This document shows positions 1-64,000 of a stretch of DNA of 64,000 bases, one piece after another. The position numbers and the translations under genes were made by a program. How positions within the stretch are numbered: position 1 is the first letter of the stretch; each line of letters opens with the position of its first letter. The DNA lies in contig NZ_CP128170.1 in assembly GCF_030347395.1 (NCBI RefSeq), positions 2,046,001-2,110,000 on the forward strand, read 5' to 3'. Origin of the DNA: Microbacterium sp. ET2 (lineage in GTDB: Bacteria; Actinomycetota; Actinomycetes; Actinomycetales; Microbacteriaceae). Below the pieces are notes generated by a model. That model was not told the origin of the DNA. It did no database searches and saw only the letters and a list, made by a program, of their open reading frames with translations.

Positions 1-22
1 AGTTCTCCGGAGCTCCCGCCCT

Positions 23-918
23 TCACCCGTTTCCGGGGCGCGGCGGAGACGCTGATCGCTCGGCGTGGGCGATCGCGACATTCGTCACGATCTCCTCGGT
101 CGACTCGCCGACGACGTGCGGATACTGCGCCTTCAGCAGGCTCGCGACCTCCTCGATCACGGCGGAAAGGCTCCTTCCTGCTGCGCGGACGTCCACGCTC
201 GTCGACGACAACGCCGCATCGCGAAGCTCGAGCACGTACTGCATGCGTGGGGGGCGGACATCCGCTCCGACGCCGAACCGAAGTAGAAGATCTCAGAGTT
301 CTGCACGAGATCCGCGGTCAGCGTCGAGAGCGAGTCCGTCACCGCTGTCAGGAGATCGGCGGCCCGGCCAGCACTCAGCGCCGCGAGGTCCTCGGCAGTT
401 CGCGCCTCGCTGAGGCTGTGCACCAACAAGTCGAAAGCCCGCCGGCGGGCCAACGCCGGGTAGACCTGCATGAACCACGACACCGATGCCGAGAGCAGCG
501 CGAACCCCATGAGCGCTTCGAGCGGAGAGACGAACCGCAGAACCGGTTGGCTCGGAACCACATCGCCCAGCCCCAGAGTCGTCAGTGCGACCATCGACAT
601 CGTGAGTGCTTCCGCGAACGGATGGTAGTCGGATGCGTCAACGCTCTGGTAGGCGAATCCGTCCGGCATGTGCGGGAGATAGATGAGGGCCCAGCCGACG
701 GTCACGAGCGAGACCCACACGATGATGACCGCCAGAATGGTCAGCGGAGCCGACGCTGCGACCCGCCGGGTTCGCCTCAACGACCAGGCCAGCCGGAAGA
801 TGAGATGAGTGAGTCTTCCGGTCCCGCTCGGGCGCAGGAGCGTCTGGAAGACGTCGTTCAACGCCACGAGGATCAAGAGGATGCCGGAAACCGTGGCTAC
901 CGCGGACAGAACGGTCAT
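23..918 (-). pseudogene. Two-TM-type potassium/ion channel, frame-disrupted
   Basis: Small membrane channel of the Ion_trans_2 (KcsA/KCNK-like) type. From the ATG at 918 there is an N-terminal membrane helix (residues ~5-22), a second helix (~45-70), a pore loop with the selectivity-filter motif TLGLGDVVP, and a following helix, then a helical cytoplasmic tail. After 'EIFYF' the frame runs into a nonsense tail stopping at 157. A second minus frame ending at 23 continues sensibly (MQYVLELRDAA...). Restoring one base near position 280 joins them as FYFRFGVGADVRPP. The missing base is probably a sequencing error, though a true mutation is possible. A GTG at 948 is also in frame, but the ATG at 918 begins directly with the hydrophobic helix. 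It is divergent from the hydrolase, whose start is 23 bp away. Confidence 0.7.
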
Positions 919-941
919 CTCACACAGGGTAGGGGAGCCCC

Positions 942-2062
942 ATGCCACTCGATCCGATCTTCGCCGAGCGCCTTCGGGTCCACCGGCGATACCTCATCGG
1001 GCAAGCACTCACGGCCGCCAAGAAGCGCCTCACCGCGCTCTGGCCCTTCGCGCACGCGCTGAGCTCCGGCTCGACGCAGAAGCAGGATGCCGCGCCGCCG
1101 TCGGCCCGGCGACCGGCAACGCCTGAGCTGACGCCCGTCGCCGCCCGCGCCCGTGCGCGGGCGAAGCATCGTCGCGCCGCCCTGGCCTGGGATCGCACGG
1201 AGCTCGAGACCGTCGGAACCCCGGGCCCCGACATCCGCACGATCGAGCGCACCGTGGACGTTCCGGGACGGCCCGCCGTGCGCGTGCGCGTCTACGACCC
1301 GCGCTCGTCCGCCGCAGGCCCTGCCACGACGCCCGCACCCGCGGTGCTGGCGTTCTTCGGTGGCGCCTTCCGCATCGGCGGAATCGACTACCCGACCACC
1401 GACGCCGGCTTCCGCCGCCGCGCCGCCGATGCCGACGTCGTCATCGTCGCCGTCGACTACGCACTCGCTCCCGAGCACCGCTATCCCGTCGCGGTCGAAC
1501 AGGGCGCGGCGGCGCTCCGCTGGCTCTTCGCCCACGCCGCCGAGCTCGGCGTCGACGCGGGCCGCATCGGCATCCTCGGCACCTCCGCGGGCGCGAACCT
1601 CGCTGCGGCCGTCACCCTCCTCAACCGCGACGACGAAGGTCCGCTGCCCCTCCGACTCCAGGTGCTCGAGGTCCCGGTCCTCGACCTCACCGGCCGCCAT
1701 CTCGACCTCCGGGCCACCCGTGCGCTGGGCGTGCCGACCGTCATCGCGCTCCGCGGCTCCGCTCGGTCGCCCGCACCTACCTGCCTCATCGCCGTACGGC
1801 GCGCGAACCCCTCGCCTCGCCCCTCCGGGCCGCCTCGCACGCGGGACTCCCGCCCGCGGTCATCTTCACCGCCGAATTCGATCCGCTCCGCGGCGACGGC
1901 GCCGCCTACGCCGCAGCGCTCCGCGCGGCCGGCGTCGACGCCAGCGCGGTGCAGTACCTCGGCGTCACCCACGACACCCCCATCTTCACCGGCGTGCTTC
2001 CCGCGGCTCGGCGATGGCACGGCGACGTCGTCGCAGCCCTCCGTCGACTCCATGGACACTGA
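942..2062 (+). pseudogene. Alpha/beta hydrolase (HSL-like esterase), frame-disrupted
   Basis: Hormone-sensitive-lipase-type alpha/beta hydrolase (PF07859-like), expected to cleave carboxyl esters. The oxyanion region reads FFGGAFRIGG (the family usually has HGGG) and the nucleophile elbow reads GTSAGAN (usually GDSAG). The strand VDYALAPEHRYP is typical. After ALGVPTVIALR the starting frame loses similarity. Another frame continues with the family C-terminus (LPPAVIFTAEFDPLRGDG, then a Thr-His-Asp segment) and stops at 2062. One base appears to be missing near 1755. In the starting frame translation would run on through HU, which is an artefact of the shift. Whether the gene is truly broken cannot be told from one sequence. 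Confidence 0.7.
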
Positions 2063-2201
2063 TCGCGCCGCTCGACCTGCGCCGCCGCGGGATCATCCCG
2101 AATCCCGCCTCAGGCGTCACAACAGCACCACAGAACGCGCGACACGCCGCCCATTCCGTCCGCCAGGAGCCGAAATCCGCGAGATTCCGCGGTTCCGTGG
2201 G

Positions 2202-2207
2202 TATATT
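2202..2207 (+). promoter_or_regulatory. Possible -10 box for the HU gene
   Basis: TATATT stands out in an otherwise GC-rich leader about 90 bp before the HU start. No convincing -35 hexamer sits 17 bp upstream (GAGATT lies 15 bp upstream), so this is a tentative call. The stretch 2063-2297 shows no other gene. Confidence 0.35.
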
Positions 2208-2297
2208 CGACCCCGGTCGGTCCGACCAGCCGGCGGCGAACCCGCCCCGGTCCACGTAGCAGAAGGCGACCTGCGGTCGCCCTGGAGGACAATCCAC

Positions 2298-2585
2298 ATG
2301 GCTGACAAGTCCATCACCAAGACCGAACTCGTCGCGAGCATCGCGAGCGCCACGGGTCAGAGCCAGTCCGCCGTGTCCGGCGTGCTCGACTCGCTCTTCT
2401 CCACGGTGTCGGAGGCGGTGGCCAAGGGCAGCAAGGTCTCCATCCCCGGATGGATCTCCTTCGAGCAGGTCGACACCTCGGCTCGCACCGGCCGCAACCC
2501 CCAGACGGGCGAAGAGATCAAGATCCCCGCCGGCAAGCGCGTCAAGGTGACCGCCGGCTCCAAGCTCAAGGCTGCGGTCAAGTAA
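2298..2585 (+). CDS. hup: HU family DNA-binding protein
   Basis: Nucleoid-associated histone-like protein that binds and bends DNA as a dimer. The 95-residue length is normal for bacterial HU. The N-terminal helix pair (KTELVASIASATGQS) and the arm motif GRNPQTGEEIKIPAGKRVKV are clearly recognisable. One oddity is that the usual G-F-G turn before FEQ reads IPGWISFEQ. The start at 2298 is fixed by GGAGG at 2284-2288. It is a monocistron followed by a strong hairpin, and it lacks the Lys/Ala-rich C-terminal extension of mycobacterial HupB. Confidence 0.95.
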   Translation: MADKSITKTELVASIASATGQSQSAVSGVLDSLFSTVSEAVAKGSKVSIPGWISFEQVDTSARTGRNPQTGEEIKIPAGKRVKVTAGSKLKAAVK

Positions 2586-2602
2586 CCACTGCCGCACCTG
2601 AT

Positions 2603-2639
2603 CGAAGGGGGATGTCGCACAGCGCGGCATCCCCCTTCG
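2603..2639 (+). terminator. Hairpin terminator after HU
   Basis: Perfect 12-bp inverted repeat CGAAGGGGGATG / CATCCCCCTTCG with a 13-nt loop, 18 bp after the HU stop. No long U tract follows, as is common in actinobacterial terminators. Confidence 0.75.
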
Positions 2640-2691
2640 GCTTCCCCCGCGCGCCCAGCCGCCGCCCACCGCCCGCACGTAGGCTGGAGGG

Positions 2692-4695
2692 GTGAACTCC
2701 CGCGCGCTGCGGGCCACCGGGCCCGCGATCCTGGTCGCCGCGGCGCTCGTCACCCTCATCGCGGGACTCGCCCTCGGCGGGGGAGCAGCCCCGCTGCTCA
2801 TCGGCGATCCCGGCCCCGTCGCCCGCTGGGGCCTCCCGGTCGCCAAGCTCCTGGTCAACCTCTCCGCCGCCGGCATGGTCGGCGCTCTCGTCCTGGCGCT
2901 CTTCGCCCTCCGCGCGGGAGAGCGCGAGTTCGACGTCGCCCTCGACACCGCATCGGTCTCGGCGGCGCTCTTCACCGTCTCCGCCGCGGCCACCGGCTTC
3001 CTCACCTTCGTCGACGCGTTCAACCCGGCTGTCAACGCCGGCGCCGAGTTCGGAGCCCAGCTCGGCCGCTTCCTCGTCGACACCGAACCCGGCCGGGCGT
3101 GGCTCCTCACGACGGTCGCCGGCGCCGCCCTCACCGTTCTGACGTTCGCGGTGCGCTCCTGGCTCGCCACGATGCTCGTCGCCCTTGCCGCGATCGCGGC
3201 GCTCATCCCGATGGCCACGCAGGGCCACTCGGGGGAAGAGGCCAACCACAACTCCGCCGTCATCGCGCTCGCGCTTCACATCATCGCGGCCGCCGCATGG
3301 CTCGGCGGCCTCCTGCTCCTCGTCATCCTCCGGCCGGTCCTCGAGCGTTCCCGCCTGACCGTCGTGCTCAGCCGCTACTCGAGCATCGCGCTGGCCGCCT
3401 TCCTCGTCGTGGCCCTCTCGGGCACCGTCCGCGCCGCGATCGGCGTGGTCACCCCCGAGGCGCTCCTCAGCCCCTACGGCGCGATCCTGGCCGTGAAGGT
3501 GATCGCCCTCATCGCGATCGGTGTCTTCGGTGCCTGGTACCGCCGCGGCGCCATCGCACGACTGGATCAGAAGCCGGATGCCGCGGCCCGCCGCTTCTGG
3601 GGGATCATCGCCGTCGAGCTGGCGTTCATGGGCATCGCCAGCGGCGCCGCCGCCGCGCTCGCGCGCACGCCCCCTCCGGTCGACACCACCCTCCCGACCG
3701 TCCGCACCCCGGCCGAGGTCCTCACCGGAGCCCCGCTCCCGCCCGAGTTCACCCTCGACCGGTGGCTGACGGCGTGGGACCTCGATCTGCTGTGGGCGAC
3801 GGCGGCCGGCTTCGGGCTGTTCTTCTACCTCGCCGGCGTCTGGCGCCTCACCCGCCGCGGCGACCGGTGGCCCGTGTACCGCACGGTGCTGTGGACCCTC
3901 GGGATCGTGCTGCTGTTCTGGGTGACGAGCGGTCCGGTCAACGCCTACCAGGACTACCTGTTCAGCGCCCACATGCTCGGCCACATGCTGCTGTCGATGG
4001 CCATCCCCGCCCTGCTCGTGGCCGGTGCCCCGGTGACCCTGGCGGCGCGGGCGATCCACAAGCGCGACGACGGCACGCGCGGCGGCCGGGAGTGGATCCT
4101 CTGGGCGGTGCACACACCGTTGTCCCGCGTGCTGACGAATCCGTTCGTCGCCGCCGGGCTCTTCATCGGGTCGCTCTGGGCGTTCTACTACACCGATCTC
4201 TTCCGCTGGTCGCTCTACGACCACCTCGGCCACGAGTGGATGATCGCCCACTTCCTCATCACCGGATACCTCTTCGCCCTCACCCTCATCGGCATCGACC
4301 CCGTGCCCTGGCGTCTGCCGTACGCGGGCCGGCTGCTGCTCCTCATCGGCGTCATGGCGATGCACGCGTTCTTCGGCGTGGCCATGATGATGCAGTCCGG
4401 TCTCATGGTCGCCGAGTGGTTCGGCTCGATGGGCCGCACCTGGGGGCCCACGCCGGTGGAGGACCAGTACATCGGCGGCGGGCTCGCCTGGTCGGTGGGA
4501 GAGATCCCGACCCTGATCCTCGCGATCACCGTCGCCATCCAGTGGAGTCGCAGCGATGCCCGCGACCAGAAGCGCAGCGACCGTCACGCGGACCGCACCG
4601 ACGACGCCGAACTCGAGGCCTACAACGCCCAGCTCGCCGCCCTCGCCCAGCGCGACGCCGAGCGTGCCGAACGCGAAGCCCGCGTCAGCCGCTGA
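2692..4695 (+). CDS. CopD domain / CtaG-like membrane protein
   Basis: Polytopic membrane protein of 667 residues that joins two domains. The N-terminal half (~1-330) matches the CopD copper-resistance family, with helices around LLVNLSAAGMVGALV and a His-containing helix (ALHIIAAAAWLGG). The C-terminal half (~350-620) matches the CtaG/caa3 assembly family, with conserved His residues in FSAHMLGHMLLSM and HLGHEWMIAHFL. Such fusions are common in Actinobacteria and are linked to copper handling and cytochrome oxidase maturation; that role is inferred from the families. A charged cytoplasmic tail rich in Asp, Arg and Glu ends the protein. The start is a GTG. Confidence 0.88.
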   Translation: MNSRALRATGPAILVAAALVTLIAGLALGGGAAPLLIGDPGPVARWGLPVAKLLVNLSAAGMVGALVLALFALRAGEREFDVALDTASVSAALFTVSAAATGFLTFVDAFNPAVNAGAEFGAQLGRFLVDTEPGRAWLLTTVAGAALTVLTFAVRSWLATMLVALAAIAALIPMATQGHSGEEANHNSAVIALALHIIAAAAWLGGLLLLVILRPVLERSRLTVVLSRYSSIALAAFLVVALSGTVRAAIGVVTPEALLSPYGAILAVKVIALIAIGVFGAWYRRGAIARLDQKPDAAARRFWGIIAVELAFMGIASGAAAALARTPPPVDTTLPTVRTPAEVLTGAPLPPEFTLDRWLTAWDLDLLWATAAGFGLFFYLAGVWRLTRRGDRWPVYRTVLWTLGIVLLFWVTSGPVNAYQDYLFSAHMLGHMLLSMAIPALLVAGAPVTLAARAIHKRDDGTRGGREWILWAVHTPLSRVLTNPFVAAGLFIGSLWAFYYTDLFRWSLYDHLGHEWMIAHFLITGYLFALTLIGIDPVPWRLPYAGRLLLLIGVMAMHAFFGVAMMMQSGLMVAEWFGSMGRTWGPTPVEDQYIGGGLAWSVGEIPTLILAITVAIQWSRSDARDQKRSDRHADRTDDAELEAYNAQLAALAQRDAERAEREARVSR

Positions 4696-4710
4696 TCGTG
4701 CCGCCGGAGA

Positions 4711-5781
4711 TCACTGCGTCTCCGAGCCGGTGATCGAGATCGACGCCCGCCCCTCGGGGTCGACCGTGATGCTGCCCGCGAGGGTGAACGGCACGTCTTC
4801 CTCTGTGCGCTCCACGCGACCGTCGAAGAGCGAGCGGATGTCGACGGCGATCCGTGCCACAGCCGGGGCCGCCGCGATGGTCCAGTTCGCCCCGTCGGGC
4901 TCCAGTCGGATGGCGGGCTGCTGTGTGATCGACCAGGTCGGCGGCGAGACGATGCGGTCCTGCACCCGGTAGCCGAAGGGGCAGCCGGTCGGCTGGAGCA
5001 CCTCCTGGGTGGCGCACTCGGTGAGGAACTCCTCGACACGGTCCTGCACCACCGAGACGAACTCCTCGGTCGGCTGGGCCTGGAGGGACACCGGCACCGA
5101 GGAGAACGGGCTGTCCGACACCACGGCCACCCCGGGCGTGGTCGAGATCGCCGTGTCCACCGAGACGGAGTAGATCCCGGGGGAGAACACCAGCAGCGAC
5201 ACCGGTGCCGACGGGTCGGCCTCCGTGCCGTCGGGCGAAACCTGCCGCTTGTCCAGCGAGAAGCCGTTGACGTCGAAGGTCATCGACCCCTGCACGGCCA
5301 CCTGCATGACCGCGAGCGGGCTCGTCGCGAACCGCCAGGTGGGAAGCGGCCCCACCGATCCGTCGCGCTCGACCTCGAAGGTCGTGGTCCCCTCGAACTG
5401 ACCGGCCCGGTAGGCGGCGGTCACGCGGGTCACGCTGCGGTCGGTCTCCTCGCCCACGATCTCCACGCCGCCGAGGGCCGCGAGAGCGTCCCGACGCAGC
5501 AGCGCCTGCGAGGCGGTCGGGGGGAGACCCGCCGCCTCGAGCGCCTCGATGTCGACCGAGACCCCCGGGGTGGCCAGGGCTTCGGCCGCTCGCCCGTCGG
5601 CGAGGAGTCCCAGATACCGCTCGACGAAGGCGGCGGGGCTGTAGAACTCGCGGTAAAGCGTCGCGCCCGCCGCGACAAACGCGGCGACCAGGAGCGCCCC
5701 GACCACGCCCAGCACGGCCAGATCGGTGGCCAGGCGCGAGCGCGAGCGACGCCTGCCCCCCGCCGCCGCCCCCTGCTGCAT
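4711..5781 (-). CDS. Membrane-anchored conserved hypothetical protein
   Basis: 356 residues with an Arg-rich cytoplasmic N-terminus, one membrane helix (~20-42, LAVLGVVGALLVAAFVAAGA) and a large extracytoplasmic domain rich in beta-strand-like sequence. Two Cys (ECATQEVLQPTGCPFGY) could form a disulfide. I do not recognise an enzyme motif. The topology resembles actinobacterial surface proteins of unknown function. It converges with the CopD/CtaG gene (16 bp between stops). Confidence 0.8.
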   Translation of the reverse strand: MQQGAAAGGRRRSRSRLATDLAVLGVVGALLVAAFVAAGATLYREFYSPAAFVERYLGLLADGRAAEALATPGVSVDIEALEAAGLPPTASQALLRRDALAALGGVEIVGEETDRSVTRVTAAYRAGQFEGTTTFEVERDGSVGPLPTWRFATSPLAVMQVAVQGSMTFDVNGFSLDKRQVSPDGTEADPSAPVSLLVFSPGIYSVSVDTAISTTPGVAVVSDSPFSSVPVSLQAQPTEEFVSVVQDRVEEFLTECATQEVLQPTGCPFGYRVQDRIVSPPTWSITQQPAIRLEPDGANWTIAAAPAVARIAVDIRSLFDGRVERTEEDVPFTLAGSITVDPEGRASISITGSETQ

Positions 5782-5847
5782 GAGCCCAGTCTAGGAAACC
5801 GCTCCCCGGTCTGCGCCGAGCTCGCGGCATCCGTCTACCATGAACCG

Positions 5848-7212
5848 GTGACCACGCCCGCGCTCTCCGCCGAGCAGGAGGCGCTGTTCCGGCTCATCGA
5901 GGACTCCCGCGACCACGTCTTCGTCACCGGCCGCGCCGGAACCGGCAAGTCCACGCTGCTGCAGCACCTGGCGTGGAACACCTCCAAGCAGATCGCGGTG
6001 TGCGCCCCGACCGGCGTCGCCGCGCTCAACGTCGAGGGTCAGACGATCCATTCGCTGTTCCGGCTGCCGATCGGGCTCATCGCGAACACCGACCTCGACC
6101 AGTCCGATGCGACGCGGCGCATCCTCAACGCCATCGACACCCTGGTCATCGACGAGATCTCCATGGTCAACGCCGACCTCATGGACGGCATCGATCGCGC
6201 CCTCCGTCAGGCGCGGGGCCGGCGCGCCGAGCCCTTCGGGGGCGTCCAGATCGTCATGTTCGGCGATCCCTACCAGCTCGCTCCCGTGCCGCCCCGCGGC
6301 GACGAGATGCGTTACATCCGCGACCACTACCGCTCGTTCTGGTTCTTCGACGCCAAGGTGTGGACCGGTGAGGTCGCCGGCGACGGGCTGATGGAGCTCG
6401 GAGGGTACGGCGCCTCGCTGCACGTGCGCGAGCTCGCCGAGATCCACCGGCAGGCCGACCCCGCGTTCAAGGCGATGCTGAACGCCGTCCGTCACGGTCG
6501 GGTCACCGCCGACATCGCGCAGGTGCTCAACGACACCGGTGCCCGCACGCCCCCGCACCCCGACGACGGCGAGCACCCCATCATCACGCTCGCCACCCGC
6601 AACGACATCGTCAACAACATCAATCGCCGCCACCTCACCGAGCTCGTCGGCCGCGAGCAGACCGCGGTCGCCGAGATCAACGGCGACTTCGGGCGTGGTG
6701 AGGCGAACTACCCCGCCGACACCGAGCTGAAGCTCAAGGTGGGGGCTCAGGTGATGTTCCTGCGCAACGACGCCCAGGGCTACGGCGATCCGCCCCGGTG
6801 GGTGAACGGCACGATCGGCACGGTCACCCGCATCGCCGGCGGCACCGTGCGCGTCGAGGTCGACGGGCAGGAGTTCGATGTGGAGCCCGCGGTGTGGGAG
6901 AGGTTCCGCTACGCCTACAACGCCGGATCACGCACGCTCACCCGGGAGGTGGTCGCCGAGTTCACGCAGTTCCCGCTGCGGCTGGCGTGGGCGGTGACGA
7001 TCCACAAGTCGCAGGGCAAGACCTACGACCGCGCGGTGATCGACCTCGGTTCGGGCGCGTTCGCGCCCGGCCAGACCTACGTGGCGCTGTCGAGGCTCAC
7101 CTCGCTCGACGGGCTCTACCTCTCGCGGCCCCTCCGACCCAGCGACATCCGCGTGGATCCGGATGTCGCGCGGTGGATGCACGAGCACGTCCGCCGCCCC
7201 GCGGCATCCTGA
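5848..7212 (+). CDS. Pif1/RecD-like SF1 DNA helicase
   Basis: ATP-dependent 5'-3' helicase-like protein of 454 residues. Visible motifs in order are Walker A GRAGTGKST (~28-36), motif Ia CAPTGVAALN, Walker B VIDEISMV, motif III GDPYQLAPV, a C-terminal UvrD/RecD-type motif AWAVTIHKSQGKTYD and motif VI YVALSRLTSLDGLYL. Family members act at stalled forks and G-quadruplex DNA; a genome-maintenance role here is inferred. The start is a GTG at 5848, giving an N-terminus that runs straight into the first helicase motif. It stands alone and converges with the heme oxygenase gene. Confidence 0.88.
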   Translation: MTTPALSAEQEALFRLIEDSRDHVFVTGRAGTGKSTLLQHLAWNTSKQIAVCAPTGVAALNVEGQTIHSLFRLPIGLIANTDLDQSDATRRILNAIDTLVIDEISMVNADLMDGIDRALRQARGRRAEPFGGVQIVMFGDPYQLAPVPPRGDEMRYIRDHYRSFWFFDAKVWTGEVAGDGLMELGGYGASLHVRELAEIHRQADPAFKAMLNAVRHGRVTADIAQVLNDTGARTPPHPDDGEHPIITLATRNDIVNNINRRHLTELVGREQTAVAEINGDFGRGEANYPADTELKLKVGAQVMFLRNDAQGYGDPPRWVNGTIGTVTRIAGGTVRVEVDGQEFDVEPAVWERFRYAYNAGSRTLTREVVAEFTQFPLRLAWAVTIHKSQGKTYDRAVIDLGSGAFAPGQTYVALSRLTSLDGLYLSRPLRPSDIRVDPDVARWMHEHVRRPAAS

Positions 7213-7215
7213 CCC

Positions 7216-7869
7216 TCAGGCGACGGCTTCGGCCTTCGCGGCGGCGAGATCCTCGAACAGCTCGGTGTTGTAGCGGTACGCGCGCAGCACCTCGTCGATG
7301 ACGCGTTCCTGCTCGTCGGCGTCCCACGGTGCGGCGTCGAGCTGCTCGCGGTAGACGTCCTTGAAGCCCCGGGGGTCGGCGATCTCGTCGAAGAGGTAGA
7401 AGCCGATGCCGTTGGTCTCGAATCCGAAGCGCCGGGCCATGAGGCGCCCGATGAAGAGTCCGCCCGACAGGTCGCCGAGGTAGCGGGTGTAGTGGTGTGC
7501 CACGAAGCCGCCCGGCCAGGTCGCCCCGACCTGCCGGATGCGCTCCACGTAGGCGCGGGTCGTCGGGAGAGGGCTGATGCGGTCTCGCCAGTCGGCACCC
7601 AGCAGGAACGCGAGGTCGGCTTCGAGGGCGGGGAGCCTGGTCAGCTTGTCGGAGATGAAGACGGATGCCACGGGGTCGCGGCGCATCCGCTCGGCGGCCG
7701 TCTCGAGTGCCTCGTAGATGAACCAGTGCTGGGCGACCAATGCCACGTAGTCCTCGCGGGTTCCGGCACCCTCGATGAGGTCGGCCATGAATCCGGAGCG
7801 CTCGCTGGAGGAGTGCGCGCTGCTGGAGCGCTCACGCAGCATCGCCGAGAACGGGATGAGGTCGGCCAT
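7216..7869 (-). CDS. hmuO: Heme oxygenase (biliverdin-producing)
   Basis: Cleaves heme to biliverdin, CO and iron, which gives access to heme iron. The 217-residue length fits. The proximal His lies in the N-terminal RERSSSAHSSSE helix and the distal-helix signature GDLSGG is present. TRYLGDLSGGLFIGR and FYLFDEIAD are typical of the family. The ATG at 7869 was preferred over the in-frame one at 7881 because the family begins close to this point. A DUF2470 gene lies upstream on the same strand, and a DtxR-like inverted repeat lies 20-38 bp before the start, suggesting iron-dependent repression. Confidence 0.9.
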   Translation of the reverse strand: MADLIPFSAMLRERSSSAHSSSERSGFMADLIEGAGTREDYVALVAQHWFIYEALETAAERMRRDPVASVFISDKLTRLPALEADLAFLLGADWRDRISPLPTTRAYVERIRQVGATWPGGFVAHHYTRYLGDLSGGLFIGRLMARRFGFETNGIGFYLFDEIADPRGFKDVYREQLDAAPWDADEQERVIDEVLRAYRYNTELFEDLAAAKAEAVA

Positions 7870-7888
7870 GCGCCTCATCATAGGCGAC

Positions 7889-7907
7889 TTAGGGTCACCT
7901 AACCAGC
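7889..7907. promoter_or_regulatory. Candidate DtxR/IdeR iron box
   Basis: The 19-bp site TTAGGGTCACCTAACCAGC matches the classical DtxR operator (TTAGGTTAGGCTAACCTAA) at 12 of 19 positions, including the intact left arm TTAGG and the core CTAACC. It lies just before the heme oxygenase start, the expected target of an iron repressor. The right end is poorly conserved. Confidence 0.45.
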
Positions 7908-7951
7908 ATCGTTCCCCGGTCGATGCGGGCGTCGCTCCGTGCAGGCGTTGG

Positions 7952-8260
7952 TCAATGCGGTCGTGGCGCGACGCCGAGGCGACGGCACGCCTCGTCGTAC
8001 AGCGCCACGATCTCGCGCCGCACCTCGGGGCGTTCGGTGATGGCTCCCCCGGGCCAGTCCACTCGCACCGCGACCTCGTCGCCCGCGTCGGTCTCGGCCG
8101 TCCAGTCGCCTCCCGCGCCGTCGAGCCCCGTCATCCGCGCCCCCCGGTACGGGCCAGACGGACCGAACGCGCTCACGATCAGCAGATTGTCGTCACGGTG
8201 GTCGTCGTTCATGTGGCGGAGGATCGCCGCGACGGTGGTGTCGTCGAACCGATGGGTCAC
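7952..8260 (-). CDS. DUF2470 domain protein (HugZ C-terminal-like)
   Basis: 102 residues from the GTG at 8260, which begins the domain. An upstream GTG at 8308 would add 16 unrelated residues. The signature AAILRHMNDDHRDDNL is the DUF2470 motif found C-terminal to HugZ-type heme-degrading and PNPOx-like proteins. Position before hmuO on the same strand suggests a heme/iron role; biochemical function is unknown. The DtxR-like box lies between the two genes, so hmuO may also have its own promoter. Confidence 0.75.
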   Translation of the reverse strand: MTHRFDDTTVAAILRHMNDDHRDDNLLIVSAFGPSGPYRGARMTGLDGAGGDWTAETDAGDEVAVRVDWPGGAITERPEVRREIVALYDEACRRLGVAPRPH

Positions 8261-8360
8261 AGCTGACCACCCTACGACGCTGAGCACACGACGACCAGGA
8301 GCGTTCACCCAGCCCCCGTGTGCTTAGATTCTCGAGGACGACGATGCTCCTGGGGGTGAC

Positions 8361-9644
8361 ATGCGGCTGCGTTCGGATCGATCGCGCGCCCTTCGTGGCG
8401 CCCTCGCGGCGGTCGTCGCAGGTGCGGTCGCCATCGGGCTGACGGCCTGCTCTCCCGACCAGACGGTGCCGATCGACGTACCCGCGCAGGTCGACGGCGC
8501 CCTTCCCGACGACATCGTCACTCAGCTGCAGGACGCCGTGACCTTCACGATGGCCGCCACCGGGTCATCCGGCGCCGTCGTGGGCGTCTGGGCGCCCTGG
8601 AGCGGATCATGGGTGTCGGGGGTCGGGACGACCGCCCCCGGCGGCGCGGAGACGTCCGCCGACAGCGCCTTCCGCGCCGGACAGGTGACGCGGGCCATGA
8701 CCTGCGACGCGGTCTACCTCGTCGCGGAGCGGGGACTGATCGACCTCGACGCGCCCATCACCGACTATGTCTCGGGTTTCGCCGGACTCGCCGACGTCAC
8801 CGTCGAGCAGCTGTGCGACGGCACCTCGGGACTCGGCGACTACGCACCCCGTCTGCAGAGCAGTTTCCTCACCACACCCGACCGCGTCTGGAACCCGAGG
8901 GAGCTCGCCGGATACGGCGTCGGCACGACCGCCGACGTGACGCCCGGCGCTGCGTTCCGCGACTCCGACTCGGGATACCTGCTCGCCGGGCTCATCCTGG
9001 AACGCGCGACAGGCCAGACCGCGGCCGAGGTGCTGCAGGACGAGGTCTTCACCCCGCTCGCCCTCGACGCCACCCGGCTTCCGGGCGGAGCGGCAGCGGC
9101 GCCGGCGACCGAGGGTGCGGTGCTCGACGGACTCTGGTCACCCGACATCGAAGGCGGCGTCGACTGCGCCGAGCCGCTGAACATCACCGAGGCCTCGGCG
9201 AGCTTCGGCTGGACCGACGCCGGCGTGGTGACGACGATCGACGACCTCGGTCGCTACGCCCAGGGCCTGGCCGCCAACGCCCTCGGCATCGACACCGACC
9301 AGCGCTACGACGCACCGCTTCCGCCCTACGACGGCGCACCGTCGTGGCAGACCACCGCCGGCGGCGTCGTCCAGGCGGGGTCGATGATCGGCCAGTACGG
9401 CTCGACCCCCGGGTACATCACCGCCACCTTCGCCGACCCGCAGACCGGCCTGACCGTCGCCGTCTCGCTGAACAACTCGCGCGCCAACGACGGGATCGGA
9501 GCGTTCCTGGCCTGGCAGCTCGCGGCGGTCGCGTCGAAGGCGCCCGCCGCGTCGGGGCAGACAGCACCCGAGGCGGGTCTTCCCTGGACTCCCGAGCAGC
9601 AGCGCGACGCGATCGCCCAGAACGCGATCTGCCCCCTCCCGTGA
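8361..9644 (+). CDS. Serine beta-lactamase-fold lipoprotein, probably inactive
   Basis: 427 residues with a lipoprotein signal ending in the lipobox LTAC (Cys ~30). The fold is that of class C beta-lactamase / D-Ala-D-Ala carboxypeptidase, as seen in GLIDLDAPITDYVSGFAGLADVTVEQLCDGTSGL and PGAAFRDSDSGYLLAGLILE. The catalytic motifs are degenerate: the usual SxxK (FRIGSVTK) reads FRAGQVTR, the YSN motif reads DSD, and the third motif reads YGSTPGY. Without the Ser nucleophile and the Lys it is unlikely to hydrolyse lactams or peptides. A binding or scaffold role at the cell surface is inferred. Confidence 0.85.
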   Translation: MRLRSDRSRALRGALAAVVAGAVAIGLTACSPDQTVPIDVPAQVDGALPDDIVTQLQDAVTFTMAATGSSGAVVGVWAPWSGSWVSGVGTTAPGGAETSADSAFRAGQVTRAMTCDAVYLVAERGLIDLDAPITDYVSGFAGLADVTVEQLCDGTSGLGDYAPRLQSSFLTTPDRVWNPRELAGYGVGTTADVTPGAAFRDSDSGYLLAGLILERATGQTAAEVLQDEVFTPLALDATRLPGGAAAAPATEGAVLDGLWSPDIEGGVDCAEPLNITEASASFGWTDAGVVTTIDDLGRYAQGLAANALGIDTDQRYDAPLPPYDGAPSWQTTAGGVVQAGSMIGQYGSTPGYITATFADPQTGLTVAVSLNNSRANDGIGAFLAWQLAAVASKAPAASGQTAPEAGLPWTPEQQRDAIAQNAICPLP

Positions 9645-9657
9645 CCGCGCCGGTCTC

Positions 9658-10530
9658 GTGAGCACGCGGGCGCCGAGCCCCGCCGTCCTCCTCGTGGTGG
9701 CGGGCCTGGCCTGCCAGGAGGTGGGTGCCTCGATCGCGGTGCTGCTGTTCCCGCAGGTCGGGCCGCTCGGCATGGTGCTGCTGCGATTGGCCTTCTCCGC
9801 CGTGCTGCTGCTGGCGGTCGCCCGCCCCGCGCTCCGCGGGCATTCGCGGGCGGCGTGGCGCGCCGTCATCCTGTTCGGTCTCGTCCTGGCCCTGATGAAC
9901 GGACTGTTCTACCTCGCGCTCGAACGCCTCGCTCTCGGGGTGACGGTCACGATCGAGGTGCTCGGCCCCCTGGTCCTGTCGATCGTCGCCTCCAAGCGTG
10001 CCTCGGCGTGGCTGTGGGCGGTGCTGGCTTTCGCAGGTGTGGTCGCGCTCGGCGGCGGGGGGTGGGACCGCCTCGACCCCATCGGCGTGCTCTACGCGCT
10101 CGGCGCCGCAGCGAGCTGGGCGTTCTACATCCTCGCCTCAGCGCGCGTCGGGCGGGAGTTCCCGAAGCTCGACGGACTCGCCATCGCCATGGCCGTCGGT
10201 GCCGTCGTGATGCTGCCGCTCGGGATCTGGGATGCGGGGCCCGCGCTCCTCCGCTGGGATCTCCTGGCGCTCGGAGCGGCCGTGGCGGTGCTGTCGTCGA
10301 CCATCCCCTACGCACTCGAGCTCATCGCCCTCCGCCGGCTGCCCGCGGCGGCTTTCGCGATCCTCATGAGCCTCGCTCCGGCCACCGCCGCCCTCGCTGG
10401 ATTCATCCTGCTCGGCCAGGAGCTCGCCTGGCTCGAGCTCGTCGGCATCGCCCTCGTGATCGCGGCGAGCATCGGAGCCGTGCGTTCGTCGGCCCGCGCC
10501 GCGCGCGAGACCGCCGAGCCGTTGCCGTAG
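9658..10530 (+). CDS. EamA-family exporter, RhtA-like
   Basis: 290-residue inner-membrane transporter of the drug/metabolite (EamA) superfamily with about ten helices in two repeats. The sequence resembles RhtA-type threonine/homoserine exporters (QEVGASIAVLLFP near the N-terminus, STIPYALELIALRRLPAAAFAIL in the second repeat). The substrate is inferred only. The GTG start lies 13 bp after the upstream lipoprotein stop, so the two may be cotranscribed. A GntR regulator follows. Confidence 0.85.
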   Translation: MSTRAPSPAVLLVVAGLACQEVGASIAVLLFPQVGPLGMVLLRLAFSAVLLLAVARPALRGHSRAAWRAVILFGLVLALMNGLFYLALERLALGVTVTIEVLGPLVLSIVASKRASAWLWAVLAFAGVVALGGGGWDRLDPIGVLYALGAAASWAFYILASARVGREFPKLDGLAIAMAVGAVVMLPLGIWDAGPALLRWDLLALGAAVAVLSSTIPYALELIALRRLPAAAFAILMSLAPATAALAGFILLGQELAWLELVGIALVIAASIGAVRSSARAARETAEPLP

Positions 10531-10561
10531 CGCCGGGACACCGCGCGGTTGCGCCGATGCC

Positions 10562-10574
10562 GCACACTGTGTGC
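10562..10574. promoter_or_regulatory. Palindromic operator before GntR regulator
   Basis: GCACACTGTGTGC is a perfect 13-bp palindrome ending 10 bp before the regulator's GTG start. GntR regulators commonly bind such palindromes and autoregulate; that it is the operator is inferred. Confidence 0.5.
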
Positions 10575-10584
10575 AATATGTCAG

Positions 10585-11244
10585 GTGCCGATCCCTCCCG
10601 CCTCCCCGTCGCTTCCGCGCAGCCTGCTCCGCGATGACGTCTACCGTCGACTCCGCGACGCGATCGTCGACGGCACGTTCGAACCCGGGGAGCAGCTGAA
10701 GGACGGCGATCTCGCCGCATGGCTCGGCGTGAGCCGCACCCCGGTGCGCGAAGCGCTGCTGCGACTCGGCGGCAGCGGGCTGGTCGTGTCGCAGCCGGGT
10801 CGCTCGACCACGGTGAGCCCGATCGAGGAGTCCGCACTCCGCGACGCGCGCGACGTCGTCGCGGCCATGCACGAACTCGCCGTCCGCGAGACGGTCGGGC
10901 GGCTCACTCCGGCCGACATCGCAGGCATGCGCGACGCCAACCGGCGTTTCACCGCGGCCGCGGAGCGCGGTGACGTCTCGGCAGCCCTCGACGCCGACGA
11001 CGAGCTGCACGCGGTCCCCGTCGAGGCCCTCGGCAATGCCGCCGTCGTGACGGTGCTCGAGCAGTTCGGTCCGATCGTCCGCCGCGCCGAGCGCCTGCGC
11101 TTCGGCAGTGACGCACCGGCGGCCGCGGAGCGCCACGAGCGCTTCATCGTGCTGTGCGAGAAGAAGGATGCCGCGGCCGCGGCCGCCATGGCCTACGAGA
11201 CCTGGCACACGCTCCCGGTCCGTGCCCGGGACGCGGTCGAATGA
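10585..11244 (+). CDS. GntR-family (FadR subfamily) regulator
   Basis: 219-residue transcription factor. The N-terminal winged helix (~5-75) has the GntR signature DYRRL-like start (DDVYRRLRDAIVDGTFEPG) and the recognition segment LGVSRTPVREALLRL. The C-terminal half is a shortened, helical FCD-type effector domain. The GTG at 10585 was chosen because the reading frame further upstream would run through the palindromic operator. Its stop overlaps an in-frame ATG of the next gene region. The ligand is unknown; the adjacent exporter is a candidate target. Confidence 0.8.
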   Translation: MPIPPASPSLPRSLLRDDVYRRLRDAIVDGTFEPGEQLKDGDLAAWLGVSRTPVREALLRLGGSGLVVSQPGRSTTVSPIEESALRDARDVVAAMHELAVRETVGRLTPADIAGMRDANRRFTAAAERGDVSAALDADDELHAVPVEALGNAAVVTVLEQFGPIVRRAERLRFGSDAPAAAERHERFIVLCEKKDAAAAAAMAYETWHTLPVRARDAVE

Positions 11245-11264
11245 CGAAGGAAACGAGGAACGAG

Positions 11265-11606
11265 ATGTCGATCGTCCATGTCGTGCTCATCCAGTGGCCG
11301 AGTGGGGTCTCGCCGGCCAGGGTTGAGCGCGCCCGTGTCCTCGCGCGCGAGTTCCCCGATCGGATCGGCGGGCTGAGCATCGTCGAGGGGCCGAGTGTGA
11401 GCGGCGAGGGGCTGGAGCGGGGGAACGACTACGGGATGGTGGTGACGTTCCGCGACCGGAATGCCCTCGAGCACTACCTGCCGCATCCCGTGCACCAGGA
11501 GTTCGTGCGCGTCCTCGAGGAGCAGCCGCCGGCTCAGGTGACCGTCTTCGACATCACGGGCGCGTCTTCCGCGGCAGAGACGCCCGGGAGTACGCCTCCC
11601 GGGTGA
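11265..11606 (+). CDS. Dabb-domain (stress-responsive A/B barrel) protein
   Basis: 113 residues beginning MSIVHVVLIQWPSGVSP, typical of the dimeric alpha+beta barrel Dabb family (PF07876). Later motifs are GNDYGMVVTFRDRNALEHYLPHPVHQEF. Family members have varied or unknown roles. The ATG at 11265 is chosen because the domain begins there; another in-frame ATG at 11241 overlaps the gntR stop. The spacing suggests cotranscription with gntR. A Ser/Thr/Pro-rich tail ends the protein. Confidence 0.75.
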   Translation: MSIVHVVLIQWPSGVSPARVERARVLAREFPDRIGGLSIVEGPSVSGEGLERGNDYGMVVTFRDRNALEHYLPHPVHQEFVRVLEEQPPAQVTVFDITGASSAAETPGSTPPG

Positions 11607-11697
11607 CGGGGTCCGAAGGTGTGCCGGGAATGGTGACGTTCCGGTGTGTGGGTCGCTGCGCGTCGGCGCAGGCTCGCAACCAGGGCTATCACTCTTG

Positions 11698-11730
11698 TTA
11701 TTCCTGTTTGTAGTATCTAAACAGGAATAA
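11698..11730. promoter_or_regulatory. Inverted repeat before the Fic gene
   Basis: TTATTCCTGTTT, 9 bp, AAACAGGAATAA: a perfect 12-bp-arm inverted repeat in an AT-rich island, ending 14 bp before the Fic start. The position over the likely promoter suggests an operator, possibly bound by the Fic protein's own C-terminal helix-turn-helix. Confidence 0.6.
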
Positions 11731-11744
11731 CGGAAGAGCTATTC

Positions 11745-12956
11745 ATGGTTACCGAGCTCGCAACAAGCGACTGGCCGCCGCACGGCGCGGAGGTGGTTCC
11801 CTGGCGTCAGGAGCGTCGCGGCGGCAGCCGGGAGGACCGGGTGCTCACCGAGGTCACGACCTCGATGCCACCGCTGATCGCGGAACTCGATTACGCCATC
11901 CCTGCTGATCTGACGGCGCTGAGCGAGCGCGCACTCGTCGTGCTGGGAGCGATGGACGGTGAGGCGACAGGGCAGCCTGCCGCGATGGCGCGTTTCATGA
12001 TCCGGAGCGAGTCGGTCGCATCCTCGAAGATCGAGCGCATTTCGGCGAGCACGGAGGACTTCGCCCGTGCACTGGCCGGCCAGAGATCGAACTCTTCGGC
12101 ACTCAGCATGGTCGCGGCCAGTACTGCGCTGGCGACGATGGTCACATCCGCCGGGTCGCGCGGCACGATCGACAAGGCCGACATCCTCGCCGCGCACGAA
12201 GCTCTGATGCGCGACGACCTTGCCGAGGGTCCGTACGCGGGGACGCTGCGCGACAGTCAGAACTGGATCGGTGGCAGCGACAACAGCCCGCGCAACGCGC
12301 TCTTCGTCCCGCCCCCGCAGGGTCGGGTGGACGAGCTGCTCGATGACCTCATCGTCTTCGCGAATCGGGATGACCTCCCGACGATGGCGCAGGTGACCAT
12401 CGCGCACGCGCAGTTCGAATCGATCCACCCTTTCGGGGACGGCAACGGCCGTACCGGTCGCGCCCTCATCGGCGCGATTCTCCGACGTCGCGGTGTCACA
12501 CCGCAGACCGTCGTGCCCGTCGCCAGCGGCCTGCTCGCCCGCCGCGGCGACTACTTCGACGGGCTCGGCAGCTATAGGGCTGGTCACGTTCGGCCGCTGC
12601 TCGAGCTGATGCTCCGCTCCGCTGTCGCCGCGGCCGAGGAGGGCCGAATCTCTGTGCAGCGGATCAAGCAGTTCCCGCAGCAGTGGGAAGCGCAACTCGA
12701 CGTGCGTCGCGGCTCCACCGCAGCCCTGCTCATCCCGGCGTTCTTCGACAACCCGGTCATGAGTGTCGCCGATATCGAGCGGGTCGTCGGCCCGGTGTCG
12801 CAGAAGCTCTACAACGCGATCGCCAGACTGGAGGACGCGGGCATCGTCCAGGAAATGACCGGCCGAAAGCGGGACCGAGTCTGGGCGGCTGTCGATCTGA
12901 TGGCAGAACTCGAGGATCTCGACGGGCGGATCGCCGCCGCGATGGAGACGATCTGA
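11745..12956 (+). CDS. Fic-family AMP-transferase-like protein with C-terminal HTH
   Basis: 403 residues. The N-terminal Fic-like helical region carries a class II inhibitory-helix-like motif SSKIER (~87-92; family SxxxE[G/N]). The Fic core (~125-270) contains the catalytic motif HPFGDGNGRTGR, intact for nucleotide transfer to a target hydroxyl. The C-terminal ~90 residues (FDNPVMSVADIERVVGPVSQKLYNAI) look like a winged helix. This architecture is common in stand-alone bacterial Fic proteins. The target is unknown. The gene stands alone with a strong inverted repeat at its promoter, consistent with autoregulation. The Arg at the motif's last position is a slight deviation. Confidence 0.88.
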   Translation: MVTELATSDWPPHGAEVVPWRQERRGGSREDRVLTEVTTSMPPLIAELDYAIPADLTALSERALVVLGAMDGEATGQPAAMARFMIRSESVASSKIERISASTEDFARALAGQRSNSSALSMVAASTALATMVTSAGSRGTIDKADILAAHEALMRDDLAEGPYAGTLRDSQNWIGGSDNSPRNALFVPPPQGRVDELLDDLIVFANRDDLPTMAQVTIAHAQFESIHPFGDGNGRTGRALIGAILRRRGVTPQTVVPVASGLLARRGDYFDGLGSYRAGHVRPLLELMLRSAVAAAEEGRISVQRIKQFPQQWEAQLDVRRGSTAALLIPAFFDNPVMSVADIERVVGPVSQKLYNAIARLEDAGIVQEMTGRKRDRVWAAVDLMAELEDLDGRIAAAMETI

Positions 12957-13033
12957 CCGTTCGTGCTCCTGGCTTCGTCTCGCTGCTCTAGCCCTACTTC
13001 AGCTTCTTGTTCTTCGTGGCGGTGATCGTCAGG

Positions 13034-13107
13034 TGGAGGGGGTGACGGGAATCGAACCCGCGCTCTCAGCTTGGGAAGCTGATGTTCTGCCATTGAACTA
13101 CACCCCC
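13034..13107 (-). tRNA. tRNA-Gly (anticodon CCC)
   Basis: On the minus strand the cloverleaf has a 7-bp acceptor GGGGGTG/CACCCCC, a D arm GTTCAATGGCAGAAC, an anticodon stem TCAGC/GCTGA with loop TTCCCAA (anticodon CCC), a T arm with TTCGATT, discriminator T and an encoded CCA. The overall sequence is like bacterial glycine tRNAs of the CCC class. Confidence 0.92.
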
Positions 13108-13168
13108 GGAGGGTGCGCCCGAAGCGCCTCGCAAGGATAACACCAGCGACAGCGATAGTCTGATCCGC

Positions 13169-13774
13169 GTGCTGCTGAGCGACCGCGACATCCGCTCCGA
13201 GATCGACGCCGAACGCATCGGTCTCGCGCCGTGGGATCCCGCGATGGTGCAGCCCTCGAGCGTCGATGTGCGCCTGGACCGCTACTTCCGGCTCTTCGAC
13301 AACCACAAGTACCCGTTCATCGACCCGGCGCTGGACCAGCCCGACCTCACCCATCTCATCGAGGTCGACCCGGCCGAGCCGTTCATCCTGCACCCGGGCG
13401 AGTTCGCGCTCGGGGCGACGTTCGAGCAGGTGAGCCTCCCCGACGACATCGCCGCGCGCCTGGAGGGGAAGTCGTCGCTGGGGCGGCTGGGTCTTCTCAC
13501 CCACTCCACCGCCGGCTTCATCGACCCGGGTTTCACCGGGCACGTCACGCTCGAGCTGTCGAACGTCGCGACCCTGCCGATCAAGCTGTGGCCGGGGATG
13601 AAGATCGGGCAGCTCTGCTTCTTCCGCCTCTCCTCGCCCACGCAGACGCCCTACGGTTCAGGGCCGTACGGCAATCGGTATCAGGGTCAGCGGGGTCCGA
13701 CGGCGTCGCGCTCTCACCTGAACTTCCACGTCACCGACGTCGGCGCCACCGACGCCGGAGCCCGCGGCGCCTGA
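13169..13774 (+). CDS. dcd: dCTP deaminase
   Basis: 201 residues. Deaminates dCTP to dUTP; in several Actinobacteria the enzyme also hydrolyses dUTP to dUMP. Visible family motifs are MLLSDRDIR at the start, QPSSVDVRL, the substrate-binding [11 protein letters not shown] and the [19 protein letters not shown] segment carrying the catalytic Glu. The C-terminal [11 protein letters not shown] closes the active site. The GTG start leads straight into the conserved N-terminus. tRNA-Gly lies divergently upstream. Confidence 0.95.
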
Positions 13775-13835
13775 ACGCCACGGGCTCCGCTGTCAACCCT
13801 TTGCCGCCAGGAGGCAGACGGGTCAGGCTGAAGGC

Positions 13836-13994
13836 ATGCCCGTACTCGCACTCATCCTGCTCATCGTCGGAATCGTCCTTCTGCTCCTCGGCTTGTTCGT
13901 CGAGGCGGTGAAGTTCCTGCTCTGGCTGGGCATCGTCCTGCTCGTGCTGGCCGTGATCGCCTGGCTGATGCGCTTCATCCGCCGGCAGACCTGA
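13836..13994 (+). CDS. Small hydrophobic membrane protein
   Basis: 52 residues with two membrane helices (MPVLALILLIVGIVLLLLG and FLLWLGIVLLVLAVIAWLM) and a basic tail FIRRQT. GGAGG occurs 25 bp upstream and AAGG just before the ATG. Short two-helix proteins like this are widespread in Actinobacteria and have no assigned role. Confidence 0.6.
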   Translation: MPVLALILLIVGIVLLLLGLFVEAVKFLLWLGIVLLVLAVIAWLMRFIRRQT

Positions 13995-14005
13995 TCCGGC
14001 TCCCG

Positions 14006-14599
14006 TCAGACCGCGTCCGCGTCGGGACGGGGACCGGCACCGCGGAAGCCGTGGTGGGGATTGCCGCCGAAGCGGCGGCCGGGGCCGTCTTCATCGCCGG
14101 GACGGGGTTCGCCCGGCGCGAAGGGCCGGAGACCGAAGCGGTGGCGTGGATGCCGCAGCGCACCGCGCCACGGACGAGGGTCATCCTCGGAGAACCCGAG
14201 CTCCCGCGCGATCGCCTCGAGGGAGGCGATCGTCGTGCGGTAGTCCTCGGGGGAGACGGCGTCGGAGACGCGGGCACGGACGCCGCTGACCGTGTCGGCC
14301 AGGAGGTCGCGCCGGGCGCGCCCCTCGGTCGTCAGGGTCCAGTCGTCGCCGTCGCGATCGACCAGGCCACGATCGGCGAGGTGTCGGAGCATCTTCGGTC
14401 TGCGGGCGAGACGGTCGCGGAACCCGCGGGCGTCGACGTCGCCTGCGAGCACATTCAGCACCATCCATTCTCGCCGGTCGGCATCGTGGGCGGCGAGCGC
14501 CGCGTCGACCTCGCGTGAGATCAGGGCCTCAGTCGCCCGGAGCCAGAAGCCGAGCGGGCGGTCTGGTGTGTTCGGGGTGTCGGGTGATTCGGTGTTCAT
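14006..14599 (-). CDS. MarR-like winged-helix regulator
   Basis: 197 residues from the ATG at 14599. Residues ~10-110 look like a MarR winged helix (FWLRATEALISREVDAAL, then LARRPKMLRHLADRGLVDRDGDDWTLTTEGRARR). The C-terminal third is Gly/Pro/His/Arg-rich (RHPRHRFGLRPF..., GGNPHHGFRGAGPRPD) and might bind metal or be disordered. It is divergent from another MarR gene across a palindrome-rich intergenic region, so the pair may share operators. Confidence 0.75.
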   Translation of the reverse strand: MNTESPDTPNTPDRPLGFWLRATEALISREVDAALAAHDADRREWMVLNVLAGDVDARGFRDRLARRPKMLRHLADRGLVDRDGDDWTLTTEGRARRDLLADTVSGVRARVSDAVSPEDYRTTIASLEAIARELGFSEDDPRPWRGALRHPRHRFGLRPFAPGEPRPGDEDGPGRRFGGNPHHGFRGAGPRPDADAV

Positions 14600-14648
14600 G
14601 GTGTCCTTCCGATCGTCGCGCACGGCGACGAGATTCATATGTCATAAG

Positions 14649-14689
14649 GCATGTACATGCAGTGTGACATGCATCTCAAATGCATGTCA
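14649..14689. promoter_or_regulatory. Twin palindromic operators between divergent MarR genes
   Basis: GCATGTACATGC (14649-14660) is a perfect palindrome. It is followed by TGACATGCAT / ATGCATGTCA (14665-14689), perfect 10-bp arms around 5 bp. A further GGCATGTA half-site sits at 14693. All share the GCATGT core, the expected pattern for MarR dimers. Confidence 0.65.
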
Positions 14690-14710
14690 AGTGGCATGTA
14701 TTCTGGACGG

Positions 14711-15280
14711 GTGAGCGATCCGCTGTCCGACCCGTCGCCGGATCCCTCGGACCGCTTCGCCGCGGCCGATCAGATCGCCGCAGCTCTGGCCCGGCTCCGA
14801 CCCCGTCGCGGCGGGCCGCCCTGGACGGGGCGCGGCGACACCGAAGGCGCCGGCCCGCGGCATCCGTGGTCCGAGCGGGGACCGCGCGGTCACCGGGGCC
14901 CGCCGGCTGCCGGTCCCGAGGCCGCCGCCATGCCCCCGCACTTCGGCGGACCTGCGCGCCTGCGACTGCTCGAGTCTCTCGCCGCGGCCGCGCATCCGCT
15001 GAGCGTCGGCGAGATCGGCGAGGCGATCGGCGTCGACCAGCCCCGCGCTTCGCGTCTGGTGCAGCAGTGCGTGCAGCTCGACCTGGTGCGCCGCGAAGCC
15101 GACCCCGACGACGCCCGGCGCACCCGCGTCGCGCTGACCGACGCCGGGAGACGGCTCGTGCGAGGGTTCCGCGGCGAGCGACGCGAGGCCATCGCCCAGG
15201 CTCTGGAGACCTTCACCGAGGACGAGCGCACCGAGCTCGCGCGCCTGCTCGCAAAGCTCGCCGACAACCTCAGCGGCTGA
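14711..15280 (+). CDS. MarR-family regulator
   Basis: 189 residues from the GTG at 14711. An earlier in-frame start would run through the palindromes. A low-complexity Pro/Gly/Arg-rich N-terminal ~75 residues precedes a clear MarR winged helix (PARLRLLESLAAAAHPLSVGEIGEAIGVDQPRASRLVQQCVQLDLVRREADPDDARRTRVALTDAGRR, given here only for its order: helix 1, helix-turn-helix, wing). The wing motif DPDDARRTRV is classic. A likely -10 (TATTCT, 14699) lies only 7 bp before the GTG, so translation may be leaderless or nearly so. Confidence 0.8.
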   Translation: MSDPLSDPSPDPSDRFAAADQIAAALARLRPRRGGPPWTGRGDTEGAGPRHPWSERGPRGHRGPPAAGPEAAAMPPHFGGPARLRLLESLAAAAHPLSVGEIGEAIGVDQPRASRLVQQCVQLDLVRREADPDDARRTRVALTDAGRRLVRGFRGERREAIAQALETFTEDERTELARLLAKLADNLSG

Positions 15281-15292
15281 CCCCTCGGCCCG

Positions 15293-16696
15293 TCAGCGCG
15301 GAGCGCGCACGGGCAGCAGCAGCAGCAGTCCGACGAGCAGGACGAGCACGATCCCCAGGATGCCGAACGCGGTGACGCCTCCGATGATGATGAAGACCGA
15401 CCACATCGCCGACGCCATCCAGCTCGCGGCGCGTCCCGTCGTGGCATAGAGGCCGAAGATCTCGCCCTCCCGGCCGGCCGGCGTGACGCGCGAGAGGAAC
15501 GATCGCGCGGCAGCCTGAGCGGGGCCCACGAACGCGCAGAGGATGAGACCGCCGATCCAGAACACCGTGGTCCCGGCGTCGACGAGGAAGAAGACGGCGA
15601 GCCCTGCGATCACCATGCCGCTCAGTGAGAACACGATCACCGACTTCGGGCCGAAACGGTCGTCGAAGCGCCCGGCGATGATGGTCGACACACCGGCGAC
15701 GAGGTTCGCGGCGACGCCGAAGATCACGAGGTCCAGGAACTCGAAGCCGAACACCTGCGCGGCGATGACGGCCCCGAAGGCGAACACACCGCCGAGTCCG
15801 TCGCGGAAGACGGCGCTGGCCAGGAGGAACCAGAACGTCTGGCGGGTGCCCGGGTTCTTGTAGAGGCCGATGACATCTCGGATCAGCAGGCCGTAGGCGG
15901 CGAAGAATCCCACCTTGCGCTCGGGGCGACCCACGGAGGGCTCCGGCACGGCGAGGAAGATCGGGATCGAGAAGACGATCGCCCAGATCGCACAGCCGAC
16001 GGCGATGATCCGGAACGGAAGGCCATCGGCTTCGGAGATGCCGAACCAGTCGGCGCTGTAGAACACGATCACCAGCACCAGGGCGACGATGCCGCCGAGG
16101 TAGCCGAAGCCCCACCCGAGCCCGGACACCCGGCCGATCGTCTTCCGGTTCGCGATGCCGATGAGCATCGCGTTGGAGTTGACCGCCGCGATCTCGCCGA
16201 ACACGGTGCCGGCGGAGATGAGCGCGACACCCAGCCAGAAGTACGCCGGCGCGGGTTCGACGAACCACAGCCCGAACATGCAGAGGATGAGCGCGCCCGT
16301 ACCGATTCCGAGCCAGAGCTTCTGGCGTCCGCGGGCGTCGGCCTGCTGCCCGAGGATCGGCGCGATCGCGAGGATCAGCAGGCCCGCGATCGTGCCACCC
16401 CAGCCGAGCCCGACGGCGAGGTCGGCGAGGGCCGCCTCCTTCGCCGGCGCATCGTTCGGGAGAGCTGCGACGTCGGCCGGCAGGAAGGCGTCGGTCGTGA
16501 GGTACAGGGCGGTGAAGATGAAGGTGAGGATGACCGTGTTGAACGGCTGCGTCGCCCAGTCCCACAGCGCCCAGGCATAGATCTGGCGCCGCGGCGCGGC
16601 GCGATCCTCCCGGAGGTCCAGCCCCATCACCGGGACGGCGGCGCTGTCAGCGGCTGCGGGGGGTTTCATAGGACGGGCCTCGTCGCGCGAACTCAT
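15293..16696 (-). CDS. MFS transporter, Atg22/UMF1-like
   Basis: 467-residue transporter with about 12 helices. The N-terminal signature AWALWDWATQPFNTVILTF is that of the Atg22-like / UMF1 branch of the major facilitator superfamily, whose yeast member exports amino acids from vacuoles. The substrate here is unknown. It lies downstream of the response regulator on the same strand with a ~60-bp gap and could be cotranscribed. Confidence 0.85.
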   Translation of the reverse strand: MSSRDEARPMKPPAAADSAAVPVMGLDLREDRAAPRRQIYAWALWDWATQPFNTVILTFIFTALYLTTDAFLPADVAALPNDAPAKEAALADLAVGLGWGGTIAGLLILAIAPILGQQADARGRQKLWLGIGTGALILCMFGLWFVEPAPAYFWLGVALISAGTVFGEIAAVNSNAMLIGIANRKTIGRVSGLGWGFGYLGGIVALVLVIVFYSADWFGISEADGLPFRIIAVGCAIWAIVFSIPIFLAVPEPSVGRPERKVGFFAAYGLLIRDVIGLYKNPGTRQTFWFLLASAVFRDGLGGVFAFGAVIAAQVFGFEFLDLVIFGVAANLVAGVSTIIAGRFDDRFGPKSVIVFSLSGMVIAGLAVFFLVDAGTTVFWIGGLILCAFVGPAQAAARSFLSRVTPAGREGEIFGLYATTGRAASWMASAMWSVFIIIGGVTAFGILGIVLVLLVGLLLLLPVRAPR

Positions 16697-16758
16697 GCGC
16701 TCACGCTAGGACCGGCGGGTGAACGCGGGAAGAACCGCCGCGCCGCACGGTCGCGGGC

Positions 16759-17553
16759 TCACCCCGCCACGTGGAGCATCACCGGCACGCGCGCCGCAGC
16801 GGGGGCCAGGCGGTAACCGAGACCTCGGACGGTCTCGATCCACAGCGGCGCTCGGGGGTCGTCGGCGAGCTTTCGGCGCAGGTTCATGATGTGCACTTCG
16901 ACGGCGTGGCGGTCGTGGGGCGTGATGTGGTGGCCGAGGAGCCCGTTCGATTCGCGGAGCATGAGCGCCAGCGAGGCTTTCGTGAAGACCTGGTCCTTCG
17001 CGCTCATGAGCGTGAGGAGGATGTCGAACTCGGAACGCGTGAGGTCGCATTCGGCGCCGTCGACCTCGACGCGTCGAGACGCGGCATGCAGGCGGAGCGA
17101 CCCGTGCTGCATCCACCCGGCGCCGTCGTCGAGGACCGAGGACTCCAGGCGCACCCGCGACCGACGCAGCAGCGCGTCGATCCGGGCTCGGAGTGCGTGA
17201 GGACCGTAGGGCTTCATCACATAGTCGTCAGCGCCGGCCCGAAACGCCTCCACCGCCGCCGACTCGGTCTCGTCGTCGCTCACCACGAGGATGTAGCCGT
17301 CCGAGAACGCCCGGATGCGCCGAATCGTCTCGAATCCATCGATGCCCGGGAGATCGAGGTCGACGACCATCAGGTCCGGCCGGTGCTTGCTCGCCCGCTC
17401 GACTCCCCGCAGCCCGTCGCGGGCGACGTGCACCGTGAAGCCCTGGCCCCGGAGCGCCCCCGCGAGCTTCTCGCTGTGGAGGGCATCGCGGTCGATCACG
17501 AGCGCGGTGCGCGCGAAGGGATCGGACAGGGGATGTGAGGCGATCGGTCGCAT
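16759..17553 (-). CDS. OmpR/PhoB-type response regulator (orphan)
   Basis: 264 residues from the ATG at 17553. The receiver domain (~15-130) has the phospho-acceptor Asp in MVVDLDLPGIDG and the conserved Lys in VMKPYGPH. The C-terminal winged helix (~150-255) has RSEFDILLTLMSAKDQVFTKASL and the recognition segment VEVHIMNLRRKL...ETVRGLGYRL. No histidine kinase gene adjoins it. It is divergent from pilB, and NCTCAG direct repeats occur in front of both pilB and pilA, so control of the pilus genes is a reasonable inference. Confidence 0.85.
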   Translation of the reverse strand: MRPIASHPLSDPFARTALVIDRDALHSEKLAGALRGQGFTVHVARDGLRGVERASKHRPDLMVVDLDLPGIDGFETIRRIRAFSDGYILVVSDDETESAAVEAFRAGADDYVMKPYGPHALRARIDALLRRSRVRLESSVLDDGAGWMQHGSLRLHAASRRVEVDGAECDLTRSEFDILLTLMSAKDQVFTKASLALMLRESNGLLGHHITPHDRHAVEVHIMNLRRKLADDPRAPLWIETVRGLGYRLAPAAARVPVMLHVAG

Positions 17554-17645
17554 GGGTTGGAGCTTTCTGCGGCGCGGTGGGGGGATGGAGAAACGCGTGG
17601 GTCGAAAAGCTTCGTTTATGAGTGTTTTCTCATCTTGCACGTATT

Positions 17646-17716
17646 CCTCAGAATTCACATAGCTCACACTCAGATTCAATTTCAGTTTTTCCTCAGCACG
17701 CGCAGGTCTTGCTCAG
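17646..17716. promoter_or_regulatory. NCTCAG direct repeats upstream of pilB
   Basis: CCTCAG (17646), ACTCAG (17668), CCTCAG (17691) and GCTCAG (17711) are spaced 22, 23 and 20 bp, about two helical turns, in an AT-rich stretch between the divergent response-regulator gene and pilB. OmpR-type regulators bind such direct repeats. The region 17554-17831 holds no other gene. Confidence 0.45.
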
Positions 17717-17831
17717 CGTTCGCGGTCGTCACGGTTCCTTCGTTGTAGGTCGCCGTAGCGTGGTCGTGGTCCACGCGGTCGCTCTTCCTGGAACGCCGGT
17801 CGGGACGAGTCCGTCGGGGGTGACACGGAAT

Positions 17832-19496
17832 ATGCGCGGAATCGCACAGACCCTCGTCCTCATGGGCGCGACACGCGCTGCTCAGCTGAGTGAGCTGCTC
17901 GCGGAGCACGGCGAGAGCGACGAGTTCATGCGCCAGCTGGTCGATCGGGGTCTGGTCACGCCCACGCAGCTCAGCGAGGCGATCGCGCGCCACACCGGTC
18001 ATCGCTTCGTCGACATCAACGCCGCTCAGCTCGACGCCGGCGTGGTCGGGATCATCCCCGGGAGCCTCTGCCGCAAGTACGAGGTGCTGCCCATCGACCG
18101 CCACGGCGACCGCATCGTCCTGGCGATGGTGAATCCCACCGACATCATCGCCCTCGACGACGTGGCGACGCTCACCGATCTCCAGGTCGAACCTGTCGTC
18201 GTCGCCTCGGATGCCCTGCAGTCGGCGTTCCAGCGGTACGTCCGCTCCGATGAGGAGCTCTCCGACCTCTCCGCCACCCTCGAAGAGAGTGCGTCGACGA
18301 CGCAGGTCGCGACCGAGAGCATCGACGAGCAGGACAGCGACGCCCCCATCGTCCGGTTCGTCAACCTGCTCATCACGCAGGCGATCGATGATCGCGCCAG
18401 CGACATCCACGTCGAGCCCGGCGAGACGCACCTCATGGTCCGCTACCGCATCGACGGGGTCCTCCACCAGATGCAGCGGGCCGATCGCAACATCCAGGAC
18501 GGCGTGATCTCGCGGCTGAAGATCATGGCCGCGATCGACATCGCCGAGCGTCGCCGTCCGCAGGACGGCCGGCTCTCGGTGTCGCACGACGGGCGCAAAG
18601 TCGATCTGCGCGTGGCCACGCTGCCGACCGTGTGGGGCGAGAAGATCGTCATGCGCATCCTCGACACGACGGCCGTCAGCCTCTCGCTCGGCGACCTGCG
18701 GATGGGTCCGGAGAACCTCGGTCGATTCCGGTCGGCGATCTCCCGTCCCCACGGCATGGTCCTGGTGACGGGGCCGACCGGGTCGGGCAAATCCACGACG
18801 CTGTACACGGCTCTGCGAGAGGTGTCGTCTCCGACCGTGAACGTCATCACGGTCGAAGACCCCGTCGAGTACCGGATGACCGGCATCAACCAGGTGCAGG
18901 TGAACACCAAGGCCGGCCTCACCTTCCAATCGGCGCTCCGCAGCATTCTGCGCGCCGACCCCGACGTCGTTCTGGTGGGTGAGATCCGCGACAGTGAGAC
19001 CGCCATCATCTCCATCGAGGCGGCCCTCACCGGTCATCTCGTGCTGTCCACTCTGCACACCAACGACGCTCCGGGCGCGGTGGCGCGCCTCACCGAGATC
19101 GGCGCCGAGCCATACCTGGTCGCCACCGCCCTGTCCGCCGTCGTCGCCCAGCGGCTGGCGCGTCGGCTCTGTGTCACCTGCCGGGAGCCCTATCGGGAGG
19201 ATCCGGTCGTGCTGCGGCGTCTGAACGTGCCGCACGACCCCGCCGACCCGCCTCTTCTCTACCGGGCCGCGGGATGTCCGGCGTGCTCGGGCACCGGCTA
19301 CCGCGGTCGCGTCGGGGTGCACGAGGTCATGGCGATGACGGACGAGCTCGAAACGCTCGTCGTGCGGACGGCGACGGGCACCGAGATGCGCGAACTCGCC
19401 CTGGAGCAGGGGATGACGACGCTGCGCGACGACGGCTGGGCCAAGGTGCTCGAGGGGCTCACCACGATCGAGGAGGTTCTGCGTGTCACAGTCTGA
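17832..19496 (+). CDS. pilB: Type IV pilus assembly ATPase PilB
   Basis: 554-residue hexameric extension ATPase that drives pilin polymerisation from the cytoplasm. The N-terminal MshEN-type domain (~1-135; FMRQLVDRGLVTPTQLSEAIARH) precedes the ATPase. ATPase motifs are Walker A GPTGSGKSTT, Asp box ITVEDPVEYRM, Walker B DPDVVLVGEIRDSETA and His box STLHTNDAPGA. Four Cys (CVTC ... CPAC) form the zinc site found in PilB but not PilT. The ATG at 17832 is chosen; a GTG at 17820 is also in frame. The gene starts a pilB-pilT-pilC operon. Confidence 0.93.
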   Translation: MRGIAQTLVLMGATRAAQLSELLAEHGESDEFMRQLVDRGLVTPTQLSEAIARHTGHRFVDINAAQLDAGVVGIIPGSLCRKYEVLPIDRHGDRIVLAMVNPTDIIALDDVATLTDLQVEPVVVASDALQSAFQRYVRSDEELSDLSATLEESASTTQVATESIDEQDSDAPIVRFVNLLITQAIDDRASDIHVEPGETHLMVRYRIDGVLHQMQRADRNIQDGVISRLKIMAAIDIAERRRPQDGRLSVSHDGRKVDLRVATLPTVWGEKIVMRILDTTAVSLSLGDLRMGPENLGRFRSAISRPHGMVLVTGPTGSGKSTTLYTALREVSSPTVNVITVEDPVEYRMTGINQVQVNTKAGLTFQSALRSILRADPDVVLVGEIRDSETAIISIEAALTGHLVLSTLHTNDAPGAVARLTEIGAEPYLVATALSAVVAQRLARRLCVTCREPYREDPVVLRRLNVPHDPADPPLLYRAAGCPACSGTGYRGRVGVHEVMAMTDELETLVVRTATGTEMRELALEQGMTTLRDDGWAKVLEGLTTIEEVLRVTV

Positions 19497-20682
19497 GATG
19501 AGGATGTCGGGCGTCGGCCTGGCGGCCGAGGGCGCAGCGCCGCTCCTCGACGGCATCCTCCGCGAGGCGGCCGCGGCGGGAGCGTCGGACATCCATTTCT
19601 CCGCCGACGCCCCGCCGCTGCAGCGCCTCGACGGCGACCTCGTCGGCGTGCCGGGGTACCCGGACGCCCTGCCGGCGGCGACGCTCCTCGACGAGCTGCT
19701 CTCGACCATGGGACCGTCGCATCGTGAGGACTACCGCGCCTCGGGGGAGGTGGACCTGTCGTACCACGTCGCCGGCGTCGGGCGCTTCCGTGTCAACGTC
19801 TTCCGCCAGCTCGGTCAGGTGGCAGCGGCTTTCCGGCTCATCGCGTCCCGCGCCTACACGCTCGATGAGCTGGGCGCCCCGCCGATCGCGCGCGAGCTCG
19901 CGCTCCGCCCGCGCGGTCTCGTCCTGGTCACCGGTCCCACCGGGTCGGGCAAGTCGACCACGCTCACGGCGATGATCGACATCATCAACACCCTCGAGCC
20001 GGCGCACGTGGTCACGGTCGAAGACCCGATCGAGTTCGTCCACACCAGCCGCCGCTCGCTGATCCATCAACGCGAGGTCGGTTCCGACACCCGCTCGTTC
20101 GCGGAGGCCCTCCGGCGCGTGCTGCGTCAAGACCCCGACGTGATCCTCATCGGCGAGCTCCGCGACCCCGAATCCATCTCGACGGCGCTCACCGCGGCCG
20201 AGACCGGGCACCTCGTGCTGTCGACCCTCCACACGCAGGGAGCGGCCAAGAGCATCAACCGCATCGTGGACGCCTTTCCCGCTCATCAGCAGAATCAGGT
20301 GCGCAGCCAGCTCGGCGACACCCTGCAGGGCGTCATCAGCCAGACGCTCCTGCCTCGTGCGCAGGGCGGCGGCCGCGTGATCGCGACCGAGGTGCTCGTC
20401 TCGACGCCGGCGGTGGCGAACCTCATCCGCGAGAACCAGATCTCGCAGCTCTACAACGCCATGCAGGCCGGAGAGGCCCACGGCATGCACACCCTCGACC
20501 AGTCGCTGAAGCACCTCGTCGCCGAGGGAGAGGTCGCGGCCTCGGTCGCGCGGCACTTCCTCACCGACGCCCACGCCCTCGACGACGTGCGCGTGCGCCC
20601 CCGCGATCTCGACGCCGAGGCGTGGCTGGCGGCCGCGGCTCCTCCGGCCGCCGCCGCGGCATCCGACGACTGGAGCATGTGA
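19483..20682 (+). CDS. pilT: Type IV pilus retraction ATPase PilT
   Basis: 399 residues. Powers pilus retraction. PilT-type features are AAAAGASDIHFSADAPPLQRLDG at the N-terminus, Walker A GPTGSGKST, VEDPIEFVH, Walker B DPDVILIGELRDPES, the AETGHLVLSTLHT box and the C-terminal AIRNLIRE-like segment VANLIRENQISQLY. It lacks the PilB zinc Cys pairs. The GTG at 19483 overlaps the pilB end by 14 bp and has GAGGAGG six bases before it, so translational coupling is likely. An Ala/Pro-rich tail follows the core. Confidence 0.93.
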   Translation: MSQSEMRMSGVGLAAEGAAPLLDGILREAAAAGASDIHFSADAPPLQRLDGDLVGVPGYPDALPAATLLDELLSTMGPSHREDYRASGEVDLSYHVAGVGRFRVNVFRQLGQVAAAFRLIASRAYTLDELGAPPIARELALRPRGLVLVTGPTGSGKSTTLTAMIDIINTLEPAHVVTVEDPIEFVHTSRRSLIHQREVGSDTRSFAEALRRVLRQDPDVILIGELRDPESISTALTAAETGHLVLSTLHTQGAAKSINRIVDAFPAHQQNQVRSQLGDTLQGVISQTLLPRAQGGGRVIATEVLVSTPAVANLIRENQISQLYNAMQAGEAHGMHTLDQSLKHLVAEGEVAASVARHFLTDAHALDDVRVRPRDLDAEAWLAAAAPPAAAAASDDWSM

Positions 20683-21911
20683 TGCCGCTCGAGGAATATC
20701 AGTGGCGTGCGGTCAGCGCAGCGGGGGCCGAGGCGAAGGGGACGATCGAAGCCGCGAGCGAGAGCGCCGTCGTGGCGAAGCTCCGTGCGCAGGGGCTTCT
20801 GCCCCTCAGCGTCGTTCCGATGTCGAAGGCCGGGCTCAACCGCGACATCTCGATCCCGGGCTTCGAGAAGCGGGTGGGCACCAAAGACCTCGCGGTCTTC
20901 GCCAAGCAGTTCGCCGGGCTCATCCACGCAGGTCTGCCGCTCGTGCGTGCGCTGGCGATCCTCGCCGACCAGACCGAGAACCGGAAGCTCGCCTCGGCCC
21001 TGGTGGCGGTGCAGGTGGACATCGAGTCCGGGCACTCCTTCTCGTCGGCTCTCTCGGCGCATCCGAAGGTCTTCCCCCCGCTGATGGTGAGTCTGGTGAG
21101 CGTGGGGGAGACCGGCGGATTCCTCGCCGACTCGCTCGACGCGATCGCCCGCGCGTATCGCGCCGACGTCGACCTGCAGCAGAAGATCAAGTCGGCCATG
21201 ACCTACCCGATCATCGTGCTGGTCATCGCGGTGATCGGCGTCATCGCCATGATCACGTTCGTCGTGCCCATCTTCGAGGGCATGTTCGCGAGCATGGGCG
21301 GCGAGCTCCCCCTCCCGACGCAGATCCTCGTGACGCTGTCCCGCAACATGGCGTGGATCCTGCCGCTCGTCGTCGTGCTCGTCGTCGGCGGCACGGTCTG
21401 GTACCAGCGGGTGAAGAACACCGATCGGTTCCGCGGCGCGGTCGACCCCTTCCTCCTGCGGATGCCCGTCTTCGGGCCGCTCGTGACGAAGATCGCCGTC
21501 GCCCGCTTCGCGCGGAACCTCTCGATGATGCTGAAGGCCGGCGTCCCGCTCATGCAGGCTCTCGACCTGGTCGGCCGTGCGGCGAACAACAAGGCCGTGG
21601 AAGACGCGCTGCACCAGGTGCGCGAGTCCGTCCGCCTCGGGCGGTCGTTCGCCGCGCCGCTGGCGAAGGCGAATGTGTTTCCGCCGCTCGTGGCGCAGAT
21701 GGTCTCGGTCGGCGAGGAGTCCGGCTCTCTTCCCGACATGCTCGAGAGCATCGCGGACTTCTACGAGACCGAGGTGAACGCCGCCTCCGAGCAGCTCACG
21801 AGTCTCATGGAGCCGATCATGATGACCGTCCTCGGCATCCTGATCGGCGGCATGGTCGTGGCGCTCTACATGCCGATGTTCACCATGTACGAGCAGCTCG
21901 GCCAGCAGTGA
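20682..21911 (+). CDS. pilC: Type IV pilus inner-membrane platform protein PilC
   Basis: 409 residues in the GspF/PilC family, with two tandem T2SSF domains each ending in membrane helices (YPIIVLVIAVIGVIAMITF, ILPLVVVLVVGGTVW and VLGILIGGMVVALYMPMF). Motifs include FAKQFAGLIHAGLPLVRAL and FARNLSMMLKAGVPLMQAL, one per repeat. The ATG shares its A with the pilT stop (TGATG), so the genes are coupled. It converges on the pilO end with a 9-bp gap. Confidence 0.93.
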   Translation: MPLEEYQWRAVSAAGAEAKGTIEAASESAVVAKLRAQGLLPLSVVPMSKAGLNRDISIPGFEKRVGTKDLAVFAKQFAGLIHAGLPLVRALAILADQTENRKLASALVAVQVDIESGHSFSSALSAHPKVFPPLMVSLVSVGETGGFLADSLDAIARAYRADVDLQQKIKSAMTYPIIVLVIAVIGVIAMITFVVPIFEGMFASMGGELPLPTQILVTLSRNMAWILPLVVVLVVGGTVWYQRVKNTDRFRGAVDPFLLRMPVFGPLVTKIAVARFARNLSMMLKAGVPLMQALDLVGRAANNKAVEDALHQVRESVRLGRSFAAPLAKANVFPPLVAQMVSVGEESGSLPDMLESIADFYETEVNAASEQLTSLMEPIMMTVLGILIGGMVVALYMPMFTMYEQLGQQ

Positions 21912-21920
21912 GCGGCGCAG

Positions 21921-22594
21921 TCAGGGGCGGTAGAACGACAGCAGCGCGGCCGTCAGGGTCACGCGGCCGTCGGTTGCGGTCGTCACCGTCGCCTGCGTGA
22001 CCGACACCAGGCGCGGCCCGGCACGAAGTGCGTCGACGATGCGGGTCACCGCCGGGACGTCCGCGGCCTCGATCACGACGGTCGCGGAGATCTGCTGCGG
22101 CGCGTCGGCGGTGGGGGCTGCCTCGGGCGGAGCAGCCCCGGGCTGTGCGTCGGTGCTCGGTGACGCCGACGGCGCCGGCGCGCCGTCGGGCGTCTCATCA
22201 GCGGGCGGTTCGGCAGGAGGAGCAGGCTGTTCACCCGCCGAGGTCGTGCGCTCGATGAACGGCTCGGGCGTGCCGGGGGTGAGCGAAGTGACGACGCCGC
22301 CATGGTCAGCCGCCGCCTCGACGGCGAGGAGCAGGATGTCGTCGAGGTGCGCCGCGGCGGGGATCTCGTCCCGGGCTCGCCGACCGCGGCTTCGAGGTCG
22401 GCCATCTCCCTCGACTGCGCCGTGAGGGTGTCGAGGAGGAGCTGCTGGTCGCGGTTCTGGCGGGCGACGTCGTCGGCCGATGCGGCCGTGGCGGTCGCTG
22501 CCGAGAACTGGGGCAGCGCGAAGACCAGGATCCCCACGGCCAGGATGCCGGCGACGCCGAGGGCGCCGATGAGATTCACGAGTTGCTTGTTCAC
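21921..22594 (-). pseudogene. pilO: PilO-like pilus alignment protein, frame-disrupted
   Basis: Starts at a GTG with a short basic segment and a single membrane helix (LIGALGVAGILAVGILVFALP), then a coiled coil (DDVARQNRDQQLLLDTLTAQS), the PilO layout. After AAVGEPG the frame changes. Another minus frame continues (DEIPAAAHLDDILLLAVE ... ISATVVIEAADVPAVTRIVDAL ... LLSFYRP) to a stop at 21921 with a Pro/Ala-rich linker and a ferredoxin-like end. One base is missing near 22370 beside CCCGGG, probably a sequencing error. It is last in the pilA-led operon; pilN ends 4 bp upstream of its start codon. Confidence 0.75.
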
Positions 22595-22598
22595 CGCG

Positions 22599-23252
22599 TC
22601 AGTCCTCCTCGTCGGGTGCGAACGCTCCGGTGTAGACCGTCTGATCCACGTCGACGCGCACCCGGTAGGTGAAGATGCCGTCCGCAGAGGTGAGCTCGGC
22701 GAGGTCGGCGTCGCGCATGCCGGGGGCGCTGCGCAACTCTCGTGTGGTTCCGACGAAGTCGATCGCCGCGGGGCTCACGAAGGTGACCGTTCCCGAGACA
22801 CCCGTCGCGTCCTCCGGTGCCACGTCCGCCGCGGGAACGGGCCCGGCGTCCAGGGCGTACCCGGTGATCGACACCCCGGGGGGCAGACGCTCGGCGACCA
22901 GATCGATGACCGGTCCCCACGCCAGGTCGCCGCCCATCGCCTGACCGCGGAGCTGCTGGAGGGCGCCCCGGGTGGACAGGGCTTGGCTGACCTCCGACAG
23001 TTCGGCGATGCCCCCGAGGATCTGCTGCGTACGGGTCTGCTCGAAGCCGAGTCGCAGGGAGGTGGCCACGTTGTACATGAAGGCGCCGGCGATGGTGACC
23101 GCGGCGACGGCGGCAGCGGCGACGGCGACGTACACCCAGCGTCGCGCCTGCCGGAGCATGTCGCGTCGGCGGACCTCGGAGGGCGGCAGCAGATCGACCC
23201 GGGGCAGCGCGCCGAGCGGAAGGATCGGCGCGCGTGAGGACAGCGCGCTCAT
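22599..23252 (-). CDS. pilN: Type IV pilus alignment protein PilN-like
   Basis: 217 residues. The N-terminal motif RVDLLPPSEVRRRDMLRQ is the cytoplasmic PilN segment that docks on PilM. One membrane helix follows (WVYVAVAAAAVAAVTIAGAFM), then a coiled-coil/ferredoxin-like periplasmic-side domain. The ATG overlaps the pilM stop (ATGA). In Gram-positive type IV pili, PilN/PilO link cytoplasmic PilM to the membrane machine. Confidence 0.85.
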   Translation of the reverse strand: MSALSSRAPILPLGALPRVDLLPPSEVRRRDMLRQARRWVYVAVAAAAVAAVTIAGAFMYNVATSLRLGFEQTRTQQILGGIAELSEVSQALSTRGALQQLRGQAMGGDLAWGPVIDLVAERLPPGVSITGYALDAGPVPAADVAPEDATGVSGTVTFVSPAAIDFVGTTRELRSAPGMRDADLAELTSADGIFTYRVRVDVDQTVYTGAFAPDEED

Positions 23253-24364
23253 CGGCTCGGTCCGAGGAGGAGGGCGACCGTGCCGGCCAGTCGCTGGGCG
23301 GAGGTGGGCGAGAGCGCGAGCGCGCGGCTCGGCGCGACGAGGTCGGTCGCGGTCACCGGCGTGACCGTCGTGCCGGTGACCCGGCCCACCGCCTCGAGGA
23401 GACGAGGGTGGTCGGCGTACGGGCCGGTGACCCACGTGCGGTCGATCGGCACCGCCTCCGGACGGTCGCGGTAGAACGTCACGGTCCCGCGCAGCCGGCC
23501 GACGAGATCGATGAGCGCCGCCTGCACCGCCGGGTGAAGCGTCGGTGGAGCAGAGGGAGGAGCGGATGCGGCGGGGTCCACCGCGCTCGCCGGCGAGCGA
23601 TCGCGCCGCAGGGCGAGCCGCGATACGGGTGCGGCCGCCCCGGCTGACGTCGCGACGGGCGCTGCCGCGCCGACCATCGCCAGCTCCTGGGGCGCTCGCT
23701 CGGCGGCATCCGCGTCCTCGTCCTCGTCCTCGGCCGGGGGGACGACGTCGATCGGCACCACCCGGACGAAGCGGGGGATCCCGCCGGTTGCGATGACGAT
23801 GTGCGTCGTGTGCTCGCCGATGCCGAGGAGGAGCCCGGTCTCACCCGGTGCGCTGAGGGTCGCCAGTGCCCGCGCGAGTCCGAATGCGGTGAGGTCGATC
23901 GAGGTCGCGCGCAGCTTCGCCTGCTCGAGCGCTCCGACGAGTTCCTCCATGTGCTCGGCGACCGCCGCGACGAGGAGACCGTGCACGCCGCGGTCGTCCT
24001 GCGCGGTGGGAACGAAGTCCAGCACCGCCTGATCGACCGGCACGGGGAGCCGGTCCTGCACCTCGAAGGGCAGAGCCTGCCGGATCTGCGCCGGATTCGT
24101 CAGCTGGGTGGAATGCTCCCGAACGAGGATGCGGCGGTTGCCGACACCGAGGACCACGTCGCGACGGGAGAGCTTCGCGTCGGCCCAGAGCCGCTGAAGC
24201 GCCACGGCGACGGCATCCCGGTCGAGGATCTCGGAATCCTTCGCCGCGCCCGGGGGGAGGGGCACTTCGCCCCCGGCGACGAGCGTCGGCGTACGACCGG
24301 TCGTCATCTCCACGGCACGCACGCTCGTCTCGGTGATCTCCACCGCCACCTGGGTCTTGGCCAT
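23249..24364 (-). CDS. pilM: Type IV pilus actin-like protein PilM
   Basis: 371 residues. Cytoplasmic actin/FtsA-like ATPase-fold protein (start AKTQVAVEITETSVRAVEMTTG; IRQALPFEVQDRLPVPVDQAVLDF; LLLGIGEHTTHIVIATGG). A ~60-residue Ala/Glu/Asp-rich insertion (~245-300) interrupts the fold. The ATG at 24364 sits at the conserved N-terminus, 10 bp after pilD. Confidence 0.88.
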   Translation of the reverse strand: MAKTQVAVEITETSVRAVEMTTGRTPTLVAGGEVPLPPGAAKDSEILDRDAVAVALQRLWADAKLSRRDVVLGVGNRRILVREHSTQLTNPAQIRQALPFEVQDRLPVPVDQAVLDFVPTAQDDRGVHGLLVAAVAEHMEELVGALEQAKLRATSIDLTAFGLARALATLSAPGETGLLLGIGEHTTHIVIATGGIPRFVRVVPIDVVPPAEDEDEDADAAERAPQELAMVGAAAPVATSAGAAAPVSRLALRRDRSPASAVDPAASAPPSAPPTLHPAVQAALIDLVGRLRGTVTFYRDRPEAVPIDRTWVTGPYADHPRLLEAVGRVTGTTVTPVTATDLVAPSRALALSPTSAQRLAGTVALLLGPSR

Positions 24365-24374
24365 CAGTTTCCTC

Positions 24375-25202
24375 TCAGAGCAGCACTGGATACAGGGCCA
24401 GATACGACCGCCCGAGCGCCTCACCCGCGACGACACCGATCCAGGCGCCGACGACGATCCACGGCCCGAACGGGATGGCGGTGCGTCGATGCGCGCGCCC
24501 GCGGGCGAGGAGGGCGACGCCGAAGACCCCGCCGAGGACGAAGGCGGCGAACCCTCCGACGAGGAGCGGACCCCAGCCGAGCCAGCCGAGCATCAGACCG
24601 ACGACGGCCGCGAGGCGGACGTCTCCGCCGCCCATGCCGTCCGGACGGATGACGCGGAGCAGGGCGTAGAACCCGGAGACCGCCGCGGCACCCGTGAGGG
24701 CGCGGATGAGTGGTGCGGCGTCGCCCGCGAGCAGGCTCGCGACCCCGAGGAGTGCAGCGCACACGGCGAGGGTCGTGCCGGTGATGACGTGCGGCAGTCT
24801 CCGGACGTCGAGATCGATCACGGTGAGGACGATGCCGGCGGCGGCGAACCAGAGGAAGGCCGCGAACACGGCCCACTGCCCGAGGCCCGTGCCGGCGCCG
24901 GGCTGCGCCGCCCACCAGGCAGCCACGCCGGCGAAGACGGCGCCGGTGACGGCTTCGACGATCGGGTAGCGCGCCGAGATGGGCGACCTGCATGACGCGC
25001 ACCGGCCCCGGAGGAGGAACCACGACGCGACCGGCGCGTTCTGCCACCATCGCACCGGCGCGGCGCACGAGGGGCAGCGGCTCTCGCGAAGGAGCGAGAC
25101 GCCCGCGGGCACACGGTAGGCGACGACGTTGAGGAACGACCCGACCGCGAGCCCGAGCAGGCCCGAGAACGCGACGACGAAGACGGTGAGGGGAGCGCTC
25201 AC
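24375..25202 (-). CDS. pilD: Prepilin peptidase / N-methyltransferase PilD
   Basis: 275 residues. Membrane aspartyl protease that cleaves prepilin leaders and methylates the new N-terminus. Two CxxC pairs (CPSC ... CASC) form the zinc-bound methyltransferase loop. The catalytic Asp residues lie in VIDLDVRRLPHVI and GMGGGDVRLAAVVG. There are about eight helices. The GTG at 25202 overlaps the upstream stop by 4 bp and is followed by the hydrophobic start SAPLTVFVVAFSGLLGLAVG. An internal frame extending far upstream on this strand is a shadow of the PilX-like gene. Confidence 0.92.
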   Translation of the reverse strand: MSAPLTVFVVAFSGLLGLAVGSFLNVVAYRVPAGVSLLRESRCPSCAAPVRWWQNAPVASWFLLRGRCASCRSPISARYPIVEAVTGAVFAGVAAWWAAQPGAGTGLGQWAVFAAFLWFAAAGIVLTVIDLDVRRLPHVITGTTLAVCAALLGVASLLAGDAAPLIRALTGAAAVSGFYALLRVIRPDGMGGGDVRLAAVVGLMLGWLGWGPLLVGGFAAFVLGGVFGVALLARGRAHRRTAIPFGPWIVVGAWIGVVAGEALGRSYLALYPVLL

Positions 25203-26812
25203 GGCTCGCCTCCGACATCCCGGCGGGAGAGGACCTCGCCGAGGGTGTGACGTCCCGTCTCGACCACGACCGGCGTCCCGCCGTACCCGGCGTCGGGAGG
25301 GGGCATGCCGGGAAGCGTCATCAGCTCGCCCTTGATCGTGATCTGCCCGCCGGAGTTGAAGCCGTTCGTGTAGAGCGAGCCGAGGAGCACGCCGCCGCCC
25401 GAGACGGACAGGCGGCACGGGGTGTAGATCAGCGAACGGACGCCGTCGAGGTTCGCGCCGTTGGTGTCGAAGTTCGTCGCGGTCGCGCCGAGCGGGCAGG
25501 TGGGCTTGGCGTCGGGCACCGTGTCCTCGGTGATGAACCACACGCGGGGCGAGGCACCCGGTGCCGAGGTCATCGTGAGACCGGTGGTGTTGTACCGCTT
25601 GGCCAGGAGCACGACGTGCGACGCCTTCAGCGCGGGTGCGGGGTTGCCGCCGGCGTTCGAGGTGAGGAGGTCGCAGGCGCGCGCGTCGACGACGACCGTG
25701 CCGGTGTAGTTGGCGAGGTCCTTCCAGCCCTGGTTGGCGAACGTGCCGTTGTTCTCGTTGAAGTAGCGGCACGAGGTGGTGCTCATGTCCGACACCTTGC
25801 GGAGGGTGACGACGACGGCGCCCGGCCAGTCCTCCGGCTTGTACGTGTAGTCGATCCAGCCGGGGAGGGCGGGCGGCTCGACGACGGGGATGCTGTCGCT
25901 GTTCACCACGCCGCCGTCGATGCGGCCGCCCGACCCGATCGAGGGCGTAAGCCCGGCGGGCAGGGTGACGCTGCCTTCGACCACGCGGCTGTTGACGGTG
26001 ACGGCACCGCCGGCGACGACGTTCGCGTGCAGCCGGGCGCCCGACCACAGCAGGTCGACCGCGCCGCCGGTGCGGACGGTGGAGAGGGGGGAGCCCGCGG
26101 GTCCGCCGATGCTGCTGTTGATGCGCGAGAGGCCCGTGCCCGCGGCGACGATGTCGCCGGTGACGGTGGTCGCTCCGCCGTTGAAGGTCACGGTGCCGCC
26201 GACGTAGATGTCGCCGGCGACGTTGCACCCGTCGGAGGAGGTGACATCGCCGCCGACGATGAGGTTCCCCGGCACCGTGAGCCGGCAGCCGAAGGGCCCT
26301 TTGACCGAGACGATCTGGGGCTCGTTGCCGCCGTGCGCGAGGAGGGTCACCTGGCCCATGGACGACCCTTCGTAGATCACCAGTCCGACCGGGGTGAGCG
26401 ACGGATCGATCACCTCGGTGGTCTCGGGGACCAGCCGGTGCACCGCCTGGACGGTCGTCGACGTGCCGCCCGCCGTGCCCGTGGCCTCAAGGGTGACGCT
26501 CGTCATCGCGTCGTCGCACGTGACGCGGGCGGTGTAGGCGGCGCCCCCGCCGCTGCCGGGCAGCGTGCCGTCGGGGACGGTCGCCGCGCACACCTCGCCC
26601 GCCTTGGCGGCGGCGACGGCGGCCGCCATGCCGGCGTCGGCGGCGGCCTGCGCCTGGAGCGTGCCCCGCACGTCGACGGTCGTGCGGGTCGTGTTCATCA
26701 CCGCGGCCGACAGGGCGACGGTCAGGAGGCCGAGGACCAGCGCGACGATCACGACGGAGATGAGGGCCGCACCGTCGTCTCCCGGCCGCTCGTCCGTCCG
26801 GGTCACCAGCAT
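25199..26812 (-). CDS. Large PilX-like pilus-associated protein
   Basis: 537 residues. N-terminal basic stretch and membrane helix (GAALISVVIVALVLGLLTVALSAAVM) like PilX-type minor pilins without a Glu5, then an extended Gly/Val/Thr-rich region (~120-330) that looks like a beta-helix. Its repeats are of the kind GNLIVGGDVTSSDGC and GDIYVGGTVTFNGGA. The C-terminal domain carries several Cys (CRYFNENNG, CDLL, CPLG, CRLS), which suggests disulfides. In other bacteria large beta-rich minor pilins sit at the pilus tip as adhesins; that role is inferred. The ATG lies inside the end of the preceding gene. Confidence 0.75.
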   Translation of the reverse strand: MLVTRTDERPGDDGAALISVVIVALVLGLLTVALSAAVMNTTRTTVDVRGTLQAQAAADAGMAAAVAAAKAGEVCAATVPDGTLPGSGGGAAYTARVTCDDAMTSVTLEATGTAGGTSTTVQAVHRLVPETTEVIDPSLTPVGLVIYEGSSMGQVTLLAHGGNEPQIVSVKGPFGCRLTVPGNLIVGGDVTSSDGCNVAGDIYVGGTVTFNGGATTVTGDIVAAGTGLSRINSSIGGPAGSPLSTVRTGGAVDLLWSGARLHANVVAGGAVTVNSRVVEGSVTLPAGLTPSIGSGGRIDGGVVNSDSIPVVEPPALPGWIDYTYKPEDWPGAVVVTLRKVSDMSTTSCRYFNENNGTFANQGWKDLANYTGTVVVDARACDLLTSNAGGNPAPALKASHVVLLAKRYNTTGLTMTSAPGASPRVWFITEDTVPDAKPTCPLGATATNFDTNGANLDGVRSLIYTPCRLSVSGGGVLLGSLYTNGFNSGGQITIKGELMTLPGMPPPDAGYGGTPVVVETGRHTLGEVLSRRDVGGEP

Positions 26813-27426
26813 CGGACCGCCTCCTCGGTCTGCGCGAGGGCGGTCGCCGTGCCCGTGATGGTCGCGCTGCTCCGCGCGCTCACCGAGGGCTGTTCCGAGA
26901 CGACGACGGTGAGCGCCCACGAGAGTCGGCCGTCGGCGAGGGTGAAGACGGGGATGTCGGCGCCGGTGGCGTCTTCGGCGTGCTCGATGCGCTCGGCGAG
27001 GGCGCCCCAGCCGGTGGCAGGGGAGGGCGCGGTCGCGGCCGGGCCGAGGGGCGCGTAGGTCGTGACCCGGAACTCCGGGCGACCGTCGGCGCCGGCGCGC
27101 CGGCCCGCGGCATCCGTCGTCTCCAGGTCGACCACCGCCCAGGCGCGGCACTCCCACCCGGCATCTCCGGTGGCGACCAGCGCGCGGACGACGGTGCCGT
27201 CCTGCTGCACGGCGGCGGCGTTGCGGATGCTCGTGGTGAGCGCGGTGCTGATGGCCTGGGCGCGACCCGTCGCCAGGTCGCGGTCGCGCGTGGCGGCGTT
27301 GGCCTGCAGGGTGGTCACGAAGATCGTGCCGATGAGGCTGAGGATGAGGCCGCCGACGAAGACCGTGACGAGCAGCTCGACCAGGGTGATCCCGTCGTCG
27401 GAGTCGTGGCGAACGCGAGCGGTCAT
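26803..27426 (-). CDS. Minor pilin, PilW-like
   Basis: 207 residues. A type III prepilin-like N-terminus DDGITLVELLVTVFVGG has the Gly-1 cleavage site and Glu5, followed by a hydrophobic helix. The remaining soluble domain is beta-rich with WECRAWAVVDLETTD. The ATG overlaps the pilV stop (ATGA). It is probably a pilus-priming minor pilin. Confidence 0.82.
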   Translation of the reverse strand: MTARVRHDSDDGITLVELLVTVFVGGLILSLIGTIFVTTLQANAATRDRDLATGRAQAISTALTTSIRNAAAVQQDGTVVRALVATGDAGWECRAWAVVDLETTDAAGRRAGADGRPEFRVTTYAPLGPAATAPSPATGWGALAERIEHAEDATGADIPVFTLADGRLSWALTVVVSEQPSVSARSSATITGTATALAQTEEAVRCW

Positions 27427-27842
27427 GGCGCCAGCACCACGATCTGCGTGGCCATCGTGACGAGCGCTGCCGTGCTTCCGACCGTCGTGTCGCGGACGGC
27501 GACGGTCGCGGTGACGGTCGAGGGGAAGGTCGCCGGGCACGTGGCGACGGTCAGGTCGGCCACCAGGTCGGATGCCGCGGGCGCGGCGGTCGTGCCGGCG
27601 GCGCCGCGGACGGCGGCGCAGGAGTTGGCCGCGTGGTCGGGGAAGAGCTCGCGGAGGGCGGCGAGCTCGCCGGAGGCGAGAGCCTGGGCCGTGACGGTGT
27701 CGCGGTTGCCCGCGCTCAGCTTCGTGGCCTGGATCGCCAGAGGCAGGATCGCCATCGCGATGACCGCGAACAGCAGCATCGCGACCACGACCTCGACGAG
27801 GCCGAAGCCGTCGTCGAGGTCGTGATCGCGTTCGCCGCGCAT
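27423..27842 (-). CDS. Minor pilin, PilV-like
   Basis: 139 residues. The N-terminal prepilin signal is DDGFGLVEVVVAMLLFAVI (cleavage after Gly, Glu5 present). A small soluble domain has two Cys (NSCAAV and TCPATF). It is separated from pilA by a strong hairpin and overlaps the following minor pilin by 4 bp. Minor pilins of this type prime assembly. Confidence 0.82.
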   Translation of the reverse strand: MRGERDHDLDDGFGLVEVVVAMLLFAVIAMAILPLAIQATKLSAGNRDTVTAQALASGELAALRELFPDHAANSCAAVRGAAGTTAAPAASDLVADLTVATCPATFPSTVTATVAVRDTTVGSTAALVTMATQIVVLAP

Positions 27843-27874
27843 GCGCTGCGCCCTTCTTGAGGGAGGGGAATTAC

Positions 27875-27910
27875 GGCCGGGCGGTGGGATGGGGGATGGG
27901 CCGCCCGGCC
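27875..27910 (-). terminator. Hairpin between pilA and the minor pilin genes
   Basis: GGCCGGGCGG, 16 bp, CCGCCCGGCC: a perfect 10-bp stem starting 14 bp after the pilA stop. It probably partly terminates pilA transcripts, so the major pilin is made in excess over downstream proteins. Confidence 0.6.
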
Positions 27911-27924
27911 GGTATGGGTGATCG

Positions 27925-28302
27925 CTACGAACAACCAGGGCCGGACGTCTGGGACGTTTGGCCGGTCTTGCTCGCGGTGACGCAGAAGTTGTCGAGCGTC
28001 GGCGTCCCGGCTGCGGGGAGGGTCAGGGCGACCTTGATGCCATCCGCCGCGTCTTCAGACAGGTTCGACGGATCGGGCGCTTCACCCTTCGCAATCTCGG
28101 CTGCCACTTGCGAGGCGCCATTGGCAGCGGCCGTCCTCAGCGCATTCGTCTCCGCCTCGCTCTGAAGGTTCATGAACACCGGGATCGCGATCGCGGCGAG
28201 GATGCCGAGGATCACGACGACGACGATGAGTTCGATGAGGGAGAAGCCCGATTCGCCGGTCTCCTCCTTGCGACGCTTCAGGGCGTCCAGGTAGTGCTTC
28301 AT
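27925..28302 (-). CDS. pilA: Major type IV pilin PilA
   Basis: 125 residues. A 20-residue basic leader (MKHYLDALKRRKEETGESG) precedes the class a pilin core FSLIELIVVVVILGILAAIA, with Phe1 and Glu5, then a short soluble domain ending in a possible disulfide loop (CVTASK ... GPGC). The ATG at 28302 is chosen over an upstream in-frame start because the leader length fits. First gene of the minus-strand pilus operon. Three 11-bp-spaced TCAG repeats lie upstream. Confidence 0.93.
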   Translation of the reverse strand: MKHYLDALKRRKEETGESGFSLIELIVVVVILGILAAIAIPVFMNLQSEAETNALRTAAANGASQVAAEIAKGEAPDPSNLSEDAADGIKVALTLPAAGTPTLDNFCVTASKTGQTSQTSGPGCS

Positions 28303-28393
28303 GGGTTTCTCCGATGCTGGTGCAGTGTCCGACGCGGGCCCACCCCGCGTCATCCCACCCTGGCGATGCTGTTTCAAGCGATGCGTCGCACGG

Positions 28394-28421
28394 AGTCAGC
28401 CCTTCCTCAGGGTTCGCTCAG
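28394..28421. promoter_or_regulatory. 11-bp-period direct repeats upstream of pilA
   Basis: AGTCAG (28394), CCTCAG (28405) and GCTCAG (28416) repeat every 11 bp, about 90-120 bp before pilA. The same NCTCAG word is repeated before pilB. The 11-bp period is what OmpR-type tandem binding produces. Confidence 0.45.
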
Positions 28422-28439
28422 GACGGCTCGTCGCGAGAA

Positions 28440-28460
28440 GTTGAGCCGACGCATATCAAG
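28440..28460. promoter_or_regulatory. Upstream HAIR-like element (HspR site)
   Basis: GTTGAGC, 7 bp, TATCAAG resembles the HspR operator CTTGAGT-N7-ACTCAAG with intact TTGAG and TCAAG cores. It lies just upstream of the dnaK -35 box. Confidence 0.55.
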
Positions 28461-28465
28461 TTCAT

Positions 28466-28513
28466 TTGACGCCGATCACCGCGCCGCGTAGTCTTGAGTC
28501 ATCGCGGCTCAAC
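28466..28513 (+). promoter_or_regulatory. dnaK promoter with overlapping HAIR operator
   Basis: -35 TTGACG (28466-28471), a 17-bp spacer and -10 TAGTCT (28489-28494) form a good sigma70-type promoter. The HAIR element CTTGAGT-CATCGCG-GCTCAAC (28493-28513) begins within the -10 box, so bound HspR would block initiation. Confidence 0.75.
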
Positions 28514-28565
28514 CCGCGAGAAGACTTCATGACAACGCCCCGGGTCGAGGCTCTCGGCCCCGTGA

Positions 28566-30452
<1,887 letters not shown>

Positions 30453-30454
30453 CC

Positions 30455-31084
30455 ATGGCCAAGGACAAGGACGACCCCACGGTTCCCGGGCCTGACCCCG
30501 AGGACGGTTCGGCGCCCGAGTCGGCAGACGCCTCACCGAACGCGTCGGCGGACGCGGCGAACGCGGAGGACGACGACTTCACCGTCGACGACATCCTCGG
30601 CGCCGCCCAGTCCGCCGACGCGGCGGCCGCGGATGACACCGACGCCGTCGCCGACCGCGTCGAGGCTCTGGAATCGCAGCTGCTCACCGATCTGAAGCGC
30701 CTGCAGGCGGAGTACGCCAACTATCGCCGCCGCACCGAGGACCAGCGCGAGGTCGAGATCGAGCGTGCCAAGGGCGCGGCCGCCAAGGGCCTCATCCCGG
30801 TGCTCGACGACCTCGACCGTGCGGCCAAGCACGGCGATCTCGTGGAGGGCACGCCCTTCGCCGCCATCGCCGACAAGGTGCGGGCTGTCGTCGAGCGCAT
30901 GGGTGTGGAGGCGTACGGCGCCGCCGGCGAGACGTTCGACCCGCAGCAGCACGAGGCGATCTTCCAGCAGCCGACCCCCGGTGCGACGGAGGCGACGATC
31001 CTCGAGGTGGTCGAGACGGGCTACCGGCTCGGCTCGGTCGAGCTGCGTCCCGCCAAGGTCGTCGTCGCGGTTCCGGCAGAGTAG
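30455..31084 (+). CDS. grpE: Nucleotide exchange factor GrpE
   Basis: 209 residues. Releases ADP from DnaK. A long acidic, disordered N-terminus (~1-70) leads into the coiled coil (LTDLKRLQAEYANYRRRTEDQREVEIERAKG) and the C-terminal beta domain with the family motif GVEAYGAAGETFDPQQHEAI and VETGYRLG. It starts 2 bp after the dnaK stop. Confidence 0.95.
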   Translation: MAKDKDDPTVPGPDPEDGSAPESADASPNASADAANAEDDDFTVDDILGAAQSADAAAADDTDAVADRVEALESQLLTDLKRLQAEYANYRRRTEDQREVEIERAKGAAAKGLIPVLDDLDRAAKHGDLVEGTPFAAIADKVRAVVERMGVEAYGAAGETFDPQQHEAIFQQPTPGATEATILEVVETGYRLGSVELRPAKVVVAVPAE

Positions 31085-31096
31085 GCCGGAGGCGCC

Positions 31097-32089
31097 ATGG
31101 CCAGCCAGGACTGGTTCGAGAAGGACTTCTACAAGGTGCTGGGGGTCTCCAAGGAGGTCTCCGACGCCGATCTGAAGAAGACCTACCGCAAGCTCGCGCG
31201 GCAGTACCACCCCGATTCCAAGCCGGGGGATGCCGCGGCCGAGGCGAAGTTCAAAGAGATCAGCGAAGCGTACGCGGTACTCTCCGACCCGGAGCAGCGT
31301 GCCGAGTACGACCAGATCCGTGCCATGGGCTCGGGCGCCCGCTTCACCGCGGGCGGCCCGGGCGCCGGCGGGTTCGAAGACGTCTTCAGCGCGTTCGGTC
31401 AGGGTCGCGGCGGCGGCCGCTACGAGTCCGCCGACTTCGACGACATCTTCGCGATGTTCAACCAGCAGCAGGGCGGCAGCTTCGGCTCGGGCCGGTTCGG
31501 GCAGCCCACCGGCGGCTTCCGCGGGTTCGGCGGTCCGACCCGCGGGGCAGACGTCACGGCCCGCACGACCATCGACTTCGTCACCGCGACGAAGGGCGAG
31601 ACGATCACCCTCCAGGGCGAGGACGGCAAGCCGTTCAAGGTGAAGATCCCTGCCGGCGTCGCCGACGGGCAGCGCATCCGCCTCCGCGGTCGCGGGCGCC
31701 CCTCGCCCGACGGCGGCGAGAACGGTGACATCGTTGTGCAGGTGACCGTGCGCCCCCACCCCGTGTTCACCCGCGAGGGACTGAACCTGCGGGTGGTGGT
31801 GCCGGTGACCTTCACCGAAGCCGCTCTCGGCGCCACGATCGAGGTCCCCACGCTCGGTGGAGACCCGGTGAAGCTGCGCGTCGCGCCGGGCACCCCGTCG
31901 GGCCGCGTGCTGCGCGTCAAGGGGCGCGGCGTCGCGACCCAGAAGGGGACCGGCGATCTTCTCGCCGAGGTGCAGGTGGTCGTCCCGTCGCACCTGGAGG
32001 GTGCGGCGCGCGAAGCGCTCGAGCGCTTCCACGAGGTGGAGCCGAAGGAGAACCCGCGGGCAGACCTCATGGCCAAAGCGCGCGGCTGA
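31097..32089 (+). CDS. dnaJ: DnaJ-class co-chaperone without zinc finger
   Basis: 330 residues. The J domain (~8-75) has YHPDSKPGD with the HPD tripeptide that stimulates DnaK ATPase. A Gly/Phe-rich linker (~80-155) and two C-terminal beta-barrel substrate domains follow. The CxxCxGxG zinc repeats of classical DnaJ are absent, so this is the type II (CbpA/DnaJ1-like) form often seen in actinobacterial dnaK operons. It lies 12 bp after grpE. Confidence 0.93.
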   Translation: MASQDWFEKDFYKVLGVSKEVSDADLKKTYRKLARQYHPDSKPGDAAAEAKFKEISEAYAVLSDPEQRAEYDQIRAMGSGARFTAGGPGAGGFEDVFSAFGQGRGGGRYESADFDDIFAMFNQQQGGSFGSGRFGQPTGGFRGFGGPTRGADVTARTTIDFVTATKGETITLQGEDGKPFKVKIPAGVADGQRIRLRGRGRPSPDGGENGDIVVQVTVRPHPVFTREGLNLRVVVPVTFTEAALGATIEVPTLGGDPVKLRVAPGTPSGRVLRVKGRGVATQKGTGDLLAEVQVVVPSHLEGAAREALERFHEVEPKENPRADLMAKARG

Positions 32090-32103
32090 CACAGGAGGGA
32101 CGG

Positions 32104-32565
32104 ATGACGGACCACGTCGACATCGACGGTGACGCGCCGATCTTCGCGATCGCCGCGGCAGCGGAGCTGTCGGGCATGCACCCGCAGACGCTGCGTCAGT
32201 ACGACCGACTCGGTCTCGTCGTCCCCGCCCGCACGCAGGGCGGCTCCCGCCGCTACTCGCTCCGACACGTCGAGCAGCTGCGGGAGGTGGCCCGGCTGTC
32301 GGCCGACGGCATGAGCCTGCCGGCGATCGCTCGGCTCATCTCGCTCGAGCAGCGCGTGCACGATCTCACCCGGCGGGTGCGCGATCTCGAGCAGCAGCTC
32401 GAGATCGAACGCCAGTCACGCCCCGGAGCGCGGGTCTTCGCCGCGGGAGCGACCGGATCGGTCGTGACCCTCCGACACGGCACGCGCGTGCGCCGCGCCA
32501 CCGAGCTGGTGGTCTGGCGCCCGCGTCATCCGCTCTCTCCCGGCGCCGAAGACGAGTCGGCCTAG
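32104..32565 (+). CDS. hspR: Heat-shock repressor HspR (MerR family)
   Basis: 153 residues. The winged-helix motif FAIAAAAELSGMHPQTLRQYDRLGLVVPARTQGGSRRYS is the HspR/MerR DNA-binding head, followed by a coiled coil (VHDLTRRVRDLEQQLEIERQ). HspR represses dnaK and clpB by binding HAIR elements, with DnaK as co-repressor in Streptomyces. HAIR sites lie before both genes in this window. It is the last gene of its operon and overlaps the convergent DUF2252 gene by 4 bp. Confidence 0.93.
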   Translation: MTDHVDIDGDAPIFAIAAAAELSGMHPQTLRQYDRLGLVVPARTQGGSRRYSLRHVEQLREVARLSADGMSLPAIARLISLEQRVHDLTRRVRDLEQQLEIERQSRPGARVFAAGATGSVVTLRHGTRVRRATELVVWRPRHPLSPGAEDESA

Positions 32566-33926
32566 CTTTCCGTCACCTGCGTGATCGACCGGTGGCGCCG
32601 GAAGGCCTCCCAGTCCTGGTACGACAGATCGGCGTAGGCGTAGGCCCACTCGACGATGGCGTCCTCGAACCGCGTTCCGCCCCCGACGTAGCCCGCGGCC
32701 GTCGCCCCCGTCGGCGATTGCCCGTGGGCGCGCGCCAGCGTCGCCGCGCACGCCATGGCGTACCAGCGGAACGGCTTGTCCTCCATCGCCTCGGCGTCGA
32801 AGCCGCCCTTCATGTCGTGGAACTGCCGCACGTAGAAGTCCCGTCGCGCGCCGGACGGCGACCGGCGGATGTGACCGAGGAAGGGGTCGGACACCGCCTG
32901 CAGGATGCGCTGCAGCGCGACCACCCGCCCCCCGTTGCCGTAGGTGTCGATGAAAGTGGCGACAGCCTCGGGCTGCGCGACGCACCCGTACTGCACGAGC
33001 ACGCTCTCGCCGGCCTCCTTCCCCTGGAGGAGGAGCACACCGCCGTCGCCGTCCTGAAGGGCGATCAGCAGACACCGGGTGCCGACGCTGCCGACGCCGA
33101 CCACGCGAGCGGAGACGTCGGCCATCACGTACTTCTGCAGCAGGACCCGGATGTCGACATTGACCGACAGTCGGTACTCGTCGAAGACCCGCCACGCCCG
33201 TTCCTCGTCGGCGGTCGTGAGGTGGGTCATCACGGGGGGATCGTCGAGGAGCGTCACGCGGCCGTGATCGTCGGTCGTCGTCAGCTTCCGCGCAGCCCGC
33301 GAACCGGTGCGCTTCTGCGCGGACTGCACCGCGCGCTCGACGACCGTCGCCGTCTCCTGATCGGTCGACCGGTGAGCTCCCAGCGCGTCGAAATGGTCGA
33401 AGTACCGCTCGAGCGGCGACCGTTTGGCGGCGGTGCGGAGGCCCCGCTGATAGGTGCGGACGGCCTGCCTCGCGGCATCCTCGATGACGGCGTCCGCCCG
33501 AGAGGTCGCGCGGCCGGCGATGACGACGCTGGTGACCAGCCGCTTGAGGTCCCACTCGAAGGGCGCCCAGGCCGACTCGTCGAAGTCGTTGAGGTCGAAC
33601 ACGAGGGTGCGCTGCGGTGAACCGTACAGGCCGAAGTTCGACAGGTGCGCGTCGCCGCAGGAGGCGACGAGGATGTTCGTGCTCGGGCCGCGCGACAGGT
33701 CGTCGGCCATGATCGCGGCGCTTCCCCGGTAGAACGCGAACGGGCTCGCCCCCATACGGGCGGTGCGCAGCGGCACCAGCTCCGGCACGCGATCGACGTC
33801 TTGCGCGTCGAGGACCGCCATCGGGTCTCGGTCAGTGGTCACGAGCTGGGCGAGCGCGGCACGGGGCGTCCGACCTGGCTCGACCTTGCCCTCCGCCGTG
33901 TGAGCCGACAGGCCCGGGGGTGGCAT
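32562..33926 (-). CDS. DUF2252 family protein
   Basis: 454 residues from the ATG at 33926; the open frame extends upstream but only with low-quality sequence. DUF2252 proteins have a kinase-like fold. Seen here are FYRGSAAIMADDL, SCGDAHLSNFGLYGSP, FDLNDFDESAWAPFEWDLKRL and VRQFHDMKGGFDAEAM. The HGD-like and DFD-like residues echo the aminoglycoside phosphotransferase fold. Substrate and role are unknown. It is divergent from the potassium channel gene. Confidence 0.85.
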   Translation of the reverse strand: MPPPGLSAHTAEGKVEPGRTPRAALAQLVTTDRDPMAVLDAQDVDRVPELVPLRTARMGASPFAFYRGSAAIMADDLSRGPSTNILVASCGDAHLSNFGLYGSPQRTLVFDLNDFDESAWAPFEWDLKRLVTSVVIAGRATSRADAVIEDAARQAVRTYQRGLRTAAKRSPLERYFDHFDALGAHRSTDQETATVVERAVQSAQKRTGSRAARKLTTTDDHGRVTLLDDPPVMTHLTTADEERAWRVFDEYRLSVNVDIRVLLQKYVMADVSARVVGVGSVGTRCLLIALQDGDGGVLLLQGKEAGESVLVQYGCVAQPEAVATFIDTYGNGGRVVALQRILQAVSDPFLGHIRRSPSGARRDFYVRQFHDMKGGFDAEAMEDKPFRWYAMACAATLARAHGQSPTGATAAGYVGGGTRFEDAIVEWAYAYADLSYQDWEAFRRHRSITQVTES

Positions 33927-34064
33927 CCATGGATCTCGAGGCACGGCGCCTCCTCTCGCCCGGCCGCATCGCCGCCTGATCAGACGGTACGGGATGGGGT
34001 CGCGCGCCGCCAGCATCGGCGTGCGCTCCCGGTCTCGAGCGACCTGCGCCGTTACTGTCGAGCC

Positions 34065-34781
34065 GTGACGCAAGAGCGGTGGCACCAGCTGACGTACTGG
34101 CCGCTGATCATCACGTCGCTGATCTTCATCGTCGTGTACTCCTGGCAGGTGATCGCCGACCTGCAGGGACCGGCCTACGCCGTCGCGCGCGTCGTCATCG
34201 CGGTGACGTGGGTCGTCTTCGCCGTCGATTACATCGTCCGGTTGGCCCTGGCGGATCCGCGCGGGAAGTGGTTCCGAGGGCACCTGTTCGACCTCGCCGT
34301 CGTGGCGATCCCCGCCCTTCGGCCGCTGCGGCTGCTTCGCGCGCTGACCGTCGTCAAGACGCTGCAGCGCACAGCCGGGTCGGCGATCCGCAACCGGGTG
34401 GCGATCTACGGTGCGGGTGCGGCGGCGATCCTCATCTGGATCGCCGCGCTCGCCGTCCTGGAGGCCGAGCGCGGGGCCCCCGGCGCCAACATCGAGAATT
34501 TCGGTGACGCCGTCTGGTGGGCCTTCGTCACGATCACCACCGTCGGCTACGGCGACTTCTACCCCGTCACCTGGTGGGGCCGCGTCGTGGCGGTGCTGCT
34601 GATGTGCGGTGGTATCGCGGTCGTCGGCGTCGTGACGGCGACGGTGTCGTCGTGGGTGATCGAGCGCGCGGCGGCGACCGTCGGCGACGACACCGAGCCG
34701 GCCACGCGAGGGCAGGTGCGCGAGCTCTCCCGGCAGCTGACGGCGGTCAGCGCCAAGCTCGGCGACCCGCCGGCGCGCTGA
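34065..34781 (+). CDS. Voltage-gated-type potassium channel
   Basis: 238 residues with six hydrophobic segments. An S4-like helix has regularly spaced Arg (RPLRLLRALTVVKTLQ). The pore has the canonical filter TVGYGD in a FVTITTVGYGDFYPV loop, followed by the last helix and a short cytoplasmic coiled tail. It is expected to conduct K+ across the membrane. The GTG start is 139 bp from the divergent DUF2252 start. Confidence 0.88.
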   Translation: MTQERWHQLTYWPLIITSLIFIVVYSWQVIADLQGPAYAVARVVIAVTWVVFAVDYIVRLALADPRGKWFRGHLFDLAVVAIPALRPLRLLRALTVVKTLQRTAGSAIRNRVAIYGAGAAAILIWIAALAVLEAERGAPGANIENFGDAVWWAFVTITTVGYGDFYPVTWWGRVVAVLLMCGGIAVVGVVTATVSSWVIERAAATVGDDTEPATRGQVRELSRQLTAVSAKLGDPPAR

Positions 34782-34803
34782 CCCGCGCGCCTAGGCTGAG
34801 GCG

Positions 34804-35361
34804 ATGGGCCCGGTTCTCGTCCTCATCGACATCCAGCGCGACTACTTCCCCGGCGGGCGCTTCCCCCTCGTGGATCCCGATGCCGCGGCGGAGCGTGCTG
34901 CGGAACTGCTCGTGGCCTTCCGCGCGGCGGGGCTCCCCGTCGTGCACGTGCGACACGAGTCATCCGGTTCGGGAAGCTTCCTCGAGGCCGGGACACCGGG
35001 AGCCGAGATCGACCCGCGGGTCGCCCCCGAGGGCGACGAGACGGTCGTCGTGAAGCACCACCCGAATGCGTTCTGGGGAGGGCTGCTCGGCGAGGCGCTC
35101 GCCGCCCATGCCGGTGCCCCGCTCGTCGTCGCCGGGATGATGACGAGCATGTGCGTCGACGCCAGCGTTCGCGCGGCATCCGATCTCGGCTGGGAGGTGA
35201 CGGTCGCCGCCGACGCCTGCGCCGCCCCCGACCTGGCCTTCGGTGGCGTCACCGTCGGCGGAGCCGACGTGCACGCGGCCTTCCTCGCCGCCCTCGCGAG
35301 CGCCTACGCCCGGGTCGAGCCGGTCGCCGCGGTGGTCGCCGCGCTGCGCGCCCCCGCCTGA
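34804..35361 (+). CDS. Isochorismatase-like cysteine hydrolase
   Basis: 185 residues. The cysteine hydrolase triad is visible: Asp in VLIDIQRDYFPGG, Lys in VVVKHHPNAF and nucleophile Cys in VAGMMTSMCVDASVRAA, with the cis-peptide MTS before it. Such enzymes hydrolyse amides (nicotinamidase/isochorismatase superfamily). The substrate is not predictable. It lies 22 bp after the channel gene. Confidence 0.87.
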   Translation: MGPVLVLIDIQRDYFPGGRFPLVDPDAAAERAAELLVAFRAAGLPVVHVRHESSGSGSFLEAGTPGAEIDPRVAPEGDETVVVKHHPNAFWGGLLGEALAAHAGAPLVVAGMMTSMCVDASVRAASDLGWEVTVAADACAAPDLAFGGVTVGGADVHAAFLAALASAYARVEPVAAVVAALRAPA

Positions 35362-35408
35362 TCGGCGCGCGCCGGGGCGCGCGCCCCGCGCCTCCCCCGA
35401 CCCGCTCG

Positions 35409-36268
35409 CGACCCGTCGATTTCTGCGGCTGTCGCGCTGATCGGGCCGCACGTTTCGACGGGTCGCGCTCGGGGCCGCGGGTCCGACCCGCGCGCTACGC
35501 GCCGGCGCACACCCTGCCCGCGCACGACCGGTCGATTTCTGCGGCTGTCGTGCCGAGCGGGCCGCACCTTTTGACGGGTCGCGCTCGGGGCCGCGGGTCC
35601 GACCCGCGCGCTCCGCGCCCGCGCACACCGTGCCCGCGCACGACCGGTCGATTTCTGCGGCTGTCGCGCCGATCGGGCCGCACATTTTGACGGGTCGCGT
35701 TCGGGTCGCGGGTCCGACCCGCGCGCTCCGCGCCCGCGCACACCCCGCCCGCGCACGACCGGTCGATTTCTGCGGCTGTCGCGCCGACCGGGCCGCACAT
35801 TTTGACGGGTCGCGCTCGGGGCCGCGGGTCCGACCCGCGCGCTCCGCGCACACCCCGCCCGCACGCGACCCGTCGATTTCTGCGGCTGTCGCGCCGATCG
35901 TGCCGCACGTTTCGACGGGTCGCGTTCGGGGCGCGGGGTCGACCCGCGCGCTACGCGCCGGCGCACACCGTGCCCGCGCGCGACCGGTCGATTTCTGCGG
36001 CTGTCGCGCCGATCGGGCCGCACATTTTGACGGGTTGCGTTCGGGTCGCGGGTCCGACCCGCGCGCTCCGCGCCCGCGCACACCCCGCCCGCGCACGACC
36101 GGTCGATTTCTGCGGCTGTCGCGCCGATCGGGCCGCACATTTTGACGGGTCGCGCTCGGGGGCGCGGGGCCGACCCGCGCGCTGCGCGCCCCCGCACACC
36201 CTCCCCCCGCACGACCGGTCGATTTCTGCGGCCTGTTCGACGGCTCAACCGCAGAACTTGACGGGTCG
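35409..36268. repeat. Eight-copy array of a 57-bp inverted-repeat element
   Basis: Eight copies start at 35409, 35525, 35641, 35756, 35866, 35981, 36096 and 36212, a period of 110-116 bp. Each is 57 bp and bounded by CGACC[C/G]GTC and GACGGGTCG (one GACGGGTTG), with subterminal GATTTCTGCGGC and a matching GCCGCA on the other side, so each can fold into a hairpin. The ~58-bp spacers are also conserved and carry GCGGGTCCGACCCGC. The last copy keeps the ends and length but has a diverged centre. This explains the gene-free stretch 35362-36381. No protein is supported despite long open frames. Confidence 0.9.
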
Positions 36269-36381
36269 CGCAACGCCGTCGCGAGCCGGTCGACTCCTGC
36301 ACAAACGCGCGAATCGGCGGGCTATCCACCGGCGCGGTTGCGACGCGTCATCCGGTATCCAGGTGGCGGGATGCTGGGGCG

Positions 36382-37293
36382 ATGCCGCATCCGAAACCTC
36401 TGCCCACAGCTCTTGCCGGCAAACCGTTCGCGGTGGCCGAGGCGCTTCGCGAGGGAGTGTCGCCGGGGCGTCTTCGGGCCCGTGATCTCGATGCTCCGTT
36501 CCAGGGTGTACGTAGCCGAGCCGGCGGGGATTCGTCGTTCGTCGGGCGCGTGCGCGCGGTGGCCCCGCGCCTCCGCGACGGCGACGCGGTGAGCCATCTC
36601 GCTGCGCTCGCGCTCGTCGGAGCCGACGCGATCGGCGGCCTGTCGACGATGGTCGACGTCTGTTCTCGGGCGCCCCTGACCCGCATGCGGGCCCGCGGCG
36701 TGCGGGGGCATCAGATCATCGAGGGCTCCGTCCGCGTCGGCGCCGTGGCCGGCTTACCCGCGGTGCACCCCGTCGATGCCTGGTGTCAGCTCGCCTCCGA
36801 CCACTCCGTGCGAGAACTCATCATCGTCGGCGATGCGCTGGTTCGCCGCCAGAACCCCATCGCTGACCGGGACGAACTTCGGCGCGCGACCGCGCAGTGG
36901 AGCGGTCGCCGCGGCGCGAAGCGGCTGAGGGAGGCCGAAGCGCTGGTGCGCGAGGGGACCGACTCTCCGCGCGAGACGCGGCTGCGCCTCGACGCTGAGG
37001 CCTACGGACTGCCGGAACCGGTGGTGAACCACCCCGTCTACGACGAAACCGGGCAGCTCGTCGCGATCCTCGATCTGGCTTACCCGGAGTACCGCGTCGG
37101 GCTCGAGTACGACGGCGACCACCACCGCACCGATGACGGGCAGTACTACCGCGACCTCGAGCGGCTCGACGCCCTCGCGCGGCTCGGGTGGCGTGACGTC
37201 CGCGTCACGAGAGAGCACCGCGGCATCCGGCTGAGCCTGGCACTGAGCAGAGTGGCCGATGCCCTCCGGGATCGCGGATGGCGGCCCGGGTGA
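36382..37293 (+). CDS. DUF559/Vsr-like nuclease-fold protein
   Basis: 303 residues. The N-terminal part resembles the AbiEi-type winged helix seen in this actinobacterial family (FAVAEALREGVSPGRLRARDL). The C-terminal part carries a PD-(D/E)XK/Vsr-like core: SPRETRLRL (Glu), AILDLAYPEYRVGLEYDGDHHR (Asp ... Glu), then RDLERLDALARLGWRDVRVT. This suggests DNA binding or cleavage, but no activity is proven. The gene sits between the 57-bp repeat array and a solitary 57-bp copy. Confidence 0.75.
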   Translation: MPHPKPLPTALAGKPFAVAEALREGVSPGRLRARDLDAPFQGVRSRAGGDSSFVGRVRAVAPRLRDGDAVSHLAALALVGADAIGGLSTMVDVCSRAPLTRMRARGVRGHQIIEGSVRVGAVAGLPAVHPVDAWCQLASDHSVRELIIVGDALVRRQNPIADRDELRRATAQWSGRRGAKRLREAEALVREGTDSPRETRLRLDAEAYGLPEPVVNHPVYDETGQLVAILDLAYPEYRVGLEYDGDHHRTDDGQYYRDLERLDALARLGWRDVRVTREHRGIRLSLALSRVADALRDRGWRPG

Positions 37294-37303
37294 CGGCTGC
37301 GCG

Positions 37304-37360
37304 CGACCCGTCAAGAATCGTCGGTCCGCGGCCGGGTGAGCCGCAGGAATCGACGGGTCG
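37304..37360. repeat. Solitary 57-bp inverted-repeat element
   Basis: Starts CGACCCGTC and ends GACGGGTCG with a perfect 9-bp inverted repeat and exactly the 57-bp length of the array copies. Read on the minus strand it begins CGACCCGTCGATTCCTGCGG, close to the array consensus. It starts 11 bp after the nuclease-like gene stop. Confidence 0.85.
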
Positions 37361-37404
37361 TGGCAGCGATCAGGCGGGTGGGCGCGGGGCAGGGGCGGGC
37401 CCGG

Positions 37405-38001
37405 TCAGGCCCGCGGCTCGATGCGCAGCACCTCGGGCGAGTCGCCGACCGTCAGGTCATCGATGACCCGGATGCTGCGGGCCACCTGATCCACGAACGG
37501 GATCACCGTCCCCACCCGCTCCCGGTCGGAGCACACCGCCGTCAGCGTGACGAGGTGGGTTCCGGTGTCCCACGTGTAGGTGGCGAATGGCGGTGTGCGA
37601 GGCTCGGGCGGCAGCGCCATGACCAGACGCTCGCCGACACCCAGGTGAGGGTTGTGGAACGACTCGGTGTCGTGGTACTCGATCGGCATCATCGCCCGCG
37701 CGGTGCGCAGCTGCGGGGTGAGCTCCTGCAGCTGGGCCATCATCACGACGAGCTCGGGGTCGGCCTTCCAGACCCAGATGAGAACACGGCCGTCGGCACG
37801 ACGCATCAGCAGCGGTGCCGCCTGACTCATCATCCATGCCATCCCGCGGCTTCCCGGGCGCTCCTCGGCGCCCATCGCCCGATTGGCCTGGCCCAGCAGC
37901 ATCCGGATAGCCGCCTTGCGATGGCGACGCCCGCGGAATCCGAGCGAACCGGTGACGGGAACCCAACGATCGGGGGAGGCATCGGCCTGAAGTCGAGGCA
38001 T
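37405..38001 (-). CDS. Conserved hypothetical protein
   Basis: 198 residues with no signal peptide or recognised domain. Hydrophobic patches are short (GMAWMMSQAAPLLM). Sequence such as PELVVMMAQLQELTPQL, TYTWDTGTHLVTLTAV and QVARSIRVIDDLTV suggests an alpha/beta fold. It is divergent from the glycosyltransferase pair, 155 bp apart. Function unknown. Confidence 0.65.
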   Translation of the reverse strand: MPRLQADASPDRWVPVTGSLGFRGRRHRKAAIRMLLGQANRAMGAEERPGSRGMAWMMSQAAPLLMRRADGRVLIWVWKADPELVVMMAQLQELTPQLRTARAMMPIEYHDTESFHNPHLGVGERLVMALPPEPRTPPFATYTWDTGTHLVTLTAVCSDRERVGTVIPFVDQVARSIRVIDDLTVGDSPEVLRIEPRA

Positions 38002-38156
38002 GCCCCCAAGGGTAGGCGCGCGGCCTGCGGAAATCCTCGACGCACGCCCCGCCCGAGCCGCGCTCCCGGGGGGAACGCCCCGCCTCGATTAGAGTGGGAC
38101 CGCCGTGCGACCCTGCGCGGCGCCATCCTCCGCCGCAGAGAACAGGCACACCTTTC

Positions 38157-39374
38157 GTGACCACCCCCGCGACGCCCGATGACCCCATACGCTCCGACGC
38201 CGTGAAGCGACCGCTCCGGGTGCTCATCGGCTGCGACACCTTCGCTCCCGACATCAACGGCGCCGCCCGGTTCGCCGAGCGCCTCGCCGCCGGCCTCGTG
38301 GCCCGCGGCCACGACGTGCACGTGATCGCCCCCAACAGCGCCTACCGGAGAAGCCCCGCCCACACCGAGGTGATCGAGGGCGAGCCGATGACGATGCATC
38401 GCCTGCCCTCGGTGCGCTGGCCTCCCCACGACTGGCTGCGCTTCGTCTGGCCGTGGCGGTCGAAGCACTACGCCCGCATGGTGCTCGACGAGGTCAAGCC
38501 CGACGTCGTCCACATCCAGTCGCACATCGTGATCGGTCGCGGTCTGTCGCGCGAGGCGCGCAAGCGCGGCATCCCGATCATCGCGACCAACCACGTCATG
38601 GCCGAGAACATCCTCGACTTCACCACGCTCCCCGACGCGATGAACAGGGTGGTGCTGAAGCTCGCCTGGGCCGACGCGCGGCGCACGTTCCAGATGACCC
38701 GCGCTGTCACGACCCCGACCCGCCGCGCCGCCGACTTCCTCGAGTCGACGATCGAGATCCAGAACGTCATCCCGATCAGCTGCGGCATCGACCGTTCGAA
38801 CTACGCCCCCGACCTGACACCGCGCGACCGCAACCGCGTGCTCTTCGTCGGTCGCCTCACGAGCGAGAAGCACATCGACGTGCTGCTGAACGCCGTCGCG
38901 ACGCTCGACCCGGCCCTCGACGTCTCGGTCGACATCGTCGGCGGCGGCGATCAGCGCAAGAACCTCGAGAACCTCACCGCCCAGCTCGGGCTCACCGATC
39001 GCGTCACCTTCCACGGTCACGCGTCGGAGGAGGACCTGCGGGCCATCTACTCCCGCGCGAGCGTCTTCGCGATCGCCTCGATCGCCGAGCTGCAATCCAT
39101 CGCCACGATGGAGGCCATGGCCTCGGGGCTGCCGATCGTCGCGGCGAATGCCGTCGCCCTGCCTCACCTCGTGCGCGACGGCGAGAACGGCTACCTGTTC
39201 GAGCCGGGGAACGTCGCCGAGATGGCCGACAAGCTCACGGCCGTCCTGACCGCCACCCCCGAGGAGCGGCAGCGGATGCAGCAGGCCTCGCTCGACGGGG
39301 TGGTCGTCCACGACATCGGCCGCACCCTCGACACCTTCGAGGCCCTGTACCGCGGCGAGCCCATCCCGCAGTGA
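38157..39374 (+). CDS. GT4-family glycosyltransferase
   Basis: 405 residues, GT-B fold. The N-terminal Rossmann start is RVLIGCDTFAPDINGAARFAERLAAGL. The C-terminal donor-binding domain has VLFVGRLTSEKHIDVLL, and the GT4 acidic/retaining motif region SIAELQSIATMEAMASGLPIVA. It transfers a sugar from an activated donor at the inner leaflet of the membrane. Glycolipid or mannoside synthesis is plausible but not shown. The GTG at 38157 gives a 20-residue lead. A second GT4 gene follows after 10 bp. Confidence 0.88.
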   Translation: MTTPATPDDPIRSDAVKRPLRVLIGCDTFAPDINGAARFAERLAAGLVARGHDVHVIAPNSAYRRSPAHTEVIEGEPMTMHRLPSVRWPPHDWLRFVWPWRSKHYARMVLDEVKPDVVHIQSHIVIGRGLSREARKRGIPIIATNHVMAENILDFTTLPDAMNRVVLKLAWADARRTFQMTRAVTTPTRRAADFLESTIEIQNVIPISCGIDRSNYAPDLTPRDRNRVLFVGRLTSEKHIDVLLNAVATLDPALDVSVDIVGGGDQRKNLENLTAQLGLTDRVTFHGHASEEDLRAIYSRASVFAIASIAELQSIATMEAMASGLPIVAANAVALPHLVRDGENGYLFEPGNVAEMADKLTAVLTATPEERQRMQQASLDGVVVHDIGRTLDTFEALYRGEPIPQ

Positions 39375-39384
39375 GGCGTTCCGC

Positions 39385-40587
39385 GTGCACATCGTGATGT
39401 TCGGCGACCAGCACGTCGAGTCCTCCGGCGGCGCGCAGGTGTCGATGAGGCTGCAGCGACGCTTCCTCGAGCGCGCCGGGCACATCGTGACCATCGTCCA
39501 GCCGCGCCTTCACGCCCGCCGGGTCGACGACCCCGCCTACCTCGACCTGCCGTCGGTGCCGGTCACCCTCGACCGGGAGTACGGGATGACGCTGCCCACG
39601 CGGGCGGCCGACCGCGCCGTCGATGCGGGAATGGCCGAGCGCCCGCCGGTCGACGTCGTGCACGTGCAGGGCGATTTCTGGGGGGCGGTCCTCGGTCACC
39701 GCTTCGCCGCCCGTCACGCGCTGCCGCTCGTGCACACCATGCACAACAGGGTCGACGTGGGAATCGAGGCGACGACGCCCTTCCCCCGCCTGGCGCTGCG
39801 CGCACTCAACACGTGGGCGAGCCGGGCGATCCTTCCGCGCGCGCCGCGGGAACCCGGCACGGACGGGTGGGCCTACCTCCGCCGGTTCGCCGCGCGCGCC
39901 GCGGCGGTGACCGCGCCGTCATCCCACTTCGCCCATCGCCTGATGGCCCACCACGTGCGTCCCGGCGGGTCACCGGAGGGCCACGTCGATGTCGTCTGGA
40001 ACGGCATCGATGACGAGGTGCTGGATGCCGCGGCCGCTGCCGGTCCTCGACAGCCGGTGCCTCCGCAGCCCCGGCTGGTGTGGGTCGGTCGGATGAGCCC
40101 CGAGAAACGCCTGCTGCCCTTCCTCGACGCGCTCGCCGACTCCGGCGTCTCCGCCGACGTGACGGTGATCGGCGGCGGAGGTCAGGCCCGCGCGGCGCGG
40201 CGGCTCGTGGCGCGCCGACGGCCGGCGGCGCGCGTCACCTTCGCCGGGCGGCTGCCCTACGCCGAGACCCTCCGGCGCCTCGCCGCCGCCGACGCCGTCG
40301 TGCAGAGCTCGATCGGCTTCGAGACGCAGGGGATGACGGTGTTCGAGGCCGCGTCGCTGGGCACCCCGGCCATCGTGGCCGACCCCGACATCGCCGACGA
40401 GCTCGGCGACGGAGTGTGGCGTGTCGGCGAGGAGCCCGATGGCTTCGCGCAGACACTCCGCGACGCCGTCGCCGACATCGCCGCCGGGCGCGCGCCGCGG
40501 CCGCTGCCCGAGACCGCCGAGGCGTTCCGCCAGTCCTCGCGGACTGCGGCGATGGTGGCGGTGTACGAGCGGGTCAGGCGGCGCTGA
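39385..40587 (+). CDS. GT4-family glycosyltransferase
   Basis: 400 residues, GT-B fold. The acceptor domain starts HIVMFGDQHVESSGGAQVSM. The donor domain has LVWVGRMSPEKRLLPFLDAL and the retaining motif SSIGFETQGMTVFEAASLGTPAI. The pairing with the upstream gene suggests successive transfers in one glycan or glycolipid pathway. The stop overlaps the convergent membrane protein by 14 bp. Confidence 0.87.
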   Translation: MHIVMFGDQHVESSGGAQVSMRLQRRFLERAGHIVTIVQPRLHARRVDDPAYLDLPSVPVTLDREYGMTLPTRAADRAVDAGMAERPPVDVVHVQGDFWGAVLGHRFAARHALPLVHTMHNRVDVGIEATTPFPRLALRALNTWASRAILPRAPREPGTDGWAYLRRFAARAAAVTAPSSHFAHRLMAHHVRPGGSPEGHVDVVWNGIDDEVLDAAAAAGPRQPVPPQPRLVWVGRMSPEKRLLPFLDALADSGVSADVTVIGGGGQARAARRLVARRRPAARVTFAGRLPYAETLRRLAAADAVVQSSIGFETQGMTVFEAASLGTPAIVADPDIADELGDGVWRVGEEPDGFAQTLRDAVADIAAGRAPRPLPETAEAFRQSSRTAAMVAVYERVRRR

Positions 40588-41017
40588 GGATCAGCGGGTA
40601 GAGCACGTTCCAGAGCACCGCGCTCAGCAGGGCGAATCCCCCGGCACCGAGCGCGATCGCGGCCAGGACCGGTGAACGGTCACGCTGGAAGAGGCCGACG
40701 AGGCCGAGGACGACGGTGACGAGGGCGACGAAGCCCTCGACGATGCCGAGGATGCCGGTGATCGGACCGAACAGGTCGTAGGTCTGCGACAGCAGGATTC
40801 CGACCTGCACGAACAGCTGCAGCACGAGAAGCAGGACGAGGACGGCGGCCGAGATGATGGCGGCCAGTCCCCACGGGTTTCTGCGGCCTCGAGCGCCACC
40901 GGGCGCCGGGGCGACGCCGGCGGGGGCATAGCCGGCCGGCGGTGCGAAGGAGGAGGCCGGCGCCGCCGGCTCGACGCCGGGCGTAGGCGTGGGATCAGAA
41001 GGAGTGGAGTAGGACAC
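40574..41017 (-). CDS. Small multi-TM membrane protein
   Basis: 147 residues. A Pro/Ala-rich cytoplasmic N-terminus (~1-45) precedes four hydrophobic segments (GLAAIISAAVLVLLLVLQLF, GILGIVEGFVALVTVVLGLVG and two after QRDRSPVL). It is similar in layout to DUF4190-type actinobacterial proteins. Function unknown. Confidence 0.7.
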   Translation of the reverse strand: MSYSTPSDPTPTPGVEPAAPASSFAPPAGYAPAGVAPAPGGARGRRNPWGLAAIISAAVLVLLLVLQLFVQVGILLSQTYDLFGPITGILGIVEGFVALVTVVLGLVGLFQRDRSPVLAAIALGAGGFALLSAVLWNVLYPLILSAA

Positions 41018-41052
41018 GGCGACCTCGTCTCATCGAGGTTCCGAGTCTATGG

Positions 41053-41169
41053 TCAGCGCAGTCGCGTGCCGTCGGTCGGCACGCGACGGTACCCGTCACG
41101 GCGCACGGCGATCGCGGAAGCGACGATGCCCCACACGGAGGCTGCGGCAAGGAGGATGAGGAGTGACAT
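41053..41169 (-). CDS. Short one-helix membrane protein
   Basis: 38 residues: MSLLILLAAASVWGIVASAIA followed by a basic tail RRDGYRRVPTDGTR. Short proteins of this pattern (one helix then RRDGYRRVP) recur in Actinobacteria, which supports it as real. It is divergent from the AraC-type regulator. Function unknown. Confidence 0.6.
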   Translation of the reverse strand: MSLLILLAAASVWGIVASAIAVRRDGYRRVPTDGTRLR

Positions 41170-41196
41170 GGCAGAAAAGCTATGCTTGACGCGATA

Positions 41197-41212
41197 CTGC
41201 CAAAAGTGGCAG
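41197..41212. promoter_or_regulatory. Inverted repeat between small membrane gene and AraC regulator
   Basis: CTGCCA-AAAG-TGGCAG, a perfect 6-bp-arm repeat, lies just after a TTGACG hexamer (41186-41191) in the divergent promoter region. It is a candidate operator or part of the promoter of the regulator gene. Confidence 0.4.
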
Positions 41213-41270
41213 GATGGACACTGTCCGAATGATTTCTGCCATACCGTGGATGGGTACGGAAGGATCTGCC

Positions 41271-42263
41271 ATGAGAACCGTCGCCTGCATCGTGACCGAC
41301 GGGTTCGCCCCGTTCGAGTTCGGCGTCGCCTGTGAGGCATTCGGGCTGGATCGCTCGGCCGACGGTGTGCCGAACTTCGACTTCCGCGTGGTGACACCCG
41401 ACCCGGGCCCCGTCTCATCCAAGCTCGGCTTCTCGATCAACGTCGCCGCCGATCTGGGCTTCGCCGACGAGGCCGATCTCGTGGTGGTCTCGCCCACTCC
41501 GCATGAGTACTGGGGCGATCCGGACCCCCGCGTGATCGAAGTGATCCGCCGCGCGGTCGATCGTGGTGCCTGGGTTCTCAGCGTCTGCAGCGGCTCCTTC
41601 GTGCTGGGCGCCGCCGGCGTGCTCGATGGACGACGCGCGACGACCCACTGGATGTACGCAGCGACGATGGCCGAGATGTTCCCCGCCGTCGAGGTCGACC
41701 CCGACGTGCTGTACGTCCAGGACGGCCGCATCATCACCAGCGCCGGCACCGCCGCCGGAATCGACGCGTGCCTGCACCTGCTCCGCCAGGAGCTCGGCGC
41801 GGAGCTGACCAACAAGATCGCCCGGCGCATGGTCGTTCCTCCCCAGCGCGACGGCGGTCAGGCGCAGTTCATCGACAAGCCGTTGCCGGTGTCGACGTCG
41901 CAGTCGCTCGCGCCGGTCACCGACTGGATGCTCGACAATCTGCGCAGCGACCTCACCGTCGAGCAGCTGGCCGCGAAGGCGCACATGTCGCCACGCACGT
42001 TCGCCCGGCGATTCAAGGCCGACCACGGCGCGACTCCTGCCGCGTGGCTTGCTCGCCAGCGTCTCATCCACGCGCAGCGGCTGCTGGAGACCACCGACCT
42101 CGGCCTCGATCGCATCGCCTGGGAGAGCGGCTTCGGATCGGCCGCGGTCCTGCGGCAGAATTTCGCCCGCACTCTGGGGATCACTCCGACCGCGTACCGC
42201 GACCGGTTCTGCTGCGTGCGGGAGGGCTCCACCGCGGCATCCGTCCTCGAACCCGCCCTCTGA
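41271..42263 (+). CDS. GATase1-like AraC-family regulator
   Basis: 330 residues. The N-terminal DJ-1/PfpI domain (~1-175) has the nucleophile-elbow VCSGSFVLGAAGVLDGRRATTHW. The C-terminal AraC domain has two helix-turn-helix units (LTVEQLAAKAHMSPRTFARRFK and LDRIAWESGFGSAAVLRQNF). FtrA/GlxR-type regulators of this class sense small metabolites. Target genes are unknown; the divergent 38-residue membrane protein gene is a candidate. The start is placed at 41271, where the DJ-1 domain begins. Confidence 0.88.
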   Translation: MRTVACIVTDGFAPFEFGVACEAFGLDRSADGVPNFDFRVVTPDPGPVSSKLGFSINVAADLGFADEADLVVVSPTPHEYWGDPDPRVIEVIRRAVDRGAWVLSVCSGSFVLGAAGVLDGRRATTHWMYAATMAEMFPAVEVDPDVLYVQDGRIITSAGTAAGIDACLHLLRQELGAELTNKIARRMVVPPQRDGGQAQFIDKPLPVSTSQSLAPVTDWMLDNLRSDLTVEQLAAKAHMSPRTFARRFKADHGATPAAWLARQRLIHAQRLLETTDLGLDRIAWESGFGSAAVLRQNFARTLGITPTAYRDRFCCVREGSTAASVLEPAL

Positions 42264-42372
42264 AGAGTTTTCCCGGACGAAACGTTCGGACGCTAGGCTC
42301 CCGCCGAAACCGACCGGCCCGCGCCCGGGGCCATCGTTCGGTCACATCGAGTTCGCCGGGGGGGATGGCGAC

Positions 42373-43977
42373 ATGGGGACACCGTATGCGGTCGCGATCG
42401 ACCTGCGCGACGAATCGACGTCCGTGGCGATCGCCGAACGGCTGCCGGACGGCGCGCTCGCTGTGCGCCCGGTCCTCGAAGGGTCCGACGGCGGCATACC
42501 GACGACGGTGTTCCTGGGGGACGACGACGTGGTCTTCGGTGAGGCGGCGCTCGAACTCGGCCTCGCCGAGCCGGATCGCCTGATCGACGGTTTCGTGTCC
42601 CGCGTGGCAGAGGCCGGCGCGTTCTTCGAGGTGCACGGCGAGCGGGTCACACCGCCGCAGTTGGTCGCGTGGGTCGTCGACGACGTCGTCCACCGGGTGA
42701 CGGGACTGATGGGAGAGGCTCCGGCGAGCATCGGAGTGCTCGTGCCCGACGCGTGGAGCGATGCGCGCCTGGCCGCCGTGGAGGAGGAGCTGCGCGCCGA
42801 CGGCCACCGCGCCGAGTTCCTCGACAGACTCGATTCCACCGCTCTCGCCTTCGCCCGCAGCGCGCCGTACTTCGGCAGCCGGATGATCGTGTCGAGTGTC
42901 GCGGATGACACATCAGTGGAATCTGCGGTGCTGCGCATCGGCGGCGACGGGGTCGTGAATCGGTTGGCCGATCCGGTCACGATCGAGCTGGATGCGGGCC
43001 TCGACCACCGGCAGGATGCCGCGGACGTGCGGCAGGCGATCCTCGACGCCCTTGCTGCGGCCGGCCGGGCCCTCGAGGATATGCACGCCGTCATCGTCAG
43101 CGGCGAACCCGCCGTCGTCGAGCCGATCGCGCCGACGATCGCCTCGCAGCTCGGGAGACCCCTTGAAGCGCTCGCCGACGTCGGTGCCTTCGCGGCGGTC
43201 GGTGCGGCGTGGGACCTCTCGGCGGAGCTCGCGCCCGTTGCGCCGCTGACCGCGGTGCTGCCCTCCGCCGGGGCGACGGCCGCATCCGCCGGCAGTGCGT
43301 CGCCCGCCGTCTCCACGACGGCGATCTCGTCGCCGACCGACCCGGCTGCGGGTTCCCGCCCCGCGCGCTCGAGGCGATGGATCGCCGTGTCCGCGGCGGT
43401 GGTCGCGATGGTCGCGGTCGTGGGTGGGGCCTCGGCCCTCGCCCTGGGAGTCGGCGGCACGCCCGAGGTAGACCAGGAGGTTCCTGCAGTGGTCGCGCCG
43501 ACTCGTTCCCCCTCGGAACGCGAGGTTCCCGCCTCCCCGACCCCCGGTCCCACGTCTCCGGCATCGGTGACGCCCGTGCCTTCCCCCACGAGTGAGATTG
43601 TCGTCGACGGGCCGACCGAGGCAAGCGACCGGCGCACGTCCGCCCGCCCGACCCCCACGAGGTCGACCCCTGTCGCATCGACGCCGCCGAGGGCGACGTC
43701 TCCGACGCCGACGTCGCCCTCGGCCACCTCGCCCGCGACCACGCCGTCGCCGTCGGTCACGGCGTCGCCGCCGGTCACGCCCTCCCCGGAACCGAGTGAG
43801 TCATCCCCGACGCCGGATCCCCCGCCCGCCTCGCCGACGCCGAGTCCGTCCGAACCGGAGGAGCCGGGGGAGCCCGGAGTGCCCGGGGAGCCGGGGGAGC
43901 CAGGTGAGCCGGAGAACCCGACGGAACCCTTCGTCCCGGATCCGGGCAACGAGGTACCGCCGGGGACTACTCCCTGA
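42373..43977 (+). CDS. Hsp70-like protein with membrane helix and Pro-rich tail
   Basis: 534 residues. Residues ~1-280 follow an actin/Hsp70 nucleotide-binding layout (PYAVAIDLRDESTSVAIAERL, GIPTTVFLGDDDVVFGEAAL, HAVIVSGEPAVVEPIAPTI). The phosphate-1 loop is degenerate (DLRDES instead of DLGTT). After an Ala/Ser linker there is one membrane helix (~338-360, WIAVSAAVVAMVAVVGGASALAL). Then comes a Ser/Thr/Pro-rich extracytoplasmic tail of ~170 residues ending in collagen-like GEPGEPGEP repeats. The chaperone substrate domain is missing. Function unknown; a sensor or wall-spanning role is possible. Confidence 0.75.
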   Translation: MGTPYAVAIDLRDESTSVAIAERLPDGALAVRPVLEGSDGGIPTTVFLGDDDVVFGEAALELGLAEPDRLIDGFVSRVAEAGAFFEVHGERVTPPQLVAWVVDDVVHRVTGLMGEAPASIGVLVPDAWSDARLAAVEEELRADGHRAEFLDRLDSTALAFARSAPYFGSRMIVSSVADDTSVESAVLRIGGDGVVNRLADPVTIELDAGLDHRQDAADVRQAILDALAAAGRALEDMHAVIVSGEPAVVEPIAPTIASQLGRPLEALADVGAFAAVGAAWDLSAELAPVAPLTAVLPSAGATAASAGSASPAVSTTAISSPTDPAAGSRPARSRRWIAVSAAVVAMVAVVGGASALALGVGGTPEVDQEVPAVVAPTRSPSEREVPASPTPGPTSPASVTPVPSPTSEIVVDGPTEASDRRTSARPTPTRSTPVASTPPRATSPTPTSPSATSPATTPSPSVTASPPVTPSPEPSESSPTPDPPPASPTPSPSEPEEPGEPGVPGEPGEPGEPENPTEPFVPDPGNEVPPGTTP

Positions 43978-43989
43978 CCCCCCGAGGCG

Positions 43990-45729
43990 TCAGCGCGCCG
44001 CCGCCTCGGTGTGATGCCCGTGGTCGTGCAGGAACCCGCCACCGGGGGTCGACGGACCGTCCGTCGCCCCCTGAGATCCGTCTCCGCCACCGGTGAGGAT
44101 CGACGTGTCGAAGGCGAACGTGATGATCGCCGACGCCAGAGCATCGGAGTTGACGTCGAGCGCCGTGCGGTTGACATTGCCGGTGAGGCGCTGCTTCACC
44201 GAGCGAGCGAGATCTTTGTAGAGCACCTCGTCTTGGCCCTCACCGGTGAGGTTGTCGCACAGCTGGTGATAGCAGGGGTCGTACGCGACGCCGGCGAGAC
44301 CGCCGAAGCGAGCGGCCTCCTCCTCGGTCTTGATCCCTTCGGCGCCCGTGAACAGGCCGCCCGCCGGAATGCCGACGGCGATGAAGGGCCCGTAGTCGGA
44401 GCGTCCGGAGAACTCGGTGTCCTGGAAGGGCACGCCCTGGGAGGTGTAGAACTGCTCGAACACGTCCTCGATCTCCGCCGACCCGGCGGGGATGAAGCCC
44501 TCCGGCGCGGTACCGCTGGAGTTGTCGCCGTCGTAGACGCCGTAGACGTGGTTCGGCGAGCCGATCATGTCGAAGTTCAGGTACAGAGCGATGTCGTCGA
44601 TCTGTTCCGGCGTGAGATTCGACACGTAGTGGTCGGCTCCGAGGAGACCCTCCTCCTCCGCGCCCCACCACGCGAAGCGCACGGTGTTCGTGGGCTCCAC
44701 GCGCTGCATCTGGATCGCGGTCTCGAGGAGCGCTGCGCTGCCCGACCCGTTGTCGTTGATTCCCGCGCCCGCCTGAACGCTGTCGAGGTGCGCGCCCGCC
44801 ATGACGACGTTCGCGTCATCTCCGGTGTTCGTCTCCGCGAAGACGTTGTAGGTGGCGCGTTCCTCGGAGAAGTAGTCCACCGTCACGGTGACGCTCGCGC
44901 CGGGGGTGGCGGCGAGGTCCTCGCCGACCGTGGACGATGTGAACACGGCCGGGATGGTCAGCCCTGTGGCATCCCCGCTCATCTGCACGAGGCCGGGGCG
45001 ACCGTCGTTCGTGACGATCACCGCGGAGGCTCCCGCGGCCTGCGCATTCAGGGCCTTCACGACGAAGTCGCACGTGCCGCGCTGGACCAGTGCCACGCCG
45101 CCGGCGGGGAAGCCGGCGAAGTCGTCGGCTTCGCACCCGCTCGTGCTCGTGCCGTCCGCCGGGAAGGGTGTGACCAGATCGACGGGCACGAGCGCGCCCG
45201 TGGCGGTTCCCTCCGGCGCGCTGGGGTCGAAGCCGTTGCGGAGGAAGTCCTGCCCGTCGACCCACGTCACGGCCGGGTCCTCGCGGCTGAGCGCGCTGTT
45301 CTCCTCGGTGTAGGTGAAGGGGAACTCCTGGACCTCGGGCGAGTAGCCGGCGCGCGTGAGCTCCTCGACGATGTAGTCCACCGATGCGTCGTAGCCCGGC
45401 AGGCCCGACGCACGGTTGCCGTCGTTGGCGTCGGCGATCTTCTGGAACTGCTTCAGGTGGTTCATCACCTGGCTGATCTTGACGGCCTTGACGATCTTCT
45501 CGGGTGTGTCGGCGACCGGTACCGCGTAGGCCGGTGCGGCCATTCCCATCGTGGTGATGACGGCGGCCGCGGCGGTGACCGCCGCGACCCTGCGCTTCGT
45601 GAGCGACAGGGCTCTCCCTTCGGATGCCGGCGACCTCGTCGACGCCGACCCTCCCGACCGTAGTGACGCGGGAGCGGGCGGGGAAGGGAAATCTGCGGAG
45701 ATGAGAGGGGTCTCATCCGACGGTGCCAT
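43990..45729 (-). CDS. Secreted M28-family aminopeptidase with PA domain
   Basis: 579 residues. Secretion signal: basic KRR then AAVTAAAAVITTMGMAAPAYA (~45-68). The ~45 residues before it suggest either a long leader or a later non-ATG start. A PA domain (~170-290, ALVQRGTCDFVVKALNAQAAGASAVIV) sits in the M28 zinc peptidase. Metal ligands are visible in AGAHLDSV, INDNGSGSAALLE, WWGAEEEGLLGADHY, NFDMIGS and CYHQLCDN. It is expected to remove N-terminal residues from peptides outside the cell. The ATG at 45729 overlaps the -35 box of the divergent clpB promoter. Confidence 0.88.
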   Translation of the reverse strand: MAPSDETPLISADFPSPPAPASLRSGGSASTRSPASEGRALSLTKRRVAAVTAAAAVITTMGMAAPAYAVPVADTPEKIVKAVKISQVMNHLKQFQKIADANDGNRASGLPGYDASVDYIVEELTRAGYSPEVQEFPFTYTEENSALSREDPAVTWVDGQDFLRNGFDPSAPEGTATGALVPVDLVTPFPADGTSTSGCEADDFAGFPAGGVALVQRGTCDFVVKALNAQAAGASAVIVTNDGRPGLVQMSGDATGLTIPAVFTSSTVGEDLAATPGASVTVTVDYFSEERATYNVFAETNTGDDANVVMAGAHLDSVQAGAGINDNGSGSAALLETAIQMQRVEPTNTVRFAWWGAEEEGLLGADHYVSNLTPEQIDDIALYLNFDMIGSPNHVYGVYDGDNSSGTAPEGFIPAGSAEIEDVFEQFYTSQGVPFQDTEFSGRSDYGPFIAVGIPAGGLFTGAEGIKTEEEAARFGGLAGVAYDPCYHQLCDNLTGEGQDEVLYKDLARSVKQRLTGNVNRTALDVNSDALASAIITFAFDTSILTGGGDGSQGATDGPSTPGGGFLHDHGHHTEAAAR

Positions 45730-45776
45730 TGCCGCAGCGCCGAGGCGCTGCTAAACTTGAGCCATACCGACTCAGG
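45729..45776 (+). promoter_or_regulatory. clpB promoter with overlapping HAIR operator
   Basis: -35 TTGCCG (45729-45734), 17-bp spacer, -10 TAAACT (45752-45757). HAIR CTTGAGC-CATACCG-ACTCAGG (45756-45776) begins within the -10, the same geometry as at dnaK. A further CTTGAGT half-site lies at 45784-45790. Confidence 0.72.
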
Positions 45777-45813
45777 TTTTTCCTCTTGAGTCCCTCAGTC
45801 TTCAGGAGAACCC

Positions 45814-48036
45814 ATGCAAGCCACGCAGATGCCCGGGCAAGAGGAGCAGCAGAGCGCCCTCGAGCAGTTCGGGATCAATCTCACCGACCGTGCCCGGCAG
45901 GGCAAGCTCGACCCCGTCATCGGGCGCGACAGCGAGATCCGCCGGGTCAGCCAGGTGCTCACCCGCCGCACCAAGAACAACCCGGTGCTGATCGGCGAGC
46001 CCGGCGTCGGCAAGACCGCCGTCGTCGAGGGTCTCGCCCAGCGGATCGTCGCCGGCGACGTCGCGGAGTCGCTCAAGGACAAGGAGCTCGTCACCCTCGA
46101 CATCTCCGCGCTCGTCGCGGGCGCGATGTACCGCGGTCAGTTCGAGGAGCGTCTGAAGAGCGTCCTGAAGGAGATCACCGAATCCGACGGCAAGATCATC
46201 ACCTTCATCGACGAGCTGCACGTGCTGATGGGCGCCGGCGGCGGTGAGGGGTCGGTCGCGGCATCCAACATGCTCAAGCCCATGCTCGCCCGCGGCGAGC
46301 TGCGGCTCATCGGTGCGACGACGCTGAACGAGTATCGCGAGTTCATCGAGAAGGATGCCGCGCTCGAGCGTCGCTTCCAGCAGGTCTACGTCGGCGAGCC
46401 GTCGGTCGAAGACACCGTGGCGATCCTGCGCGGACTCAAAGAGCGGTACGAGGCGCACCACAAGGTCGCGATCTCCGACGGGGCGCTCGTCGCCGCGGCA
46501 TCCCTGTCCCATCGCTACATCCCGAGCCGCCAGCTGCCCGACAAGGCCATCGACCTCATCGACGAAGCGGCGTCGCGGCTGCGGATGGAGATCGACTCGG
46601 CGCCGCTCGAGATCGACGAGCTGCGCAGGCACGTCGACCGGCTGAAGCTCGAGGAGCTGGCGCTGAAGAAGGAGAAGGATGACGCCTCGCGCGAGCGTCT
46701 CGCGGCGCTGCGCGAGAGCCTCGCAGGGGAGCAGGCCAAGCTCGACGAGCTGCAGGCGCGCTGGGAGCGCGAGCGGTCGTCGCTGAACCGGGTCGGCGAC
46801 CTGAAGACCCGACTGGATGCCGCCCGCATCGAGGCCGAGCGCGCGCAGCGCGAGGGCAACCTCGAGAAGGCCTCGCGGATCCTCTACGCCGAGATCCCGC
46901 GGCTCGAGCGCGACCTCGTCGAGGCCGAGCGCGAGGAGCCGGCCGGCGACCGGATGGTGAACGACCAGGTCACCGAGGAGGACATCGCCGCGGTGATCGC
47001 CGCCTGGACGGGGATCCCGGTCGGGCGCCTCATGCAGGGTGAGACCGAGCGGCTGCTGCACCTGGAGAAGGAGCTCGGCAAGCGTCTCATCGGCCAGCGC
47101 GACGCGGTGCGCGCGGTCTCGGACGCGGTCCGGCGCTCGCGCGCGGGCATCAGCGACCCGAACCGGCCGACGGGGTCGTTCTTGTTCTTGGGGCCCACCG
47201 GTGTCGGCAAGACGGAGCTGGCCAAGGCGCTGGCGGAGTTCCTCTTCGACGACGAGCACGCCATGGTGCGCATCGACATGTCGGAGTACGGCGAGAAGCA
47301 CACGGTGTCGCGGCTCGTCGGCGCTCCTCCCGGGTACATCGGCTACGAGCAGGGCGGACAGCTGACCGAGGCGGTGCGTCGCCGGCCGTACTCGGTCGTG
47401 CTGCTCGACGAGGTCGAGAAGGCGCACCCCGAGGTGTTCGACGTGCTGCTGCAGGTGATGGATGACGGGCGCCTGACCGATGGGCAGGGGCGCACGGTCG
47501 ACTTCAAGAACGTGATCCTCATCCTGACCTCGAACCTCGGGTCGCCGATCCTCATCGACCCGACGCTGTCGACCGAGGTCAAGCGCGAGCAGGTGCAGGC
47601 GCTCGTCCGGCAGGCGTTCAAGCCCGAGTTCATCAACCGCCTCGACGACATCGTCATCTTCCAGGCGCTCACCGAGGACGATCTCGCCCAGATCGTCGAA
47701 CTCGCCGTCGACGCGCTGCAGCGGAGGCTGAAGGACCGGCGTCTGACCCTCGCCGTCACCCCCGATGCCCGAGCCTGGCTCGCCGAGCGCGGGTACGACC
47801 CGGTGTTCGGGGCGCGGCCGCTGCGCCGGCTCATCCAGTCCGAGATCCAGGACCGCCTCGCGATGGCGATCCTCTCGGGCGGGGTGCGCGACGGCGATCT
47901 CGTGCGGGTCGATGTCGCGGCCGACGGATCGTCGCTGGTGCTCACGAGCGACGGTCCGGCGAACGTGCCCGGCGGCGCCGGTGCAGCGGACGGGGCGGAC
48001 GACGACGAGGTGATCGAGGCGATCCTCGAGGACTGA
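45814..48036 (+). CDS. clpB: Disaggregase ClpB, N-domain-less form
   Basis: 740 residues against ~860 for full-length ClpB. The AAA+ ring ATPase resolves aggregates with DnaK. AAA1 has Walker [10 protein letters not shown] and Walker [10 protein letters not shown]. The coiled-coil M domain spans ~280-400 ([20 protein letters not shown]). AAA2 has [21 protein letters not shown] and [15 protein letters not shown], then SNLGS and the C-terminal domain. The N-terminal substrate domain (~140 residues) is absent; there is no room for it because the promoter ends ~37 bp upstream. Confidence 0.95.
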
Positions 48037-48061
48037 CCGCCCCGCGGTCGGCTAGCGTCGG

Positions 48062-48907
48062 ATGATGCGGATCGTCCGGGCGCTGTGGGGGTCGTCCCAT
48101 CCCGGACCGACCCTCGTCGTCACCACGCTGTCGGCGGGCCTCGGCATCGCCGCGGGGCTGGACGCCTGGCGCATCGCGGTGCTCGCCGCCGCCGTGTTCT
48201 TCGGCCAGCTGTCGATCGGCATCTCCAACGACGCGATCGACGCCGACCGCGACCGTGCGGTCGGCCGCAACGACAAGCCGATCGCGCGCGGAGACATCAG
48301 CGGCCGGGTCGCGTGGATCGGTGCCGTCGGGTGCGTCATCGTGGCGTTGGCGTTCTCGGCACCGCTCGGGTGGGGCGTGCTCATCGGCAACAGCGTCGTC
48401 ATCCTGTCGGGGTGGGTCTACAACCGGCCCCTGAAGTCGACCCCGCTGTCGATCGTGCCGTTTCTCGTCGCTTTCGGGTCACTTCCGTCGCTGGCGACCC
48501 TCGCCGCGTCGCCGCCGACCCTGGCGCCGGCGTGGGCGACGGTCGCCGGTGCGGCGCTCGGCGCCTCGGTGCATCTGACGAACGTGCTGCCCGACCTCGA
48601 CGCCGACCGTGAGACAGGAGTGCGGGGGCTGCCGCACCGGCTCGGGGCTCGCGCGTCGACGGTGCTCGCGGCGCTCGGCGTCGTCGCCGGTGCGCTCGCA
48701 GTGCTGCTCGGTCCGGTCGCCGGCGATGTCTCCCGGGTCGCGGTGGTGTCGTGGGTGCTGTTCGCGGCCGTGATCGCGCTGGCGGTCGTGACGGTCGTGC
48801 TGACCGTGAATCGCGCGCCCGGGCGGACGCTGTTCCGGCTGGTGATGCTGTCGGCGCTCCTCCTGGCGGCCCAGCTCATCCTGTCGGGCGGAGCGCTCCG
48901 GGTCTGA
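48062..48907 (+). CDS. UbiA-family prenyltransferase
   Basis: 281 residues, about eight membrane helices. The Asp-rich motif NDAIDADRDRAVGRNDKPIA binds the prenyl diphosphate through Mg2+. The second Asp motif is NVLPDLDADRETGVRGLPHRLG. It transfers an isoprenoid chain onto an aromatic or quinone acceptor. A type III PKS / methyltransferase / monooxygenase operon lies 0.6 kb downstream on the other strand and could supply the aromatic acceptor; this is inference. Confidence 0.85.
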   Translation: MMRIVRALWGSSHPGPTLVVTTLSAGLGIAAGLDAWRIAVLAAAVFFGQLSIGISNDAIDADRDRAVGRNDKPIARGDISGRVAWIGAVGCVIVALAFSAPLGWGVLIGNSVVILSGWVYNRPLKSTPLSIVPFLVAFGSLPSLATLAASPPTLAPAWATVAGAALGASVHLTNVLPDLDADRETGVRGLPHRLGARASTVLAALGVVAGALAVLLGPVAGDVSRVAVVSWVLFAAVIALAVVTVVLTVNRAPGRTLFRLVMLSALLLAAQLILSGGALRV

Positions 48908-48926
48908 GGTGCGCGGGGGCCTGGAG

Positions 48927-49337
48927 TCAGGCGGCGACGACGCGGAACGTGCAGGCGCGGGCGCGCGGGGTGATCGTCTCCTCGACCGAGGAGGGTTCAT
49001 CGGCGTACTTGGTCCAGAGCGCCTCGTCGATGCGGTCGTTGATCGGGTTGTCGGCGGGGACGGGCTCGAGGGCGACGCGCTCGCGGGGAAGATCGAGGGC
49101 CACTGCCTTGTCGCGTTCCGCGACGGCGCCGTCCGCCATCGCGAATGCGACGTCGCGACCCGCCATGACATGGCGGTACCACCACGCCTTCTCGCCGTAG
49201 GCCGAGCGCACGTAGGGGACGCCGTCGATCACGACGGCCCAGATCGGGGTGGCGGTGGGCGACCCGTCCTGGCGGCGGGTGATGATGGCGACGACGCGGG
49301 TGGCGTCGAGGTGGTTCACGACATCGAGGAAGGTCAC
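48927..49337 (-). CDS. DUF2255/PNPOx-like split-barrel protein
   Basis: 136 residues. The start TRVVAIITRRQDGSPTATPIWAVVIDGVPYVRSA follows the split-barrel flavin/F420-binding pattern of PNPOx-like proteins, closest to DUF2255 in layout. The cofactor is not deducible. It is convergent with the ubiA gene. Confidence 0.72.
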   Translation of the reverse strand: MTFLDVVNHLDATRVVAIITRRQDGSPTATPIWAVVIDGVPYVRSAYGEKAWWYRHVMAGRDVAFAMADGAVAERDKAVALDLPRERVALEPVPADNPINDRIDEALWTKYADEPSSVEETITPRARACTFRVVAA

Positions 49338-49380
49338 GCGTCAACGCTACGCGTCGAGGGCCCCGCGCCGCCACGGCCTC

Positions 49381-49454
49381 AACTCCTGCAGAATCGCGTC
49401 TCTCGGTCTCAGAACCCCTTCTGAGCGGGGTGGGAGCCCCGGGTTGCAGGAGTT
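49381..49454. repeat. 74-bp intergenic inverted-repeat element, copy 1
   Basis: AACTCCTGCA at one end and TGCAGGAGTT at the other, perfect 10-bp arms over 74 bp. It fills the gap between the split-barrel gene and the monooxygenase gene. The second copy in the window (54374-54447) has the same arms and exactly the same length but a largely different centre. Confidence 0.8.
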
Positions 49455-49472
49455 AGGGACACAGCAAGACCT

Positions 49473-50606
49473 TCACGCATCGCGGTCGAGGCCCATCGCG
49501 TACGCGTGGGCGAAGGCCCGCGCGCCTGGTCCGGCGAGGAGCGCGCGCAGTGCGACTCGTCGCGTCGCGTCCGCCGCCGCGCCGCGCGGCCGCCCGAGCC
49601 CGGTGTTCAGTGACGCCAGCATCGCCGCGCGCCGTGCCGAGGCGACCCGCCGCCGCTCCCAACGCTCGAGCTCGGCGTCGGGCGCCTCGCCGTTGCGCAC
49701 CCACGCCGCCACGAGCGGGGCGAGTGTCGCGGCATCCAGCAGCCCGAGGTTCATCCCCTGCCCGCCGATGGGGCTGACCTCGTGCGCGGCGTCGCCGATC
49801 ACGACGACCCTCCCGCGGCGCAGGCGCGGGGCGACGGCCCGTCGCACCCGGAAGGACGTCGCCCCGTCGATCGAGACCGCAGCGTCCGCCCTGCCGCGGT
49901 CGGCGACGGCCGCGCGCAGCCGAGCAGTCCGGGCGGCGGGGTCGTCATCCTCCGGGGACGGATCCCAGGCGACGAAACGGCGCACGCCGCCCGGCATCGG
50001 GAACGACTCCAGCACACCCCCGCGGTCGAGGTGAACCTCCGCCACGGGTCGACCGCCGGCGGGGGCATCGGCCATGAGATACCGGTCGGCGTATTCGCGC
50101 ACGGCGACGGCGCCCGGGCGGTAGACGAGCTCGCGTGCCCCCGCACCCGAGGCCACGATAACCACCGCCGCGCGCATCTCGCCGGGCTCCCCCGCCCGTT
50201 CGACGTCGATCCGAACCGCACCGCGCTCGGCCACGATCCCTCGGACCGTGACCCCGCGCTCGACCTCGGGCGCGCCATCCGTCAGCACGCGTTCGGTCGC
50301 GGCCTGGGGCAGCGTCGCGACGAACGGGAACCGGCGCGACAGCCGATCGAATCGCACGACCCCCAGCACCCGGCCGCCTGCGCGCGCCTCCCCCCGATCC
50401 ACCCGCAGCGCCTCGGCGAGCAGGCTCTCGGTGTATCCCCCCGGTTCGAGCGCCGCGAGCGACGGCGAATGGATCCCGATCGCACGGGACCCAGGCCCCG
50501 CGATCGGCCGGCGCTCGATCACGGTGACGTCGCGGCCGAGGCGCCGCAGCTCGGCGGCGGCCAGAAGCCCGACGGGCCCGGCGCCGACGACGACGACCTC
50601 AGGCAC
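49473..50606 (-). CDS. FAD-dependent monooxygenase
   Basis: 377 residues. FAD fold: GxGxxG in VVVVGAGPVGLLAAAELRRLG at the N-terminus and the second FAD motif VVVIGDAAHEVSPIGGQGMNLGLLDA, as in aromatic hydroxylases (UbiH/PHBH group). The GTG at 50606 overlaps the methyltransferase stop by 8 bp. In srs-type operons a similar flavoprotein hydroxylates the resorcinol to a quinol/quinone; the same role is likely here. Confidence 0.87.
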   Translation of the reverse strand: MPEVVVVGAGPVGLLAAAELRRLGRDVTVIERRPIAGPGSRAIGIHSPSLAALEPGGYTESLLAEALRVDRGEARAGGRVLGVVRFDRLSRRFPFVATLPQAATERVLTDGAPEVERGVTVRGIVAERGAVRIDVERAGEPGEMRAAVVIVASGAGARELVYRPGAVAVREYADRYLMADAPAGGRPVAEVHLDRGGVLESFPMPGGVRRFVAWDPSPEDDDPAARTARLRAAVADRGRADAAVSIDGATSFRVRRAVAPRLRRGRVVVIGDAAHEVSPIGGQGMNLGLLDAATLAPLVAAWVRNGEAPDAELERWERRRVASARRAAMLASLNTGLGRPRGAAADATRRVALRALLAGPGARAFAHAYAMGLDRDA

Positions 50607-51306
50607 GGCGGCCCCCCGCCACGGCCAGCACCCGGAACGGCGCGGGCCGTTCGACCCGCCACCCCGTCCCGAGGGCGGTCGCAAGCTCAGGGCCGGTATA
50701 CGAGCGACGGATGCTGCGGAGCCCGTCCGTCCGCAGAAACGACCCCGGGGCGAGCGGCGTGATCCCCACGGCATAGAGGCCGTACGCCAGGCGCCCGCGG
50801 GCGATGTCGCCGTGCAGCACGAGCCCGCGCGACCCGCCCTCGACCAGGGCGAGCGAGTCGTCGCGGAACGCGGCGAACGCCGCCTGGTCGAGGTGGTGCA
50901 GCACGTGGTTCGAGATCACCACGTCGAACCGCTCGCCGGCCGCGCGGAGCGCCGCCGAGTCCGTCGCCTCGAACCGTATGCCGAGACCGGCATACCGCCG
51001 GGCGACGGCCAGGGCCCGTTCATCGGGGTCGACACCCACCCACTCGGCCACCAGGCCCTCGCGGCGCGCCAGCGCGGCGAGCCGGGCGATGACGTCGCCG
51101 CCGCCGCATCCCAGATCCAGCACCCGGGCGGGCCGCCCGAGCCCGCGCAGATACGGCGCCACGCGCGACCGGTAGACCGCGCCCCATCCCGACACCAGCC
51201 GGTTGACCACCGAGAACCGGCGGAGCGTGGTGTGCAGGCGGGTCAGGTCGCAGGCGGGGTCGTCCATGAGCTCGCGCAGCTGGGTGTCGCGCACGGCGAG
51301 GGTCAC
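50599..51306 (-). CDS. Class I SAM-dependent methyltransferase
   Basis: 235 residues. SAM-binding motif I is VLDLGCGGGDVIARLA, motif II WVGVDPDERALAVARR and motif III VISNHVLHHLD. It starts inside the end of the PKS gene and overlaps the monooxygenase, so all three are one operon. It is expected to O- or C-methylate the polyketide product. It is a soluble class I enzyme, unlike the membrane methyltransferase of the srs operon. Confidence 0.87.
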   Translation of the reverse strand: MTLAVRDTQLRELMDDPACDLTRLHTTLRRFSVVNRLVSGWGAVYRSRVAPYLRGLGRPARVLDLGCGGGDVIARLAALARREGLVAEWVGVDPDERALAVARRYAGLGIRFEATDSAALRAAGERFDVVISNHVLHHLDQAAFAAFRDDSLALVEGGSRGLVLHGDIARGRLAYGLYAVGITPLAPGSFLRTDGLRSIRRSYTGPELATALGTGWRVERPAPFRVLAVAGGRRA

Positions 51307-52443
51307 GCGCGCCCGCCGGTGCGCGCGGTCAGGAGAGCCGCCTCGACCGTCAGTCCCGGGCCGAAGGCCAGCGCGGCCACGCGCTCACCCTCGTCGAGGC
51401 CACCGCGCAGCATCTGCTGCAGGATGAACAGGATCGTCGCGCTCGACATGTTCCCGTAGTCACGAAGCACCGCCCGTGACGCGTCGAGCGCAGTGTCGGA
51501 GAGCTCCAGTCCCTGCTCGACCCGGTCGAGCACACTCCGACCGCCCGGGTGCACGGCCCACGTCGCCGGGCGCTCGTCGCCGAGGAATCCGCCGACCGCG
51601 TCCCGGATCTCGCGGCCGATGATGCGGGGGACTTCGGCCGACAGGGTCATGAGGAAGCCCTCGTCGCCGATCGTCCAGACCATGTCGGACTCACCCTCGC
51701 TCGTCAGCGTCGTGGCGAAGCGGTCGAGCTCGAGCGTCGTGCCGGGCACGCCGGCGGCCAGATCGTCGCGCGCTGTCACGACCGCCGCGGCGGCGCCATC
51801 GGCGAACACCGAGGCGGCCACGATCTGCTGGGGGTCATCCGAGGCGCGGATGTGGAGCGAGCAGAGCTCGGTGCAGACGACGAGCACGACCGCCTCGGGC
51901 TGGGCCGCGCATATCCGCGCGGCCGCGCGCAGCCCCGGAAGCGCCGCCGCGCAGCCGATGAACCCCAGGTGATACCGCTCGACCGTCGTGCTCAGATCCA
52001 GATCGCGGACGAGCCGGTAGTCCGGACCCGGGGCGAAGAACCCCGTGCACGAGACGGTCACGACGTGGGAGACATCGGATGCCGCGACGCGCCCGTCCGC
52101 CAGTGCGTCGCGAGCAGGCTCGCGCCGAGAGCTCCGGCGCGAGCGCCGTGTAGGCGGCGTTTCGATCGCCCGTCGAGGGCCGGTTGAGGTCGCCCTCGGC
52201 GCCGATGAACCCGCCGCCGGGCGCGGCCTGCGCGGCATCCGTGCCGTCGACGCCGCGAAGACGGCCGAACTCGTGCAGGACGGTGTGCCGGCGATCGATC
52301 GCCGCGGCGTCGAACGCCGCTCCGATCAGCCGACCGGTGAGCCGGTCGACGCCGGGCTGCCGGGTGAAGAAGTCGCGCACATCGCTCTGGGCGAGCGCGG
52401 TGGCGGGAACCGCTGTGCCGATCGAGAGGATGCGTGCGACCAT
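51303..52443 (-). pseudogene. Type III polyketide synthase, frame-disrupted
   Basis: Chalcone-synthase-fold homodimeric enzyme that extends an acyl-CoA starter with malonyl-CoA and cyclises the product. From ATG 52443 the N-terminus reads ARILSIGTAVPATALAQSDV. Near 52110-52130 one extra base (or two missing) changes the frame. The second frame carries the catalytic Cys in TVSCTGFFAPGPDY, the catalytic His in WAVHPGGRSVLDRV and the catalytic Asn in YGNMSSATILFIL. All three residues are present, so the enzyme is probably functional and the shift an artefact. It heads the PKS-methyltransferase-monooxygenase operon. Confidence 0.8.
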
Positions 52444-52506
52444 GCTCACACTCAACCACGCCCGGCACCGGGTCGGGCCGGGGCTTGCGTCCCGCGGGAG
52501 CGGCGC

Positions 52507-53781
52507 CTACGCGTCCGCGTGCGCGTCGGGGAGCTCCCGCATCCCCCAGAACGGGCCGATCACCACGAACAGGCACGACAGCAGCTCGCCGGCTGCGGCG
52601 ATCCACAGGGTCGGCACCGTGCCGATCCAGGTGCCGAGGGCGCCGGCGACCAGGGCGGCGACGGGCATCACGCCCCACACGACGAAGCGGATCGACGCGT
52701 TCATCCGCCCGAGGAGGCGTGCGGGGGTGATGCGCTGCCGGAACGTGACCTGCGTGATGTTGTACAGCAGCACCGAGAAGCTGAGCCCGAAGAACTGGAT
52801 GACCAGCAGCGGGAAGGCGAGCTCCGGCACGAGCGAGATCGCCGGCAGGAAGAAGGGCACCAGGCAGAAGATGATCGCGCTGATCGGGATGGCGCGGGCC
52901 TCGCCGATCCGCTTGACGATGTGCGGTGTCGCGATGGCGCCGAGGAGGCCGCCGACGGCGGAGAGGGAGAACACGACGCCGAGCATCTCGGGGGAGAGTC
53001 CGAGCTCGCGCAGCACGAAGATCGGCAGCAGCGTCGTGGCGATCGTGCCGAAGAAGTTCGCGGTGCCGGTCGTGCAGACGATGCGGCGCAGCAGCGGGTT
53101 GCCGAACACCCAGCCGAGCCCCTCGCCGATCTCGCGGTGCAGCGGACGGCGGCTCTCTCGCTCGTGGGGCGGTTCGTGGTCGCGTGTGAACAGCAGCGCG
53201 ACGAAGGAGGCGAGGTAGGTGGCCACCGTGGCGAGGATGGCGACGGGAGCGGCGAGGACGCCCACGAGCCATCCGCCCACCGCCGGCCCCGCGAGACCCG
53301 CGACCTGGTGGGTCGCCTCGAGCTTGCCGTTGGCCTCGGCGATCTGACCGGGCCCCACGAGCGAGGGGATGAGGCTCTGATACGACACGTCGAAGAAGAC
53401 CGTGGCGACACCCATCACGAGCGCGACGGCGATGAGGTGCCAGATCTCCAGGATCCCGGCGAACCAGAGCAGCGGCAGCGAACCGAGCGCGAGCGCCCGG
53501 ACGAGGTCGGCCCAGATCATGACGTGGCGCTTGCGCATCCGATCGATCCAGGCACCGGCGGGCAGGCCCACGATGAGGAACGCGGCGACGTTGGCGGCGT
53601 TCAGGACGCCCACCTCCCACTCGGTCGCCTGGAGGAGGATGACGGCGAGCACCGGGATCGCGAGCTCGGTGATCTGCGAGCCGAACTGGCTGAACGCCTG
53701 CCCCGTCCACATCGTGAGGAAGTTGCGGTCGCGCCAGAGAGACCCTTTCGGTGCGGCGTCGGCAGCGACTGATTGAGACAT
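52507..53781 (-). CDS. MFS efflux transporter
   Basis: 424 residues with 12 predicted helices. The start LWRDRNFLTMWTGQAFSQFGSQITELAIPV and the loop AGAWIDRMRKRHVMIWADL are typical of the MFS_3 drug/siderophore exporter group. The ATG at 53781 lies inside a GATTGA-N6-TCGATC site, so a repressor there would block expression. It is divergent from an ArsR-like gene. Confidence 0.88.
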   Translation of the reverse strand: MSQSVAADAAPKGSLWRDRNFLTMWTGQAFSQFGSQITELAIPVLAVILLQATEWEVGVLNAANVAAFLIVGLPAGAWIDRMRKRHVMIWADLVRALALGSLPLLWFAGILEIWHLIAVALVMGVATVFFDVSYQSLIPSLVGPGQIAEANGKLEATHQVAGLAGPAVGGWLVGVLAAPVAILATVATYLASFVALLFTRDHEPPHERESRRPLHREIGEGLGWVFGNPLLRRIVCTTGTANFFGTIATTLLPIFVLRELGLSPEMLGVVFSLSAVGGLLGAIATPHIVKRIGEARAIPISAIIFCLVPFFLPAISLVPELAFPLLVIQFFGLSFSVLLYNITQVTFRQRITPARLLGRMNASIRFVVWGVMPVAALVAGALGTWIGTVPTLWIAAAGELLSCLFVVIGPFWGMRELPDAHADA

Positions 53782-53819
53782 GTCGATCAGTGTGGTGCGC
53801 TGATTGAGAGAAGTCAATC
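53771..53819. promoter_or_regulatory. Two GATTGA-N6-TCRATC operators between MFS and ArsR genes
   Basis: GATTGA-GACATG-TCGATC (53771-53788) and GATTGA-GAGAAG-TCAATC (53802-53819) have identical layout and are 31 bp (three helical turns) apart in the divergent promoter region. Winged-helix repressors often bind such pairs. Confidence 0.6.
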
Positions 53820-53838
53820 GGTGTGGTTAGGTGGGGGC

Positions 53839-54369
53839 GTGAGTCGCGAGCGGATCGAGCTGCGCCCGGGGGATCCCGAGGCCGAGGCGCGGATGCGCGC
53901 GCTCAGCTCGCCGCTGAGGCTGCGGGTGCTGCGCCTGTGCGCCTTCGAGGCACGCACCAACAAGGAGCTCGCCGAGCTTCTCGGGGTGAACCCCGGGACG
54001 ATGCTGCATCACGTTCGGACGCTCGTCGGCACCGGCTACCTCGCCGCCGAGGCCGAGCGCAGCGGCGCGCAGGGCGCGCGCGAGGTGCCGTACCGGGCGA
54101 CCGGGCTGTCGTGGCGCACGTCGATGCCGGGCGGGTCGCATGTCCTGGTCGAGACGTTCCTGCAGCAGATCGAGGGCCTCACCGACGAGGACCTGGACGC
54201 GACCTGGCTGGGGCTGAAGCTCAACGATGCGCACAAGGAGGAGCTGCAGGACCGGCTCTACGCGCTCGTGAGCGAGTTCAAGGACCGCGGGCCCGACCCC
54301 GACGGCGAGACGTACTCGCTCTTCACGGTGCTGCACCCCGACAAGAACCCGCCCGCCGTGGGCGCGTGA
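53839..54369 (+). CDS. ArsR-like winged-helix regulator
   Basis: 176 residues from the GTG at 53839. Winged helix (~15-90): ARMRALSSPLRLRVLRLCAFEARTNKELAELLGVNPGTMLHHVRTLVGTGYLA (shown for order: helix 1-2, recognition helix, wing). The C-terminal half (ETFLQQIEGLTDEDLDATWLGL) may bind a ligand or dimerise. There are no metal-binding Cys, so it is probably not a metal sensor. It is likely the repressor of the divergent MFS pump. Confidence 0.83.
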   Translation: MSRERIELRPGDPEAEARMRALSSPLRLRVLRLCAFEARTNKELAELLGVNPGTMLHHVRTLVGTGYLAAEAERSGAQGAREVPYRATGLSWRTSMPGGSHVLVETFLQQIEGLTDEDLDATWLGLKLNDAHKEELQDRLYALVSEFKDRGPDPDGETYSLFTVLHPDKNPPAVGA

Positions 54370-54373
54370 CCCC

Positions 54374-54447
54374 AACTCCTGCAATTCGCGACGGAAACCC
54401 CTGATTCGGCCGCCTCAGCCGCTCGAATCGACGATTCTGCAGGAGTT
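54374..54447. repeat. 74-bp intergenic inverted-repeat element, copy 2
   Basis: AACTCCTGCA ... TGCAGGAGTT over exactly 74 bp. Here the arms extend outward to CCCC/GGGG (54370-54451, 14-bp perfect arms). It lies between the convergent ArsR-like and GT1 genes, where it could also serve as a bidirectional terminator. Confidence 0.8.
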
Positions 54448-54476
54448 GGGGACAGGCGAACGCCTGCACATTCCGC

Positions 54477-55667
54477 TCAGCCGGCCTCGATCAGCTCGAG
54501 CGCGCGACCGGTGCCGTCCTCCGCGGCGACGAGGGGGCCGAGCTCGGCTGCGCGCCGCCGGCACCTGAGGGCCTGGTCGATGGCACCACCGGCGCGCCGC
54601 ACCGTGAGGTGACGCCGCGACAGCGGGTCGGCGGCGACGCCACAGCCGCGGAGCGTCCGCGCCCAGAACGGCTGATCCGCCAGGAACGGCACGACCACCG
54701 ACGGCGTGCCGGCGCGCACGGCGGCCTGCGCGGTCCCCGCACCACCGTGATGCACCGCCACGTCGACGAGGGGGAACACCTGGTCGTGCGAAGCGCCGTC
54801 GATGACCAGCACGTCGTCGCCCCGCAGCTCGGGCGGCACGTCGGCACCGCCCCAGCCGCGGAGCACCAGCGTCTGCAACCCGCGCTCGCGCGAGGCCGCG
54901 ACGAAGGCCGCACCGCGCGCGAGGGGATCGCCCTGCGCCATCGACCCGAAGCCGACGGACACCGTGGGCCCCGTGCGAAGGAAGGCCGCCACCGTGGCAT
55001 CCCCCTCTTCGTCGACGGCTTGGTCGCCGTCGCCCACCCAGGCGCCCGTGAGGTGGGCGCTCGCAGGCCAATCGACAGGGCGCGGCAGGATCTGCGGGCT
55101 GATGGGCAGGAGTGTCGCTCGCGCCGCGCGCGGCTGAGGGCCGCCGAGGAGCCGCGCCGCCTCGGCCAGTTCACGCCGGAACATCGCCGCGGCGGCCCCG
55201 CCCGCGCGGTACGTGAGCCGGTTGAGCGGCCCCAGGTCGAACGGCACCGTGCCCGCGGCCGGGAACTCGCGGGTGGGAATGGTGGTGGGGACGGTCTCGA
55301 CGGCGAACAGCTGCGCCCCGAGACGCGCGGCGATGTGCGGGGCCGAGAGCACCTTGGGGTGGGCGATGACCGCGTCGGCGCCGTGATCGAGACCGATCTG
55401 CGCCGCGCCGACGATCACGGCCCGCATGGTCGGCCGTACGACCGATGCGAAGTTCCGCATCGCCTGCCGGACCGACGTGCCCTGCGCGGCGATCATCGCC
55501 TGGAAGTCCGCTCCGAGCGATGCGGTGTCGAGCCCTGACAGGTCGACCCCGGAGTTGTCGGGCACGGCCAGCGTGACGTCGTGTCCGTCCCGCTGCGCGC
55601 GGCGCGCAAGGGCGGCGAACGGCTCGACGTCGCCCCGAGAGCCTGCCGTCAGGAGCAGCAGCCTCAC
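54477..55667 (-). CDS. GT1-family (UGT/MGT-like) glycosyltransferase
   Basis: 396 residues, GT-B fold. The start RLLLLTAGSRGDVEPFAALARRAQRDGHDVTLAV is that of sterol/macrolide glycosyltransferases. The donor-binding motif includes VDVAVHHGGAGTAQAAVRAGTPSVVVPFLADQPFWA. It transfers a sugar to a small hydrophobic acceptor; macrolide-type inactivation is one possibility. The GTG overlaps the TetR stop by 4 bp, so the regulator and enzyme are cotranscribed. Confidence 0.86.
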   Translation of the reverse strand: MRLLLLTAGSRGDVEPFAALARRAQRDGHDVTLAVPDNSGVDLSGLDTASLGADFQAMIAAQGTSVRQAMRNFASVVRPTMRAVIVGAAQIGLDHGADAVIAHPKVLSAPHIAARLGAQLFAVETVPTTIPTREFPAAGTVPFDLGPLNRLTYRAGGAAAAMFRRELAEAARLLGGPQPRAARATLLPISPQILPRPVDWPASAHLTGAWVGDGDQAVDEEGDATVAAFLRTGPTVSVGFGSMAQGDPLARGAAFVAASRERGLQTLVLRGWGGADVPPELRGDDVLVIDGASHDQVFPLVDVAVHHGGAGTAQAAVRAGTPSVVVPFLADQPFWARTLRGCGVAADPLSRRHLTVRRAGGAIDQALRCRRRAAELGPLVAAEDGTGRALELIEAG

Positions 55668-56245
55668 CGCGTGACCCTCGCGCCGAGGAGGGGCGCCACG
55701 GCCGCGAGCCCGGCGTCCAGGCGCAGGAGCACGTCGGCGTCGACTTCGTCGTGCCCGAAGCGCCGGGCGATGAGTCCGCCGAGGAGGAGGGGGGCGAGCG
55801 AGTAGGCGGTGAGCGCGACGCGGGCGTCTTCCCGCGCGTCGGCCGAGGCGCCGGCGAGCATTCCCGCCGTGTCGAGGATCCGATCCGATGACGCGATGAG
55901 CGCGTCGAAGAACGCGGCCGCGCTGTCACCCCCTTCGATCAACGCGCGGGCGATGTAGCGGACGTGAGGCGCGAGGTGCTCTGCGAGCATGCGCCGGCTC
56001 ACCTCGTCGTCGGGTTCGCCCTTGTGGGTCACGGCGTGGAGCGCGGCGTCGTCGCAGGCGCGACGGAGGCCGGATTTGTCGGTGAAGTGGTGGATGACCA
56101 GCGCCGCGCTTACGCCCGCCTCGGCGGCGATCGTGCGGACGGAGCAGGCGAACCCGTCGCGGGCGAAGCACGCCACCGCGGCGTCGAGGATGCGCTGGCG
56201 GGTGGAGTCGGATGCCGGTGGGGGAGGAGTCACGCAGCACATCAT
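55664..56245 (-). CDS. TetR-family regulator
   Basis: 193 residues from the ATG at 56245 (a second ATG at 56242 and a GTG at 56233 are possible). The N-terminal helix-turn-helix is RQRILDAAVACFARDGFACSVRTIAAEAGVSAALVIHHFTDKSGLRRA. The C-terminal ligand domain is TetR_C-like. Its operator CATTGAACA-AG-TGTTCAATG covers the start codon. It probably senses the glycosyltransferase substrate and controls its own operon. Confidence 0.85.
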   Translation of the reverse strand: MMCCVTPPPPASDSTRQRILDAAVACFARDGFACSVRTIAAEAGVSAALVIHHFTDKSGLRRACDDAALHAVTHKGEPDDEVSRRMLAEHLAPHVRYIARALIEGGDSAAAFFDALIASSDRILDTAGMLAGASADAREDARVALTAYSLAPLLLGGLIARRFGHDEVDADVLLRLDAGLAAVAPLLGARVTR

Positions 56246-56262
56246 TGAACAAGTGTTCAATG
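56243..56262. promoter_or_regulatory. TetR operator
   Basis: CATTGAACA-AG-TGTTCAATG, perfect 9-bp arms with a 2-bp centre, overlapping the TetR translation start. This is the standard layout for TetR autoregulation. Confidence 0.7.
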
Positions 56263-56345
56263 CCTGTCAACCGCCGGGTCTCCTCAGCCCTGGACGCCGA
56301 CCGCCGAACGCGCCAGGCTGGCACCGACACCACTCAGGAGGACCC

Positions 56346-56744
56346 ATGTTCACCACCGACCACGCCTTTTCCGGCTTCAGCGTCGACGACATCGACGCGG
56401 CGCGCCAGTTCTACGGCGAGACGCTCGGACTCACCGTCAGGGACAACCCGATGGGCTTCCTCGATATCGGTTTGGCGTCGGGGGCGCACATCCTCGCGTA
56501 CAGCAAGACGAATCACGAGCCCGCCAGCTTCACCATCTTGAACTTCCCCGTCGCCGACATCGAAGCGGCCGTCGACGATCTGAACGCCCGCGGCGTGACG
56601 ACCAAGATCTACTCCGACGATGAGTTCCCCACCGACCACCGCGGCATCCTCCGCGGCGAGGGACAGGGCCCCGACATCGCGTGGTTCCGCGACCCGGCCG
56701 GTAACGTCCTCGCCGTGATGCAGGACGACGCCCTGTCCGGATGA
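56346..56744 (+). CDS. VOC-superfamily (glyoxalase/bleomycin-resistance-like) protein
   Basis: 132 residues. Two beta-alpha-beta-beta-beta modules: FSGFSVDDIDAARQFYGETLGLTV at the start and FPVADIEAAVDDLNARGV in the middle, ending WFRDPAGNVLAVMQ. This is the pattern of vicinal-oxygen-chelate enzymes and ligand-binding resistance proteins. The activity cannot be assigned. GGAGG precedes the ATG. Confidence 0.88.
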   Translation: MFTTDHAFSGFSVDDIDAARQFYGETLGLTVRDNPMGFLDIGLASGAHILAYSKTNHEPASFTILNFPVADIEAAVDDLNARGVTTKIYSDDEFPTDHRGILRGEGQGPDIAWFRDPAGNVLAVMQDDALSG

Positions 56745-56786
56745 CCGCAGGCGCCGCTTCCGTCGTGAGGTGCGCCTGACCGGCGC

Positions 56787-58172
56787 CTAGGGCCGCGGCC
56801 ACCCCGCGGGGCCGTCGGTGCCCGCGGGGTACTCATCCAGCGGCACCTGGCCGCTGCGCCACGCGTCGAGCACGGGCTGAACGATCCGCCAGCACTGCTC
56901 GGCCGCGTCGCCGCGGACGGCGAGCATCGCGTCGCCGTCGAGGATCCCCGACAGCACCTCGGCATAGGCCTTCAGCGTCCCCTCGCCGAGGTCGGCGACG
57001 AGCCGGGCGCGTTCGAGCTCGAAGGCGTCGCCGTCTCCGCTGACGTTCAATTCGAGCGTCATCCGGTCGGGGCCCAGTGCGAAGCGCAGCACGGTCGGCT
57101 CGGTGCTGCCGGTGAGACCGTCGGGGAGGTGCCGCACGGGCTTGAATCGCACGATCACCTCGCGCTCGGCGTCATCCAGCGCCTTCCCCGACCGCAGCGT
57201 GAAGGGAACCCCCTGCCAGCGGGCGTTGCGCACCTCGAACACGACCTGGGCGAGTGTCTCGGTCTCGCGCGCTGGATCCACTCCCGGCTCGTCGACGTAC
57301 GACGGGAGGGCGCGGGCCTGCACGACACCGGCGGTGTACCGCGCGCGGTGCGACGAGGCCACCGGGTCGCCCTGCCAGACGTCGGTGGCGCGAAGGACCG
57401 CGCCGGTCGCCTCGCGGAAGTCGATCTCGGACAGTGACGCCGGAGGCTCCATCGCCACGATCGCCAGCACCTGCAGGAGGTGGCTCTGGATCATGTCGAC
57501 GAGTGCCCCCGCGTGGTCGTAGTACCCGGCCCTGCCCTCGAGTCCGAGGGTCTCGTCGTAGCCGATGAAGATCGACTCGATGTGCTCGGCCGACCACACC
57601 GGCTCGAGCACCCGGTTCGCGAGCCGCGCGCCGAGGATGTTCAGCGTCGTCGACCGTCCGAGGAAGTGGTCGATGCGGAACACCTGCGACTCGGGGACGA
57701 TCCGCGCGACCGTCTCGTTGAGGGCACGAGCCGTCGCCTCGTCGCTGCCGAAGGGCTTCTCGATCGCGAGGATGAGCCCCTCGGGAACCTCCAGCCCGGT
57801 CAGCGCCTGGCACGCGCGCTCGGTGATCGCCGGCGGCACGGCGAAGTACAGCGCGACCCGCCCGTCGTTTCCGGCCATGAGTGCGGTGAGGTCGGCGGGG
57901 TCGGTGATGTCGGCCTTCGTGTAGGTCGTCTCCGCCACCGAGGCGAACGCCTTCTGCGACCCGGTCGTGGCGAAGGACGCCTTGACCACCTCGCGCCACC
58001 GGTCGTCGTCCCAGTCATCCATTCCGGCGCCGCGGAGGTGGATCCGGCGGTCGGGCTCGCGGGTGAGCAGCTGCCCGAGGGCGGGGAGGAGGAGCCTCGA
58101 GGTGAGGTCTCCCGATGCTCCGAGGATGATCAGGGTGGTCAGGTCGGTGGCCGTCTTCTCCGCAGCGCTCAT
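56787..58172 (-). CDS. zwf: Glucose-6-phosphate dehydrogenase (divergent form)
   Basis: 461 residues. Oxidises glucose-6-phosphate to the lactone and makes NADPH. N-terminal GASGDLTSRLLLPAL binds the nucleotide. EKPFG is present. The active-site motif normally RIDHYLGKE reads RIDHFLGRST: catalytic Asp-His kept, the substrate-binding Lys replaced by Arg. There is no opcA, tal or tkt neighbour, so this is probably a second, divergent paralogue. The start at 58172 is preferred to 58181. Confidence 0.85.
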   Translation of the reverse strand: MSAAEKTATDLTTLIILGASGDLTSRLLLPALGQLLTREPDRRIHLRGAGMDDWDDDRWREVVKASFATTGSQKAFASVAETTYTKADITDPADLTALMAGNDGRVALYFAVPPAITERACQALTGLEVPEGLILAIEKPFGSDEATARALNETVARIVPESQVFRIDHFLGRSTTLNILGARLANRVLEPVWSAEHIESIFIGYDETLGLEGRAGYYDHAGALVDMIQSHLLQVLAIVAMEPPASLSEIDFREATGAVLRATDVWQGDPVASSHRARYTAGVVQARALPSYVDEPGVDPARETETLAQVVFEVRNARWQGVPFTLRSGKALDDAEREVIVRFKPVRHLPDGLTGSTEPTVLRFALGPDRMTLELNVSGDGDAFELERARLVADLGEGTLKAYAEVLSGILDGDAMLAVRGDAAEQCWRIVQPVLDAWRSGQVPLDEYPAGTDGPAGWPRP

Positions 58173-58202
58173 GCTCGCCACCCTAGTTTCTCGGCGAGGA
58201 GG

Positions 58203-58235
58203 AAAAAGGGGGATGCCGGAATTCCGGCATCCCCC
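58203..58235 (-). terminator. Rho-independent terminator after the ABC permease gene
   Basis: A perfect 28-bp palindrome (58208-58235; GGGGGATGCCGGA and its complement meeting at the centre). On the minus strand it is followed by TTTTT. It lies 13 bp after the permease stop and before zwf. Confidence 0.85.
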
Positions 58236-58248
58236 CTGGCGCGGCGCC

Positions 58249-59349
58249 TCAGGCGGCCAGCGCCTCCCGCAGCTTGACGCGTGCCCCCATGCGCAAGAGC
58301 GAGTTCTCGTAGATCTTCGCGCCGACGAGGATCGCCCCGACGCAGGTCGCGGCGAGGATCGCCAGCGACACCAGCGGCTCCCACCACTGCGCCTCGCCGA
58401 GGAAGAGCCGCATCGGCATCCCCACGGGTGCCGAGAACGGCACGTAGGACATGATCGTCAGCACCAGCGAGTTGTCGTTGAAGAAGATCACCAGGAAGTA
58501 CGGCGCCATGATCAGCATCGTCAGCGGCGTCGTGGTCGACCCGATGTCCTCCTGGCGCGACACCATAGCCGCCGCCGCGGCGAACAGCGCCGCCAGCAGG
58601 ATGAAGCCGAAGAGGAAGAACACCGCGAACCACGCGATCGGCGCGCCGAGGCCCTGCAGCAGCGCGGTCTGATCGGTGACGGTGAGTCCCACCACCGCCA
58701 CCGCGGCGAGCACCAGGATCTGCCCCACCGCGAGCACGGTGTTGCCGATGACCTTTCCTGCCAGCAGCGCCCGGGTGGGCACCGCCGAGATCAGCAGCTC
58801 GACCACGCGGGTCTGCTTCTCTTCGACCACACTCTGGGCGATGGTGCCGCCGAAGAGCGACGCGGCGAGGAGGAAGACGATTCCGAACCCGAGGGCGACG
58901 AAGTAGCGGAGGAGGGGGTTGGTCTCATCCGGGTTCAGCAGCTCGACGGGCGGCACCTGCGCCAGGGTGAGCATGAGGTCGGTCGGCGGGTTCGAGTCGG
59001 CCACGATGATGAAGCCGAGCGGCGAGGACGAGTCGCCCACGACCGCGGCGTCGACATCACCCGAGGCGACGAGATCCTCGGCCTGAGCGCGGTCGCTCAC
59101 GTCGGTGACCTCGAGCCCCTCGACGCCGTCGACGTACTGCGACGCGTTGCTGGTGACCGCGACAGGGGTCGCCGACGAGTTCCCGGCGGTGAAGCCGCCC
59201 CAGATCACCAGGGCGAGGGCGCCGAGGATGAGGATCGCGGTGGAGATGACGAAGGCCTTGCTGCGCAGCTTCGACCCGATCTCGCGCTCGGCGACGAGCC
59301 ACACGCTCTGAGCGGTGCTGGGTGCGGCGGGAAGAGTGGACGTGCTCAC
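58249..59349 (-). CDS. ABC-2 type permease (NatB-like)
   Basis: 366 residues. One N-terminal helix, a large extracytoplasmic domain (~60-150) and five C-terminal helices, the NatB layout. The motif GGTIAQSVVEEKQTRVVELLISAVPTRALLAGKVIG is the cytoplasmic coupling region. It pairs with the ATPase gene upstream (4-bp overlap). Na+ efflux is the NatAB role in Bacillus; the substrate here is inferred. Confidence 0.88.
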   Translation of the reverse strand: MSTSTLPAAPSTAQSVWLVAEREIGSKLRSKAFVISTAILILGALALVIWGGFTAGNSSATPVAVTSNASQYVDGVEGLEVTDVSDRAQAEDLVASGDVDAAVVGDSSSPLGFIIVADSNPPTDLMLTLAQVPPVELLNPDETNPLLRYFVALGFGIVFLLAASLFGGTIAQSVVEEKQTRVVELLISAVPTRALLAGKVIGNTVLAVGQILVLAAVAVVGLTVTDQTALLQGLGAPIAWFAVFFLFGFILLAALFAAAAAMVSRQEDIGSTTTPLTMLIMAPYFLVIFFNDNSLVLTIMSYVPFSAPVGMPMRLFLGEAQWWEPLVSLAILAATCVGAILVGAKIYENSLLRMGARVKLREALAA

Positions 59350-60230
59350 TGGATGACCTCCTTGAAGATCTGGGCGAGGGTGGGATGCTGCGGGGCGAAG
59401 CTCGCGACATCCCCCTGGGCCACCGCACGGCGGAGCACCCGCTGCGCGGCGTCTTCGGAGTCGACGTCGAAGACGGCGTACCCGCCGTCGAAGTCGACGA
59501 CGCTCACGCCGGGCTCGTCGCGGAGCCAGCCGGCGTCACCGGCCGACACGAGCTCGTACCGGTGGGCGGAGTGCTCCGCGCGCAGGGCGTCGCGCGCCCC
59601 GGCGGCGCGCACCCGGCCTCCGGCGATGATGACGAGGTCGTCGCACAGGCGCTCGACGACGTCGAGCTGGTGCGAGGAGAACAGCACCGATGCGCCGGCC
59701 GCGGCCCGCTGCTGCAGCACGCCCGCGACCACGTCGACCGCGAGCGGGTCGAGGCCGGAGAAGGGCTCGTCGAGGATCAGCACCTCGGGCTGATGCACGA
59801 GGGCGGCGGCGATCTGTGCACGCTGCTGGTTTCCGAGCGACAGTGTCTCGACGTTGTCCTCGAGGCGCTCGCCGAGGCCGAGCTCCTCGAGCAGCGCGGT
59901 GGCTCGGGCGGTGGCGTCGGGCTTGGAGAAGCCGTGGAGGCGCGCGAGGTAGACGATGTGCTCGAGCACCTTCATCTTCGGATACAGCCCCCGTTCCTCG
60001 GGCATGTACCCGAAGCGGCGGCGGTCGGCGGGGGTGACGGGTGATCCGTCGAGGGCGACGGTGCCGGCATCCTTCCCCAGGACCCCGAGGACGATGCGCA
60101 TCGTCGTGGTCTTACCGGCGCCGTTGCCGCCGACGAAGCCCGTCAGGCGCCCGGGGCGGACGTCGAACGACACGTCGTCGAGCGCGCGGCGGCCGCCGTA
60201 CGCCTTGGTGATGCCTCTCAGCTCCAGCAT
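59346..60230 (-). CDS. ABC transporter ATP-binding protein (NatA-like)
   Basis: 294 residues. Walker A GGNGAGKTTT, the NatA-type variant of the signature (LSLGNQQRAQIAAALVH), Walker B VLILDEPFSGLDPLAVDV and His switch SSHQLDVVERL. A ~60-residue C-terminal extension follows the core. It is translated with the permease through a 4-bp overlap. Confidence 0.9.
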   Translation of the reverse strand: MLELRGITKAYGGRRALDDVSFDVRPGRLTGFVGGNGAGKTTTMRIVLGVLGKDAGTVALDGSPVTPADRRRFGYMPEERGLYPKMKVLEHIVYLARLHGFSKPDATARATALLEELGLGERLEDNVETLSLGNQQRAQIAAALVHQPEVLILDEPFSGLDPLAVDVVAGVLQQRAAAGASVLFSSHQLDVVERLCDDLVIIAGGRVRAAGARDALRAEHSAHRYELVSAGDAGWLRDEPGVSVVDFDGGYAVFDVDSEDAAQRVLRRAVAQGDVASFAPQHPTLAQIFKEVIQ

Positions 60231-60472
60231 GATGCTCCTTCTGGTCGGGGTCGGCCGGGGATGACATCGACGTTACGGAGCGGGCCCGCCCGCGGCATCC
60301 GTCCCCGGGTGGGTTTCTCGTCGGCCCGGCTCCTCCTCCCCGCGGGGGATGTCACGACGTCGAGAGGAATTTCCATACGCGGGAATAGATAACGGATGCC
60401 GGGCCTTTGACCCCGTTGGAATGTCCGACGGCGGTCTCCCGCCGGGAGACGCCATCTATGGAGGAGAACTCA

Positions 60473-61041
60473 ATGAGCAACCGCACAATCGGGTACATCG
60501 TCGGGAGCATCTCGTCGACCTCGATCAACCGTCGCCTGGCGAAGGCCCTCGAGCGTCTCGCTCCGGAGGGGACGACCCTGGTCGAGATCCCGATCCAGGA
60601 CCTGCCGTTCTACTCGCCCGACTACGACGCCGACTTCCCTGAGGTCGCCCGCGACTTCAAGCGCGCGATCGAGGACGTCGACGGCGTGATCATCGTCACC
60701 CCCGAGTACAGCCGCTCGATCCCCGGCGTGCTGAAGAACGCCCTCGACTGGGCGGCGCGCCCGTGGGGTCAGGGCTCGTTCAACCACAAGCCCACTGCCA
60801 TCATCGGCACCTCGCAGGGCGGCATCGCCACGGCGACCGCGCAGCAGCACCTGAAGGCGATCCTCAGCCACTTCAACGCCCCGACGCTCGGCCAGCCCGA
60901 GGGTTACGTCCAGACGACCCCCGGCCTCTTCTCCGAGCACGGCGAGATCACGAGCGACGAGACCGCCGCGTTCCTCGTCAGCTACCTCGAGGCGTTCAAC
61001 GCGCTCGTCGACCGTTACGCGCACGGCTCGTCAACGCCTGA
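60473..61041 (+). CDS. NADPH-dependent FMN reductase
   Basis: About 190 residues. Flavodoxin-like reductase: IGYIVGSISSTSINRRLAKALERL, the FMN-binding TPEYSRSIPGVLKNALDW and GTSQGG. A GGAGGAG site (60461) precedes the ATG. In the given sequence the frame runs on into the next gene, because a stop at 61041 lies in another frame one base off. A strong hairpin (61055-61089) follows that stop, so a missing base near the end is likely. A near-perfect 5'-UTR hairpin lies at 60430-60453. Confidence 0.8.
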
Positions 61042-61054
61042 CGGATCCCCCTCG

Positions 61055-61089
61055 ACGGCCCCGGTCCCGCCTCGGCGGGCCGGGGCCGT
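61055..61089 (+). terminator. GC-rich hairpin between the FMN reductase and DHFR-like genes
   Basis: ACGGCCCCGG-t-CCCGCC-tc-GGCGGG-CCGGGGCCGT forms a 16-bp stem with one unpaired base. It is expected to end the reductase transcript, which argues that the two genes are separate. Confidence 0.7.
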
Positions 61090-61153
61090 CGCTCTTGCCG
61101 CTGCCGCCTCGCCGGGCGAGGATGAAGACGGACGCAAGCGCGGAGGGGACCAC

Positions 61154-61777
61154 ATGACCGGACGCATCACCATCGACCTGTTCGTCTCGCTCGACGGCGT
61201 GGCACAGGCGCCGGGAGCGCCGGACGAGGATCGCTCGGGCGGCTTCCCCTACGGCGGCTGGCAGGCGCCGGTGATGGGGGAGGTGGAGGGTCGGGAGGTC
61301 GCCCGAGGTATCGAGGAGATGGACGCCCTGGTGCTCGGCCGCCGCACCTACGACATCTTCGCCGCATACTGGCCGCACCACGTCGAGGGCGACGGAGCCG
61401 GCCGCATCGGCCGGACGTTCGCGGCGATCCCGAAGTACGTCGCCTCGCGCGGAGCGCCAGAACTTCACTGGCAGGGGGCGAGGCTGCTGGGCCCCGACGC
61501 GGTGCAGGCGGTCCGCGCGCTTCGCGACGTGCACGAGCAGGTCCACGTCATCGGCAGCGTCGACTTCGTCCAGTCCCTCCTCGCGGCGTCGGCGTTCGAC
61601 GAGCTGCGGCTCTACACCTACCCGGTGGTGATCGGCCGGGGGAAGCGGGTGTTCCCCGAGGGCGCCGCGCCCGCAACCCTCGCGCTGCTCGGCGACCCGA
61701 TCGTGTCGGAGAAGGGGGCCGTGCTCCTCCGCTACGCCCCTGCCGGCGCGCTCCGCACGGGAGAGATGGGCGACTGA
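61154..61777 (+). CDS. Dihydrofolate-reductase-like (RibD C-terminal) protein
   Basis: 207 residues. Begins TGRITIDLFVSLDGVAQAPGAPDED and has LVLGRRTYDIFAAYW, VHVIGSVDFVQSLLAA and ELRLYTYPVVIGRGKRVFP, typical of the actinobacterial 'dihydrofolate reductase family' of RibD C-terminal-like NADPH reductases. The true substrate is unknown. GGAGGGG precedes the ATG. Confidence 0.88.
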   Translation: MTGRITIDLFVSLDGVAQAPGAPDEDRSGGFPYGGWQAPVMGEVEGREVARGIEEMDALVLGRRTYDIFAAYWPHHVEGDGAGRIGRTFAAIPKYVASRGAPELHWQGARLLGPDAVQAVRALRDVHEQVHVIGSVDFVQSLLAASAFDELRLYTYPVVIGRGKRVFPEGAAPATLALLGDPIVSEKGAVLLRYAPAGALRTGEMGD

Positions 61778-61786
61778 CGGCCCCTC

Positions 61787-62527
61787 TCAGGCCAGGCCGT
61801 GGCGGTGGGCGTAGACCACCGCGGCGACCCGGTCGCGGGCGCCGAGCTTCTGCAGCACGTTCGACACGTGGGTCTTGACCGTGGCCTCGCCGATGAACAG
61901 GCGCTCGGCGATCTCGGCGTTGCTGAGCGCCTGCGCGATGAGGCGCAGCACCTCGGTCTCGCGGTCGGTGAGGTCGACGACGGGTGCGCCGGGCGCCGCC
62001 TGCGGTCCAGAAGACGAGATCCGGTCCAGACGAGGACGTTTCGGCGCGAAAAGTCCTCCGCTCGGCCGATCCTCCTCGCGGGGGGATGCCTGGGCCGCCG
62101 GCCCGCCGCCGCCCGCGAACCGGCGGATCACCCGGCGCGTGACCTCGGGGGCGAGAAGCGCGTCACCCGCCGCGGCGACCCGCACCGCGTGGACGAGCTC
62201 CTCGGGCCCGGCGTTCTTCAGCAGGAATCCGCTCGCCCCCGCCGACAGCGCCTCGAAGAGGTAGTCGTCGCGGTCGAAGGTCGTCACGATCAGCACGGCC
62301 GCCTCAGACCCGGCGTCGACCAGCTCCCGGGTCGCGGCGATCCCGTCCATTCCGGGCATCTGCACGTCCATGCAGATCACGTCGGGAGAATGCGCGGATG
62401 CCGCGGCGACCGCCTCGGCACCGTTCGCGGCCTCTGCGACCACGGCGATGTCGTCCTCGGACTCCAGGATCATCCGGAACCCGGCGCGCATCACGGCGTG
62501 GTCGTCGACGAGGAGGACGCGGATCAT
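61787..62527 (-). CDS. LuxR/NarL-type response regulator
   Basis: 246 residues. The receiver has phospho-acceptor Asp in VICMDVQMPGMDG and Lys in SGFLLKNAGPEELV. The C-terminal LuxR helix-turn-helix is LTDRETEVLRLIAQALSNAEIAERLFIGEATVKTHVSNVLQKL. A ~40-residue Pro/Ser/Arg-rich linker, longer than usual, joins them. It overlaps the kinase gene by 4 bp and forms a two-component pair with it. Confidence 0.92.
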   Translation of the reverse strand: MIRVLLVDDHAVMRAGFRMILESEDDIAVVAEAANGAEAVAAASAHSPDVICMDVQMPGMDGIAATRELVDAGSEAAVLIVTTFDRDDYLFEALSAGASGFLLKNAGPEELVHAVRVAAAGDALLAPEVTRRVIRRFAGGGGPAAQASPREEDRPSGGLFAPKRPRLDRISSSGPQAAPGAPVVDLTDRETEVLRLIAQALSNAEIAERLFIGEATVKTHVSNVLQKLGARDRVAAVVYAHRHGLA

Positions 62528-63825
62528 CGGGAAGCGCCTTCGGCCACCGCGACGCCCACCGGCGGCGTCTGCGGCTTCGGGGTGCCGAGCGGCACGTGCG
62601 CACGAACGCGGAACCCGCCGCGTGGGCGAGGCCCGGCCTCCAGGACGCCACCCGACGCGGCCGCGCGTTCCCGCATCCCCACGAGACCGAGGCCCGGGCG
62701 CGGGGAGGTGGCGACGCGACCGGTGTTGGTGACCTCGAGTTCGACGCCGTCGCGGGAGTACCGCAGCCGCACGTCGGCGCCGGCATCAGGACCGGCGTGA
62801 CGACGCGCGTTCGTGAGCGCCTCCTGGGCGATGCGGTAGAGATTGACCTGCACGACGTAGGGGACGGGCAGCGGATCGCCGACGACGGTGAACGTGGTCG
62901 GCAGACCGTTGTCCTCGGCGTGTCGGACGAGGGCCTCCAGGTCGTCGAGCGACAGGGTGGACCCTTCGTCCGTGTCGGCATCGGCCGTGCGCAGGGTCTG
63001 CAGCAGATGGCGCAGCTCGTCGAGGGCCGATCGCGCCGACGACTCCACTCCTGAGAGCGCCGCGCGCGCAGCATCCGGGTCCTTTTCGATCACCGCGCGT
63101 GCCGCACCGGCCTGCACCCCCATGGCGGAGACGTGGTGCGCGACGACGTCGTGCAGTTCGCGGGCGATCTTCAGGCGATCGAGGGCGACCGCCTGCGCCG
63201 CCGTCAGTTCGCGCTCGCGCTCGAGCTCCTCTGTGCGAAGCTCCAGCGCACGGCGCTGCAGGGCGGAGGCGTACGCGCGATCGCCCATGTAATAGGCCCC
63301 GCCGAAGAAGGCGACGTTCACCAGGAACTGGATGAGCATGTAGGCGACGAAGGGGGAGAAGATCCCTTCGCGCGAGAGCCCGTCATCGGTCGGCGCCGTG
63401 ACGGCCTGGAATGTGGTGATCAGAAGCCAGAGGAACATGCCGACGGTGATCACCGCGCGGACGATGACGGCCCGCCGGCGGTCATCGACCCAGGCGCCGA
63501 CGGTGTAGAACGCGATGAAGACGGCGATGTTGCCGACGTACAGCTCGGGGATCCGGACGCTCATCCCGATGAAGAAGGCCAGCGAGACCACGACGGCGAT
63601 GATCTCGGGGTAGCGACGCCGCAGGGCAAGCGGCAGGGTGAGCGCGGCTCCGTACAGCAGTGACCACTGGATCTCGGCGGTGTCGGTGCCGTAGAAGCCG
63701 GCGACCGAGCCGAGGGCCGCGCTGAGGATGGCGCCGACGAAGAGGCCGATCGCGAGGCCGAGGTCGGCGCGGAAGTCGGCGCGTGTCGCCGGAGCCCGAG
63801 CGATCGTGGATGCGGGCGACGTCAT
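62524..63825 (-). CDS. Sensor histidine kinase (HisKA_3/NarL group)
   Basis: 433 residues. The N-terminal half has five or six membrane helices and little outside the membrane, so the signal is probably sensed in or at the membrane. The phospho-His motif is ARELHDVVAHHVSAMGVQAG. The ATPase domain has LYRIAQEALTNARRHA and GLGLVGMRERAAASGG. It phosphorylates the adjacent LuxR-type regulator. The operon's targets are unknown; the neighbouring NatAB exporter is a common partner of such pairs. Confidence 0.92.
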   Translation of the reverse strand: MTSPASTIARAPATRADFRADLGLAIGLFVGAILSAALGSVAGFYGTDTAEIQWSLLYGAALTLPLALRRRYPEIIAVVVSLAFFIGMSVRIPELYVGNIAVFIAFYTVGAWVDDRRRAVIVRAVITVGMFLWLLITTFQAVTAPTDDGLSREGIFSPFVAYMLIQFLVNVAFFGGAYYMGDRAYASALQRRALELRTEELERERELTAAQAVALDRLKIARELHDVVAHHVSAMGVQAGAARAVIEKDPDAARAALSGVESSARSALDELRHLLQTLRTADADTDEGSTLSLDDLEALVRHAEDNGLPTTFTVVGDPLPVPYVVQVNLYRIAQEALTNARRHAGPDAGADVRLRYSRDGVELEVTNTGRVATSPRPGLGLVGMRERAAASGGVLEAGPRPRGGFRVRAHVPLGTPKPQTPPVGVAVAEGASR

Positions 63826-63957
63826 CCTTCCACGGTAGAGGCGCCGACCGGCCGTGGCATCCGCCCGCGGGCGGAGCGATGCGTCTCCGTCGCGCGGGGG
63901 AGGCGCGGGGCCGGGCGCGCTGAGAGGGTGGGCGTCACGAACGGGAAGGAGTCCGCG

Positions 63958-64000
63958 ATGGCGACGCTCGAGAATCTGATGTGGGGCGACCGTGACGATC
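63958..64000 (+). CDS. Gene start cut by the window end
   Basis: ATG at 63958 preceded by GGGAAGGA at a suitable distance; the first residues read MATLENLMWGDRDD. Too short to identify. It is divergent from the histidine kinase. Confidence 0.45.
   Translation, partial: MATLENLMWGDRDD

Follow-up and report, generated by a model that had tools for sequence, protein, structure and literature searches.

The array and its neighbours

The stretch of DNA analysed here, which we call the window, is 64,000 nucleotides long and corresponds to positions 2046001-2110000 of the single 3,604,840-bp contig that makes up the genome of Microbacterium sp. ET2 (G000). Within it, an isochorismatase-family gene (34804..35361, + strand; ORF and sequence search) is followed, 47 bp past its stop, by a tandem array at 35409..36268, for which repeat and pattern searches give a unit of one 57-bp element plus a spacer of 53-59 bp. 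Beyond the array lies a gene on the + strand (36382..37293) with a weak profile match to REase_MTES_1575 (PF18741), below the curated cut-off, and then a solo copy of the element, 57 bp long and on the - strand (37304..37360; pattern search), located 10 bp past the stop of that gene and between convergent genes.

The eight elements of the array are all read on the + strand. Seven of them (35409..35465, 35525..35581, 35641..35697, 35756..35812, 35866..35922, 36096..36152 and 36212..36268) were found by the pattern search of the window and appear in the genome-wide list; copy 6 (35981..36037), recovered by a search of the window, has its right end mutated to GACGGGTTG. Start-to-start distances across the array are 116, 116, 115, 110, 115, 115 and 116 bp. 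The spacers implied by the start positions are therefore variable (53, 58 or 59 bp) and the elements constant at 57 bp, the spacer having been multiplied along with the element. A first-pass annotation had described eight 57-bp copies with fixed ends, a period of 110-116 bp and a last copy with a different centre. The length of all eight, the period and the account of the eighth copy, which differs in its centre and shares its ends and length with the others, agree with our measurements; the right end it gave for every copy is carried by seven of the eight, copy 6 being the exception, and the ninth copy at 37304-37360, outside the interval it described, had been missed. A coding repeat was rejected as the identity of the array, the unit lengths not all being multiples of three.

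A second Microbacterium genome, G086, is syntenic with the window: the isochorismatase gene is followed by two elements in the interval of the array (locus L051), the same next gene and two further elements. The REase_MTES_1575-like gene thus sits between element copies in both genomes.

Dispersal and fixed length

The whole genome was searched with the exact ends CGACC[CG]GTC...GAC[CG]GGTCG and a free gap of 25-50. This returned 32 paired ends, of which 31 were exactly 57 bp long, compared with 0 for a reversed control pattern, and the array is for this reason not a product of chance. With up to two end mismatches allowed, 49 distinct copies were counted among the extracted G000 loci and the window slice. 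Other arrays in the same genome have periods of their own: 143-144 bp at 1337463, mostly 115 bp at 1703788 and 99-106 bp at 2576320. The first-pass annotation had proposed such a consensus search, and had reckoned with an element confined to the array or of varying length elsewhere; what emerged is an element dispersed through the genome at a nearly invariant length.

Among 149 Microbacterium genomes, the exact-end pattern occurs more than once in only three, namely G000 (32), G086 (16) and M. kunmingense (G051; 14). A single match is present in 23 further genomes, just one of which (G059) is 57 bp long. The strict 57-bp pattern occurs in 31 stretches among named GTDB genomes: 11 in Herbiconiux ginsengi, 10 in M. 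kunmingense, six in H. solani, two in 'Corynebacterium-like bacterium B27' and one each in a Herbiconiux MAG and Microbacterium sp. AK009. The extension to other Microbacterium genomes that had been proposed along with the consensus search thus yielded the same pairs in two other named Microbacterium, M. kunmingense and AK009.

In Herbiconiux, 22 half-sites that had shown no matching partner in an earlier search were examined (three more such half-sites of H. solani stand outside the sample). All but one of them, 21 in number, have their best partner at a length of exactly 57; for the remaining one it is 56, with a shortened centre. A looser pattern for the second end matched 11 of 398 Microbacteriaceae genomes, nine of which have listed elements with a total length of 56 or 57.

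Half-sites and centre

Symmetrization of 83 distinct elements from G000, G086 and G051 gave a half-site consisting of CGACCCGTC, R, an A-rich stretch, G17 and G20, followed by the free centre. G17 is present in 165 and G20 in 162 of the 166 half-sites; the ends of the half-site had served for picking the elements, G17 and G20 had not. In Microbacterium elements, CG tends to occupy positions -1 and 0, and in H. solani conservation extends several bases further outward. The element is two half-sites of ~22 bp that face each other across a centre free in sequence and fixed in length.

In nine sets of copies, seven of which were picked by covariance models, the mean pairwise difference (taking the better of two orientations for each pair) was 1.4-16.3% per arm site, compared with 41-55% per centre site. 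Centres this different imply that the copies are not freshly made, and hence that selection or correction maintains the arms, or else that the centre is renewed at copying.

Wider relatives and dialects

Two covariance models, R1 built from 38 sequences and R2 from 47, were used to find more distant relatives; both are 57 positions long, and the counts that follow come from at most 14 places scored per genome, without a shuffled-genome control. At E <= 1e-4, R1 matched 85 of 398 Microbacteriaceae genomes, representing 36 of 85 genera. Across the order, R2 had matches in 58 of 396 genomes, of which 18 are Microbacteriaceae and 40 belong to other families; 12 of those 40 had at least four matches. 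Models of this length, scored at so few places, cannot prove constancy of length, which is established by the free-gap searches for the CGACCC dialect only.

Inspection covered 40 loci of R1 (15 genomes) and 40 of R2 (14 genomes), all taken from among the high-scoring places listed. In these 80 model-picked loci, the arms are alike within most genomes that have multiple copies and different between lineages. Examples are CGATCCGTCACGAA.. in G528, TGATCCGTCACTTTCGGCTAGT in G202, TGAGGGGTCAA.. in G009, a Microbacterium, and CGCGGGGTCACTTACGGCCCAT in G904, which is common to its relatives G856 and G743; arms are mixed in G223, G330 and G472. Close species have one dialect in common, and the dialects are therefore lineage-specific rather than species-specific. 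G2, A3, G7, C9 and G17 are invariant across all 47 sequences of the second alignment; the G904 dialect type lacks A3. Judged by these matches, the family is scattered through the genome of the window and a number of related actinobacteria in lineage-specific spellings.

The G904 dialect was matched on plasmids only in NZ_AP024648.1 and NZ_AP024649.1, large replicons of Arthrobacter sp. StoSoilB13, at 27 places, which suggests that the G904 group is Arthrobacter or near it. It found no match in phages, the strict pattern had 0 matches in viral contigs and the window array had none in plasmids. A phage or plasmid origin was rejected on these results.

A change of dialect can be followed between B27 and H. 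ginsengi. Three element loci could be matched between them (flanks 82-92% alike). In each, both genomes have their 57-bp element at an identical location, and the inner arms have switched on both sides, from TGCCG/TGTCG-type to GGTGG/GGTTG-type. Element loci of B27 were compared only with element loci of H. ginsengi and, since both sets were chosen for carrying elements, the comparison holds no information on the frequency of empty sites.

Position at gene ends

The elements are intergenic, with few overlaps with called genes (calls from our own codon-usage script). Outside G000, G086, G051 and AK009, their neighbours are convergent in 77 cases, co-directional in 55 and divergent in five (n=137), where three duplicate loci are counted once, three element-overlapping gene calls in one set are counted as called, and one gene-overlapping locus of another set is left out together with loci that have no neighbour. 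For the remaining gene pairs of the H. ginsengi loci, the count is 3 convergent, 21 co-directional and 17 divergent. Of the 30 downstream stops in H. ginsengi, 29 lie 3-37 bp from the element; of the 29 in H. solani, 13 lie within 37 bp. For G000, G086 and G051 together the count is 19 convergent, 14 co-directional and six divergent, the divergent positions amounting to 2/19, 3/10 and 1/10, respectively, and the one element of AK009 sits between divergent genes. At L174, the gap between convergent stops and the two sides of the element is down to 9 and 3 bp, and gaps this short leave no space for another terminator.

This position raises the question of whether the elements are plain intrinsic terminators, in which an RNA hairpin past the stop would end transcription and the similarity of copies would reflect shared descent or conversion. 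They share with bidirectional intrinsic terminators a place downstream of stop codons and between convergent genes. A stem-loop shortly past the stop codon is indeed present, most clearly in H. ginsengi and more weakly in the group of the window, and very stable folds are obtained for Herbiconiux elements (e.g. -45.2 kcal/mol, z -10.6). Pairing is also compensated between dialects, 18 of 23 pairs having changed on both sides, with a cross-dialect covariation score of 0.605 compared with 0.189 for shuffles (0/500) and at most 0.144 for slid controls. Within H. ginsengi, covariation is again found (z 4.7, or 3.6 once near-identical copies are removed).

Within H. solani there is no covariation beyond shuffles (z 0.9), and in the three Microbacterium genomes shuffled copies show more pairing of the inner arms than the real ones do (z -3.0, -2.7 and -1.3; -1.3, -2.0 and -1.3 without near-identical copies). 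Palindromy is thus kept in the wider family and is degrading or asymmetric in the group of the window; given this poor pairing and the decay of some copies, the Microbacterium sites may be relics.

Other observations do not fit an RNA hairpin. Of seven Microbacterium copies folded, L035 (z -1.4) and L044 (z -1.7) were hardly better than shuffled, the other five ranging from -2.5 to -8.0. In 35 co-directional elements, read in the direction of transcription, there is no excess of G-U over A-C mismatches (22 vs 21, a comparison of modest power; 12 vs 8 in an earlier, smaller count), on which basis the RNA hairpin was rejected as the object of selection. The same 35 elements have no U-tract, T per 12 nt being 1.83 downstream and 2.14 upstream. 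Unlike bidirectional intrinsic terminators, then, the elements have neither U-tract nor RNA-strand asymmetry, and they have lineage-specific arms and a fixed length; nothing about a hairpin calls for a single arm sequence per genome or for a length of exactly 57 bp. We regard plain intrinsic termination as improbable. The missing G-U excess and the T content that is not raised, taken together with the dialects, favour reading of the element at the level of DNA. A search of seven loci against Rfam matched only a tRNA, and that of window positions 35300-37450 gave one match at chance level, outside the elements.

Comparison with known repeats

REPIN-type repeats are linked to RAYT transposases, and most studies of them concern Proteobacteria. 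They are defined by two inverted conserved ends separated by a short, highly diverse spacer (PMC8049555), and REPIN and REP sequences form tandem clusters of element plus flanks (PMC8049555, PMC3116915); according to the first of these sources, REPINs also occur in E. coli genomes that lack RAYT. The first-pass annotation had likened the layout of the array to REPINs, and the 57-bp pairs bear this out, being dispersed and extragenic, with inverted conserved ends, a diverse centre, fixed spacing and tandem clusters that include the flanks. They differ in being actinobacterial and in that related species have switched arms at shared positions. They differ further in that the Y1 transposase (PF01797) was found in none of eight element-bearing genomes and that half-site hairpins, which each REP half of a REPIN forms, do not stand out from shuffles (for 20 half-sites of 10 elements, none fell below all 200 base shuffles; best 10 of 200). 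For these last two reasons, membership of a REPIN/RAYT system is unsupported. The profile was likewise absent from 35 members of the genus; it was found in two of 58 relatives, neither within Microbacterium, and, as a positive control, in five of 14 genomes including E. coli.

Integron attC sites are imperfect palindromes past the stop of a gene, with a variable centre, a GTT core and species-typical families. The 57-bp elements resemble them in these respects except for the core, which is absent by inspection from the CGACCC ends; they also differ in being dispersed and in lying between convergent genes.

The CGTC-tagged REPs are palindromes of 20-40 bp with an unpaired CGTC tag, described from five phyla that do not include actinobacteria in the part of the account available (Di Nocera 2013, PMC3733652). 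They too have no dedicated transposase known and form dimers, and 'CGTC' is also contained in the CGACCC-dialect arm; there, however, it lies inside the paired arm rather than in an unpaired tag. The first-pass annotation knew of no such family in Microbacteriaceae, and our literature search found no description of an actinobacterial family of 57-bp pairs. Repeat counts are given for Arthrobacter livingstonensis in a text that, in the portion available, does not describe the 57-bp family (PMC12306157). The family is real and wide, undescribed in the literature searched, and has the anatomy of REPINs without REPIN machinery having been found.

Copy number, movement and machinery

A REPIN-like non-autonomous mobile element would offer a different account, in which a transposase other than Y1/RAYT recognizes the ends and copies the pair into the intergenic space at gene ends, the copies persisting as a population. 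Anatomy and tandem clusters are as in REPINs (PMC8049555, PMC3116915). The CGACCC dialect is patchy, with more than one match in only 3/149 Microbacterium genomes, and yet Herbiconiux and B27 have the same ends. Furthermore, at L121 of H. solani (2007-6999), a MarR-family and a Suc_Fer-like gene enclose a subtilase (Peptidase_S8) gene that is flanked on both sides by a 57-bp element. In five other Herbiconiux (G187, G519, G545, G570 and G571), the aligned parts of the two enclosing genes are 28-75 bp apart, and no such palindrome was found in the interval. This suggests movement of elements together with a gene, and is the one hint of movement that we have.

Against this stands the comparison of G000 with G086. 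Orthology was tried for 12 loci, of which seven were matched within the stretches extracted and six could be aligned across the element; none of the six aligned sites was empty, so that recent movement in Microbacterium, as implied by the mobility that the first-pass annotation had considered, is unsupported. Instead, the partner of L058 has decayed by deletion and others have one or two changed end bases. In five orthologous pairs the ends differ at 6/90 sites and the rest at 38/195 (6/72 and 28/156 once L044/L057, both members of which had been selected for exact ends, are set aside; L039 was compared with the best-matching of its three G086 copies). Centres far more diverged than arms are also not expected if fixed copies simply decay. 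What does differ between these close relatives, in a comparison likewise proposed beforehand, is the local tandem number, 1 vs 3 at L039 and three intact vs one at L037. As far as alignments can tell, copy number changes by local tandem duplication.

Pfam scans of neighbouring genes covered part of the neighbours listed, 103 in the wider group and 50 in the Microbacterium group. The commonest families reach 4/103 and 3/50 genes, and there is no transposase or recombinase among the 25 commonest of each set, families beyond these being present in at most 2/103. The mobile element accordingly strikes us as a doubtful, if real, possibility. The 36382-37293 gene is disfavoured as a mobiliser: at L137 of M. 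kunmingense (~2300-3310) its ortholog lacks the N-terminal part, only the C-terminal part being present in the stretch, and the elements of that species persist, a 57-bp copy following the remnant itself. The DNA before the remnant presumably represents an IS110-type transposase.

Interpretation

In the window array, one member of an old and dispersed family of inverted pairs, 56-57 bp long, has been amplified locally in tandem together with its spacer. The explanation that we put forward, if tentatively, is that the family constitutes RAYT-free, REPIN-like sites at gene ends that are recognized at the DNA level by a putative factor. A sequence-specific protein would read both half-sites in double-stranded (or extruded) DNA; its specificity would drift between lineages and drag the sites of a genome along, giving rise to the dialects; and, at the ends of genes, the site would most probably serve as an insulator or as an end point for transcription from both directions. 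The data show the anatomy, the dispersal, the fixed length (for the CGACCC dialect), the dialects, the gene-end position and that species differ in local copy number; the factor, for which no candidate was found in our searches, and the role in termination or insulation are inferred. Weighing against this reading are the poor inner-arm pairing and the decay of some copies in Microbacterium, the divergent positions in G000, G086, G051 and AK009, the 13 of 29 stops within 37 bp in H. solani and the mixed arms of G223, G330 and G472. Rather unlikely, in our estimation, is that the element is specifically a protein-dependent two-way transcription end signal, i.e. a 57-bp gene-end site with 22-bp half-sites and a rapidly drifting putative factor, with the sites of a genome, even orthologous ones, changing together.

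REP/BIME sites are linked to gyrase. A site for a chromosome-organizing or topology protein (gyrase or a nucleoid protein) at convergent gene ends, like REP/BIME in E. coli and strengthened by phased arrays, would agree with the convergent positions and fixed spacing of the elements, and REP/BIME are bound by several proteins (PMC2817692, in part). Half-sites of ~22 bp that change between lineages are unlike the site of a conserved housekeeping protein, however, and we consider this very improbable.

A widespread actinobacterial set with REPIN anatomy, strict length and dialects, in which no RAYT was found, provides a second case in which to ask what maintains such pairs. If a factor does read the sites, the switching of arms at orthologous positions would allow a direct test of whether a binder co-evolves with dozens of sites, and the system may help explain how genes are ended in high-GC bacteria.

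Neighbouring repeats

Other repeats were encountered alongside the elements. At L042 (~3960-4260), a run of short CGCGACCCGCCCGCGCCTTGCCCG-type repeats adjoins the G000 element cluster at 2769 kb, and in the window a short GC-rich repeat (GGCTCCCCGGGC..; ~43859-43928, minus strand) looks like a proline/glycine-rich coding repeat. In H. solani, a 57-bp copy at L082 (797-7419) is accompanied by a sister family of pairs 56 bp long, whose ends are CGAGCCGTC and whose inner arms are CGCCC.
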